A DNA stretch of 40,144 nucleotides from a virus: IMG/VR virus record IMGVR_UViG_3300034072_002251, positions 1-40,144 of that record, one strand, 5' to 3'. Position numbers and translations under genes: made by a program. The notes below the pieces were generated by a model. That model was not told where the DNA came from and searched no databases. It saw nothing but the letters and a program-made list of their open reading frames with translations. This document shows positions 1 through 40,144 of the stretch, piece after piece. Position 1 is the first letter of the stretch. Each line of letters starts with the position of its first letter.

Positions 1-38
1 TCAGCGGGTCGTAGGTTCGAGCCCTACATCACCCACCA
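1..38 (+). other. attL core: 3' end of a tRNA-Lys gene
   Basis: These bases contain a T-arm (GGTTCGAGCC core), the 3' strand of an acceptor stem and a terminal CCA. The same 38 bases recur at 39099-39136. At base 39 the two copies diverge. The rest of the intact tRNA gene must lie left of the window. The tRNA-Lys(CTT) assignment comes from the right copy, where the anticodon-loop sequence CTCTTAA precedes the shared part. The true core may extend a few bases left of base 1. Confidence 0.9.
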
Positions 39-291
39 AAAACCTCATGAAAATCAGTGATTTGCAGGTGGTCTTGCGACCATTTTGTGACCGTTTCGCG
101 GGTGTTTGTGATGTCGTGTGATCACAAATTGTCGCACGGTTTTTCGCGATCGCGTTCCTGCTCGTCACCATGCGATAGCCATCGCCGAATTCGACCAGGC
201 AGGAGTTCATCTTGCCGCGCGCCAGGACGGCGCAGGGCTGGCCTTTGCGGCCCTGCCTATCCCAGCGATAGATGTAAGGCAGCGCCCCCAT
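1..291 (-). CDS. Small hypothetical protein at the attL end (96 aa)
   Basis: Function is unknown. The first 52 or so residues (for example IYRWDRQGRKGQPC and SCLVEFGDGYRMVTSRNAI) look like a compact basic domain. I have the impression of similar small proteins beside integrases of rhizobial prophages, but could not check this. The last 11 residues and the TGA stop are encoded by the antisense strand of the tRNA 3' end within attL, so the tail is probably not functional sequence of its own. The gene is last in the leftward integrase operon; its ATG overlaps the stop of the 99-aa gene. Confidence 0.65.
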   Translation of the reverse strand: MGALPYIYRWDRQGRKGQPCAVLARGKMNSCLVEFGDGYRMVTSRNAIAKNRATICDHTTSQTPAKRSQNGRKTTCKSLIFMRFLVGDVGLEPTTR

Positions 292-590
292 CAGAAGTCC
301 CGGCGGTCGCGCGAGAAGGCGTCTTTCAGGTTCGGCATGATGTTGAACGGGCCGCCCCGCATCATCTGCGAGCGGAGCTCCCTCAGTGTTTCAAGCTCCA
401 TCCGGTGGATCACGACGGAATCGGACTTCAGGAAGGCTTGTCTGAGTTCCTCATAGGCCTGCTGCCGGCAGCGATCGGCGATGAACTCACGCATCACCGC
501 CATCACAATTGAAGCAAAAGCCGTCGCTTCTAAATGCTTCTGTTGGTCCTCGATGTACTGCTGGCTCGGGGTTGCTTTCTCGTCAGTCAT
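291..590 (-). CDS. Hypothetical protein (99 aa), integrase operon
   Basis: No family is recognised. The product is soluble and mostly helical in appearance, with charged repeats such as ELETLRELRSQMM near the C-terminus and no membrane segment. It overlaps the 3' end of the integrase gene by 8 bases and the start of the next leftward gene by one base, which indicates translational coupling within the leftward operon. A role in integration or excision is only suggested by position. Confidence 0.7.
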   Translation of the reverse strand: MTDEKATPSQQYIEDQQKHLEATAFASIVMAVMREFIADRCRQQAYEELRQAFLKSDSVVIHRMELETLRELRSQMMRGGPFNIMPNLKDAFSRDRRDF

Positions 591-1788
591 TCTCTTCCTC
601 CTTGCCCAGGCTTGGGCCTTCGTACCACTCGACGAGTTTGGCCATGGCGTTGTCGGCCATCTCGGCGTTGGTGGCGAGATAGTGTTTCAGGATCCCGGTG
701 GCGCTGGCGAAGGTGTGGCCGGTGATGGCGCAGATCTCGGGGATGGTGCAGCCGGCCATGGCGAGCCAGGTGACGGCCGTATCGCGCAGGTCCTGGTCGC
801 GCAGGCCTTTAAGGCTCGGCATGGTCTTCGCGGCCGCGCGCCTGACGTCGTCGAAAAGGTGGCGGTAGTAATCCTCCTTGAAGGGTTCCCAGCAACGCTC
901 GTTGAGGATCACGAAAGGCGAGATGATCTCGGCCGTCTTGCGGCGCTCGAGGGAGGCCTCGAGGCGGCGGCGCAGCTCGGGTGCCTCGGGCATCGAGACG
1001 ATGGCGCGGGTCTTCTCCTGGCGGAGCTTGATGCGGCCGCCGGCGCGGTTGAGGAGGGAGAGTACCAGGCGATCCTGCTGGCGCTGTCCGGACCAGACGG
1101 CAAGCGTGATCATGTCGCCGACCTCGGGCCGGCCGAGGCTATCGGCCATGCCGACGAAGTGGGCGACCTCCTCTTTGGTCGCAAACCGGACGCGGGGCGG
1201 CGGCGACTTCATCTTGAGCTTGTGGGCCGGGTTGATCAGCATCGAGGGCAGGCGGCCGCGATCCATGCCCCATTGCAGGCCGATTCCGAGAATGCGCAGC
1301 GAGCCATTGGCCGAATGAAGGCCGACCTTGATCCGCAGCTTGTCGTAAAGGCCGAGGCAGATCGGCTTGTCCAGCGCTTCCGCCGGCGAATGCCAGATGT
1401 CAGGAGCATGCGCCTCGACCGTTTCCAGGCGCTGGCGGTAGTAGCGCAGCGTGTTGGGGCGCAGATCCGCGATATCAGGGTTTTCTGTCGGGTTCAGCCA
1501 GTCGCGCATCAGGCCGGCGACGGACAGGATATTACGCGTGTGTGCCGGCCTCGCCGCTGCCACCTTCGGGCGGCCGCGACGCGGCTTTGCCCGGGCGCTG
1601 GCGAGCTCGCGGGCAAAGTCTGATGACCACAGGCGGGCCTGCGCTTCCGTCATCCATTCGCCATCAGGCGATTTCAGATCCCTGCCGTCATAGCCCATGG
1701 TGCGCAGGGTCGGAGACGGCGTGAAGCGCGGTCGCCCGCGCCTCCAGGTGATGTAAGGGATTTTGGGTTCGGTGGGTTTAGCCGGCAT
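583..1788 (-). CDS. int: Tyrosine-family phage integrase
   Basis: Site-specific recombinase (401 aa) that would join phage attP to the host tRNA-Lys attB and, with a directionality factor, excise the prophage. The N-terminal 1-80 region is basic (WRRGRPRF, RRGRPK) and fits arm-site DNA binding. Residues 85-190 form a core-binding domain and 200-401 the catalytic domain: Arg236 (WSGQR), a Lys near 259, Arg335 (DLRD), His358 (ITGHT) and nucleophile Tyr370 (LKHYLA). The first His of the HxxR box is Gln332. The ATG at 1788 was preferred over upstream starts because GGAGG precedes it and longer forms would run through the ASCH gene. It lies next to attL, as usual. Confidence 0.95.
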   Translation of the reverse strand: MPAKPTEPKIPYITWRRGRPRFTPSPTLRTMGYDGRDLKSPDGEWMTEAQARLWSSDFARELASARAKPRRGRPKVAAARPAHTRNILSVAGLMRDWLNPTENPDIADLRPNTLRYYRQRLETVEAHAPDIWHSPAEALDKPICLGLYDKLRIKVGLHSANGSLRILGIGLQWGMDRGRLPSMLINPAHKLKMKSPPPRVRFATKEEVAHFVGMADSLGRPEVGDMITLAVWSGQRQQDRLVLSLLNRAGGRIKLRQEKTRAIVSMPEAPELRRRLEASLERRKTAEIISPFVILNERCWEPFKEDYYRHLFDDVRRAAAKTMPSLKGLRDQDLRDTAVTWLAMAGCTIPEICAITGHTFASATGILKHYLATNAEMADNAMAKLVEWYEGPSLGKEEEND

Positions 1789-2257
1789 AGACGCCTCCCA
1801 TTTTTTTTCGCCAGTCGAAGAAACCCAGCGCGCCTGGGCATTGTATGAATTCGATCGGCTGCTGGTTCGCGAGCACAAAGCCAAACTTGCCCACGAACCA
1901 CTCGCTGTCGCTGCGATCGACACAATCGACCACCTCGGCAATCCCTACGATGCCGCCGCGTTTATTATGCCACGCCGGCGCGCTCCAAGTGTCGAACATC
2001 CTATTGCTGCTGATTAGGCGCTGACCGGTGTCAATGGTGATGTTCCGACCGGTCACTGGATGGTGCGCACCGTCGCTGTAGGTCAGACACATGGCGCAAT
2101 CCTCGTCGAGTTTTTTGCCGGCATGGATTGCAACAGGGCCACGAAACTTTGTGGCCCAATCACGGTTCTCGATATCCTTGTGCCTGTTGACGATCAGCCA
2201 GGCCCAAGGCTGCATGACGGAGATTGCCATAGCTGGCACGTCCGGACGAAAAGTCAT
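1778..2257 (-). CDS. ASCH-domain protein
   Basis: A 159-aa protein with an N-terminal ASCH-type signature: ISVMQPWAWLIVNRHKDIENRDW (residues about 12-34) followed by FRGPVAIHAGKKLD. ASCH is a PUA-like beta-barrel fold, known or predicted to bind RNA or modified nucleotides and frequent in phages; a specific substrate is not evident. The C-terminal half carries GGIVGIAEVVDCV and GFVLANQQPIEF, both typical of the fold. The ATG at 2257 overlaps the Xre stop (ATGA) and has GGAGG upstream. Its 3' end overlaps the integrase start by 11 bases, so it is translated from the same message as the integrase. Confidence 0.85.
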   Translation of the reverse strand: MTFRPDVPAMAISVMQPWAWLIVNRHKDIENRDWATKFRGPVAIHAGKKLDEDCAMCLTYSDGAHHPVTGRNITIDTGQRLISSNRMFDTWSAPAWHNKRGGIVGIAEVVDCVDRSDSEWFVGKFGFVLANQQPIEFIQCPGALGFFDWRKKMGGVYAG

Positions 2258-2703
2258 GCCACGCCTCCGACGGCAACCGTGCGCATGTCGATGTCCATGG
2301 GGATGACGGCGGCGCCTGTTACCGGCGGGGGATTGCCCATGCTTTCGACCAGGCGCAGCAGATAGGCGCGCTGGCGCTCGTCGGGTATGGCATCGAAGGC
2401 GACGGCGCAACGCAGCGCCTGGCGGCTCATCTGGGGCAGGGAGAGGCTTTCGATGGTTTCTGCAATGGTGTTGCCGAAAATGTCGTCGAGGCTGCAGGCG
2501 AGCGTCTGTGCGATCAAGGCGAGCTTGGATGCCGAGACGCGGTTCGTGCCCCTTTCGTATTTTTGCACCTGCTGGAAGGTGATGCCGAGTGCCTCGCCCA
2601 GCGTCGTCTGGCTCATGCGGCGGAGCTCGCGGATGCGGCGGATGTTGGCGCCGACTGTGGCATCGGTCTGGTCGGGGCGCTTCGGCTTCAAGGTCTGTGT
2701 CAT
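2254..2703 (-). CDS. Xre-family transcriptional regulator (149 aa)
   Basis: DNA-binding regulator with an HTH_3/Xre domain at about residues 16-72 (VGANIRRIRELRRMSQTTLG, then FQQVQKYERGTNRVSASKLA). The C-terminal 75 residues are a helical tail seen in many rhizobial chromosomal Xre proteins. The start at 2703 follows an AAGGAAG ribosome-binding site and drops a basic upstream extension. It is the first gene of the distal leftward set (xre-ASCH-int) and begins only about 20 bases beyond the poly-T of an intrinsic terminator. It could control that set, or act on host genes; it is not the obvious lysogeny repressor, which is the 4366-4977 gene. Confidence 0.88.
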   Translation of the reverse strand: MTQTLKPKRPDQTDATVGANIRRIRELRRMSQTTLGEALGITFQQVQKYERGTNRVSASKLALIAQTLACSLDDIFGNTIAETIESLSLPQMSRQALRCAVAFDAIPDERQRAYLLRLVESMGNPPPVTGAAVIPMDIDMRTVAVGGVA

Positions 2704-2724
2704 GGTCGCTTCCTTTCGCTGGAC

Positions 2725-2768
2725 AAAAAAAGCCCGGCGGCGGAAACGCGAGACTGTCGCCGCCGGGC
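2725..2768 (-). terminator. Strong intrinsic terminator in the leftward operon
   Basis: Read on the minus strand, a perfect 11-bp GC-rich stem (GCCCGGCGGCG at 2732-2742 pairing with CGCCGCCGGGC at 2758-2768) with a 15-nt loop is followed directly by seven T. It lies between the 94-aa gene (ends 2961) and the Xre gene (starts 2703), so it separates the proximal leftward genes from xre-ASCH-int. Confidence 0.9.
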
Positions 2769-2897
2769 AGGTGTTGCGCCAGGCTTGGGGCATGGCGCGG
2801 GAGGTTCTTGGTATGGGGGGTGTCAGAAGCCGGTTCGGCACCATCGGGAGGCTGTTTGACGCCGGGCCCGATCCCGTCCCTTCCTACTTCTGACGAC

Positions 2898-2927
2898 CAG
2901 GACCCTGATTGAATGGGGAGGGTCCTG
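2898..2927. other. Inverted repeat in the 258-bp gap after the 94-aa gene
   Basis: CAGGACCCT (2898-2906) and AGGGTCCTG (2919-2927) form a perfect 9-bp stem with a 12-nt loop. No T-run follows on either strand. It may be an RNA hairpin stabilising the end of the leftward message. The rest of 2769-2960 shows no convincing gene. Confidence 0.5.
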
Positions 2928-2960
2928 ATGTGGATCTTGGTAGATCAGAAGCCGGGCCGG

Positions 2961-3245
2961 TTACTGGGGCCGGCCGCGATAGCCGCCGGCGACGGCCGCA
3001 GAGCGGGTCAGCACGGCCGCACCGCCCGGCAGGGCGATCACTTCATTCTCATGCAGGATCCAGGCGGCCTCGGCGACAATGCAGGCATTGGCCAGTGTGG
3101 CGCGCTCGATGTGGCGCTCGATCGAGCCGAGATAGGCCTCGGATGCGTCGGCATAGGATTTCAGGTCGTCGAGCAGGCGACGCTGCATGTCGCCCAATTG
3201 CTCGCCGAGCTGCTCAAGCTCGCGGATCAGATCGCGGGTGCTCAT
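2961..3245 (-). CDS. Hypothetical protein (94 aa), helical
   Basis: No family is recognised. Residues 1-60 are strongly helical and charged (DLIRELEQLGEQLGDMQRRLL), probably a short coiled coil, followed by a segment rich in Ala and Gly. No signal peptide or membrane span is evident. Its ATG overlaps the stop of the upstream 87-aa gene (ATGA), which supports co-translation. It is the last gene before the intrinsic terminator. Confidence 0.75.
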   Translation of the reverse strand: MSTRDLIRELEQLGEQLGDMQRRLLDDLKSYADASEAYLGSIERHIERATLANACIVAEAAWILHENEVIALPGGAAVLTRSAAVAGGYRGRPQ

Positions 3246-3505
3246 GATGGCTGGCCTTTCAGCTTGTCCAGGGCCAGCTTGCCGGCCTGGGTGATGGTGA
3301 GAGAGCGCGGGCCGCGCGACAGCAGGCCATGCTTGGCCAGCGTCTCGATCGTGGTCGCGGGAAAGCGCTTGTTGCCGACGGCCCAGCCGGTTCGGGTGGG
3401 CTTCTGGAACTTGTAAAAGTCGATCGAGACCAGGGCGTCCTGCTGCTGGCGGGTGAGCGCCTTGCGCGGATTGGTGAGGACGGGGTTTTCGGAGAGGCTA
3501 GTCAT
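3242..3505 (-). CDS. Hypothetical winged-helix-like protein (87 aa)
   Basis: No named family is assigned. The C-terminal half (ATTIETLAKHGLLSRGPRSLTITQAGKLALDKL) resembles a winged-helix DNA-binding segment with a 'helix, GLL, wing, T-x-x-G' pattern. This is an inference from pattern only. The ATG at 3505 is chosen because GAGGGG lies upstream and an ATG six codons earlier has no better site. It overlaps the upstream gene by 8 bases and the downstream gene by 4. Confidence 0.75.
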   Translation of the reverse strand: MTSLSENPVLTNPRKALTRQQQDALVSIDFYKFQKPTRTGWAVGNKRFPATTIETLAKHGLLSRGPRSLTITQAGKLALDKLKGQPS

Positions 3506-3728
3506 AGCTGCGCCCCTCCTCAAGGGAGTAGTCCAAGGCTTCTCGCAGAGCGCCTAGCTCTTGATCCATGATGCGAGTGGCTTCTGTGTTCACGGCCTCG
3601 TCGACGTCTGTGTAGACGTAGGCGATCTCCTGCAGCAGCAGCTTGATCTCATTGATGCGGCGAACGCAGAACGAGTGCATGCGCTTCGGCGTGACTTTCC
3701 CGGTCGGTCGGCGCGATCCCTTCCTCAT
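3498..3728 (-). CDS. Hypothetical protein (76 aa)
   Basis: A small protein with a basic N-terminus (MRKGSRRPTGKVTPKRMH) and a long acidic, helical remainder (INEIKLLLQEIAYVYTDVDEAV). No family is recognised. The start at 3728 overlaps the stop of the excisionase-like gene, and the stop overlaps the next start. The tight overlaps place it in the leftward operon controlled by the operator cluster at 4033-4150. Confidence 0.7.
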   Translation of the reverse strand: MRKGSRRPTGKVTPKRMHSFCVRRINEIKLLLQEIAYVYTDVDEAVNTEATRIMDQELGALREALDYSLEEGRSYD

Positions 3729-4018
3729 GCCCGCGCTCCTTCGCTCGCATAGGCGAGGCGCAGCGCGTGGCGGGTGGCGACGATATCCTCGGGGATCTCG
3801 ACAGGGTCGATGCGGCGCGGGGCGGCCTTGTGATAGGCGGCGAGCCAGCCTTCGACGGCGGGGCGCGACCAGCGGAACTGCCGGCGCGAGGAGGGCAGGC
3901 GGCATGGCATGCCGTGGTTGGCGACGAGGTCCGGAACGATACGCAGAAAATAATCCGGAGCATAGTTCAAGGCAGAGGCGATTTCCTCGGCCGTCACTGT
4001 CTGTTCCATGAGGGTCAT
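3725..4018 (-). CDS. Excisionase-like winged-helix protein (97 aa)
   Basis: Residues 7-62 (TAEEIASALNYAPDYFLRIV, then RLPSSRRQFRWSRPAVEGWL) follow the pattern of MerR/excisionase-type winged helices: recognition helix, a short wing with basic residues, then an aromatic helix. By position, first in the leftward operon that ends in int, it is a candidate recombination directionality factor, but it could also be a regulator or terminase-like DNA-binding protein. The ATG at 4018 has GGGAG upstream. The TTTGCA operator cluster lies just 5' of it. Confidence 0.75.
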   Translation of the reverse strand: MTLMEQTVTAEEIASALNYAPDYFLRIVPDLVANHGMPCRLPSSRRQFRWSRPAVEGWLAAYHKAAPRRIDPVEIPEDIVATRHALRLAYASEGARA

Positions 4019-4032
4019 GGCAGGGCTCCCGT

Positions 4033-4150
4033 AAGTTGCAAATCCTTGCAATTCGGAAGATGCACATTTTGCATGTGAAAAGCAAACACAAATTTGCATG
4101 GGATGCAAACTACCCTAAATTTAGGGGTGTTTGCAATTCGGATGCAAATT
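4033..4150. promoter_or_regulatory. Leftward operator cluster (OL-like), TTTGCA/TGCAAA boxes
   Basis: Six TTTGCA or TGCAAA boxes lie at about 4037, 4068, 4093, 4104, 4130 and 4143, plus a TTGCAA at 4046. Two pairs are inverted repeats: TTTGCATGGGATGCAAA (4093-4109, perfect 7-bp arms) and TTTGCA(N7)TGCAAA (4130-4148). TTGCAATTCGGA occurs twice (4046 and 4131). A 14-bp palindrome CCCTAAATTTAGGG sits at 4113-4126. The cluster lies upstream of the leftward operon and shares its box with the repressor/Cro intergenic region, so it most likely binds the same regulator. The promoter hexamers themselves are not clear. Confidence 0.75.
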
Positions 4151-4193
4151 GAGTGGCGCCTTCTGTTCGAGAGGGCTTTCCTGGCGCCCTCCT

Positions 4194-4359
4194 TGCACGC
4201 GGGCAGAATTCAGTGTGATGGCCGGCGCTGCACGCGGGCAGAATTCAGTGCGATGGCCGGCGTCTGCACGCGGGCAAAATTCAGTGCGCAGCGCAGTTTT
4301 GCCCGCGTGCAAAGTTCAATGCGACGAGGCGCGTCTGCACGCGGGCAGAATTCAGTGCG
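4194..4359. repeat. Five tandem 24-bp repeats at 35-36 bp spacing
   Basis: Copies start at 4194, 4229, 4265, 4300 and 4336. Each has the form TGCAC(N14)GTGCG with CGCGGGCAGAATTCA inside. Copies 1, 2 and 5 are nearly identical, copy 3 has one change (AAAATTC), and copy 4 is degenerate (19 of 24 matching). The outer arms GCAC and GTGC make each unit an imperfect palindrome. The array occupies the non-coding gap between the repressor stop and the OL-like cluster. Iterons of a replication origin and a bank of protein-binding sites are both possible. The rest of 4151-4193 shows nothing recognisable. Confidence 0.85.
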
Positions 4360-4365
4360 GGGAGA

Positions 4366-4977
4366 TTAGTGGCGGATGTGGCAACCGCCGACGATGACGC
4401 CCATGATGACGACATTCTCGTTGTCGACGATCTCCGGATTGGCCGGCTCGTCATTGGCATAAGCCGACAGGAGATAGGGGGTGCGCCAGACGCGGAACAG
4501 TGTTTCGGCCGTGCCGCGTCGGAAATCATACTTCTGGGCGCAGACGGCGTCGCCGTTTCTGGGGATGGCGTCGCGATCGACGGCAACCACCATGCCGGCG
4601 GGATAACCCATGGCTGCGAGGGCCGAGGTTTTCAGGCGCCAGAGATCTATGCTGTTCGACTTCGCCGCGATGGAGACGAGCGCTTGCTCCAGCGGGTTGC
4701 CGCTTTCGATGTCGATCCGATAGAGGGTCGCCTCATCTTCCGAGAAGGCCTGGATCTTCGGTAGGACGCGGGCTTCATAGGCCGGAACGCGGGTGGCGTC
4801 CTCGATCTTCTTCACCGTGCGGGCCGTCAGCGTGTGGCCCATCTCGTCATTGTTGCGAAAGCGCGTGAGCGTCGACGGCGTCAGTCCCGCAATCCGGGCG
4901 ATCTCTGTGAGCGACAGGTTGGAAGACGACGCAATGTGATCCAGCCAGGCCAGCTGCTGTTCGCGCAGATTTGTCAT
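4366..4977 (-). CDS. Lysogeny repressor: HTH plus degenerate S24-type domain
   Basis: Probable CI-type repressor (203 aa). The N-terminal helix-turn-helix is at about 18-45 (SLTEIARIAGLTPSTLTRF). The C-terminal 105-203 region has the S24/LexA-like fold pattern (GMVVAVDRDAIPRNGDAVCA, then NENVVIMGVIVG). The usual Ser-Met nucleophile position reads Ala-Met (122-123), and the 'T-x-K-R' lysine site reads TLFRVW, so autocleavage looks lost. The start was placed at MTNLREQQLAW; upstream ATG or TTG codons (to 5013) and a leaderless message remain possible because no good ribosome-binding site is seen. It is divergent from the Cro-like gene and lies between two clusters of TTTGCA operators. Confidence 0.88.
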   Translation of the reverse strand: MTNLREQQLAWLDHIASSSNLSLTEIARIAGLTPSTLTRFRNNDEMGHTLTARTVKKIEDATRVPAYEARVLPKIQAFSEDEATLYRIDIESGNPLEQALVSIAAKSNSIDLWRLKTSALAAMGYPAGMVVAVDRDAIPRNGDAVCAQKYDFRRGTAETLFRVWRTPYLLSAYANDEPANPEIVDNENVVIMGVIVGGCHIRH

Positions 4978-5096
4978 GCGCATACTGTACGCAGCGTGGA
5001 GGCCCATGTTCAAAACTCAATACAGCTATTGACAATGCAAACCAAATCACACCTTCATTTGCAAAATCAAGACATATTTGCAAATCAGGTGACGAA
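4978..5096. promoter_or_regulatory. Repressor/Cro-like divergent promoter and operators (OR-like)
   Basis: The divergent gap holds TGCAAA at 5036-5041, TTTGCAAA at 5058-5065 and TTTGCAAA at 5077-5084; the last is the centre of the palindrome ATTTGCAAAT. A TTGACA at 5029-5034 is a plausible -35 for the rightward promoter, with a weak -10 near 5053. The operators would lie over and just downstream of this promoter, fitting repression by the 4366-4977 product and by the Cro-like protein. The same box occurs at 4033-4150. Confidence 0.75.
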
Positions 5097-5342
5097 ATGC
5101 AGCGCTTTGAGGACATTGACGCACGTCGTGCGCGTCTCGGCATAACTCAGCGGGATCTCTGCAGGGCCGCCGACGTCAACGCATCCACCTATAGCCGCTG
5201 CAAGGAAGATGGCTACCAGCCGACACAACGGATTCTGCGCAAGCTTTCGAAGGCACTCGACAAGTTGATGCTGGCAAAGCGCGACGAGGTGAAAGCGCTG
5301 TCGCGCGAGCTCGACGCCCTGGCCGGAGAGGCTGCCGAATGA
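5097..5342 (+). CDS. Cro-like HTH protein (81 aa)
   Basis: First gene of the rightward early operon. Residues 5-50 (IDARRARLGITQRDLCRAAD, then NASTYSRCKEDGYQPTQRIL) are a helix-turn-helix of Xre/Cro type; the C-terminus is a charged helix. Position opposite the repressor suggests it shuts off repressor synthesis or tunes early transcription. The ATG at 5097 has AGGTGA close upstream; a longer reading from 4971 would run through the operators and start inside the repressor gene, so it was rejected. The stop overlaps the next start (ATGA). Confidence 0.85.
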   Translation: MQRFEDIDARRARLGITQRDLCRAADVNASTYSRCKEDGYQPTQRILRKLSKALDKLMLAKRDEVKALSRELDALAGEAAE

Positions 5343-5611
5343 GCGAGCAGACGATCCTCATGATGACCGGCGTATTGCCCGAATTCCCAGAGCTCCGCCG
5401 CCAGCACTTCGAATGGATGATCGAGGATCTGAACCGCGAGGCCGGCCGCATGGGCTGGGAGGGCGCGGACTTCATCAAATACGGCCTGGCCGGTGGATGG
5501 GCGTTGATGGAGGTCAAGCGCGGCAGTCGCTCGCTCACGATGGAACGGCTGACAGCATTTCGAGACGAAGAGCGGCGACGCCGCGAAGAGGAAGAAAGGC
5601 AGGTGGCGTGA
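5339..5611 (+). CDS. Hypothetical protein (90 aa), early operon
   Basis: No family is recognised. A central segment rich in aromatic and glycine residues (MGWEGADFIKYGLAGGWALM) is followed by a very charged tail (RDEERRRREEEERQ) likely to be a single helix. No membrane segment. The start overlaps the Cro-like stop and the stop overlaps the next start, so it belongs to the early rightward operon. Confidence 0.75.
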   Translation: MSEQTILMMTGVLPEFPELRRQHFEWMIEDLNREAGRMGWEGADFIKYGLAGGWALMEVKRGSRSLTMERLTAFRDEERRRREEEERQVA

Positions 5612-6114
5612 TGCGGCCCAAGATTAGCGACGTCGAGTTGGCGCAATGGGCCGAGCAGCGCGCGGATGACGCCGGGCACCTGGCGCGCGAGTTGATCCTG
5701 TATCGCCAAGCGGGCACCCCACCGCCCTCAACGCATGTGCTGCCTATCGAGCTTAACGGCGTGTCCGCCGCTCTCGATAACGGCAAGGGCCTCTGGCGCA
5801 CCTGCACCGGTTGCCATGAAAGTAACGAAGGCTTCCCGACCGGACCATACAGCACGGTCATGAAGTGCCACCTTGGCGGCGGTTGCTTCGAGTGCGGGGG
5901 CATCGGCGCGATCTGGGACACGACCGACTATGAAGACATGGGAAACGCGCTCGCAGAGCAGGCCATCGCGGAAGCCAAGCAGCCGGATCACCGGCATGAT
6001 TTCGTTCCCCACAAGAAATACCCGTGGTTCTGCGCCTGCTGCGGATATGCGCCTCATGAGCCCCTGAAACACTTCCAGCCGACTGCCACCACGGAGGGCA
6101 AGGACAATGCGTGA
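5611..6114 (+). CDS. Probable zinc-binding protein (167 aa)
   Basis: Unknown function. Cysteine pairs suggest zinc sites: C65-x2-C68, C86 with C92-x2-C95 (the CFECGG part resembles a zinc ribbon), and a C-terminal C141-A-C143-C144 knuckle next to a His-rich stretch (DHRHDFVPH). These are visible in the sequence; metal binding is inferred. The ATG at 5611 overlaps the previous stop (TGATG). It lies just before the exonuclease gene, overlapping it by 8 bases. Confidence 0.75.
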   Translation: MRPKISDVELAQWAEQRADDAGHLARELILYRQAGTPPPSTHVLPIELNGVSAALDNGKGLWRTCTGCHESNEGFPTGPYSTVMKCHLGGGCFECGGIGAIWDTTDYEDMGNALAEQAIAEAKQPDHRHDFVPHKKYPWFCACCGYAPHEPLKHFQPTATTEGKDNA

Positions 6115-6658
6115 CCTGATGATTGACATCGAAACGTTGGGCAGCCGTCCAAGCAGCGTCATCCTGAGCATCGGTGCCGTCTATTTCGATGCGGAGACTG
6201 GCGAGCTTGGCAAAGAGTTCTATGCCGCAATCAAGCCTTCATCGTGCATCGAGGCGGGCCTCACGACCGATATCGACACAATGCTCTGGTGGATGAAACA
6301 ATCGACAGAGGCGCAGGATGCTGCGTTCTCGGGCGATCGCTTCCTTGCCGGCGTCCTCGGGGAGTTCGGTCTGTTTGCGGTTGCCGGCAGTCCGGCCCGC
6401 GTATGGGCAAAGCCGCCGTCGTTTGACCTTGTCCTTCTGGAAGCTGCAATGAGGGCATGCAAGCTGTCACCTCCGTGGCATTTTCGAACGCATCGAGACT
6501 GCCGGACACTGTTCGATATCACGGGGGTATCGCAGCCAACCGTGGGCGTGGCTCACAACGCGCTGGACGATGCAAAGGCTCAGGCAGCGGGTGTGATTGA
6601 GGCGTATCGCTTGCTGGCTAACACCCCATCGCCTCAGCCGAGGGAGGCTGGTCAATGA
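6107..6658 (+). CDS. 3'-5' exonuclease, DEDDh type
   Basis: Predicted nuclease (183 aa) of the RNase T/exonuclease superfamily, closest in pattern to the phage 'exoribonuclease VIII-like / Rv2179c-like' group. Motifs: Exo I DIET (Asp7, Glu9), Exo II around SFDLVLLE (Asp107) and Exo III AHNALDDAKAQA (His150, Asp155), which give the five DEDDh residues. It could trim DNA or RNA during replication, recombination or host takeover; the substrate is not evident. The start overlaps the upstream gene by 8 bases and the stop overlaps the next start (ATGA). Confidence 0.88.
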   Translation: MRDLMIDIETLGSRPSSVILSIGAVYFDAETGELGKEFYAAIKPSSCIEAGLTTDIDTMLWWMKQSTEAQDAAFSGDRFLAGVLGEFGLFAVAGSPARVWAKPPSFDLVLLEAAMRACKLSPPWHFRTHRDCRTLFDITGVSQPTVGVAHNALDDAKAQAAGVIEAYRLLANTPSPQPREAGQ

Positions 6659-6996
6659 CCCTGTCCCTCGTCGAAGAGATCGAACAGCTCGCCAATTGCC
6701 GGACGCATCAGGACTGCGCCCGGTGGCTGCTGACCTGCCCGCTGTCCAAGCTCATGACCTACGAGATGACGATCAAGAACAGGCTGCGCGAGCGCGGCTT
6801 TCTGGTCGGGGTCGAGTATCTGGATCACCAGCTGCGCATGCTGAGGGCGCCCTGCCGCGACGGGCATATGTTGCTGCCGCCCGAGGGCGACAACGTCAAC
6901 ACGATCTGGGACCTGATGCTTGATATCGCGCGGGGCACCCTCGTCGAAGACAACCAGCCTTTCCCGCCTGTCTGCGGGGAGGGCGAGGCGATCTGA
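6655..6996 (+). CDS. Hypothetical protein (113 aa)
   Basis: No family is recognised. An N-terminal helical part (SLVEEIEQLANCRTHQDC) contains two Cys, followed by a mixed segment and an acidic tail. No membrane segment or signal peptide. Coupled by ATGA to the exonuclease gene. A 56-bp gap follows before the HTH protein gene. Confidence 0.75.
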   Translation: MTLSLVEEIEQLANCRTHQDCARWLLTCPLSKLMTYEMTIKNRLRERGFLVGVEYLDHQLRMLRAPCRDGHMLLPPEGDNVNTIWDLMLDIARGTLVEDNQPFPPVCGEGEAI

Positions 6997-7052
6997 TTTT
7001 CCCCTCTCTGCCGGTTTGTATTGCGTACGGCCCTGATGTTTCGAGGCTGTTG

Positions 7053-7562
7053 ATGGATTTGACTGCGATTTTCGACGAGATCAAGCGCCGCAAGATCAGC
7101 GCCAGCGATGTGGAGCGGGTCGCCGGCTTCGGTCGCTGCCACCTGTACCAGCTGCGCATCGGTCGCCGCTCGATGTCACGAGACACCGAAGTGCGGATCA
7201 AGCTGGCGATCGCGCGGATCCAGCGCGGCGATCGGCATCATGACGGGCAGCAGGCGGCGGCCGCCTATCGCATGGCGCTGGCAACTGTCGCCCGGAAGAT
7301 GGGCGCAGATCCGCGCCTGGTGCTCGATGCCGATCCTTCCAAGCGCGCAACGGCAGACCCTATCTGGCTGCAGGCGGCCAAGGTACGCCGCGTCGCCCTC
7401 TACATCGCCAATGTCTATCTGAACGTGCCGCAGGCCGAGCTCGCGCGAGCCGCCGGCATGAGCAAGGCGGCCGTGTCGATCGCCATGAACGAAGTCGAAG
7501 AGATGCGCGACACGGAAGAGCTCGAGCTGCTGCTCGCGCCGATCGAGGAGGCGTTTGCGTGA
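7053..7562 (+). CDS. HTH protein with a DnaA domain IV-like C-terminus (169 aa)
   Basis: The first 45 residues form a possible HTH (SASDVERVAGFGRCHLYQL). The C-terminal part (VRRVALYIANVYLNVPQAEL, then AGMSKAAVSIAMNEVEEMRD) follows the pattern of the DnaA DNA-binding domain: an 'R-x-x-A-x-Y-x-A' helix, then an HTH and a 'V/A-x-x-A-x-x-x-V-E' helix. A role in origin recognition fits the neighbouring methyltransferase and primase genes, but transcription control is equally possible. The start is the ATG at 7053 next to an in-frame TTG at 7050. Its stop overlaps the GTG start of the next gene. Confidence 0.75.
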   Translation: MDLTAIFDEIKRRKISASDVERVAGFGRCHLYQLRIGRRSMSRDTEVRIKLAIARIQRGDRHHDGQQAAAAYRMALATVARKMGADPRLVLDADPSKRATADPIWLQAAKVRRVALYIANVYLNVPQAELARAAGMSKAAVSIAMNEVEEMRDTEELELLLAPIEEAFA

Positions 7563-8290
7563 GCCAGAACACCAGCACGGCCGTCATGCAGCGCCGATCG
7601 GAGCCGTCCGACAGCCTCGACGACTTTCCGACGCCGCCCTGGGCGACGCGGGCGCTGGTCGAGCATGTGATTTTTCCCTATGCCTATGATGCTGAAATGA
7701 TCGCCCAGTCGCTGGCCTGGGATCCGACGTGCAATCGCGGCTTCATGGCGCGGCCGTTGATGGAATATTTCGGCAACGTTCGGGTGTCTGACATTGCGCA
7801 TTATGGCTATGCCGGCCAGCGCGGAACGGTAGACTTTCTCTCGCCCGTCGCCGAGGCCACGATCGGCGATGATATCGACTGGCTGATCACAAACCCGCCC
7901 TTCCGGCTGGCCGAGAAGTTCATCGCCAAGTCGCTGCGCCTGCAGCTCCGGGGCTTTGCCCTGTTGATGCGCACCTCCTTCCTTGAGGGCGGCGGCCGGC
8001 ATGATCGGCTTTTTTCCCGATGGTCGCCGACGATCGTCGCGCAGTTTTCCGAACGCGTGGTGATGCACAAGGGCAAGATCGTCGATCCCAATGTGCCGGT
8101 GCGCACCTTCGACAAGAAGCGCGGCAAATGGATGATGAAAAAGCCGAGCTCGGCCACCTCTTACATGTGGTTCGTCTGGCTCAAACGCGCGGCGCTTCGC
8201 CCTGGTGAAGCGAAACTGGTGTGGATCCCGCCATGTCGCGAGCAGCTTGAGCGGCCGGGCGATTATGCGCCGATCGGAGGTCGGCCATGA
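7559..8290 (+). CDS. DNA N6-adenine-type methyltransferase (243 aa)
   Basis: Predicted SAM-dependent DNA methyltransferase. Catalytic motif IV is NPPF (112-115, in DWLITNPPF), typical of amino-methyltransferases acting on adenine. A likely SAM-binding motif is DPTCNRG (55-61). The PTPPWATRALVEHV start is often seen in phage enzymes of this type. No restriction endonuclease lies nearby, so the likely role is to modify phage DNA against restriction or to mark replication; the recognition site is unknown. The GTG start overlaps the previous stop. Confidence 0.88.
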   Translation: MSQNTSTAVMQRRSEPSDSLDDFPTPPWATRALVEHVIFPYAYDAEMIAQSLAWDPTCNRGFMARPLMEYFGNVRVSDIAHYGYAGQRGTVDFLSPVAEATIGDDIDWLITNPPFRLAEKFIAKSLRLQLRGFALLMRTSFLEGGGRHDRLFSRWSPTIVAQFSERVVMHKGKIVDPNVPVRTFDKKRGKWMMKKPSSATSYMWFVWLKRAALRPGEAKLVWIPPCREQLERPGDYAPIGGRP

Positions 8291-9411
8291 TCTCCCATGA
8301 CCGCGACCAGGAGAAGCTGCAGATCAAGGAAGGGCTCAAAGCCCGGATCGAAAGCCTTTGCGCCAAGCTGTTGCCCGATGGGCGCCGGCAGGGGCGGTTG
8401 TGGGTGGCGCATAATCCGATCACGCAAGACTATTCCCAAAGCCCGGAATTCAAGGTGGCGCTGACGCGCGATATCGGCGCCTGGAAAGACTGGCGCACCG
8501 GCGACAAGGGCGATGTGCTGCGCCTGGTCGAGTATTGCCAGGCCACCGACTTTGCCGGCGCGATGACCTGGTCGCGGGATTTCCTCGGGCTGCGCTCGAT
8601 GGGCCGGGAGGAGCGGCAGCGCTTCGACCAGCAGATGAAGGCGGCACGCGAGCGGGCGGAGCTCGATGCGGAAGCGATGCGGCTGCGCCGTATGCAGGCG
8701 GCCGAACGGCTTTATCTGACCGGCCTTGCCGATGGTGAGGACACGGCGGCCGAGGCGCACGCCCGGGCTTATTTCGAAGGCCGCGGCTGCCCGATCGGCG
8801 ATATCGTCAACCGGGATCTCCGGACATTTCGGTTCGGATCGGCCGTCGAATACTGGAAGCGGGCGGAATATCGGCACGAGAACGGCCGCCGGCGCAAGGT
8901 GAAGGACGGCCCGAAATTTCCGGCGGTGCTGTCGGCCATGCGCGGGCCGACCGGGCTTCTGACGGCGGTTCACTGCACCTTCCTCGATCCCGTTCTGCCG
9001 AAGAAGCTTTCCGTCGAGTCCGGCGAGAACGCGAAGATGATGTTTGGCGAGGCCAAGGGCTCGATGATCCGGATCAGCCATGGGCCGGAAGGCCTGCCGC
9101 CGGAGACGGCGCGCAAACCGTATCCGCTTGTGCTGTGCGAAGGGGTCGAGGACGGCTTGAGCCTGGCGCTCGCCATCCCCGAGGCCCGTGTCTGGGCGGC
9201 CGGCTCGCTGTCGGCCATGGCCTCGGCGCCGATCGGCCTGCCCTGCATCTCGGCAGTGATCGTCTCCCAGGACAACGACTGGCACTCCAAGACCGCGCAG
9301 GCCCAGTTCGAGGCCGTGCTCGAGCAGCTCGAGCAGGCGCGAAAGCCGGTGACGACGATTTCGAGCCATGTCGGCAAGGACTTCAACGACCTGATGAAAG
9401 GGGATGAATGA
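8287..9411 (+). CDS. Toprim-domain DNA primase (374 aa)
   Basis: Predicted primase for phage replication. The C-terminal Toprim domain has the catalytic Glu285 (LVLCEGVEDGLSLALA) and the acidic pair Asp329/Asp331 (VSQDND), with a FNDLMKG end typical of plasmid and phage Toprim primases. The N-terminal 1-105 part resembles the primase-associated DUF7146-type region (GAWKDWRTGDKGDVLRL). No CHC2-type zinc ribbon is present, so the family is not DnaG-like at the N-terminus. It overlaps both neighbours by 4 bases; the replicative P-loop ATPase follows 2.8 kb downstream. Confidence 0.9.
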   Translation: MISHDRDQEKLQIKEGLKARIESLCAKLLPDGRRQGRLWVAHNPITQDYSQSPEFKVALTRDIGAWKDWRTGDKGDVLRLVEYCQATDFAGAMTWSRDFLGLRSMGREERQRFDQQMKAARERAELDAEAMRLRRMQAAERLYLTGLADGEDTAAEAHARAYFEGRGCPIGDIVNRDLRTFRFGSAVEYWKRAEYRHENGRRRKVKDGPKFPAVLSAMRGPTGLLTAVHCTFLDPVLPKKLSVESGENAKMMFGEAKGSMIRISHGPEGLPPETARKPYPLVLCEGVEDGLSLALAIPEARVWAAGSLSAMASAPIGLPCISAVIVSQDNDWHSKTAQAQFEAVLEQLEQARKPVTTISSHVGKDFNDLMKGDE

Positions 9412-9776
9412 TGCGGATCAAGAAGGGGGACGGAAAAGGAAACGAGCAGCTGTTCGTCAGTGTGGTCGATGGAAAGCTGCAGATCTCGATTGGGATCGCG
9501 CTGCTCGCATTTGCGGTTCAGGCGCCCGACGGCGCTGGCTGGCCGGAAGATTGGCATATCAATGACATCAACAAATTCGCCGCCAGTATGGCGCGGCAGC
9601 TGCGACGTGAAAGCGAGAACGGCACAACGCCGGTGCATCGCATGTTTGACGCTGCTGCGATCGAAGTGCTCGAGCAAGGCGAAGACGGTGTCGATGAAGG
9701 CTCTGTCGAGATCGGCATAAAGCTCGCCCAGGACTTTCTGGGGCCGACGCATCGCGCCGAGGCGGCCAAGCCATGA
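9408..9776 (+). CDS. Hypothetical protein (122 aa)
   Basis: No family is recognised. An N-terminal basic part is followed by a short hydrophobic stretch ([15 protein letters not shown]) too short and mixed for a clear membrane span, then a helical acidic C-terminal half ([19 protein letters not shown]). Two consecutive ATG codons at 9408 and 9411 are possible starts. It overlaps both neighbours (ATGA). Confidence 0.7.
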
Positions 9777-10054
9777 CTGATATCGGCCACAACTCCACCA
9801 TTCACGGCATCGCGCGCGACCAGCTGCGCGCCTTCGTCGAGCGCATCGAGCGCACCAACGAAGAGCTCAAGTGTCTGAACGACGACAAGAAAGACATCTA
9901 CGGCGAAGCGAAGTCGATGGGGTTCGACACCAAGATCCTCAAGAAGCTGATCGCGCGCCGGGCCAAGGATCCGCAGGAGCGGATGGAAGAGGATCTCATC
10001 CTCGAAACCTACGAACGCGCCCTCGAGGAGAGCGACGACGGCTCGCAGGACTAA
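9773..10054 (+). CDS. gapR: GapR-like DNA-binding protein (DUF2312)
   Basis: The 93-aa product matches the GapR/DUF2312 family in length and sequence pattern: [20 protein letters not shown], then [20 protein letters not shown]. In Caulobacter, GapR is a nucleoid-associated protein that binds overtwisted, AT-rich DNA ahead of replication and supports topoisomerase function. A phage copy beside primase and methyltransferase genes may serve phage DNA replication or act on host chromosome structure. The family match is confident; the phage role is inferred. The ATG overlaps the previous stop. Confidence 0.92.
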
Positions 10055-10099
10055 CCCCAAGGAAGGACCAGGACATGAGCAGCAGGAAGGGAAAGCCCC

Positions 10100-10303
10100 A
10101 TGAAGAAGTGCAGGCAGGATCTGGATCGGAAGCGGGCGCGGCGGCTGGCGAAGCTGCAGGCGGATCGTCGGAGCTGGGCGCGGTACGTGACGATGCGGCC
10201 GCCGCAGCTGACGGCGATGTCGGCCAATCACCGGGCGCGGTATCTGGCGCGGATGCGCCGGCAGGGGAAACGCCGGCGGTGCCGGGCGCTGATGGAGGTG
10301 TGA
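10100..10303 (+). CDS. Small basic protein (67 aa)
   Basis: A very basic protein (MKKCRQDLDRKRARRLAKLQ; many Arg and Lys throughout) of unknown function, perhaps nucleic acid-binding. Almost every third codon base is G or C, the signature of real genes in this window, and AGGAAGGG lies upstream. A different frame is also open across this region from an ATG at 10075, but its third-position pattern is poor. No known family. Confidence 0.7.
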   Translation: MKKCRQDLDRKRARRLAKLQADRRSWARYVTMRPPQLTAMSANHRARYLARMRRQGKRRRCRALMEV

Positions 10304-10306
10304 GCG

Positions 10307-10762
10307 ATGTTGGGACTGATGTCGGAAATGAGGCGGGTGAAGGTGCAACGCCAAGCGGCGGAGGCCGAGACACGGATCGGGATGCTGGTGGCGGAGAACC
10401 TGCAGCGGCAGATGGCCTCGACCAGGATCAGCCAGACGCCGGCGCCGTCAACCAGCCAGCTACCAACGATTCCGACGCCAGCGCCGACGGCGGAGCAAAT
10501 ATTGAGCGATCTGGCATCGTGGGTGGCGGATCCGGAAGCGCGGATGATGGAGCCGTTCAAGGCGACGCCGGAACAGTGGGAATCGCTGCAGAAACTTCCG
10601 ATGGCGCCAACGGGGCTGGGTCCGAAGGGCATGGCACAGGCGAGTACACCGGAGGACCTGATCTTCAAGGCGATGATCTACGGGATGGCCGTGATGCTAG
10701 TGGAGCCGGAGCCACCGATGACCGCGACGGAAGTGCGGGCGCTGCAGGCGAGGTGGGAATAG
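10307..10762 (+). CDS. Hypothetical protein (151 aa)
   Basis: No family is recognised. The N-terminal 35 residues look like a helix (MRRVKVQRQAAEAETRIGML), then comes a Pro/Thr/Ser-rich linker (TPAPSTSQLPTIPTPAPT) and a helical C-terminal domain (EQILSDLASWVADPEARMME). GGAGGTG lies 10 bases upstream of the ATG and third codon positions are strongly G/C. It starts just after the previous stop. The competing frame running from 10075 covers the whole gene. Confidence 0.72.
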   Translation: MLGLMSEMRRVKVQRQAAEAETRIGMLVAENLQRQMASTRISQTPAPSTSQLPTIPTPAPTAEQILSDLASWVADPEARMMEPFKATPEQWESLQKLPMAPTGLGPKGMAQASTPEDLIFKAMIYGMAVMLVEPEPPMTATEVRALQARWE

Positions 10763-10812
10763 GTGAAGGGGATCAGTCTGATGCAGACAAGGGACCCATC
10801 AATTTCGGGGAC

Positions 10813-11223
10813 ATGAACCTCGACGCGGCGCGCGAGGCCTATGAGGCGGCCATGCTGGCCGGCGTGATGGTGATGGCGGCGGATGCGCCTGGCGATGTCG
10901 ACGCCATTCTCGACGGGCAGGTCGACGACACCGCCTATGCCTCGATGGCAGCGTTTGCCCGGCGTGTCGGCCGGGCCTGCACGCCGCATGTGATGGCCTC
11001 GCATCTGCATCTGGACAAGCGGCGAGCCGACCCGGAGCCGTCGCGGGTGGAAGTGATCGCCTACCAGGCCTTCATCACCGTGCTGCTCGACCTCGACGAT
11101 CTGAAAATGACGATCGCCGCCGAGAAGGCGCGCGCGGCGGCGCAAGCCCAGCCGGTGGCACCGACGCCGATCGAGGACACGATCCTCGAAGAGGTCGACG
11201 GGTTTTTCACGCCGACATGGTGA
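10813..11223 (+). CDS. Hypothetical protein (136 aa), with a longer open frame upstream
   Basis: No family is recognised. The product is helical with a Met-rich hydrophobic N-terminal segment (AAMLAGVMVMAADAPGDVDA) and a C-terminal acidic tail. The ATG at 10813 has GGGGA just upstream, and third-position G/C bias appears in this frame only from here on. The same frame is open back to an ATG at 10075 (with AAGGAAGGA upstream), which would give a 382-aa protein with a long Ala/Gly/Asp-rich N-terminus. The short form is preferred; the long form cannot be excluded. Confidence 0.65.
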   Translation: MNLDAAREAYEAAMLAGVMVMAADAPGDVDAILDGQVDDTAYASMAAFARRVGRACTPHVMASHLHLDKRRADPEPSRVEVIAYQAFITVLLDLDDLKMTIAAEKARAAAQAQPVAPTPIEDTILEEVDGFFTPTW

Positions 11224-11305
11224 CGCTTGAGCCTGTCGACTGGGCGGTGATTGCCACCGCCCTGGCGCTCACGGCCGTTTCGGCCGCCGGCGCCGCACGC
11301 GAGAT

Positions 11306-11333
11306 CCTCACCCGGCGATCCTGCCGGGTGAGG
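11306..11333 (+). other. Perfect hairpin upstream of the Acb2-like gene
   Basis: CCTCACCCGGC (11306-11316) and GCCGGGTGAGG (11323-11333) form a perfect 11-bp stem with a 6-nt loop. It ends 27 bases before the Acb2-like ATG. No T-run follows, so it is not a typical terminator; it may affect mRNA processing or translation of the next gene. Confidence 0.7.
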
Positions 11334-11360
11334 TGGTTCCCAGCAAACGAGGATGAGACG

Positions 11361-11597
11361 ATGAACGACCAAACCCACGTGCCCAGCACCAGCGACCAGC
11401 GCACCGCCAACAACACGCCGCGCCATACCTACCGCGTCCTGTCGGACGAAGAGAAAGCCCGCATGCAGGCGATCAAGGACAAGGGGCAGGAGCTTCTCGA
11501 CCTGATCGCCGACGCGGGCAACAGCCGCGAGCTGTCGATCGCGCGCACCAAAACGGAAGAGGCGGTCATGTGGGCCGTCAAGCATGTGACGGCCTGA
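11361..11597 (+). CDS. acb2: Acb2/Tad1-family anti-defence protein (78 aa)
   Basis: The C-terminal 55 residues (YRVLSDEEKARMQAIKDKGQ, then SRELSIARTKTEEAVMWAVK) match the Acb2/Tad1 family as I know it. In characterised phages, Acb2 sequesters cyclic di- and trinucleotide signals of CBASS immunity, and the related Tad1 sequesters the Thoeris signal gcADPR; both act in the cytoplasm of the infected cell. The first 20 residues are a polar extension. The ATG at 11361 is preceded by AGGATGAGA. The frame is open back to 11217, adding 48 residues with a hydrophobic stretch. The Tad2-domain gene follows after 2 bases. The family call is firm, the ligand unknown. Confidence 0.88.
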   Translation: MNDQTHVPSTSDQRTANNTPRHTYRVLSDEEKARMQAIKDKGQELLDLIADAGNSRELSIARTKTEEAVMWAVKHVTA

Positions 11598-11599
11598 CG

Positions 11600-12136
11600 A
11601 TGGAAACGCAAATGCAACAGTATTTCGGCACCAAGATGGTCGCCGCCCGGCCGATGACGCGCGCGGCCTATAACGACTTTCGCGGCTGGCAGTTGCCGGC
11701 CGACGAGAACGGAGCCGACGAGGGCTATCTCGTCGAGTATCAAGACGGCGGCGCCGGCAACCATCCGGATCATGAGGGCTATATCAGCTGGTCGCCAAAA
11801 GAGCAGTTTGAAAAGGCCTATCAGGATTTCTCGCAGCTGAGCTTTGGCCACGCGATCGACGCGCTCAAAACTGGTTTCCGCCTGCGCCGGGCCGGCTGGA
11901 ACGGCAAGGGCATGTATATCTGGCTCGAGGATGGGAGTTTCGCTCGCAGCGACGACCTCGCCGAGATGCCGCAGCTGATCAGCGGCGTCGACGGCCGGCT
12001 TTTCGAGCCGGGCGACGCCGGCACCATCACACGCATGCCGCATCTTTGCATGCGCGCAGCTGACGGCTCCACCGTGACGGGCTGGCTGGCCAGCCAGACC
12101 GACATGCTGGCCGAGGACTGGCAGATCGTCGAGTGA
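11600..12136 (+). CDS. tad2: Tad2-domain (DUF2829) anti-Thoeris-type protein with an extra N-terminal domain
   Basis: The C-terminal domain (about 80-178) carries the DUF2829/Tad2 pattern: SFGHAIDALKTGFRLRRAGW, NGKGMYIWLED, then MPHLCMRAADG and SQTDMLAEDWQIV. Tad2 of phage SPO1 is a sponge for Thoeris-derived signals. Residues 7-75 (YFGTKMVAARPMTRAAYNDF, NHPDHEGYISWSPKEQFEKA) form a second domain that I know from other phage small proteins but cannot assign a function. SPO1 Tad2 is about half this length (from memory). It lies directly after the Acb2-like gene, so the two are likely co-expressed early. The ATG at 11600 was chosen; MQQYF at 11612 is an alternative. Confidence 0.87.
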   Translation: METQMQQYFGTKMVAARPMTRAAYNDFRGWQLPADENGADEGYLVEYQDGGAGNHPDHEGYISWSPKEQFEKAYQDFSQLSFGHAIDALKTGFRLRRAGWNGKGMYIWLEDGSFARSDDLAEMPQLISGVDGRLFEPGDAGTITRMPHLCMRAADGSTVTGWLASQTDMLAEDWQIVE

Positions 12137-12147
12137 ACGACCCATGA

Positions 12148-12173
12148 CCGGGCGGGGCCACCCCCTGCCCGGG
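12148..12173 (+). other. GC-rich hairpin between the Tad2 and ATPase genes
   Basis: CCGGGCGGGG and CCCC(CT)GCCCGG can pair with a short bulge, giving about a 10-bp stem. It lies in the 64-bp gap between 12136 and 12201. No T-run follows, so a processing or pausing role is more likely than termination. Confidence 0.45.
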
Positions 12174-12200
12174 TGATGCAATGCGATATGCGCGGGTGCC

Positions 12201-14126
12201 ATGAAGAAGACGAAAGCAGTACAGGGCGGAGTTGCCGGGATCCGTGCGCATTTTCAGGACGCGATGGCGATTCTGAATGATGCGAAGGCGATCGAGGATC
12301 CGGACCCGAATAAGCCGCGCAACGGGATCAAGCCCGGCCAGTGGGACGGCGCGCCGCATGACCGCATGCCGCCGGATTGCCCGGTGACCGTGCTCGGCAA
12401 AAAGGGCGATGCGGTCTATGTGATCTCGGCGATCGGCGAGATGCACGAGGTCACACGCTGGGACCTGCCGACGCTGACCAGCCTTTTCGCACCCTATGTG
12501 AACTATCTGTTCTGGGCCTGGCCGGCATTCGGCAAGGCCGAGCAGGACCCGGAGACGGGCGAGGCGCTGCCGCCCAAGGTCAAGCGCGTGGAGCGCGACA
12601 AAGCAGCCATGGCTCTGATTGCCGAAGCCGGCCGCAAGGGCATCTTTGATCCGCAGAGCAATGTGCGCGGCCGTGGCGGCTGGAAGGCACAGGACAAGTT
12701 CATCTGGCACAATGGCAAGATGCTGTTTTCCGTCGACGTGAAGACGGAAGCCAAAAGCGGACGCGCCCAGGCATGGAACCTGCAGGCGACCAGGCCCGGC
12801 GAATTCGACGGCTATTTCTACGCCCAGGACAGCGAGATCCTGTCGCCCTGGCGCGAGCCTGTCGGTTATCTCGACAGCCCGGCGCATCAAATCCTGCAGG
12901 ATTTGAAAAGCTGGAAATGGGAGCGGCCGACGCTCGACCCGGTCTTGTTCCTCGGCTGGCTGATGAGCGCCTATCTCTCCGGCGCGTTGGAGGTCCGGCC
13001 TATCCTCTTTACCACCGGCGGCGCCGGAACGGGCAAATCGACGCTGCATGGCATTGTGCGCGCGCTGCTCGGATCCGCGCTCTATTCCACAGCCAACACC
13101 ACGGCCGCCGGCATCTATCAGAACATCCGCCAGGACAGCCGGCCGGTCGCGGTCGACGAGTTCGAGCGCAAGGCCGGCGGCACCAAGGAACAGGCGATCG
13201 TCGAGCTCGCCCGCCAGGCCTATTCCGGCGCCAAGGGTTATCGAGGCGGTGCCAATGGCGACGGCACGGAATTCGAGCTGCGCTCAAGCTTCATGTTTTC
13301 CGCCATCCTGCATCCTCACCTCGGCGTGCAGGACCGCACCCGCATGGTGATCCTGAACCTCAACCCGCTGGACAAGAACGGAGCTTCCGAGCAGCCGATC
13401 ATCAAGGAAGAATGGGGGCGGATGCTGCTGCGCCAGGTGATGGACGGCTGGCACGATCTCAATACCTTCGTACTGCCGAAGTGGCGCCGGATCCTGTCCT
13501 CGTCGCGGCTGGCCTTCGATGCCCGCGCGATTGACACCTATGGCACGGTGCTGGCCTGCGCAGAGCTCGCCGTGGGCGAGCTCGGCCTTGTCCAGGCGGG
13601 CTTTCCCTCCTTGGCACCTGGCAGCGCTGAGCTCGATGCCGATTGCCTGGTCGACCTGATCGCGTTCGCGACCGCCGAGGAGCGGGCGGCCCAGATGCCG
13701 AAGTGGCAGGAGGTGATCGAGAAGGTCATGTCTGCGACGCTCGAAATGTATGTCGCCGGACGGAAACCGAGCGTGGGTGAAACGGTCGGCCACCTCGAGC
13801 AGGGGACGGATCTGCTGGATCTGCGCGAGGCGCGCGCCAGGCTTGCCATGATGGGGCTGGGCCTTCGCGACAAGGGCAAGCCCGGGCAGGGCTATTGCCT
13901 GGCGATTCCGAAGAACGACGACAAGCTGAACCGGCTATTCTACGATGGCGAGTTCAACCATGGCGGCTGGACTATGGCGCTAAAACAGGCGCCCGATTCG
14001 ATCGTGCTGCGCGGGCTGGAACGGAAGTTCACCAATGTGGATATCAACCGCCTGACAAAAGACTGCCTGCTGGTGGACCTCGCTGGCTATGATGCGTGGA
14101 CCGGACGGGGCGACGTAGAGGCTTAG
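12201..14126 (+). CDS. Replicative P-loop ATPase/helicase (641 aa)
   Basis: Predicted phage replication ATPase. Walker A is GGAGTGKST (273-281) and a Walker B is RPVAVDEFE (314-322). The general plan, with an N-terminal ~240-residue region followed by an AAA/SF3-like ATPase and a C-terminal helical part, resembles the DUF927/DUF5906-type helicase-like proteins that accompany Toprim primases. It probably unwinds DNA at the phage origin; direct helicase activity is not shown by the sequence. It stands after the GC hairpin, and the ATG at 12201 has no strong ribosome-binding site (GCGCGGGTGCC upstream). Confidence 0.85.
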   Translation: MKKTKAVQGGVAGIRAHFQDAMAILNDAKAIEDPDPNKPRNGIKPGQWDGAPHDRMPPDCPVTVLGKKGDAVYVISAIGEMHEVTRWDLPTLTSLFAPYVNYLFWAWPAFGKAEQDPETGEALPPKVKRVERDKAAMALIAEAGRKGIFDPQSNVRGRGGWKAQDKFIWHNGKMLFSVDVKTEAKSGRAQAWNLQATRPGEFDGYFYAQDSEILSPWREPVGYLDSPAHQILQDLKSWKWERPTLDPVLFLGWLMSAYLSGALEVRPILFTTGGAGTGKSTLHGIVRALLGSALYSTANTTAAGIYQNIRQDSRPVAVDEFERKAGGTKEQAIVELARQAYSGAKGYRGGANGDGTEFELRSSFMFSAILHPHLGVQDRTRMVILNLNPLDKNGASEQPIIKEEWGRMLLRQVMDGWHDLNTFVLPKWRRILSSSRLAFDARAIDTYGTVLACAELAVGELGLVQAGFPSLAPGSAELDADCLVDLIAFATAEERAAQMPKWQEVIEKVMSATLEMYVAGRKPSVGETVGHLEQGTDLLDLREARARLAMMGLGLRDKGKPGQGYCLAIPKNDDKLNRLFYDGEFNHGGWTMALKQAPDSIVLRGLERKFTNVDINRLTKDCLLVDLAGYDAWTGRGDVEA

Positions 14127-14161
14127 CCTACCCCCTTGCCCGCGCCCTGGTGCAGCGCTAG

Positions 14162-14407
14162 ATGCCCTTCATGAGCATCCACCCACCCGGCAAGCCCCTC
14201 GACCATCCCGACCGCTTCCTCGACTGCCAGCAGGCACTTGAGCCGGCATTCCAGAACGTGGTGGAGCGCGCCACGGCAGCCGGCTGGGAAGAAGTCGAAG
14301 TTGTCGCGGCACTCGTGACACTGGCGGATCACCACATGTTGGCCCGGGGCGAAAACATTGCCCTCGACGAATTGCTAGCCGATCTGCGCCGGCGGTTGGG
14401 CCGATGA
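14162..14407 (+). CDS. Hypothetical protein (81 aa)
   Basis: No characterised family. The N-terminus (MSIHPPGKPLDHPDRFLDCQ) followed by a helical body looks like a small protein found often in rhizobial phages and chromosomes, but I could not check this. Starts at 14162 and 14171 are both possible. The stop overlaps the next start (ATGA). Confidence 0.75.
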   Translation: MPFMSIHPPGKPLDHPDRFLDCQQALEPAFQNVVERATAAGWEEVEVVAALVTLADHHMLARGENIALDELLADLRRRLGR

Positions 14408-14676
14408 CTGTTATCGTCATGCCCGACGGGCGGCGTTTCAGGCCCGTGCAGTGGCACGACGCACATATCCGCACCATTCCGCACCATACCACCGCCGTCG
14501 CATCCTGCCGCGCCTGTGGCAGCTTGCGCGAGATCCCGGCCGAGGTGATCCGCACTGATGCAAACAGCTCGCGCAGCATTAGCCAAGCGGCGGCCCGGCT
14601 GCGCTGCTCGAGCTGCGGGGCACGCGATGCGGATCTTATGTTCGGAGATTATGGAGGCGAGCCGCCGGCGCTGTAA
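14404..14676 (+). CDS. Small zinc-ribbon-like protein (90 aa)
   Basis: Two CxxC pairs (CRACGS in the middle, CSSCGA near the C-terminus) separated by about 33 residues form a candidate zinc ribbon, with a basic N-terminal part rich in His. Such a fold may bind nucleic acid. It is the last gene of the rightward early operon. Its 3' end overlaps the convergent HTH gene by 28 bases. Confidence 0.75.
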   Translation: MTVIVMPDGRRFRPVQWHDAHIRTIPHHTTAVASCRACGSLREIPAEVIRTDANSSRSISQAAARLRCSSCGARDADLMFGDYGGEPPAL

Positions 14677-14873
14677 GGCTCAAGCCCTGCCAGCAGTGCA
14701 GCGCAAGCCAGGTCCGTCTGCTTCTGCGCAGTGCCGCCCTTTTCGAATTGCGAGATTCGGTCGAACGTGACGCCTAGGAGCGCGGCCGCATCTGCCTTGT
14801 GGCCATGACCGGTGCGGACCTTGCCCGCCGCCTGCATGGCTTCCAGCCATCCCTTAAAATCGTCTGCCGTCAT
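14649..14873 (-). CDS. Small HTH regulator downstream of ardC (74 aa)
   Basis: An Xre-like helix-turn-helix at about 25-60 (HKADAAALLGVTFDRISQFE) with the tail TDLACAALLAGLEPY, common in small phage regulators. AGGAGAG lies upstream of the ATG at 14873. It reads leftward, 107 bases after the ArdC gene in the same direction, and no minus-strand T-run separates them, so the two may form one operon with this protein as its autoregulator. It is antisense to any rightward readthrough from the early operon. Confidence 0.8.
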   Translation of the reverse strand: MTADDFKGWLEAMQAAGKVRTGHGHKADAAALLGVTFDRISQFEKGGTAQKQTDLACAALLAGLEPYSAGGSPP

Positions 14874-14940
14874 GGTTCCGCTCTCCTGGTCGTCGTGTTA
14901 AACAGGTTCGTCCTTTCGTGAGGACCGCCCGGAAACGGGC

Positions 14941-14982
14941 CGAAAGCCGGGCGCTGGCAAAACCGCCCGGCTTTCGCTTTTT
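14941..14982 (+). terminator. Intrinsic terminator of the rightward early operon
   Basis: On the plus strand a perfect 13-bp stem (CGAAAGCCGGGCG 14941-14953 with CGCCCGGCTTTCG 14964-14976) and a 10-nt loop are followed by CTTTTT. It would stop rightward transcripts arriving from 14676 before they reach the ArdC gene. On the minus strand no T-run follows the stem. Confidence 0.88.
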
Positions 14983-15961
14983 AGAATGCAAAGGCCAGCT
15001 GTGAAGCCTTGCCGGCCGGCGCTGCAGCGATCGCGGCCGATCGTTCCTGCAGGAAGGTTTCCAGCGGTTCCGCTGCAGCCTTGAGCGCCCGCTCGCGGAT
15101 GAAGTCAAGCACCTTTTGTGCCTCCGATGCTGCCCGATAGAATGCGCGGCTGTCGCCCTTGAGCACCTTGATCCAGCTGGCAATGTATTCCGGATGCTGG
15201 AGGTTACCGGCGACGCCGAATTCCATGCATAGGAACGCGGCCGACAGCTCGGCGACCAGTTCCTCGAATGCATAGGCGTTGTCACCGAAGCGCTTGCCGA
15301 AAGTCCGGTTCAGGCGCTTTTCATGTCCCGTCGAGTGGGCGAATTCGTGAAAAGCGGTCGCCTTGTAATGCCCGATCGTGCTGAAAGCCTCCGGCGCCGG
15401 CATGCGGACAAAATCTTGCATCGGCTGGTAGAAAGCCCGATCGCCGCCATGCTGCAGGGCAACGCCGATCACGTCAGCAAGCTCGGCGACGTCGCCGGGG
15501 ATCTCTGAGGGCTTGGCGATCGCAGAAGTGTCGAGCTCGATGCCGGCGACCTGGTCGATGTTGAAGACGGTATAGGCCTTGATGATGAAGTGTTCGACCT
15601 TGCCATTCTCATTGACGCGGCCGCGCTCTTCGTCGGTCTTGGGCTCGCGCTCGATCTTCGACATGAAATAAACCTGCTCGCCCTTCGACCCCTTGATGAC
15701 AGAGCCGCCGGCTGCCTTGATCTGCTTGAACGTTGCGAAGGCCGGCACCTGCCAACCGTTATCGATGCAAACGCAATAGAGCATGATCGTATTTACGCCT
15801 CGGTATGCCGATTCCGTCGTGAAATTGAACGGCATGGACGCGATCGGCGCGCCGGCCGACTTCCAGGGGCGAACCCAGGCGGCGACACCCTTCTCGAGGT
15901 CGGCGAGGATCTTGTCGGTGATGCGCTGATAGGGGGAAACGGTCTCGATCTTCTTGGTCAT
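14981..15961 (-). CDS. ardC: ArdC-type antirestriction protein (326 aa)
   Basis: Two-domain protein of the ArdC family. The N-terminal half (about 8-135) has the ssDNA-binding-type region (YQRITDKILADLEKGVAAWV, AYRGVNTIMLYCV, GSKGEQVYFMSKIE). The C-terminal half is a zincin metallopeptidase-like domain with HEFAHSTGH (205-213) and a downstream acid EELVAE (Glu238). ArdC proteins on plasmids and phages bind single-stranded DNA and protect incoming DNA from type I restriction. The ATG at 15961 has AGGA 11 bases upstream; the longer reading to 16069 would cover the operator and was rejected. It is transcribed from its own leftward promoter. Confidence 0.92.
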   Translation of the reverse strand: MTKKIETVSPYQRITDKILADLEKGVAAWVRPWKSAGAPIASMPFNFTTESAYRGVNTIMLYCVCIDNGWQVPAFATFKQIKAAGGSVIKGSKGEQVYFMSKIEREPKTDEERGRVNENGKVEHFIIKAYTVFNIDQVAGIELDTSAIAKPSEIPGDVAELADVIGVALQHGGDRAFYQPMQDFVRMPAPEAFSTIGHYKATAFHEFAHSTGHEKRLNRTFGKRFGDNAYAFEELVAELSAAFLCMEFGVAGNLQHPEYIASWIKVLKGDSRAFYRAASEAQKVLDFIRERALKAAAEPLETFLQERSAAIAAAPAGKASQLAFAF

Positions 15962-16018
15962 TGGAGGATTCCTTTTCGTGAGGTTGCCACCGGCTGGCAT
16001 CCGGTGTTGAGTTATTAA

Positions 16019-16062
16019 ATACCGAATAATTCGGTATATGTCAATCCCATATACCGAATTAT
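16019..16062. promoter_or_regulatory. Palindromic operator upstream of ardC
   Basis: ATACCGAATAATTCGGTAT (16019-16037) is a perfect palindrome with 8-bp arms. A second ATACCGAA at 16051-16058 has a degenerate partner. The AT-rich surroundings contain the likely ardC promoter. The pair of sites, 32 bp apart, is a plausible target of the small HTH protein encoded by the last gene of the operon. The stretch 16063-16355 shows no convincing gene; it holds a CTCTTCCCCC/GGGGGGAGAG hairpin (16133-16159). Confidence 0.75.
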
Positions 16063-16355
16063 TTTGCATTTAATTTCTTCGATACCCTCGCCCTGGTCGT
16101 CTCTCAAGTCGATCGCCGCGCCTCCCATTTAACTCTTCCCCCGCCCCGAGGGGGGAGAGAAAGCGGAGCCCGCGCCACGTTGGCGATGGCCGCAGGGGAG
16201 CCATGACACCCCAAGACAGGCCGAGACCTGCGGCATTCGAGCGCCGGTGCGTGAAAAGGCGCGGGCACTTAACGCAGCCGAGGCCGTGTGCAGGATGCCG
16301 GTGGCGGCGATTGCGGCCTGCCATCCGGGTGCGGGTGGTGTCAGTCTCTCCGGTC

Positions 16356-16594
16356 TGTAGGTTCGATGTAGGCCGGATGTAGGCGAAAATGTAGGTTCGA
16401 ATTCCAAGGAAAATCAGAGACATGACGTGTTTGCCTACGAACCTACAGGCCAATGACTGCTTTTTCGCGCGCGCGCGCATGCGTCACGTGAGAGGAGAGA
16501 GATGTAGGTTTGTAGGTCATAGGTATATGTTCCTGATTTCGCTGGCAGATCGAGCCTACAAATCGACCTACATCCTGCCGACATCCGACCTACA
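16356..16594. repeat. Array of TGTAGG/CCTACA boxes before the terminase genes
   Basis: Direct TGTAGG boxes lie at 16356, 16367, 16378 and 16390 (11, 11 and 12 bp apart, about one helical turn); inverted boxes at 16434 (CCTACG) and 16442; direct boxes at 16503 and 16511 (plus ATAGG at 16519); inverted boxes at 16555, 16567 and 16589. A run of alternating CG (about 16467-16478) sits in the centre. The stretch is non-coding and directly precedes the terminase genes. A packaging (pac/cos) site or a replication origin bound by a DNA-binding protein is the likely function. Confidence 0.8.
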
Positions 16595-16630
16595 GACCGC
16601 CGATCGAATAAAGAAACCGGGGAATATCGG

Positions 16631-17332
16631 ATGACGGGCGACGACGGCCGGAATTTGGGGCTTCAAGGGGCACACACGCCGGGCGAAAATTCCGCCGAGG
16701 CCGACCAGGCGCGAGCGGCAAAGGTCGGATCCGTGAAGGCGATGGCCGAGGCAGCAATCGGCGACCTGGTCGGCCAGATGATGCAGCGCGACGACGAGGC
16801 CGAGCAGGTTTCCCTGATGCTGGACGAAGCCGACGAGCAACTCGCTCTCTTCCGTGGGCCGGTGCGGCATGTCGCGGAACAAATCGATCGCTCGCGGAAA
16901 GGGCCAGGGCGGCCCAAGGGATCGAAGAACAAGGCCTCTGCCGAGTTCGCCGACGTGCTGCAGCGCATGGGCTACCGGCATCCCGGCCTCAACCTTGCGG
17001 CCATGGCCAATGCCGAGCCGGCGGCGCTGGCGATCGAGTTGGGCCTGTTGCCGGAGCCGCCGGAGGGTGTCGAGGCCTATGACTGGCTAGTCGCCTTGGT
17101 CGAGGCCGGCAAGCTGCAGCGCGACGCCGCGCGTGATCTGATGGTGAAGGCCTACGATATACTCGGCAAAGCCAATGCCGAGCTCATGCCGTATTTCGAG
17201 AGCAAGGCTCCGACGAAGGTCAACGTCGACAAGAAATCCGTCCTGGGCGTGATGGTAATCGGCGACATGACGGCACCCAGCCATACCGAACGCAAGACGC
17301 TCGACCTGACGAAATTCGATGCGCCCGAATAA
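16631..17332 (+). CDS. terS: Probable terminase small subunit (233 aa)
   Basis: First late gene. Position directly before the large terminase and after the box array suggests it recognises the packaging site. The visible features are a helical N-terminal region, an AT-hook-like basic motif GRPKGSKNKAS (residues 92-102) and a second helical half rich in Ala and Leu. No clear family motif for TerS exists, so the call rests mainly on context. The ATG at 16631 is preceded by GGGGAATATCGG, a weak ribosome-binding site. A 359-bp gap separates it from the large subunit. Confidence 0.7.
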   Translation: MTGDDGRNLGLQGAHTPGENSAEADQARAAKVGSVKAMAEAAIGDLVGQMMQRDDEAEQVSLMLDEADEQLALFRGPVRHVAEQIDRSRKGPGRPKGSKNKASAEFADVLQRMGYRHPGLNLAAMANAEPAALAIELGLLPEPPEGVEAYDWLVALVEAGKLQRDAARDLMVKAYDILGKANAELMPYFESKAPTKVNVDKKSVLGVMVIGDMTAPSHTERKTLDLTKFDAPE

Positions 17333-17691
17333 GGAAATCAACGGGTTAGCCGTGCGACATGGTCGCGGTATGGTCGCACGATAGCCAAGCCATTGAAAAC
17401 AAACAGGTTCGCGATGATCGCAAATCATCGGAACCGTTTGACCTCGGCACCATTTCGGCCGGCAGGTCGGCGGCCGCTCCCCGATCGGCAGGGGGTGCCC
17501 TCGCGTGCGGGCGCAGGCGCGCGCGGAAAGGTTTCAAAATACGGAACCGGCCTGCCCCCCATGGGGGTCGGTTGTCACACACACCGGCCTTTCTCGTTTG
17601 CCTGACTGAACCCACCGGCCGCCGATCAAAACTTGTCCCTCAAGAGGCGGGCGCGGGCGCGCGTCCTCGCGGCTTATGGAGGGCCGAGGGT
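17333..17691 (+). other. Non-coding gap between the terminase genes with two hairpins
   Basis: No gene is supported here, although one frame is open into the large terminase. A strong hairpin lies at 17406-17435 (GGTTC/GAACC and CGATGAT/ATCATCG, one bulged base, 5-nt loop). A second is centred on CCCCCATGGGGG (17556-17567), with flanking AACCG/CGGTT. ATGGTCGC occurs twice at 17358-17381. Roles as RNase processing sites, a late promoter or part of the packaging signal are all possible. Confidence 0.5.
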
Positions 17692-19293
17692 ATGGGTATC
17701 AATATCAGGCATTACGAGCCGCCGGGGCCAGTCGGTGCTGCCTTCATCAATTCGCGCGGACCGCTCGATTTCATCATGGGCCCGGCGGGATCGGGCAAGA
17801 CGGTCTGCTCTGTCGTGAAGGGGCCGCGCCTGGCGGCCAGCTACATGCCGGTGTGTCGGGACGGGTGGGTGCGGTTCAAGCAAGTCGTGGTGCGTAACAC
17901 CTATCGCGATTTCGCCCGAACCTATCTGGCCTCCTGGTATGAGATGTTTCCGGAGGCGCATCCCTGGACTATCAGCCACGAGGGCGGGCAGGACCGACCG
18001 ATCAAGCACCGCCTGCAGTGGGAGGTCGAGCGCGGCCGCGACAAGATCAAGATCGATTTCACCCTGGAGACGGGCGCGATCGGCGACCACAATATCGAGC
18101 AATTCGTCAAGGGCTACGAAGTCTCTGCCGCCAGTGGCAACGAATGCGACCTTCTCGATCCGAATGTGCATGGCCTGCTGTTTCAGCGTACCGGCCGTTA
18201 TCCGCCGGTCGAACAGATCGCGCCGGCCGAGCTTGATCGGGTGTCGCGGGACGGGCGCCAAGCCATGCGGGATATGGGTCTGCAGGTCGAGGATGATGAG
18301 CCGGTGCTGCCGCGCGTCTACTGGGGGGACATGAACCCGCCGGATGTTGATCACCAGATCCTGCAGGATTGCGGCTATGGTGAACACCTGGACAAGCGGA
18401 AGCCCGGATACAAGCTTTTCCACCAGCCGGGCGGCCTGGACAAGGCAGCTGAAAACCGCAAGGGCAAGCCTCGATCATCCTACGAGCTCGAGGCGGCAAC
18501 CCAGCCCGAGCACCTGGTGCGCCGCATGGTGCATGGCCTGCCGGGCTATGTGATGGACGGCAAGCCGGTCTATCCCGAATTCAATCAGCGGATTCACGTT
18601 TCCGATTCCCCGCTCGACCCGATCCCGGGCGTGCCGTTGTCGTTCGGTGCCGACGCCGGTGGATCTCCGGCCGCGACCATCGGGCAGTTCCTTCCGAATG
18701 GCCAGCTGCGCCTACTTGCCGAGATCTGCGCCGAGCCGGGAACCGGGCCGTCGCGCTTTTCCCAGATCGTCTATGAACTGCTGATAGAGCGGTTCGCCGG
18801 CTTCGCCTTTCGTGAGGCCTTCGGCGACCCTGCCGCCTTCTACGGCGCCGACACCAAGAACGGCGAGCTGCACTGGATGGGCACGGTGAGCAAGGCGCTC
18901 TCGCTCAACATCATGCCGACGGAAACGAACGAGCCGGCCATCCGCCAGGACGCGGTGCGCTGGTATCTGACCGGCATGATCGATGGCAATACGCCGCGTA
19001 TGATTGCCGACCCGCGTTGCAAAATCCTCATCGGGGGATTTGCCTCGCACTACAAGCTGACGAAGCAGGCCTCGGTCGGCGGAACCGACAATCTCGCCGT
19101 CGTCAAGAACCGCTATTCGCATCCGCAGGACGCTCTCCAGTACATGTGCCTCGGCCATCGCGGCCTGCCGGGAGTGATCAGCGATGCTGCCCAGCTCGGC
19201 CGCGCCGGCAACGTCATGTCGATGCAGACGATCCGTGACAGGAAGGCAGCCCAGCAAGGCCCAAAGCGGGATTTCAACGTATGGGACTGCTGA
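17692..19293 (+). CDS. terL: Terminase large subunit (533 aa)
   Basis: DNA packaging motor ATPase and nuclease. Walker A is GPAGSGKT (30-37); the Walker B-like acid follows a GYEVSAASGNECDLLD segment (around Glu151); the C-terminal RNase H-like nuclease begins with LSFGADAGGSPAA (Asp321). The segment PGYVMDGKPVYPEFN is typical of phage large terminases. The ATG at 17692 has GGAGG upstream; the frame is open much further, but that region is non-coding in character. Its last 13 bases overlap the next gene. Confidence 0.95.
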   Translation: MGINIRHYEPPGPVGAAFINSRGPLDFIMGPAGSGKTVCSVVKGPRLAASYMPVCRDGWVRFKQVVVRNTYRDFARTYLASWYEMFPEAHPWTISHEGGQDRPIKHRLQWEVERGRDKIKIDFTLETGAIGDHNIEQFVKGYEVSAASGNECDLLDPNVHGLLFQRTGRYPPVEQIAPAELDRVSRDGRQAMRDMGLQVEDDEPVLPRVYWGDMNPPDVDHQILQDCGYGEHLDKRKPGYKLFHQPGGLDKAAENRKGKPRSSYELEAATQPEHLVRRMVHGLPGYVMDGKPVYPEFNQRIHVSDSPLDPIPGVPLSFGADAGGSPAATIGQFLPNGQLRLLAEICAEPGTGPSRFSQIVYELLIERFAGFAFREAFGDPAAFYGADTKNGELHWMGTVSKALSLNIMPTETNEPAIRQDAVRWYLTGMIDGNTPRMIADPRCKILIGGFASHYKLTKQASVGGTDNLAVVKNRYSHPQDALQYMCLGHRGLPGVISDAAQLGRAGNVMSMQTIRDRKAAQQGPKRDFNVWDC

Positions 19294-19703
19294 GGTCCGT
19301 CTCGCCGGCGAGCCTCGACGATTGCCTTGAGGCGGCCGGCTCGCGTGCGCTCGCACGCAAGGCGCTGATCTGGCAGCGCGAGAAGGGCGACAGCCTGGCC
19401 ATCTTCGACGATGACGAGCTTGTCGCCGTTGCCTTCCTCGTGCCGATGGAGGGGCGCCTCGAATTCTGCCTCGCCTTACGTGCGGGCGCACGCGCGAGGA
19501 TGTTGCCGCTCTGCCGCTATGCCCACTTAACGCTTTCCCGCCTCGCCGAGACTGGTGCCGTCATCACTTGCCATGTCTGGGCCGGCAATACCGCCGGTCA
19601 ACGCATGGCGCGCCTGGTGGGCTTTTCGCCCGACCAGGGAACGTTATGGAGGTGGGCTGGTCATGGCGAAGGTCGTCAAGGGACTGTTCGGCGGGGGCGA
19701 TGA
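19281..19703 (+). CDS. GNAT-like small virion-region protein (140 aa)
   Basis: Pattern LAIFDDDELVAVAFLVPMEG, then ITCHVWAGNTAGQRMARLVG, resembles a GNAT acetyltransferase fold (beta strands, then the acetyl-CoA-binding R/Q-x-x-G-x-G/A region, here weak). Proteins of this type are common next to terminase or portal genes in podovirus-type phages of Proteobacteria; substrate unknown. It overlaps the terminase end by 13 bases and its own end overlaps the next gene by 41 bases. Confidence 0.75.
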   Translation: MGLLRSVSPASLDDCLEAAGSRALARKALIWQREKGDSLAIFDDDELVAVAFLVPMEGRLEFCLALRAGARARMLPLCRYAHLTLSRLAETGAVITCHVWAGNTAGQRMARLVGFSPDQGTLWRWAGHGEGRQGTVRRGR

Positions 19704-19878
19704 CGGCGCCGCGAAAAAGGAGGCCGCAAAGAGCCGGCAGCTTCAGCAGGTTGCGAATGACCGGCAGCTGGCAGAGCTGAACCGCAAGGATACGGCGGTC
19801 GCGGCCTCACGCCGGGCGCCGCGCGGCCGTCGTCTCTTCGAAGATGGCCCGACCTCTTCGGATGCGGTGCTCAACTGA
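19663..19878 (+). CDS. Small hypothetical protein before portal (71 aa)
   Basis: A charged helical protein (MAKVVKGLFGGGDDGAAKKE, ELNRKDTAVAASRRAPRGRR) of unknown function, typical in position of a small gene preceding the portal. GGAGG lies upstream of the ATG. It overlaps the GNAT-like gene in another frame and its stop overlaps the portal ATG. Confidence 0.78.
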   Translation: MAKVVKGLFGGGDDGAAKKEAAKSRQLQQVANDRQLAELNRKDTAVAASRRAPRGRRLFEDGPTSSDAVLN

Positions 19879-21482
19879 TGGCCGAACCCGAGCTCGAAAA
19901 GATCAAGAAACGCCGCGCCAAAGCATGGGACGGCCGCGCACCCTGGCAGTCGATCTATCAGGAGGCCTATGATTTCGCCGTGCCGATGCGTCGGCCGGCC
20001 GGGCCGGGAAAGCTCAAATACACCGATCGCCTGTTCGACATGACGGCACCGATGTCGGCCATGTATTTCGCCGGTCAGCTGCAGCGGGATCTCTTTCCCG
20101 CCGGCCAGCCTACATTCGTGCTCGAGCCCGGCCCGATCGCTGCGATGGCGCTGGGAAAAAGCGAGCGCGACAAGCTGGAGCGCATCCTTGAGGGCACGTC
20201 GGCCCTGATGCACCCGTTTTTTCTCGCCGGCGACTGGGATACTGCCATCCATGAGATGTGCATCGATCTCGCTGTCGGGACCGGCGCGCTCCTACCGGTG
20301 AAGGGGACGCCGGACAAGCCGGTACATTTCTGCGCGATTCCGTTCGACCAGATCGCGGTTGGAGTCGATGCCTTCGGCCGGGTCAACTTTGTGTCCTGGA
20401 AGCAGGACGGGCTCGACATGGAACAGATCGTCGGTGCGTTTCCGAATGGGATCTTTCCCGGCGACTTCGTGGAAAAGGCGAAAAACACCAACTCGACCAC
20501 GGTGACGCTCTACCAGGACTTCTATCAGGACCAGGACCCGCAGGGAGGCTGGCACTTCGTCGCCTATGTCGACCAGTCTGTGGTTCCGATCGCCCATGAG
20601 CGCTATCGGACGCAACCGATCGCCGTACCGCGCTATTACCGCGTGCCCGGTGAATCCTACGGCCGCGGCGTCATCTTGACGGCGCTGCCGACCATCAAGA
20701 CGCTCAACAAGGTGCAGGAGCTTGCGCTGAAGACGGCCGCGATCTCGATGCTCGGGATATGGGGCTATCGCTCCGGCGGCACATTCAATCCGGATACGGT
20801 GCGAATGGGCCCTGGCGAATTCTGGGCCATGCAATCGACCGGGGGTGTGTTGGGGCCTGATATCACCCGGCTCGATACGCCGGGGTCCCTCAATGTCGCG
20901 AATGTCCTGGTCGGCGACCTGCAGGGGCAGATCAAGCAGGCGATGTTTGACACCCGGTTGCCGGAATACCAGGGCACGCCGCGTTCTGCCTCGGAAATGG
21001 CTGCCCGGATGCAGCAACGCACGAACATTCATATCGGCGCGTTCGGCCGCCTGGTCAACGAAATCATGCCGATCATCGTCCCGCGCGTAGCCGAAATCCT
21101 CTACGACTTCCGGCTTTTGCCGCAGGTGACAAACATCGACGACCTGATGGTGACGGTCTCTGTCCGCTCGCCGATGAAGGCCGCGCTGAATGCCGATCGG
21201 CTGGCCGCGATCGCCAATTATCACGACATGGTTCTGGCCTTTGCCGGGCCGGAACGTGCGCGCCTCTACGAGAACCAGGACGCCATCATGGGCAGGATTG
21301 CCGAGGGCCTGCAGATCGACAAGGCACTGATCCCTTCGGAAGGCGAGCGCAAAAAGATCGAGGACGATATCGCCAAGGAACGCGACCAGCAGCTGATGGC
21401 GATGTTTGCCCAGGAAGCGGCAAAGCAGGCACCGAAAATGATGGCTGACGCTGCCGGCGCCGACATGCAGGCGGCCGCCTGA
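19878..21482 (+). CDS. Portal (head-to-tail connector) protein, T7 gp8-like
   Basis: 534 aa, similar in length and pattern to T7-type connector proteins (Bacteriophage head-to-tail connecting protein family). Recognisable segments are YDFAVPMRRPAGPGKLKYTD, RLFDMTAPMSAMYFAGQLQR and YRVPGESYGRGVILTALPTI, then AMFDTRLPEYQGTPRSASEM. It forms the ring at the capsid vertex through which DNA is packaged and ejected. Its ATG overlaps the previous stop and its stop overlaps the next start (TGATG), as in a late operon. Confidence 0.93.
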   Translation: MAEPELEKIKKRRAKAWDGRAPWQSIYQEAYDFAVPMRRPAGPGKLKYTDRLFDMTAPMSAMYFAGQLQRDLFPAGQPTFVLEPGPIAAMALGKSERDKLERILEGTSALMHPFFLAGDWDTAIHEMCIDLAVGTGALLPVKGTPDKPVHFCAIPFDQIAVGVDAFGRVNFVSWKQDGLDMEQIVGAFPNGIFPGDFVEKAKNTNSTTVTLYQDFYQDQDPQGGWHFVAYVDQSVVPIAHERYRTQPIAVPRYYRVPGESYGRGVILTALPTIKTLNKVQELALKTAAISMLGIWGYRSGGTFNPDTVRMGPGEFWAMQSTGGVLGPDITRLDTPGSLNVANVLVGDLQGQIKQAMFDTRLPEYQGTPRSASEMAARMQQRTNIHIGAFGRLVNEIMPIIVPRVAEILYDFRLLPQVTNIDDLMVTVSVRSPMKAALNADRLAAIANYHDMVLAFAGPERARLYENQDAIMGRIAEGLQIDKALIPSEGERKKIEDDIAKERDQQLMAMFAQEAAKQAPKMMADAAGADMQAAA

Positions 21483-21862
21483 TGGCCGGGCCGTTGATTG
21501 CGTCGCGCGAGGCGCTGCCCATGGATCTGCTCGAGCAAAGCGCGATCGGCGACGGTTGGGGCGGCATGGATGTGATCGAGCGGCGGCTCGGCATCAAGCC
21601 GGCCGACATGCTGCCGGAGGATGAGCTTGCCGTGTTCATGTGGGGGCTGTCGCGCACGACCCAGGGAAGGGCGATGATTGAATACCTCCTGGATGTCTCG
21701 ATACGCCAGCCTTACCGGCCGGTCGGAACGTCGATCGAGGAGACGGCACTTGCGGCGGCCGTGCGCCAGGGCGTGAACGCCATTCCTGAGCTGATCCTCA
21801 AAGCCATCGCCAAGGGCGGCGATATCGTCCTGCAACGGAACCAGAATGGAGCTGGATCATGA
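21482..21862 (+). CDS. Hypothetical protein between portal and scaffold (126 aa)
   Basis: No family is recognised. It is helical and acidic (DVIERRLGIKPADMLPEDEL, TTQGRAMIEYLLDVSIRQPY) with no membrane span. Its place between portal and scaffold genes suggests a structural or head-maturation role, an inference from synteny only. It overlaps both neighbours. Confidence 0.75.
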   Translation: MAGPLIASREALPMDLLEQSAIGDGWGGMDVIERRLGIKPADMLPEDELAVFMWGLSRTTQGRAMIEYLLDVSIRQPYRPVGTSIEETALAAAVRQGVNAIPELILKAIAKGGDIVLQRNQNGAGS

Positions 21863-22833
21863 GAGACTTCCTCAACCGTATACCAATCGTTTTCAACGCT
21901 GATGGCGGCGGTGGCGGCGGTGGCGGTGCAGCACCGGCGGCGACGCCGGCGGCCGCTGTCCCGGCTCCGGCGGCGCCCGTAGCTTCGGCGCCGGCAACTC
22001 CTCCCGCCGGTTCCGAGGGGTCTGTCGCTCCGCCTCCATCGGGTGCCGCAGATCTGCCTGCAGTGGCGCCTCCTCCTCCCGCCCCTGCAGGCACCACTTA
22101 CCGTCCTGATGGCCTGCCCGACCACATGCTCGGCAAGACCGACCAGGAGACGATCGACAACCTGAAAAAGGCCGTCGACGGTTATCGGTTGCGCGATGCG
22201 GAAGCGGGGGTTCCGTCCGACCCGAAGGCCTATGGCGAATTCGGCACCGATATTCCCGACACGATCAAACCGCATCTCGACGAGATGATGCAGGATGATC
22301 TGTGGAACCGGGTGACGGCCAAGGCTTCGGAGCTGAAGGTGTCGAAATCCCAGTATCAGGGCCTCGTCATGGAAATGATGTCGGCCTCGGCGGAGATGGG
22401 TATCCTGGAGCCGCCCGTCGATCACGAAGCGGAGAAGGCGCTCCTGGTGCCGGAAGCGGCCAAACGCCTGCCGGCAACCGAGCAGAAGGCGGCGCGTGAA
22501 CGGCGCATGACGGAAAACTTCGCCTTCGTCGATACGATGGTGAAGAGCGACCAGAACCCGGCAGGGGTATCCAAGGAAGCGGCGGAATATGCCAAGGCGA
22601 TGCTTGGCGATACGGCGCGAGGCCACGAGTTCATTGAGGCGATGCGGGCCATGGCCGGCGGCAAGCCCGGTGGGCCCGCGATGAACTTGGACGGGGCGGT
22701 CGCTCCTGCGGACCCAAAGGAAGATATCAGCCGTCGCGCGGCCTTGCCGGAAAATACCTGGGGCCATGCCGCATTCGACCAGGCCAGCTACGACAGGCTT
22801 GTGGCTGATCGCCGTCGGTTTTTCGGTGACTGA
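21859..22833 (+). CDS. Capsid assembly/scaffold protein (324 aa)
   Basis: Predicted scaffolding protein needed to build the procapsid. The N-terminus has a run of eight Gly and a 70-residue Ala/Pro-rich linker (PAAAVPAPAAPVASAP), then an acidic helical body (QETIDNLKKAVDGYRLRDAE, SKSQYQGLVMEMMSASAEMG). The N-terminal composition and position just before the capsid gene match T7 gp9-type scaffolds. No protease motif is seen. Confidence 0.82.
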   Translation: MRDFLNRIPIVFNADGGGGGGGGAAPAATPAAAVPAPAAPVASAPATPPAGSEGSVAPPPSGAADLPAVAPPPPAPAGTTYRPDGLPDHMLGKTDQETIDNLKKAVDGYRLRDAEAGVPSDPKAYGEFGTDIPDTIKPHLDEMMQDDLWNRVTAKASELKVSKSQYQGLVMEMMSASAEMGILEPPVDHEAEKALLVPEAAKRLPATEQKAARERRMTENFAFVDTMVKSDQNPAGVSKEAAEYAKAMLGDTARGHEFIEAMRAMAGGKPGGPAMNLDGAVAPADPKEDISRRAALPENTWGHAAFDQASYDRLVADRRRFFGD

Positions 22834-22836
22834 CCA

Positions 22837-22845
22837 CACTGAACG
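22837..22845 (+). repeat. Recurrent CACTGAACG element in late intergenic gaps
   Basis: CACTGAACG occurs at 22837-22845, 24282-24290 and 35340-35348, each 3 to 11 bases after a stop codon in the structural gene region. A split version, CACTGctttGAACG, lies at 23969-23982. The copies at 24282 and 35340 are followed by hairpins. The rest of the 158-bp gap before the capsid gene (22834-22991) has no gene; GAGGG serves the capsid start. Confidence 0.6.
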
Positions 22846-22991
22846 CTTCCCGGCCGGTGGCAGATTCGAGCTGCATACCGGACGGGAGCGACCCCACGGC
22901 CAGCGGCTATCCTTCACCGGACCCGCGACTGCCCAAGGCTAATCGGCCCTCACGGTGATTTCGTCCATCACTCCATCATGAGGGTTTTTCC

Positions 22992-23924
22992 ATGCCAGTT
23001 TCCACATGGTTCCGCGAAGAGATCAAGGATCTCGTCCGCGCCCGATACATTGCCAAGGGCGGCTATCTCGACGACACAATGCTGAAGGGCGAGAGCTCGG
23101 CCGGCACGGTGAAATATCCGGTCGGCGGCGGCCGCGTCGAGATGTACGAACTGACCGGCGCCATCAACAAGGTGTCCGCTTCCTCCGTCAACCTCGACAT
23201 GGTGACCCTGGTCACCAAGGATTACGAGGCTTCGGTCTATTTCCGCATGCAGGATGAAAAGCGCATGGGGCCCAGCCTGAAGGCGAAGCTTGCCGACGAC
23301 CTGACCAAGGCGCAGCGGCGCAAGAAGGACCGTATCAAGCTCGATGCTCTCAACGCATTCGCCTCGACCGGCGCCACCACCCTGACGGATACGCCGAGCG
23401 CAGTCACGACGATCGGCGACGGCACAGCGCGTGTCGATCTGCTCAACGCCATTCAGGCGATCGACCAGATCTCCGGCGCCGGCTCGGACGAAGAAGTGTT
23501 CTGGCCTATACCCGCTGTCTGGATGTCCCAGCTGCTGATGTACAAGGAGTTCTCCAATTCCGACTACATGGGGCCCAGTGATCTGCCGTTTGCCAAGGCC
23601 AGCAAGGTCACCCGTAAGACCTTCCGGGGCGTGCATATGTTCACGATCCCGGACGAATATTTCACCTATGGCACCGGTGGTTATGTCGCTGGTACGCCCG
23701 GTTTCACGGGCACCGGTTACCTCGACACCTTCATGTACACGAAGGACGCCATCGGCTCGGAGACCTTGTGGGACCAAGAAAACATGACGATGGAGCCGCT
23801 GCCCGATTACGAAGGCACGCCGCATGTCTGCAAGGTGCAGCTTTCGTCGGCGTCGATCGGCATCCTGCCGGAAGGCGTGAAGCGTGTTCGCAATCTCGCC
23901 ATCGCATCGGCGATCCGCGTCTAG
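22992..23924 (+). CDS. Major capsid protein (310 aa)
   Basis: Builds the icosahedral head. The pattern SVNLDMVTLVTKDYEASVYF, QRRKKDRIKLDALNAFASTG and NAIQAIDQISGAGSDEEVFW, plus a C-terminal VCKVQLSSASIGILPEGVKR, resembles HK97-fold capsid proteins of alphaproteobacterial podoviruses. No maturation-protease domain is fused. GAGGG lies upstream of the ATG, and a terminator follows 17 bases after the stop. Confidence 0.88.
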   Translation: MPVSTWFREEIKDLVRARYIAKGGYLDDTMLKGESSAGTVKYPVGGGRVEMYELTGAINKVSASSVNLDMVTLVTKDYEASVYFRMQDEKRMGPSLKAKLADDLTKAQRRKKDRIKLDALNAFASTGATTLTDTPSAVTTIGDGTARVDLLNAIQAIDQISGAGSDEEVFWPIPAVWMSQLLMYKEFSNSDYMGPSDLPFAKASKVTRKTFRGVHMFTIPDEYFTYGTGGYVAGTPGFTGTGYLDTFMYTKDAIGSETLWDQENMTMEPLPDYEGTPHVCKVQLSSASIGILPEGVKRVRNLAIASAIRV

Positions 23925-23940
23925 CATTCCTGATGAACCG

Positions 23941-23965
23941 GGCCGGCGGCAATCGCCGGCCTTTT
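23941..23965 (+). terminator. Hairpin with T-run after the capsid gene
   Basis: GGCCGGCG (23941-23948) and CGCCGGCC (23954-23961) form a perfect 8-bp stem with a 5-nt loop, followed by TTTT. It lies 17 bases after the capsid stop and 26 bases before the next start, so it may attenuate late transcription, keeping capsid mRNA in excess. Confidence 0.8.
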
Positions 23966-23991
23966 CCACACTGCTTTGAACGGGGATTCCC

Positions 23992-24270
23992 ATGGCACAT
24001 GAACCACGCCAGCTGCGGCGCTATAACAGCATCACGCTTTCCGGCAATCGCACGATCCACTTTTGCAACTACGCCACCGACCATACGGCTGCCGAAGTGG
24101 TTACGGCCGGCTACTTCAACGACAGCCGCGCGGCCCTCACGGTCGGTTCCATCATCGATGCGGTGATCGATGTGGACGGAACAAAGGACAATATCCGGGT
24201 GCGCGTGACGGCCGCGCCGGCGTCCGGAAATGTGACTGTAGCCTATGACGGTGTCGCTGCAGGCGCCTGA
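23992..24270 (+). CDS. Hypothetical structural protein (92 aa)
   Basis: A beta-strand-rich protein (SITLSGNRTIHFCNYATDHT, ALTVGSIIDAVIDVDGTKDN) of unknown family, possibly a capsid decoration or head-fibre-type component judging by its place between capsid and tail tube genes. No signal peptide. Terminator-like hairpins bracket it. Confidence 0.75.
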   Translation: MAHEPRQLRRYNSITLSGNRTIHFCNYATDHTAAEVVTAGYFNDSRAALTVGSIIDAVIDVDGTKDNIRVRVTAAPASGNVTVAYDGVAAGA

Positions 24271-24294
24271 TCGCCGGCCCTCACTGAACGATGG

Positions 24295-24332
24295 ACCGTG
24301 GCCGGTAGTCTCTGGCCACGGTTTTTCTTTTT
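24295..24332 (+). terminator. Intrinsic terminator before tail tube protein A
   Basis: ACCGTGGCC (24295-24303) pairs with GGCCACGGT (24314-24322), 10-nt loop, followed by TTTTCTTTTT. It lies 12 bases before the start codon at 24345 of the tail tube A gene, so termination must be partial or transcripts restart further on. The CACTGAACG element precedes it. Confidence 0.82.
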
Positions 24333-24344
24333 CGGGGGCCCGCG

Positions 24345-25007
24345 ATGGCGATCGACAAGCAGACGATCATCAACTGGACGCTGACCGATATCGGGGTCGG
24401 CCCGATTTTCTCCACCGACGACGGCTCGGACCTGTCGGAAGTCTGCGAAAACGTCTGGCAGCGGACGGTCGACCAGGTCATCGGCCTGCACGACTGGACC
24501 TTTGCCCGCAAGACCTTCAAGAATCGCCGGCGCGCGGCCGAGCCGGAAAACGGGTGGCGCTATGGTTTCGATCTGCCGGGCGTGCGCATCGGCAATCCTC
24601 TCAAGGTGATGGACCAGGCCGGCGCCAGTCCCCGGCCGCTGCGGGAATTCACGATCGAGGAAGGTATCCTCTTCTGCAATGTGCCGGAGACCTGGTCTCT
24701 GGTGAAATGCGAGGTGGATCCCGTCGCCTGGCCGCCGGAATGGCGGGCGGCCTTCGTCATTGCGTATGGCGGATATCTGGCTGTGCCCGTCTGGAATGAC
24801 GAGAACATGCGCGACGCGCGATTGCAGGAAGCCTTTGGAACACCGTCGAGGGAGGGCACAGGCGGATTGTTCGGCCGGCTGATGGCACAGGACAAGGCGT
24901 CGAACCCGGTCGGTGAACCCATGCAACACGACAATCCCGTGACCGGCGTTCGTGCCCAGGGGGCAGGCACCGGCTTTGATGATCACTGGGCCGGAAGGTA
25001 TCGCTGA
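24345..25007 (+). CDS. Tail tubular protein A, T7 gp11-like (220 aa)
   Basis: Forms the gatekeeper ring below the portal of short-tailed phages. The N-terminal helical part (IINWTLTDIGVGPIFSTDDG, then ENVWQRTVDQVIGLHDWTFA) with Trp-Asn pairs and the terminal GTGFDDHWAGRYR match the T7 gp11-type family. The stop overlaps the next start (TGATG). Confidence 0.9.
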   Translation: MAIDKQTIINWTLTDIGVGPIFSTDDGSDLSEVCENVWQRTVDQVIGLHDWTFARKTFKNRRRAAEPENGWRYGFDLPGVRIGNPLKVMDQAGASPRPLREFTIEEGILFCNVPETWSLVKCEVDPVAWPPEWRAAFVIAYGGYLAVPVWNDENMRDARLQEAFGTPSREGTGGLFGRLMAQDKASNPVGEPMQHDNPVTGVRAQGAGTGFDDHWAGRYR

Positions 25008-27103
25008 TGCCATTGCGCGGACCTCTCAAAAGCTCGGCCAATGCAGGCCAGATGTCGGAAGACCTGCAGGGCAAGGTGGGGCTGAAACAGTATTACTCGG
25101 CGGCAAAACTGATGCGCGGTTTTGAGCCGATCGCCCAGGCCGGCTTTGCCAACATGCCCGGCTCAGCCTATGTCGGTCCAGCGCTGTCGTCGGCCTGCAA
25201 ATGGGGCGTATTGAAGGTCAACGCCACGCTTTCCTACACCCTGCTGTTCTCCGCCGAGAAATGCGAGATCTGGCGGAATGACAGGGTAAAGCGCGCGACA
25301 TTGACGATCGCGTCAATTACCGCCGACATGATTCCGGATCTGAGGTTCTTCGGTGAGGCTAACACGTTCGGCGTCTTCCATCCGCAGCTCAACAATGGTG
25401 TGGGGCTGCGGCTCTCCCGCAATGCCGGCGATGATACAATATGGACGGTGACGAGCTGGCCCCTTGTCAATCTGCCGGAAGTCGATCTCGGCGGCACTTA
25501 TACCAAGACCAATGACGTCTGGGATATCTTCATTCGCTGGGCATCTGGCGCTCCGGGGCTCACCCTGTCGTGCAAGGTCGATGGCGTTGTGGTTCCATCC
25601 GTTTCGTTGGCGGTGACGCCCGACGCCTCTGCAGCCGGCGACTGGACGACCCTTGCTGCCGATCTTCAAACGGCGATCTCGGGCCTCGCCGGCTTTGGCA
25701 GTGGGGTCACGGTTGCTTTCACATCGTCGGCTTCGCGATACCGCGTCTTCCGGGTGACCTTTGCCGGTGCGCTCGCTGGCGCCGAATATCAGTTTGATGC
25801 CAGCGTCGTGAACACGGCCGAGGCGTCTGCGCTGGTCAGTCATGTGACGATCGGAGAAACGCAGGGTGAGCCGCTCGTGTCGGCATCCCGTGGCGGTTTC
25901 GCCGGCATGGCGCTCTACCAGGATCGGGCCGTCTATTTCGCTCCTGCCGCCCGGCCGGCGGCGCTCGCCCAGTCCCAGATCGGCGAGTATTTCAACCTCA
26001 ATATCGAGGCAACGGCCGATAGTGCGGCGCGGCTGGATGCGCTGCGCACGAGTACCTCTGAAACTATTCTTCAGGTGGTCGACAACACCTATCTCGTTGT
26101 CTTCACCGACCAGGCGGAGTGGTTTGCTTCCAATCGCACGATCAACCGAAACGATCCGCTCAACTTCGTGCGTGCTTCGGAGATCGGCTCTCGCAAGAAT
26201 TGCAGCTCTGCCTCTATCGACGGTCTTTTGTTTTTCGTCTCGCCTGACGGGGGCATCCTCTACTCGATCGTCTATGACGCGGTTTCGACGACTTATACCC
26301 CGACGCCTGAAAACGACCTGGCCAAGGATATCCTGCGGCTGATGGCCGACCAGGTCGTGCAGCGTAAGATTGCCGAGAGTACGACGACACGCAACTGGAT
26401 TCGCCGCGACGACGGGCGTCTCGTGTGTCTGATCGTGAACAAGGCTCGCGAACAGAACATCGTCGCGCCGGCGGAATGGGGCGTGCATGGCGGCGGCCTG
26501 GTCAAGGCCCATTGCGTTGACGGATCCGAACAGGTCTGGCTGGTGGTCGAGCGTGATGGCGCTGCTCATGTCGAAGTGCTCGAGGAGCGCAGCGCCAATC
26601 TTTTCCAAGCCTCGATCCGCGAAACGACCTCCGGCGCCGGCGTCGTGGGTGGCCTTGCCGTTCATGAAGGTCGGCAGGTCTGGGCGGAAATAGAGGGTGA
26701 CGTGTATGGACCCTACACCGTTTCGAGTGGCCAGGTCACCATCCCTGAAGCCCCTTCCAAGGCGGCTGTGATCGGGCTCTGGGAACCGCCTGTCTATGAG
26801 TGCATGCCGTATTTTCGGGTGCTGCAGGATGACAGCGTCGTCAAGCGACCGGGTGCCGTAAAGGCGGCGGCGCTTTACGTGATCGACACGACCAGCATGG
26901 CGATCGCTGCCAATGGCCGTCCGGCCAAGGATGTGCCGCTCAATCGTTTTTCCGACGATCTCTCGGCGCAGAAAACCGGGTTTACCGGCGAAGTGCTGGT
27001 CGCCGGACTGAACGGTGTCAGCCGCGCGCCCACAATCACCATCACGCAGAAGCGTCCCGGCCGGTTGCGGCTTCGGGACTACGTGCCGGAGGTCAAGCTT
27101 TAA
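25007..27103 (+). CDS. Tail tubular protein B, T7 gp12-like nozzle (698 aa)
   Basis: The nozzle of the short tail. The segments PLRGPLKSSANAGQMSEDLQ, FGVFHPQLNNGVGLR and DQAEWFASNRTINRNDPLNF, then SRKNCSSASIDGLLFFVSPD, follow the T7 gp12-type pattern of a large beta-propeller. It joins the tail tube A ring to the fibres. The stop overlaps the next ATG. Confidence 0.9.
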   Translation: MPLRGPLKSSANAGQMSEDLQGKVGLKQYYSAAKLMRGFEPIAQAGFANMPGSAYVGPALSSACKWGVLKVNATLSYTLLFSAEKCEIWRNDRVKRATLTIASITADMIPDLRFFGEANTFGVFHPQLNNGVGLRLSRNAGDDTIWTVTSWPLVNLPEVDLGGTYTKTNDVWDIFIRWASGAPGLTLSCKVDGVVVPSVSLAVTPDASAAGDWTTLAADLQTAISGLAGFGSGVTVAFTSSASRYRVFRVTFAGALAGAEYQFDASVVNTAEASALVSHVTIGETQGEPLVSASRGGFAGMALYQDRAVYFAPAARPAALAQSQIGEYFNLNIEATADSAARLDALRTSTSETILQVVDNTYLVVFTDQAEWFASNRTINRNDPLNFVRASEIGSRKNCSSASIDGLLFFVSPDGGILYSIVYDAVSTTYTPTPENDLAKDILRLMADQVVQRKIAESTTTRNWIRRDDGRLVCLIVNKAREQNIVAPAEWGVHGGGLVKAHCVDGSEQVWLVVERDGAAHVEVLEERSANLFQASIRETTSGAGVVGGLAVHEGRQVWAEIEGDVYGPYTVSSGQVTIPEAPSKAAVIGLWEPPVYECMPYFRVLQDDSVVKRPGAVKAAALYVIDTTSMAIAANGRPAKDVPLNRFSDDLSAQKTGFTGEVLVAGLNGVSRAPTITITQKRPGRLRLRDYVPEVKL

Positions 27104-27660
27104 TGGCGGAGATGGTCATTGGAATGTTCACGTCGATGCTCGGAGGTGGAACGGCAGCAGCCGGCACCGCTGCAGCAGGCGCCTCGGCGGCCGGGGCTGC
27201 CGCCGGCGGCATTTCGGCAGCCACTATCCTGCAGGGGGCAACCGGACTTTTGAGCATGGTCGCATCGATCAATGCCGGCAATGCCGAGGCCGAGCAGCTG
27301 AACCTTGCGGCCGACGATGCCGCCCGCGAAGTGCCGCTCGAGACGCTGCAGGGGATCAACCGTCGCTCCTCGATCAAGCAGGCGATGATGGATCAGATCG
27401 GCGAGCAGGATGTGGCTTATGCGGCGTCCAGCACCGATCTTTCTTTCGGGACGCCTGCTCAGGCGCGGAAAGAGGCCTTCCGGGAAGCGGATCTCGCGCT
27501 CACCAGCGATGTAGGCACGGAACAGACCCGCGTCGCGCGCCTGCAGGAGCGGGAGGCGAGCTATCGGAAGCGGGCCAAACAGGCGAAGTCGGCTGGCAGG
27601 CTCAATGCGCTGGTGACGGGCTTCGACACCTTCTCCTCCATGGCGGGTCGCGGAGCGTAA
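27103..27660 (+). CDS. Internal virion protein (185 aa), T7 gp14-like by position
   Basis: The N-terminal 60 residues are very rich in Ala, Gly and hydrophobic residues (FTSMLGGGTAAAGTAAAGAS, TGLLSMVASI), a likely membrane-inserting segment; the rest is helical and polar. Length (T7 gp14 is 196 aa) and position after gp12 suit the outer-membrane channel component of the ejectosome. Sequence identity with gp14 cannot be judged here. Confidence 0.75.
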   Translation: MAEMVIGMFTSMLGGGTAAAGTAAAGASAAGAAAGGISAATILQGATGLLSMVASINAGNAEAEQLNLAADDAAREVPLETLQGINRRSSIKQAMMDQIGEQDVAYAASSTDLSFGTPAQARKEAFREADLALTSDVGTEQTRVARLQEREASYRKRAKQAKSAGRLNALVTGFDTFSSMAGRGA

Positions 27661-27661
27661 C

Positions 27662-30469
27662 ATGGCCAATCAGCGACGCGAGGGCGTTTCCTATCGTACC
27701 TTCCGGGCCCAGCCCAATCTGGCCGAGGGCCTGCTCGGCGTGTCCCGCGAGGGTGGCGGCGACCTCGAGCGGCGCATTGCGGCCGGTCTGGCGCGCATGG
27801 CCGACAGCTTTGGGCAGAAGGCCGATCGGCAGGCGGCGATCGCCGGCGAACGCGCCGGCCGGCGTGATGCCATGGCGGGTATGCCAGGGCAGATGACGGT
27901 TGACGGCGGCGAGGCCGGTACGGCCAGCGTCAACGGCCAGGCCGGGCACGTCGCAGGTGCGCGCGGTGGCGTGCGTGTTTCCCCGCGCGAGGCGAATGAA
28001 GCGGCGGAGCAGGCCCGATCTTACCTGATGCAGCAGCATGGCTTGTCTGCCGCACAGGCAAATGCCTTTGTCGGCCATGGCATGCAGGAGAGTGCGTTCA
28101 ATACTCGGGCGGTTGGCGACAACGGGTCGGCCTTCGGCATCATGCAGTGGCGAGGCGATCGGCAGACCGGGCTCCGTCGATTTGCAGCACAATCCGGCCG
28201 GCCCGCCGACGATCTCAAGGTGCAGCTGGACTGGGCCGTCAACGAATTGAAGACGTCCGAAAAGTCAGCCGGCGAAAAATTCTTCGGCTCTTCGGATGTC
28301 AGGTCTGCCGTCACGGCCCTGATGGACTATGAACGCCCGGCCGGATGGACGCCGCAAAACCCGACCGCCGGACATGGCTTTGCCAATCGCCTTGCCTATG
28401 CGCTGGGGCAGCCTGAGACGAGCGGCGGATCCTACACAGCCATGCCTGAACCGTCTTCGGTTGGCCCCGTCACCGTCACGCCGGTCGATCGGCCGGTGAC
28501 GATGACGGCGGGCAAGGCCGGCGGCTTCAAGCCGAGCGGATCGGACACGATCTATGGCCGGTCCTATGATGTTGCCGGCACGCGTACCTATCGCGAAGAG
28601 CTCGAGCTCACGATGATGGCCGACCAGGACGCGGTCTTCGAGGCCTACAAGGACGATCCGGCCGGGCTGGAAAAGGCCTATAACGAGCTTCTGACTGCGC
28701 ACCGCAAGGACCATGTGTTCGAAGAGATCGACGCGGATTACAGCCTGGCGTTCCGCAAACGCGCGATGGGCAAGATCGGCCAGGCGAAATCCCTGGCGGA
28801 GGAAAAGCGCCAGGTCGCCGATCGCTCCGATTTCATCGGCCGCGTGCAGGAGTTCGAGAACACCAAGAGCCGCTTGCTGGCCGGTTTCGATGGAAACAGC
28901 GATGCGGCAGAAACGGAGCTCGCCGCACTGCAGGGCACGATCGACCAGCACTACGACAGCGCCGTGGCGCGCGGCATCATCACGGCCGACGACGCGGCGC
29001 GGGCGAAGAAGGCAGGCCGCTCCGACCTGATGACGACGTTCTACACGCGGCAGGCCTCGACGAAGACGGCGGCCGAGATCCGCACCATGCGCGAGGAGAT
29101 GACGCGCGACTATGCCGAGGGCAAGCTCGAGGGTGTCGATGCCGATGATTGGGACCGGATTTCGGGCGGTCTCGCTGCCGCCGAAAAGGCGCGTGTTACC
29201 CAGGACGAGAAATCGAATGCGGACTTGACGAAGCGCGGCGAGGACATGGCCAAGCGGCTTGCGCGCGGTCTGCCGGTTTCTGCCGACGAACTCGCGCGGT
29301 TCCAGCTCGATGCAAAGACGGCGCCGGATGGCGCTCAGATCGTCGGTTCGACCCTGTCGCGGCTGAAGGTTTCCGAGGCTGTCCGGACGCTGCCGATCGG
29401 CGAGGTGGAAAAGAAGCTGCCTTCGCTTCTCGGCGACAAGGCGACGCCCGAGGATCTCGACTTTGCCCGCAAGACCGTGGCAGAGCATCGCAAGGCGCTG
29501 GCGTCCGATCCGATCGGCGTTGCCGAGCGCTTCGGGATACTGCCGCCATCGCCGGCGTTGCCGCTTGATGGGGATGTCGATCCGGCCGCGATCTCTTCCG
29601 CCTTCTCCGAACGGGTCAACCAGGCCGACGCGGCTGCGCGGCATTTCGGGGTGACGCCGAAATATTTCAGGCCGGGCGAGGCGGAAACGATCGAGGCGGC
29701 CGTCAAGGCCGATCCGGAGCGTGGCCTGTCGATCGCGGCCGGCCTGGTCGATGCTGCCGACCGGAATTCGCCGCGACTGCTGGCGGAGCTCGGCGAGACG
29801 GCGCCGGCGCTGTCAGGCGCGGGTGAGATCATTGCTGTCGGCGGCGACATGGCGGCCGCGCGCGATCTGATGGCCGGTTATGGCAAGACGCCTGACGGAA
29901 GGGCCTATCCTGACATGGAGCCGAAGAAGCGGATGCCGGAAGCGGAGAAGATTGCAGCGCCGGCGCTCGCCTATTCGCCCGACCAGGTCAAGCGGCTCGA
30001 CGCCCAGGCGGCGGCGATCGCGCGTAAACGGCTCTATGATGCCGGCATCGATCCCAAGTCTGATGATGCCAAGCCGGTCTACGCCCGAGCGCTCAACGAA
30101 GCCGCCGGCGCGAGTTTCGTCGGCGGTGTGCAGTATGGCGGATTCGGCACCTACGATGCAGGCATGTTCTACCGGGAGCGCCCGGTTCTCGTTTCGCCAT
30201 CCATCCGCGCCGACCGATTCAGCGATGTTGTGGGCGCCATCACCGATGCGGATCTCGGCGGGTTGAAGGCAAAGAATGGTCGCGCCTGGACGGCGGCGGA
30301 CCTGCAAAAGGCCGTGCCTGTCGCCGTCAAGGGCGGCTATGTGTTTGCCCAGGGCGACCCGCAATCCGCCAATCCTATGTTCGTCGCCGACGACAAGGGC
30401 AATCCCCTGCTGCTCGATCTTGCCAATATGGCTCGCCTCAAGGCCCGGGTGCCGGAGGCATATAGATGA
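27662..30469 (+). CDS. Internal virion protein with lysozyme domain (935 aa)
   Basis: A large ejectosome component. Residues 110-230 resemble the phage tail lysozyme family: AEQARSYLMQQHGLSAAQAN, then GHGMQESAFNTRAVGDNGSA with catalytic Glu143, then FGIMQWRGDRQ and SAVTALMDYERPAGW. This would open peptidoglycan during DNA ejection. The remaining 700 residues are helical and repetitive in Ala, Glu and Lys, as in core proteins of T7-like phages (gp15/gp16). The ATG at 27662 follows the previous stop by one base. Confidence 0.88.
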   Translation: MANQRREGVSYRTFRAQPNLAEGLLGVSREGGGDLERRIAAGLARMADSFGQKADRQAAIAGERAGRRDAMAGMPGQMTVDGGEAGTASVNGQAGHVAGARGGVRVSPREANEAAEQARSYLMQQHGLSAAQANAFVGHGMQESAFNTRAVGDNGSAFGIMQWRGDRQTGLRRFAAQSGRPADDLKVQLDWAVNELKTSEKSAGEKFFGSSDVRSAVTALMDYERPAGWTPQNPTAGHGFANRLAYALGQPETSGGSYTAMPEPSSVGPVTVTPVDRPVTMTAGKAGGFKPSGSDTIYGRSYDVAGTRTYREELELTMMADQDAVFEAYKDDPAGLEKAYNELLTAHRKDHVFEEIDADYSLAFRKRAMGKIGQAKSLAEEKRQVADRSDFIGRVQEFENTKSRLLAGFDGNSDAAETELAALQGTIDQHYDSAVARGIITADDAARAKKAGRSDLMTTFYTRQASTKTAAEIRTMREEMTRDYAEGKLEGVDADDWDRISGGLAAAEKARVTQDEKSNADLTKRGEDMAKRLARGLPVSADELARFQLDAKTAPDGAQIVGSTLSRLKVSEAVRTLPIGEVEKKLPSLLGDKATPEDLDFARKTVAEHRKALASDPIGVAERFGILPPSPALPLDGDVDPAAISSAFSERVNQADAAARHFGVTPKYFRPGEAETIEAAVKADPERGLSIAAGLVDAADRNSPRLLAELGETAPALSGAGEIIAVGGDMAAARDLMAGYGKTPDGRAYPDMEPKKRMPEAEKIAAPALAYSPDQVKRLDAQAAAIARKRLYDAGIDPKSDDAKPVYARALNEAAGASFVGGVQYGGFGTYDAGMFYRERPVLVSPSIRADRFSDVVGAITDADLGGLKAKNGRAWTAADLQKAVPVAVKGGYVFAQGDPQSANPMFVADDKGNPLLLDLANMARLKARVPEAYR

Positions 30470-32028
30470 TCCTGGCAGAGCTCGACCAGCTACCGAAGAG
30501 CATGTCGAACGGCCCGGAAAGCTGGTCGGAGGCGTTTGGCAAGGCGGTCTCGACGACGGACCAGGTCATGGTTTCCATCGAGAACATCAATGCCAGCCAG
30601 GAGAATTTCCGGGCGTCCTACCAGTCGTATATCGACGAGGTGCGGCAGGCGACGGGTGTGTCGATCGACAATCCCATGGATATCGACATGCGGCGCGGGA
30701 CCTTCGAGGCCCGGCCCAATCCGACCATGTCGGGCGGGACCGGCGCGGAATGGATCGAGGATCGCAAGCGCGTGGCGATGGAGCGGTTCGAGCAGCAGCG
30801 CACGGCGCTGATGAACCAGTATCCGGCCCAGGCGCGGTTGATCCAGCTCGATATCGAGGGCAGGGCGACCAGACGCATGCAGGATGCCGACAAGGCGGCC
30901 AAAGAGGCGATGGCGGCGCCGGAGCTCGGCATGGCTGGGCGGTTCGCTGCCGGACTTGTGGGAGGGCTCACGGGCTCGGCCAAGGATCCGTATCAGTGGG
31001 CAACCGCAATGATCGGCGGCGGCGCCGGCGCGGCCCGCAGCGTGGCTGGGCGGCTTGGCCAGGTGATGTTGACGGAAGCGCTTGTGAACGGCGGGACAGA
31101 GGCTGTTCTGCAGGCAGCAAGCCAGGAGCGCAAGAAGACGGCGGGTCTTGAACACGGCCTTGACGATGCGCTGAAGAATGTCGGGATTGCCGCGACCTTC
31201 GGCGCGCTGTTCGGCGGCACCGTACAGGGTGGCGCCGAGCTCGCGCGGATCTACAAGCTCGGCGAGGGTGGGGCCGATATCGCCGCGCGCGTCATCGAGG
31301 GGCGTCCGGAGCCGGGAGATGTCGAGACGCTGGCGCGGGCGATGAATGTCGAGCTGACGCCCGATCGACTAGACATGCTGAACCGCAGTTTCGAAGAGCG
31401 GGTGCTCGACGATGTCACCATTCCGGCCGATGCCACGCCGGCGCAGATGAAAGTCTATGAGGCGGCGCTCCGCTATGCCGAGGATCCCGACAACAACCTG
31501 CCGCCTGATCTCGTCGAGCGGATCTATGCCGAGGAGGAGGCAGGGCGGCTTTCGACGCTGACGGCCGACCAGTACGAACGCGCCTATGGTGGTGACGAGG
31601 CGGCGATCGCCGATATCGCCGATACCTTCTTCGCCGAGGATATGGACCAGGCGGGGCGCCGGATCGAGGCGGCGACGGTGCGCGCCGAGGATGCGGCTGT
31701 TAGGGCGGAGCGTGCCGGCAACCCTGCTGCAGCACCTGCCCGGGAGGCAGAGGCGCCGACGGCTACAGATCCGATCGAGGGGCAGCGGATCCGGCCGGAG
31801 CGGGAGGCGGAGCCCTATGACGATACCGCCATGCGCTATGCCGAGGAGCAGGCGGGCGAGATCCGCGATCCTGAAATCGATGCCGACGGCAATTATCGCA
31901 GCCTGTATGAGCTGCTGCCGATCGAGGATGGCGACGGCAATGTGACGCTGATCAGCCCGCGTGAGGCGCTTGCGATCGCCAACCAGGACAATTTCCACGC
32001 CGATCTTTTGGAGGCCTGCAAGCTATGA
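30466..32028 (+). CDS. Internal virion/ejectosome protein (520 aa)
   Basis: No named family. A central segment (AAGLVGGLTGSAKDPYQWAT, GGGAGAARSVAGRLGQVMLT, then VGIAATFGALFGGTVQGGAE) contains glycine-rich hydrophobic patches like those of ejected internal proteins that insert in membranes. The C-terminal third is acidic. The start overlaps the previous stop and the stop overlaps the next start. Role in DNA ejection is inferred from position between two large internal proteins. Confidence 0.78.
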   Translation: MILAELDQLPKSMSNGPESWSEAFGKAVSTTDQVMVSIENINASQENFRASYQSYIDEVRQATGVSIDNPMDIDMRRGTFEARPNPTMSGGTGAEWIEDRKRVAMERFEQQRTALMNQYPAQARLIQLDIEGRATRRMQDADKAAKEAMAAPELGMAGRFAAGLVGGLTGSAKDPYQWATAMIGGGAGAARSVAGRLGQVMLTEALVNGGTEAVLQAASQERKKTAGLEHGLDDALKNVGIAATFGALFGGTVQGGAELARIYKLGEGGADIAARVIEGRPEPGDVETLARAMNVELTPDRLDMLNRSFEERVLDDVTIPADATPAQMKVYEAALRYAEDPDNNLPPDLVERIYAEEEAGRLSTLTADQYERAYGGDEAAIADIADTFFAEDMDQAGRRIEAATVRAEDAAVRAERAGNPAAAPAREAEAPTATDPIEGQRIRPEREAEPYDDTAMRYAEEQAGEIRDPEIDADGNYRSLYELLPIEDGDGNVTLISPREALAIANQDNFHADLLEACKL

Positions 32029-32225
32029 GGCTCGCTTTCGACGACAGCGACATTCGTGATGCCCTTGAGATTGCGGCAGGCACTCGTCTCCGGAGCGGGA
32101 TCAGCGAGCGAACGACGCCTTCTGACGGCGACATGCGGATCACGGCTCGCGTCATTCTTCTGTTCCTTGAAAACCTCGACGACGAGCTGTCGGTCTCCGA
32201 GTTGAGGCGAGCACTTGAAACCTGA
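32025..32225 (+). CDS. Hypothetical small protein (66 aa)
   Basis: An acidic, mostly helical protein (DSDIRDALEIAAGTRLRSGI, ENLDDELSVSELRRALE) of unknown family. Its ATG overlaps the previous stop (ATGA). Third-position G/C bias is less strong than in the structural genes. Confidence 0.65.
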   Translation: MRLAFDDSDIRDALEIAAGTRLRSGISERTTPSDGDMRITARVILLFLENLDDELSVSELRRALET

Positions 32226-32242
32226 CCGTCCGGAGCAAGTCT

Positions 32243-32446
32243 ATGACCAAACATGTTCGTGTCGAGAATGCTGATACCTCGAATTTCAAGGTTGTCGTCG
32301 AGGTGTGGGACAAAGGACAGGAAGGCGAGCCTGACAAGCTGGCCTTTACTGAACGGCTTGATTACCCCACGGCGATGACCAGCTCGTCCGTCTATCTTAC
32401 ATCGACCCGCTATCTGATCGTCAAGGAAGTGCCGATCGGCGAGTGA
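32243..32446 (+). CDS. Hypothetical small protein (67 aa)
   Basis: A beta-rich polar protein (SNFKVVVEVWDKGQEGEPDK, SSVYLTSTRYLIVKEVPIGE) of unknown family. It is followed by a GC-rich hairpin at 32454. Function cannot be assigned; a virion-minor component is possible from the context. Confidence 0.7.
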   Translation: MTKHVRVENADTSNFKVVVEVWDKGQEGEPDKLAFTERLDYPTAMTSSSVYLTSTRYLIVKEVPIGE

Positions 32447-32453
32447 CCGCAAC

Positions 32454-32476
32454 GCGGCCGCCCTGATGGCGGCCGC
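32454..32476 (+). other. GC-rich hairpin after the 67-aa gene
   Basis: GCGGCCGCC (32454-32462) and GGCGGCCGC (32468-32476) form a perfect 9-bp stem with a 5-nt loop. No immediate T-run follows, although TTTTT occurs 15 bases downstream. It may be a weak terminator or processing site before the 832-aa gene. Confidence 0.6.
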
Positions 32477-32511
32477 CGCACTTCATCCGTTTTTCTAGAA
32501 AGTCGGCCGAG

Positions 32512-35010
32512 ATGAGCTTGAGAGACTGCCTGAATTCCGCTGTCGAGCAGGGCGAAATCAATTCGCGCCAGGCAGAGGAGCTGCACCGCTATTACGAGGC
32601 GCGGTTCAAGCGCAAGCGCGCCGGCATGACCGAGGCGGAGGCCGCCATGGCGGCACGCCAGGAGGTGGTCGATGCCCTGCGCAGCGAGGCCAAGGAAAAG
32701 CGCCGGCAGGTGCTGCTGGCCGAGGCGCGGCGGAAAGAGGTGGCAGAGTTCATTGAGAACTATCGCGACCTGAAGGGCGAGCCCGACCAGCTGGACGCTG
32801 TCCTGTCCCTGATGGTGCACAACGGCTACAAGGGTACATTCTCCATGCAAGGGAGGCAGAACGCCATCGTTGCCATGGCACATCGCGACCTGTCCGATGT
32901 CATGTATCATTTCCGGCGGTCGAAAGGGCTTGGCCTACGGCACAACACCGTGGACCTACCGGACCTGGCGACCGCACTCCACGGCGAGCCGACCAGCAAC
33001 CAGACGGCCAAGGCGATGGCCAATGCCCTTGGTGGCGTGCTCGAGGATCTGCGCAAACGCTTCAATGCTGCCGGCGGAAACATCCCCCAGCGCAAGGATC
33101 ACGGTCTGCCGCACATGCATGACGCTCGTGCCATCCAGAAGATGGGGCGCGACCGGTGGAAGGCCATCATCCGGCCGCTTCTCGATCCGGATTCGATGAC
33201 AAACCCGAACACGGGCGAGGCGATCGGCGTGGACGGGATCGATGCCTCACTCGATTATGTCTATGAAAGCATCGTCTCCGATGGCTGGGCCCATCGCAAG
33301 CCGGAGGCTCGGCGCTTCGGCAAGGGCAAGATCGCCAGCCGCTACCAGGATGCCCGGTTCCTGGTGTTTCGCGATGCCAAGAGCTGGCTCACTTATAACG
33401 AGCAGTTCGGCAAGAAGGATGTCATCCAGACGATTTTCGGCCATATCAACAATCTGGCCGGCGATATCGCCGCGATGGAGCGTTTCGGCCCGAATCCGGA
33501 TGCAACGGTTGAATGGGCAAAGCAGGCTGTGCGCGGCGAGATCGGCAAGCGGCAGGCAGCCGGCGTGCCGATCGAGGGTGTGAAAGTGCCGGGTATGTCG
33601 GCCGGGAAAGCGGCCGATTACCGGATCGACAGCCTTTGGAAACAGATGCGCGGGCGCGGCACGGTCTGGGATGCGCCGGCGCAGGTTGCCGGCGATATCC
33701 GCAATTTGGCCACCTCGGCCATGCTCGGCTCCACCGGCATCCTGGCGGCTGCGACGGATCCGTTCGTCTCGGCCGCAGCGCGCCGGCTGGCAGGACTGCC
33801 GGTCACTTCGACGATGATGGGGATGCTGAAACGCTTCGCCCAGGACGGCGATCGGCGGGCCATGGCGCGCCGGGCGGTGATCTGGGATGACTACCTGCAT
33901 GCCGCCAATGACAAAGCCCGGTTCGTCGACCAGATGTTCGGCAACGAATGGAGCCGGTATCTTACCGACCGCGCGTTGACCTGGAATGCGCTGATCCCGC
34001 TCACCGATGCACGGAAGCGTGTCGAGGCCGGCGCCTGGCACGAGACGTTGGGCGGCTATGCTGAAAAGGATACCGACTGGATCGACATGCCCGACCTTCT
34101 CAAGAAGACGATGGAGGGTTTCGACATTACGCCTGACGACTGGCACAAGATGCGATCAGGTGTCGACGATCTCGGCTTTCTCGATCCCGGCGGGGTCTAT
34201 CAGAAGACGGGGGATCTACGTCTTGCCGAGAAGTATGCCGAGCTGATCACGCAATGGTCCGAACGATCTGTTCCGGCAGGCGACCCGCGCATCAAGAGCG
34301 TGCTGACCGGCGGGACGCAGCGCGGCACGATCCTTGGCGAGGTGGCCGAATTTGGTTCGCAGTTCCTGTCCTTCGGCATGAGCTTTACCGCGCGCCAGCT
34401 CGAGGCGATCTTCGTCTATTCGATGCTCGGCCGATCGGGCGGCGGCAGGGTGGCGCGGGGCGGCTGGTATTTCGCATCGATGGCGATTCCGCTGATGCTG
34501 GGGGCAGCCTTCTACACGCAGATTTCCAACGTGCTGAACGGCAAGGATCCAGAGGACATGAACCCGATGACGAACCCCGGCTTCTGGGGCAAGGCCTTCG
34601 TGAAGGGGGGTGGCGGCGGCTTGTTTGCCGACTTCGTCAATCGTGCCGAGAACCAGTTTGGGCAGAGCTTCGCCGAGACGCTGCCCGGGCCTGGTGCGAG
34701 TTTCGTCGGCGACACGCTCGATGTCACGCTGCGCGCCATCCGGGCGATCATTCCCGGCGGGGAGGATCAGAAGCTCGGCCGGACAGCATCAAAATATGTC
34801 GGGCGCTATACGCCTGTTCTCTCGTCGCATCCGGCGACCAGGACGGCCTATCGGCGAATGTTTGTCGACCAGCTTCAGTGGCTGACCGATCCGGAGGCCG
34901 AGGAGAGCTTCAAGGCACAGAAGCGCCGGGCCTCGTCGTGGTGGGAACCCGGCGCAATGACGCCGAACCGGCTGCCGGATCTTTCGACAGCCGGAGGCGT
35001 GCCAGAATAG
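32512..35010 (+). CDS. Large internal virion protein (832 aa), T7 gp16-type by position
   Basis: The N-terminal 80 residues are a charged helix (QRQVLLAEARRKEVAEFI-like). A central hydrophobic segment (FASMAIPLMLGAAFYTQISN, about 668-687) is a candidate membrane span, and a Gly-rich patch (KGGGGGLFADF) follows. Length, order and the late hydrophobic part suit the inner-membrane component of a T7-type ejectosome, which carries the first genome segment into the cell. No lytic domain is seen in it. GAAAGTCGGCCGAG precedes the ATG. Confidence 0.8.
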   Translation: MSLRDCLNSAVEQGEINSRQAEELHRYYEARFKRKRAGMTEAEAAMAARQEVVDALRSEAKEKRRQVLLAEARRKEVAEFIENYRDLKGEPDQLDAVLSLMVHNGYKGTFSMQGRQNAIVAMAHRDLSDVMYHFRRSKGLGLRHNTVDLPDLATALHGEPTSNQTAKAMANALGGVLEDLRKRFNAAGGNIPQRKDHGLPHMHDARAIQKMGRDRWKAIIRPLLDPDSMTNPNTGEAIGVDGIDASLDYVYESIVSDGWAHRKPEARRFGKGKIASRYQDARFLVFRDAKSWLTYNEQFGKKDVIQTIFGHINNLAGDIAAMERFGPNPDATVEWAKQAVRGEIGKRQAAGVPIEGVKVPGMSAGKAADYRIDSLWKQMRGRGTVWDAPAQVAGDIRNLATSAMLGSTGILAAATDPFVSAAARRLAGLPVTSTMMGMLKRFAQDGDRRAMARRAVIWDDYLHAANDKARFVDQMFGNEWSRYLTDRALTWNALIPLTDARKRVEAGAWHETLGGYAEKDTDWIDMPDLLKKTMEGFDITPDDWHKMRSGVDDLGFLDPGGVYQKTGDLRLAEKYAELITQWSERSVPAGDPRIKSVLTGGTQRGTILGEVAEFGSQFLSFGMSFTARQLEAIFVYSMLGRSGGGRVARGGWYFASMAIPLMLGAAFYTQISNVLNGKDPEDMNPMTNPGFWGKAFVKGGGGGLFADFVNRAENQFGQSFAETLPGPGASFVGDTLDVTLRAIRAIIPGGEDQKLGRTASKYVGRYTPVLSSHPATRTAYRRMFVDQLQWLTDPEAEESFKAQKRRASSWWEPGAMTPNRLPDLSTAGGVPE

Positions 35011-35066
35011 GTGGAAATCCGTTGCTGGCTGTGCTTCAATCCAGGTGCGTATTTCAGGGGGATTTC

Positions 35067-35336
35067 ATGCTTCGGACCATTTTGATCGCCGCGCTGGCGG
35101 TTCTTTGCGGTTGTGTTGCCCAGCCGAAAGGCGTCTTCCACGAGGCAAAGAGCGGCCTTCGGGTCGATTCGAATCCTGCCTTGCTGGCGCGCTTTCAGCA
35201 GTCGCGGGTTATTTGCGACGGGGAGGCGGCCCAGGCGGCGCTCGTTTCGACCGAGAAAGACCGATACACCCATTCGCTGAATGTAAATCTGGTCTATGAT
35301 GCCTGCCTCGCCAAGGCTGGCTATCTGCGCCGCTGA
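35067..35336 (+). CDS. Small lipoprotein (89 aa)
   Basis: A signal peptide (MLRTILIAALAVLCGCVAQP) ends in a lipobox LCGC with Cys16 as the lipidation site, so the mature protein should be anchored in a membrane facing the periplasm. The mature part is polar with two further Cys (VICDGE and YDACLAKA). Phage lipoproteins of this place may act in superinfection exclusion or protect adsorbed virions, but nothing here proves it. AGGGGGATTTC precedes the ATG. A CACTGAACG element follows the stop by 3 bases. Confidence 0.82.
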   Translation: MLRTILIAALAVLCGCVAQPKGVFHEAKSGLRVDSNPALLARFQQSRVICDGEAAQAALVSTEKDRYTHSLNVNLVYDACLAKAGYLRR

Positions 35337-35365
35337 TCCCACTGAACGCTTTAACCGCGCGCGTA

Positions 35366-35393
35366 GCCTTGCCTGATCGATCTCAGGCGAGGC
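35366..35393 (+). other. Hairpin covering the ribosome-binding site of the tail fibre gene
   Basis: GCCTTGCCTGA (35366-35376) pairs with TCAGGCGAGGC (35383-35393) with one G-U type mismatch and a 6-nt loop. It ends 4 bases before the ATG at 35398 and contains the GGCGAGG Shine-Dalgarno sequence. It could limit translation of the fibre or act as a processing/termination hairpin. Confidence 0.65.
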
Positions 35394-35397
35394 TTTC

Positions 35398-36699
35398 ATG
35401 GCGCAACCCTATCCAATTTCCCGCGAGACGCGCGAAGAAGAGGTCAATATTGGTAGTGGCGTCGCCACCTATGGGCCGTTCGGTTTCAAGATCTTCGATG
35501 TCGACGACGTCGATGTCTATACTCGGCCGGTGAGCGGTGGCGGCTGGTCGCTCGCCACCGTCACCGTGACCAAGACTGCAGGGGCGGTGCTCGACACATT
35601 CTCGATTACGTTTCCGGCTCCGCTGACCAGCGATTCCCAATACAAGGTGTTGGGAGCGCGGGTCTATGAGCGATCTGCAGGGGTCACCAAAGGCACAAGG
35701 CTAGATCCGGATGCCCTGGAGCGCGAGCTTTCAAAGATCGCAGCGACACTGCAGGAGCTAAGGCGCGATGTTAATCGCGGGGTGCAGGTTCAGTTCGGCG
35801 CCGGATATGCCGTGTCCGACGAGGTTGCGGACGGCGACACGCTGATGAAGTCGGGCAACAGCCTTGTACCTGGTCCGAACTCTGCAGTGATCGTCAACGC
35901 CCAGGGATTCGCCACGGCAGCCGGCAATTCCGCCACGGCAGCCGGCATCTCCGCCACGGCAGCCGCAACGGCCAAGACCGACGCCGAGACTGCCCGGGAT
36001 CTTGCGGCGAAATTTGCGACGCATCCGGAAGACAGCGTCGTTACCGGCGGGCTCTATTCGGCATTTCACTGGGCGCAGAAAGCGGTGGCCGTGGTGCTGG
36101 CGGGCCTGGTCGATCTGTCGGTGACCACGATCAAAATCGCCAATGGAGCGGTAACCCAGGCTAAGCTGGCGGCAGATATCGTAAGCGGATGGTCGGCGAA
36201 ATCGTCCATGCTGGATGCCGACCAGTTTCTAATCGGGGACAGCGCAGCGTCGAATGTGGCCAAGAAGATCACGCTCGCGAACGTGATTGCGTCTATCTTC
36301 AACGGCACAAGGGCCATTGGCAACGGCGTGTTCCTGGCGGCTACGTTTGCTTGGCAAAACGCCGGGGGGTTCAAGAGGACTCAAAACATCACTGGGCATA
36401 CTGCCGATCGGGCGACAAATTGGCCAAACGGCGATGTGACAATCCCGGCGGGGACGCTGATTACTGGGGCAGATGTAGCGGTGAATGTTGCGGCTGCTTC
36501 GGGCGGGAGTGTTGGCTCCTACATGCTTGGTGCTCCACAAAGCGGCGTTGCTCATGCCCTCGGAGATACAATTGCAGGGAGCAGCTTGCGACCCTCAAAC
36601 ACCGGTTCAGCTACAGGGCCAACACAATCTGGAACTTGGCGGTGCATGGGGGTCACGGCTGCGTCTGCCGTCTCGTCACTCTGGCTGAGGATTTCTTGA
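35398..36699 (+). CDS. Tail fibre protein (433 aa)
   Basis: The first 110 residues (SRETREEEVNIGSGVATYGP, DVDDVDVYTRPVSGGGW, SQYKVLGARVYERSAGV) resemble the T7-type N-terminal fibre domain that attaches to the tail. A heptad-like helical part (DALERELSKIAATLQELRRD) and Ala/Thr repeats (TAAGNSATAAGISATAAATA) make a likely triple-helical shaft. The C-terminal 200 residues would hold the receptor-binding tip. The final residues WLRIS overlap the next gene's start. Confidence 0.85.
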   Translation: MAQPYPISRETREEEVNIGSGVATYGPFGFKIFDVDDVDVYTRPVSGGGWSLATVTVTKTAGAVLDTFSITFPAPLTSDSQYKVLGARVYERSAGVTKGTRLDPDALERELSKIAATLQELRRDVNRGVQVQFGAGYAVSDEVADGDTLMKSGNSLVPGPNSAVIVNAQGFATAAGNSATAAGISATAAATAKTDAETARDLAAKFATHPEDSVVTGGLYSAFHWAQKAVAVVLAGLVDLSVTTIKIANGAVTQAKLAADIVSGWSAKSSMLDADQFLIGDSAASNVAKKITLANVIASIFNGTRAIGNGVFLAATFAWQNAGGFKRTQNITGHTADRATNWPNGDVTIPAGTLITGADVAVNVAAASGGSVGSYMLGAPQSGVAHALGDTIAGSSLRPSNTGSATGPTQSGTWRCMGVTAASAVSSLWLRIS

Positions 36700-37154
36700 T
36701 GACCTGCAATTTTCGAAACCCTGTCTATTCCTCTGCAGACGGTCAGCAGATCGACATGGAGATTGAGCATCCCGTTTGTGGGTGGATACCGTTCACGGCC
36801 CGACCTGATGATGTGGAGCAGCTCGGTCGAGACTTGTATGCAGTGGCTTTGCTTGGTGAAGTTGGGGCTTATGTCGCGCCTCCGCCACCGCCAATCGAGG
36901 ACTACGAGGCTGCGATTCAGGCCCGTGTGGACCAGACTGCCGTATTGCGCCAGTTCCGCGACGGAGTAACGCTCGCCTCCTATGTCGCATCGACGAACAT
37001 CCAATGGGCGGCAGAAGCGCAGGCTTTCATAGGCTGGCGCGATCAGGTGTGGGCTTATGCATATCAGGAGATGGCCCGAGTGCAGGCCGGCGAGCGAGCA
37101 CAGCCGAGCGTGGTCGAGATCCTTTCCGAGCTGCCTGACGTCGTCTGGCCGTGA
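36699..37154 (+). CDS. Probable tail fibre assembly-type protein (151 aa)
   Basis: Located directly after the fibre gene. An N-terminal Cys-containing beta part (NFRNPVYSSADGQQIDMEIE, GWIPFTARPDD) is followed by a Pro run (APPPPPIEDYEAAIQARVDQ) and a helical C-terminal domain (ASYVASTNIQWAAEAQAFIG), the layout of tail fibre assembly chaperones. The call rests on context and layout. The ATG overlaps the fibre stop. Confidence 0.75.
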   Translation: MTCNFRNPVYSSADGQQIDMEIEHPVCGWIPFTARPDDVEQLGRDLYAVALLGEVGAYVAPPPPPIEDYEAAIQARVDQTAVLRQFRDGVTLASYVASTNIQWAAEAQAFIGWRDQVWAYAYQEMARVQAGERAQPSVVEILSELPDVVWP

Positions 37155-37192
37155 CCACTCGCATTTGACGGCACCCGCCGGCGCTTACACTC

Positions 37193-37224
37193 GGCTCCAG
37201 TCACAACCAGGCTGGAGCCTTTTT
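37193..37224 (+). terminator. Terminator-like hairpin just before the endolysin ATG
   Basis: GGCTCCAG (37193-37200) pairs with CTGGAGCC (37212-37219), 11-nt loop, followed by TTTTT, one base short of the ATG at 37226. The stem contains the GGAG Shine-Dalgarno sequence. The element could halt late transcription before the lysis genes or hide the ribosome-binding site. Confidence 0.8.
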
Positions 37225-37225
37225 C

Positions 37226-38041
37226 ATGGATCGCGGCATTTTCTTCGATGAGGCGCGGAAGCGGCTAAAGGTCAAGACACTTAGCCAATCGCAGGTTGAC
37301 GGCTTCGAGTTCCTGATCACCTATGCTCTCAACCGCCGTACGCCGCTGATGTGGTTCGCTTACATCCTGGCCACATCCTGGCACGAGACTGGCCGGACAA
37401 TGCAGCCGGTTCGCGAGACGCTGGCGGACACCGATGCCAAGGCCGTTGCCCGCCTCGATCGGGCGTTCAAGGCTGGCAAGCTCGGCAGTGTGTCTAAGCC
37501 CTACTGGCGGTTCGACCAGGACGGCAAGACCTGGCTCGGCCGGGGCTTGGTGCAGATCACCCACAAGTACAATTACGAGGTGATGGATTCGCTAATCCCA
37601 GGCGCGGATCTGGTGAAGGATCCGAACCGGGCGATGCTTCCGGAGATCGCGGCCGAGATCATGTTCACTGGCCTTGAGCTCGGCAGCTTCACCCGGTTTG
37701 GGCTCAAAGACTTCGTCGACGTCATCGATGACGACGATGCCAAGGACAGGGCTGAATTCAAGGCTGCTCGAAAGACCGTCAACGGGCGGGACAAGGCAGA
37801 CAAGATCGCCGACTACGCCATCGCGTTTGAACATGCGTTGCGGGTCGCCGGTTACCCGGAAATCCCGGTGCCAAAGGCTTCGGCGCCAGCGCCGGCGCCT
37901 GTCGTACCGCCTCCGCCCGCGCCGAAGCCGGCGGAGCCTGTACCCACGCCGGCGGCGATCGAGCGCCAACCTGCCACGGCGAACTGGCTTGAGGCGCTGC
38001 TCATGACGCTTGCGAAGATCTTCGGAGGGACAAAGTCATGA
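37226..38041 (+). CDS. Endolysin, GH19/chitinase-like (271 aa)
   Basis: Cell wall hydrolase for lysis. LATSWHETGRTMQPVRETLA (His53, Glu54) and the downstream WLGRGLVQITHKYNYEVM fit the GH19/lysozyme-like pattern with a catalytic Glu in the HET motif. A Pro/Ala-rich linker (about 211-249) leads to a C-terminal amphipathic helix (NWLEALLMTLAKIFGG), which may anchor it to the membrane. No signal peptide, so export relies on the holin. It lies just after the terminator-like hairpin. Confidence 0.87.
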   Translation: MDRGIFFDEARKRLKVKTLSQSQVDGFEFLITYALNRRTPLMWFAYILATSWHETGRTMQPVRETLADTDAKAVARLDRAFKAGKLGSVSKPYWRFDQDGKTWLGRGLVQITHKYNYEVMDSLIPGADLVKDPNRAMLPEIAAEIMFTGLELGSFTRFGLKDFVDVIDDDDAKDRAEFKAARKTVNGRDKADKIADYAIAFEHALRVAGYPEIPVPKASAPAPAPVVPPPPAPKPAEPVPTPAAIERQPATANWLEALLMTLAKIFGGTKS

Positions 38042-38253
38042 CGGCATCTGTCATCGGGCCTGTTGCCCGCATTCTGATCCGATATCTCTCGATGGCGCTA
38101 ATGGCCAAGGGCTATTTCAGCCAGGAGACGGCCGACGCCCTCATTGTCGATCGCGATCTGCAGCAGCTCGTCGAGATGGGCCTCGGCCTGGCAATGGCCA
38201 CTGCAACCGAGGTCTACTACAAGCGCGCCCTCAAGCGAGGCTGGCGCACATGA
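38038..38253 (+). CDS. Holin-like small protein (71 aa)
   Basis: Two short hydrophobic stretches (VIGPVARILIRYLSMALMAK and LVEMGLGLAMATATEVYYKR) and a basic C-terminus suit a small holin. The pattern 'RxxxAALMAKGYFS…DLQQLVEMGLG…TEVYY' recalls the Pam3 gp28 family of putative holins, from memory. Location between endolysin and spanins supports this. The ATG overlaps the endolysin stop. Confidence 0.75.
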   Translation: MTASVIGPVARILIRYLSMALMAKGYFSQETADALIVDRDLQQLVEMGLGLAMATATEVYYKRALKRGWRT

Positions 38254-38483
38254 CGCGGCTGGCAATCCTCGCCGGCATCGCGATCGCCGGCGGCCTGTTA
38301 CTCGCCTTCGCGTTTCACCACGGCGCGGCGGGTGAAAAGGCAAAGACGGCGGCTCGCGAGGCGCGCGAGCTGACCGAGCAGATCAAGGACAGGAGCCTTA
38401 TCGATGACCAGGTTGAACGCATGTCTGCTGCTGATCTCTGCGCTGGCCTTGGCGGGCTGTGGCACGACGGGAAGTGTGAATGA
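38250..38483 (+). CDS. Rz-like i-spanin (77 aa)
   Basis: An N-terminal membrane segment (LAILAGIAIAGGLLLAFAFH) is followed by a polar, helical, basic-acidic part (GEKAKTAAREARELTEQIKD), as in inner-membrane spanins. Its coding sequence contains the start of the Rz1-like gene in another frame. It is short compared with the lambda Rz (153 aa). The ATG overlaps the holin-like stop. Confidence 0.78.
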   Translation: MTRLAILAGIAIAGGLLLAFAFHHGAAGEKAKTAAREARELTEQIKDRSLIDDQVERMSAADLCAGLGGLWHDGKCE

Positions 38484-38622
38484 CGGGGCGGGTTATGCCC
38501 TGATGACGCCGACGCCGGCGACGCGGGCCTTCATCATCGAGCAGGACCCGCCGTTCGCCCGCCAGGTCGTCGGGCACAACGCTCAATGCAGGACCGATCC
38601 ACTCTGCCGGAAGGGGAAATGA
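38404..38622 (+). CDS. Rz1-like o-spanin lipoprotein (72 aa)
   Basis: A signal peptide (MTRLNACLLLISALALAGCG) with lipobox LAGC at Cys19 targets the mature protein to the outer membrane, followed by a short Pro-containing polar part. The gene begins within the i-spanin gene in a different frame and extends past its end, the classical overlapping Rz/Rz1 arrangement. Together they would fuse inner and outer membranes at lysis. Confidence 0.85.
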   Translation: MTRLNACLLLISALALAGCGTTGSVNDGAGYALMTPTPATRAFIIEQDPPFARQVVGHNAQCRTDPLCRKGK

Positions 38623-38623
38623 C

Positions 38624-38671
38624 ATGGCCATTCTCTACAACCTGCTTGGCCTGAACATCCTCTGGGCCTGA
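38624..38671 (+). CDS. Possible 15-residue hydrophobic peptide
   Basis: ATG with AAGGGGAA upstream encodes MAILYNLLGLNILWA and a TGA stop. It begins 1 base after the o-spanin stop and ends 4 bases before the next gene. It is too short to support by coding statistics; the ribosome-binding site and its place in the lysis cluster are the only evidence. Confidence 0.4.
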   Translation: MAILYNLLGLNILWA

Positions 38672-38675
38672 CGGG

Positions 38676-39023
38676 ATGGACGCCACAAACCTCATCCTCG
38701 AGCAGCTGCGCGGCATCAAGACCGACCTCGCCGACATTCGCCGCGACGGCTCCGAACGGGGCCGCGACATCTGGAAGAAGCTGAACGACCAGGACCGCGA
38801 ACTCGCGCTTCTGGGGCATAGATTTGGCAAGCTCGAGGAGAGCGTGACAGGGCAGGCTTCGACGCTCCAGAAATACCAGGACCTGCACAAACAGGCGCAG
38901 GGAGCCGGCTGGCTCGGCCAGCGCCTGTTGCGTTTCGGGATCGTCATTCTCGGCTTTGCTGGATGGATCTATGCGAGCTGGGCGACGATCGTGGGGGCGC
39001 TGAAATGGATCATCGGCCGGTGA
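38676..39023 (+). CDS. Small membrane protein with coiled coil (115 aa)
   Basis: The N-terminal 60 residues are a charged helix (DATNLILEQLRGIKTDLADI, RDIWKKLNDQDRELALLGHR), and the C-terminal 35 residues are hydrophobic (RFGIVILGFAGWIYASWATI), probably one membrane span. The form is like the DUF1515-type rhizobial phage proteins. A holin, antiholin or spanin partner is possible. It is the last phage gene before attR. GACGGG precedes the ATG. Confidence 0.78.
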   Translation: MDATNLILEQLRGIKTDLADIRRDGSERGRDIWKKLNDQDRELALLGHRFGKLEESVTGQASTLQKYQDLHKQAQGAGWLGQRLLRFGIVILGFAGWIYASWATIVGALKWIIGR

Positions 39024-39089
39024 CTGCGGGCAACATTCCGGGCGCAGTCGCATGGGGGCAAGTCGCTGAAATAGTTAAGGTTTTATGTA

Positions 39090-39136
<47 letters not shown>

Positions 39137-39376
39137 TTCAATGCCTTAGACTTCAGGGGATTGGGCGTCAGAGGCTTGGTTGCAAGCCTTGTGTTTTGGT
39201 CACATTCCAATGTCAGCTGGTGAAATTTGGCAGACGTACTAGGTCTGGTCCTTCCTGTGGATTGCTGTGAATAACTCCTAGCCTGCCGGCAGAACCGAAC
39301 TGCTCTGACGTGGGCGCGCTAAGGCGGCCGGGAGTTGGCAACCTTTCCGCCCCGGTTTCAGAAAAACAGGTTTTCC

Positions 39377-40144
39377 ATGCGCATACTTATTGCAGGAGCC
39401 GGCATTGCCGGGCTGGCCGCCCGCCGGGCTCTGCTCGTCGCGGTTTCTCGGTGAGGCTAGTCGAGCGAAATCAGAATGCCGGTATCGGTGGTGCCGGCCA
39501 ATTCCAGCCCAGGAACGGTACGGGCGATCTGCGATCTCGGCCTCAGCGACGCTGACTGCCGTGGATACGAATGCCTACTGGCAGGGTGCCTCTCCATGCC
39601 GCACGATCCGTTGATCCGATCTCTGACAATTGCTCGCCGGCGATACGCACGACATCGAATACCGTGAGATTCTCGACATCTTCAACCACAACCGAGGCTG
39701 CCGGGTGTTGTTCAATGACGGCAGGGTTGATGACTTCGATCTGGAGGTTCCGGCTGACGGGGGCAGTTCCGCGATGCGCGGAATGACGTTCTCACAGGAT
39801 GTCCGCCCCGAGTATGTCGGCAATGTCTGCTGGCGCTGCATCGTTTCGAACAGCTGCAATGTGGACGAATGGTCCGTGATGCTCGGGCGGATCTGAGCCT
39901 TCTTGGGAAGCCGATCTCCGAGGACGAGCTTTACCTCTATGCAGACATGTCGGTCGATGCCAGTGCTGCTCGCACGTTCGACCATACGACGCCTCTGCTT
40001 CCACTCTTCGGTGGGATCGCCGGTCCGCTGCGTCCGGCGCTTGAACGCGCGTCCGAAGCAGTCGTTCACTGCGCAGAGCTCGTTCGCCTGCATTTGGACA
40101 GCTGGTGTCGGCACCGGGTCGTGTTGATCGGATACGCTGCCCAT
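39377..40144 (+). pseudogene. Decayed FAD-dependent monooxygenase gene (host)
   Basis: The start MRILIAGAGIAGLA is the FAD-binding (Rossmann) signature of flavoprotein monooxygenases. The expected continuation is spread over different frames: GFSVRLVERNQNAGIGGAG (about 39440 on), PGTVRAICDLGLSDAD, then LDIFNHNRGCRVLFNDGRVD and, after an in-frame TGA at about 39894, PLFGGIAGPLRPALERASEA and RVVLIGYAAH (the usual GDAAH-type motif). At least three frameshifts and a stop interrupt it. It lies outside the prophage and runs off the window end. Confidence 0.85.

Follow-up and report, generated by a model that had tools for sequence, protein, structure and literature searches.

An Acb2-type gene adjoining a Tad2-fusion gene in a temperate phage: a predicted pair of immune-signal sponges

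The gene pair and its genomic setting

The window analyzed here is the whole of a viral IMG/VR record of 40,144 bases, in which a search recovered exactly one match to the Acb2/Tad1 family and one to the Tad2 family. Both fall in a pair of ORFs of 78 and 178 codons, at 11361-11597 and 11600-12136 on the plus strand, confirming the two adjacent co-directional genes, 2 bases apart, reported in a first-pass annotation of the sequence: the TGA stop of acb2 occupies positions 11595-11597 and the ATG of tad2 lies at 11600. The features of the locus are:

11361-11597, plus strand: acb2-like gene, 78 aa, of Acb2-type architecture (PF24729, model, PDB fold matches)
11600-12136, plus strand: tad2-fusion gene, 178 aa, or 174 aa from ATG 11612 (PF11195, phrog_872, model)
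11612-11824, plus strand: N-terminal domain of the tad2-fusion, conserved, without Pfam or PDB match
11837-12133, plus strand: Tad2-like domain (PF11195, phmmer, Foldseek)
11599-12133, plus strand: segment missing from the sister sequence L011, a gene-sized indel with flanks about 90% identical (blastn)
12201-14126, plus strand: primase/helicase-like replication protein, 3' of the pair (phrog_35358 DNA primase, E 4e-36)

Since most homologues of protein 2 begin at the equivalent residue, the true start of the tad2-fusion may be the ATG at 11612, in which case the spacing would be 14 bases and the protein 174 aa long. Neither protein was matched in NCBIfam. A 257-aa minus-strand ORF running across the pair (11429-12202) was dismissed as a shadow ORF of GC-rich DNA.

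Genes around the pair encode a Toprim primase, a GapR-like protein and a second primase/helicase, and it is this position beside replication genes that suggests the early expression previously ascribed to the pair. An integrase gene (586-1941, minus strand), together with a related prophage of Rhizobium cremeum (L171), supports the temperate lifestyle that had been proposed. The description of the phage as rhizobial fits the data but falls short of proof for the window phage itself, and Rhizobiaceae are taken here as its likely host family. The GapR-like DNA-binding protein (9773-10054, plus strand, DUF2312, E 1e-26) is of a kind common among rhizobial phages. Also present in the early region is a gene for an Rv2179c-like 3'-5' exoribonuclease (6107-6658, plus strand, PF16473, E 2e-46).

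The first gene encodes an Acb2-type hairpin protein

Protein 1 matches the Acb2_Tad1_hairpin family (PF24729) with an E-value of 3.9e-21 and 75.4 bits, against a curated cut-off of 27, far exceeding a chance match. The gene evolves under purifying selection, its codons differing from those of the sister L011 by 14 synonymous and 5 non-synonymous substitutions. In an alignment of 38 sequences, with relatives 47-94% identical, residues L27, K39, E57, A61, E66, A68, M70-V73 and T77 are invariant, and R21, Y24, R56 and K64 are kept in at least 90% of the sequences.

The family profile of protein 1 reaches T4 Vs.4 (7uq2), Acb2 p26 (8h2j, 8ixz) and "Acb2 homolog 43" (9ptq), with Tad1 as a weaker match; the similarity to solved Acb2 is weak at the sequence level (profile E 3e-4). 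The comparable pocket residues are kept: Y24, K39, R56 and T63 of protein 1 align with Y11, K26, R67 and T74 of Acb2 (8h2j), and Y24 and T63 also with Y8 and T68 of T4 Acb2, the pocket residue numbers of protein 1 and Acb2 having been counted off printed alignments. We take K26 of Acb2 to be a pocket position beside Y11, and R67 to belong, with T74, to a second site. In T4 Acb2, mutant Y8A does not bind and T68M has lower affinity (PMC12657230).

The predicted structure (pLDDT 85) consists of a short helix (H14-18) followed by two long antiparallel helices (H29-52 and H56-77), the arrangement published for Acb2 (PMC12043709). The top PDB folds recovered with Foldseek were T4 Vs.4 (7uq2) and Acb2 (8h2x and 8h2j), followed by Tad1, with probabilities of 0.98-1.00 and, for this small helical model, poor E-values of 0.1-1. 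Protein 1 shares with Acb2 (T4 Vs.4, 7uq2; Pseudomonas phage Acb2, 8h2j) the N-terminal short helix, the helical hairpin and the PF24729 domain, but its inter-helix loop is far shorter, the overall sequence similarity is weak and its C-terminal SRELSxAxTKxEEAVMWAVKHxTA is nearer to Tad1 than to classic Acb2. With Tad1 (7uav, 8smd) it has in common the same Pfam domain and the SRE...EEAxMW hairpin motif, SRELSIARTKTEEAVMW in protein 1 being close to SRENACALTHVEEALMW in Tad1. However, the N-terminal antiparallel beta-sheet domain of Tad1 (beta1-beta4) has no counterpart in the model, which contains no strands and leaves residues 1-13 unstructured, and a plain Tad1 was rejected because this beta-domain is missing. 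Protein 1 is best described, from its sequence and predicted fold, as having Acb2 architecture with a Tad1-like hairpin motif.

An Acb2-like gene of 53% identity occurs in Sinorhizobium phage Aussie (L003, 3001-3237), where it lies inside the head-to-tail structural genes, outside the early region.

The second gene encodes a Tad2 domain fused to an N-terminal domain

Protein 2 matches the Tad2-like family (PF11195) far above chance (E 2.3e-23, 82.9 bits, cut-off 25), over residues 81-177 only, whereas its full length matches phrog_872 (E 5e-60), a PHROG that carries no assigned function. Both family assignments of the first-pass annotation are thus upheld, and structure prediction, which it had proposed as a check, agrees with them, models and PDB searches converging on Acb2-type and Tad2 folds. 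The outcomes that it had named as refuting, absence of a family match or loss of the pocket residues in both proteins, did not occur: both profiles match, and those pocket residues that can be compared are conserved. Its term "Tad2 gene" holds for the domain and not for a plain Tad2, as protein 2 is a two-domain fusion in which a complete Tad2 domain (residues 79-178; model pLDDT 87) is preceded by a further domain that had escaped its notice.

By phmmer the Tad2 domain is closest to SptTad2 (E 3.5e-20) and HgmTad2/AcrIIA7 (1e-19), followed by Myroides and SPO1 Tad2 (4-6e-12). Foldseek gives the same order (SptTad2 44% identity, HgmTad2 about 40%, SPO1 and Myroides Tad2 about 33%), the best structural match being SptTad2 8wjd, solved with cGG (E 6e-9, TM 0.79 by target length). 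The likeness to SptTad2 (8wjd), HgmTad2/AcrIIA7 (8kbi-m) and SPO1 Tad2 (8smf) covers the full Tad2-like domain, at 44-33% identity, and includes the WNGKGM and DMLAEDW motifs; protein 2 differs in bearing about 75 additional residues in front, and its ligands are predicted ones. In length (100 aa) the domain resembles the long-insertion members SptTad2 (about 100) and HgmTad2 (104) rather than SPO1 Tad2 (about 89), the model of the beta2-beta5 insertion itself being of low confidence (pLDDT about 51-55). The long beta2-beta5 insertion of Tad2 carries the dinucleotide site, and both SptTad2 and HgmTad2 bind cyclic dinucleotides (PMC12043709). Protein 2 therefore appears, by sequence and model, nearest to the Tad2 proteins that bind cyclic dinucleotides, and anti-Thoeris activity is just one option for it.

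The deposited entries of HgmTad2 bear the names AcrIIA7 or "Inhibitor of Type II CRISPR-Cas system", protein 2 resembles HgmTad2 in sequence and fold, and E. coli phages contain homologues with the annotation "anti-CRISPR protein", so a role mainly as an anti-CRISPR of AcrIIA7 type deserves mention. Such a role is very improbable, given that the solved structures of the family hold cyclic nucleotides or cADPR, that residues lining the Tad2 fold are invariant and that the genes linked to the family are other nucleotide sponges (see below) and not acr/aca genes.

The N-terminal domain recurs in other sponge families

The N-terminal domain (N-domain; residues 1-77, about 75 residues, pLDDT >90 over most of them) is characterized by the motif GTK...RGW.LPADE...GYLVEY.DGG...GYISWSPK..FE.AY, with G10, K12, A16, P33, G42, V45, Y47, G60-Y61, S63-W64, P66, F70 and Y74 invariant in 20 sequences. 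Searched alone, it returned nothing from Pfam beyond weak Tudor, tail-tip and BldD noise, and no credible match among PDB sequences. In the best 80 IMG/VR loci recovered with the N-domain as query, 67 proteins combine it with Tad2 and 13 have another composition.

Pfam analysis of 20 N-domain proteins without Tad2 identified crAss001_48 in 11, Acb2_Tad1_hairpin in 3 and Phage_gp49_66 in 2. The last of these (PF13876) is the Acb4 sponge family, some homologues of which were mentioned, without explanation, to bear extra extensions (PMC11722364). N-domain and Acb4 are fused in L240, L310, crAssphage C0521BD4, Achromobacter phage Axy13, which has in addition a crAss001_48-like tail (judged by eye), and Rhizobium phage RHph_X2_28B (L435, 2177-2713), where the order is reversed, Acb4 coming first and the N-domain last. 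Fusions to the Acb2/Tad1 hairpin are found in L302, L410 and L418, with matches close to the family cut-off (best E 5e-6). In Pseudomonas phage HHBS14_1 the N-domain is free-standing, as a protein of 73 residues.

A fourth sponge-family partner is the RyR domain (PF02026), which follows the N-domain in Pectobacterium phages Nepra (L437, 1492-2040) and phiA41 (L438, 1492-2040). In Nepra gp73 residues 125-171 match ryanodine receptor structures (E 6e-18) and the N-domain matches the profile with 27 bits. A protein of Yersinia phage TG1 annotated as RyR also emerged from a fold search, its 32% identity over 72 aligned columns being consistent with an N-domain. Phage RyR proteins (RyDEP) cleave or sequester cADPR signals, and the isolated RyR domain of a homologue from a Pectobacterium phage acts as a sponge in the nanomolar range (PMC13232231). 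The likeness of protein 2 to these proteins is confined to the N-domain, as the window contains no RyR domain.

The N-domain is thus joined, by these matches, to four experimentally defined sponge families (Tad2, Acb4, Acb2/Tad1 hairpin and RyR/RyDEP) and families without known function. The latter comprise crAss001_48 (PF21825, function not known), in L300, L289, L274, L233, L243 and others, and the partners in L247, L293, L351 and L360; the domain that L247, L351 and L360 share as partner has neither a name nor a Pfam match and contains the motif DYAWAWHCNIAM...ANEGAARFMQLLAGVD. Because it is also fused to such families, the N-domain may be a generic phage module. We put forward, tentatively and as the less probable reading, that it is instead a general "sponge-associated" module, occurring with four unrelated sponge families, in either order and also alone, whose role would be to bind an immune signal directly or to bring several sponge heads together in a single particle; crAss001_48, its most frequent other partner, would then be an unrecognized sponge family, and pairs of Tad2 fusions with Acb4 or Acb2 would serve as counter-defence cassettes against more than one signal. 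A search of open-licence papers brought up no earlier account of this shared domain or of sponge genes lying side by side.

Tad2-fusion genes frequently adjoin another sponge gene

In order to evaluate the linkage of the fusion family, 102 of its loci (non-redundant at 85% identity) were surveyed and their 148 immediate neighbour genes compared with Pfam. The commonest neighbour family is PF13876/Acb4 (21), followed by PF24729/Acb2-Tad1 (5); Tad2 is itself the neighbour in 2 of the 102 loci, behind an N-domain-crAss001_48 gene. Neighbouring genes mostly overlap by 4 bases, as do the N-domain-crAss001_48 gene and the Tad2 gene that follows it in L300 and L289. Among 34 loci with at least 4 kb per side, 9 of the 12 Acb4 matches and all 3 Acb2 matches within 5 kb were immediate neighbours.

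Acb2 adjoins the fusion in at least five separate settings, namely the window, enterobacterial-type prophages with tad2 first (L103, L117 and L161), and L266, L295 and L229 with acb2 first. When the enterobacterial-type tad2-acb2 pair was used as query against 5,426 E. coli genomes, the whole pair was found in none and the N-domain/Tad2 part in 42. A parallel in a standard laboratory phage is found in Escherichia phage N4 (L308, NC_008720, 33632-34485), in which gp48 (Acb4) and gp49 (N-domain plus Tad2) overlap by one base. As in the window, a Tad2 fusion with the same N-domain has another sponge gene immediately 5' of it; the differences are that the partner is Acb4 (PF13876) rather than Acb2 and that N4 is lytic. 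N4 gp48 is an active Acb4 (PMC12657230). Phages with at least two signal-disrupting genes are already known, namely SPO1 with Acb4 and Tad2, and T4 with Acb1 and Acb2 (PMC11722364, PMC12657230). A paper of 2026 describes a Tad2 from a rhizobiophage (PMC13299392).

The pair in the window is young or labile

Comparison by blastn of the window with the sister L011 aligned positions 11346-11598 with 4986-5238 and positions 12134-14669 with 5235-7766, the flanks being 89-92% identical, so that exactly the tad2 gene is missing from the sister. The more distant Rhizobium cremeum prophage has acb2 without tad2, another small ORF occupying that place, and in L037 an N-domain/Tad2 gene lies 1.3 kb upstream of acb2. 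The pair in the window is hence young or labile; the simplest reading is a gain of tad2 in the window, the alternative a loss in L011. Since close relatives of this Acb2 are widespread without Tad2, which occurs in 1 of 50 records of phages carrying a close Acb2, Acb2 is the resident gene in this clade and tad2 the newcomer. The joint unit proposed in the first-pass annotation is borne out as an adjacency, and not as a fixed unit.

These observations, the sister without tad2, the separated genes of L037 and the rarity of Tad2 near close Acb2 relatives, are what would be expected if two unrelated small early accessory genes had been brought together by phage mosaicism, with no joint function. 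The initial co-occurrence counts, obtained with close homologues and Pfam cut-offs (the 1/50 given above, and 3/50), understated the linkage because only Acb2 was sought, while the main neighbour is Acb4. Against a chance neighbourhood, roughly one in four non-redundant loci of the fusion family have Acb4 or Acb2 as the adjoining gene, far above what position alone would give, while 1.5 Mb around Acb2 genes, mostly alphaproteobacterial, contained one Acb4 and one Tad2. A second control, 16 loci anchored on the GapR-like DUF2312, contained no Tad2, no Acb4 and one Acb2; seeding with crAss001_48 and N4 Acb4 gave 3 and 5 loci, too few for statistics. We consider a purely fortuitous neighbourhood doubtful, and it bears on the joint function of the genes, not on the function of each.

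Proposed function and significance

Judging from family membership and predicted folds, both proteins very probably soak up bacterial immune alarm signals. The comparisons above establish the families, folds, pocket positions, fusion, linkage and indel, whereas what the proteins bind, how they assemble, what the N-domain does, when the genes are expressed and which host defences they block is inferred. The explanation that we favour, and hold to be probable, is that the two genes work as a counter-defence unit in a temperate phage of Alphaproteobacteria, encoding two sponges whose ligand ranges differ in part, with an accessory domain on the second. The Acb2-type sponge would form oligomers and sequester cyclic di- and trinucleotides, keeping CBASS effectors inactive, and the Tad2-type sponge probably binds cyclic dinucleotides plus (glyco)cyclic-ADP-ribose signals. 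The N-domain, a module found in several phage sponge families that are unrelated to one another, most likely either promotes assembly or provides another surface for signal binding. As to origin, tad2 would have been acquired next to acb2, or else deleted in the sister, which matches the wider habit of Tad2 fusions of adjoining another sponge gene.

Whether both defences are targeted was considered in the light of their occurrence in Rhizobiaceae genomes, where 10 of 81 had the CBASS cyclase marker SMODS above its cut-off, as against 1 of 81 for the type I Thoeris marker STALD, other Thoeris types lying outside this count. In this presumed host family, nucleotide CBASS is therefore the likelier everyday target as compared with type I Thoeris. 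Taken further, these counts, and the proximity of the Tad2 domain to HgmTad2 and the cGG-bound SptTad2, members whose long insertion carries a dinucleotide site (PMC12043709), could mean that CBASS alone is targeted, Acb2 taking di- and trinucleotides and Tad2 binding cGAMP, cGG or similar dinucleotides, and that the anti-Thoeris label is inapplicable in this host range. This restriction seems unlikely, as HgmTad2 also binds cADPR isomers and Thoeris types that combine TIR with other effectors fall outside the count in a host family that is itself presumed. Being a narrower version of the favoured explanation, it overlaps with it, and the confidence placed in the two does not sum to one. The straight division into one anti-CBASS and one anti-Thoeris gene, as first proposed, is thus not established, while the sponge families were correctly named; overall, that earlier interpretation is partly supported.

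The two-gene unit is of moderate interest, the sponges themselves being new members of known families, and the N-domain is the more interesting lead. What reaches further is the architecture, namely an unnamed domain linking four sponge families and a recurrent adjacency of sponge genes that extends to the laboratory phage N4. If this architecture holds, the domain would offer a way into the search for further immune-signal sponges among uncharacterized phage proteins, crAss001_48 first, and N4 gp48-gp49 would make the cassette idea directly testable.

A gene for an ArdC-type anti-restriction protein (14981-16069, minus strand; ArdcN and MPTase-PolyVal domains, PHROG anti-restriction) is located 2.8 kb downstream of the pair, as a predicted third counter-defence gene of the region.
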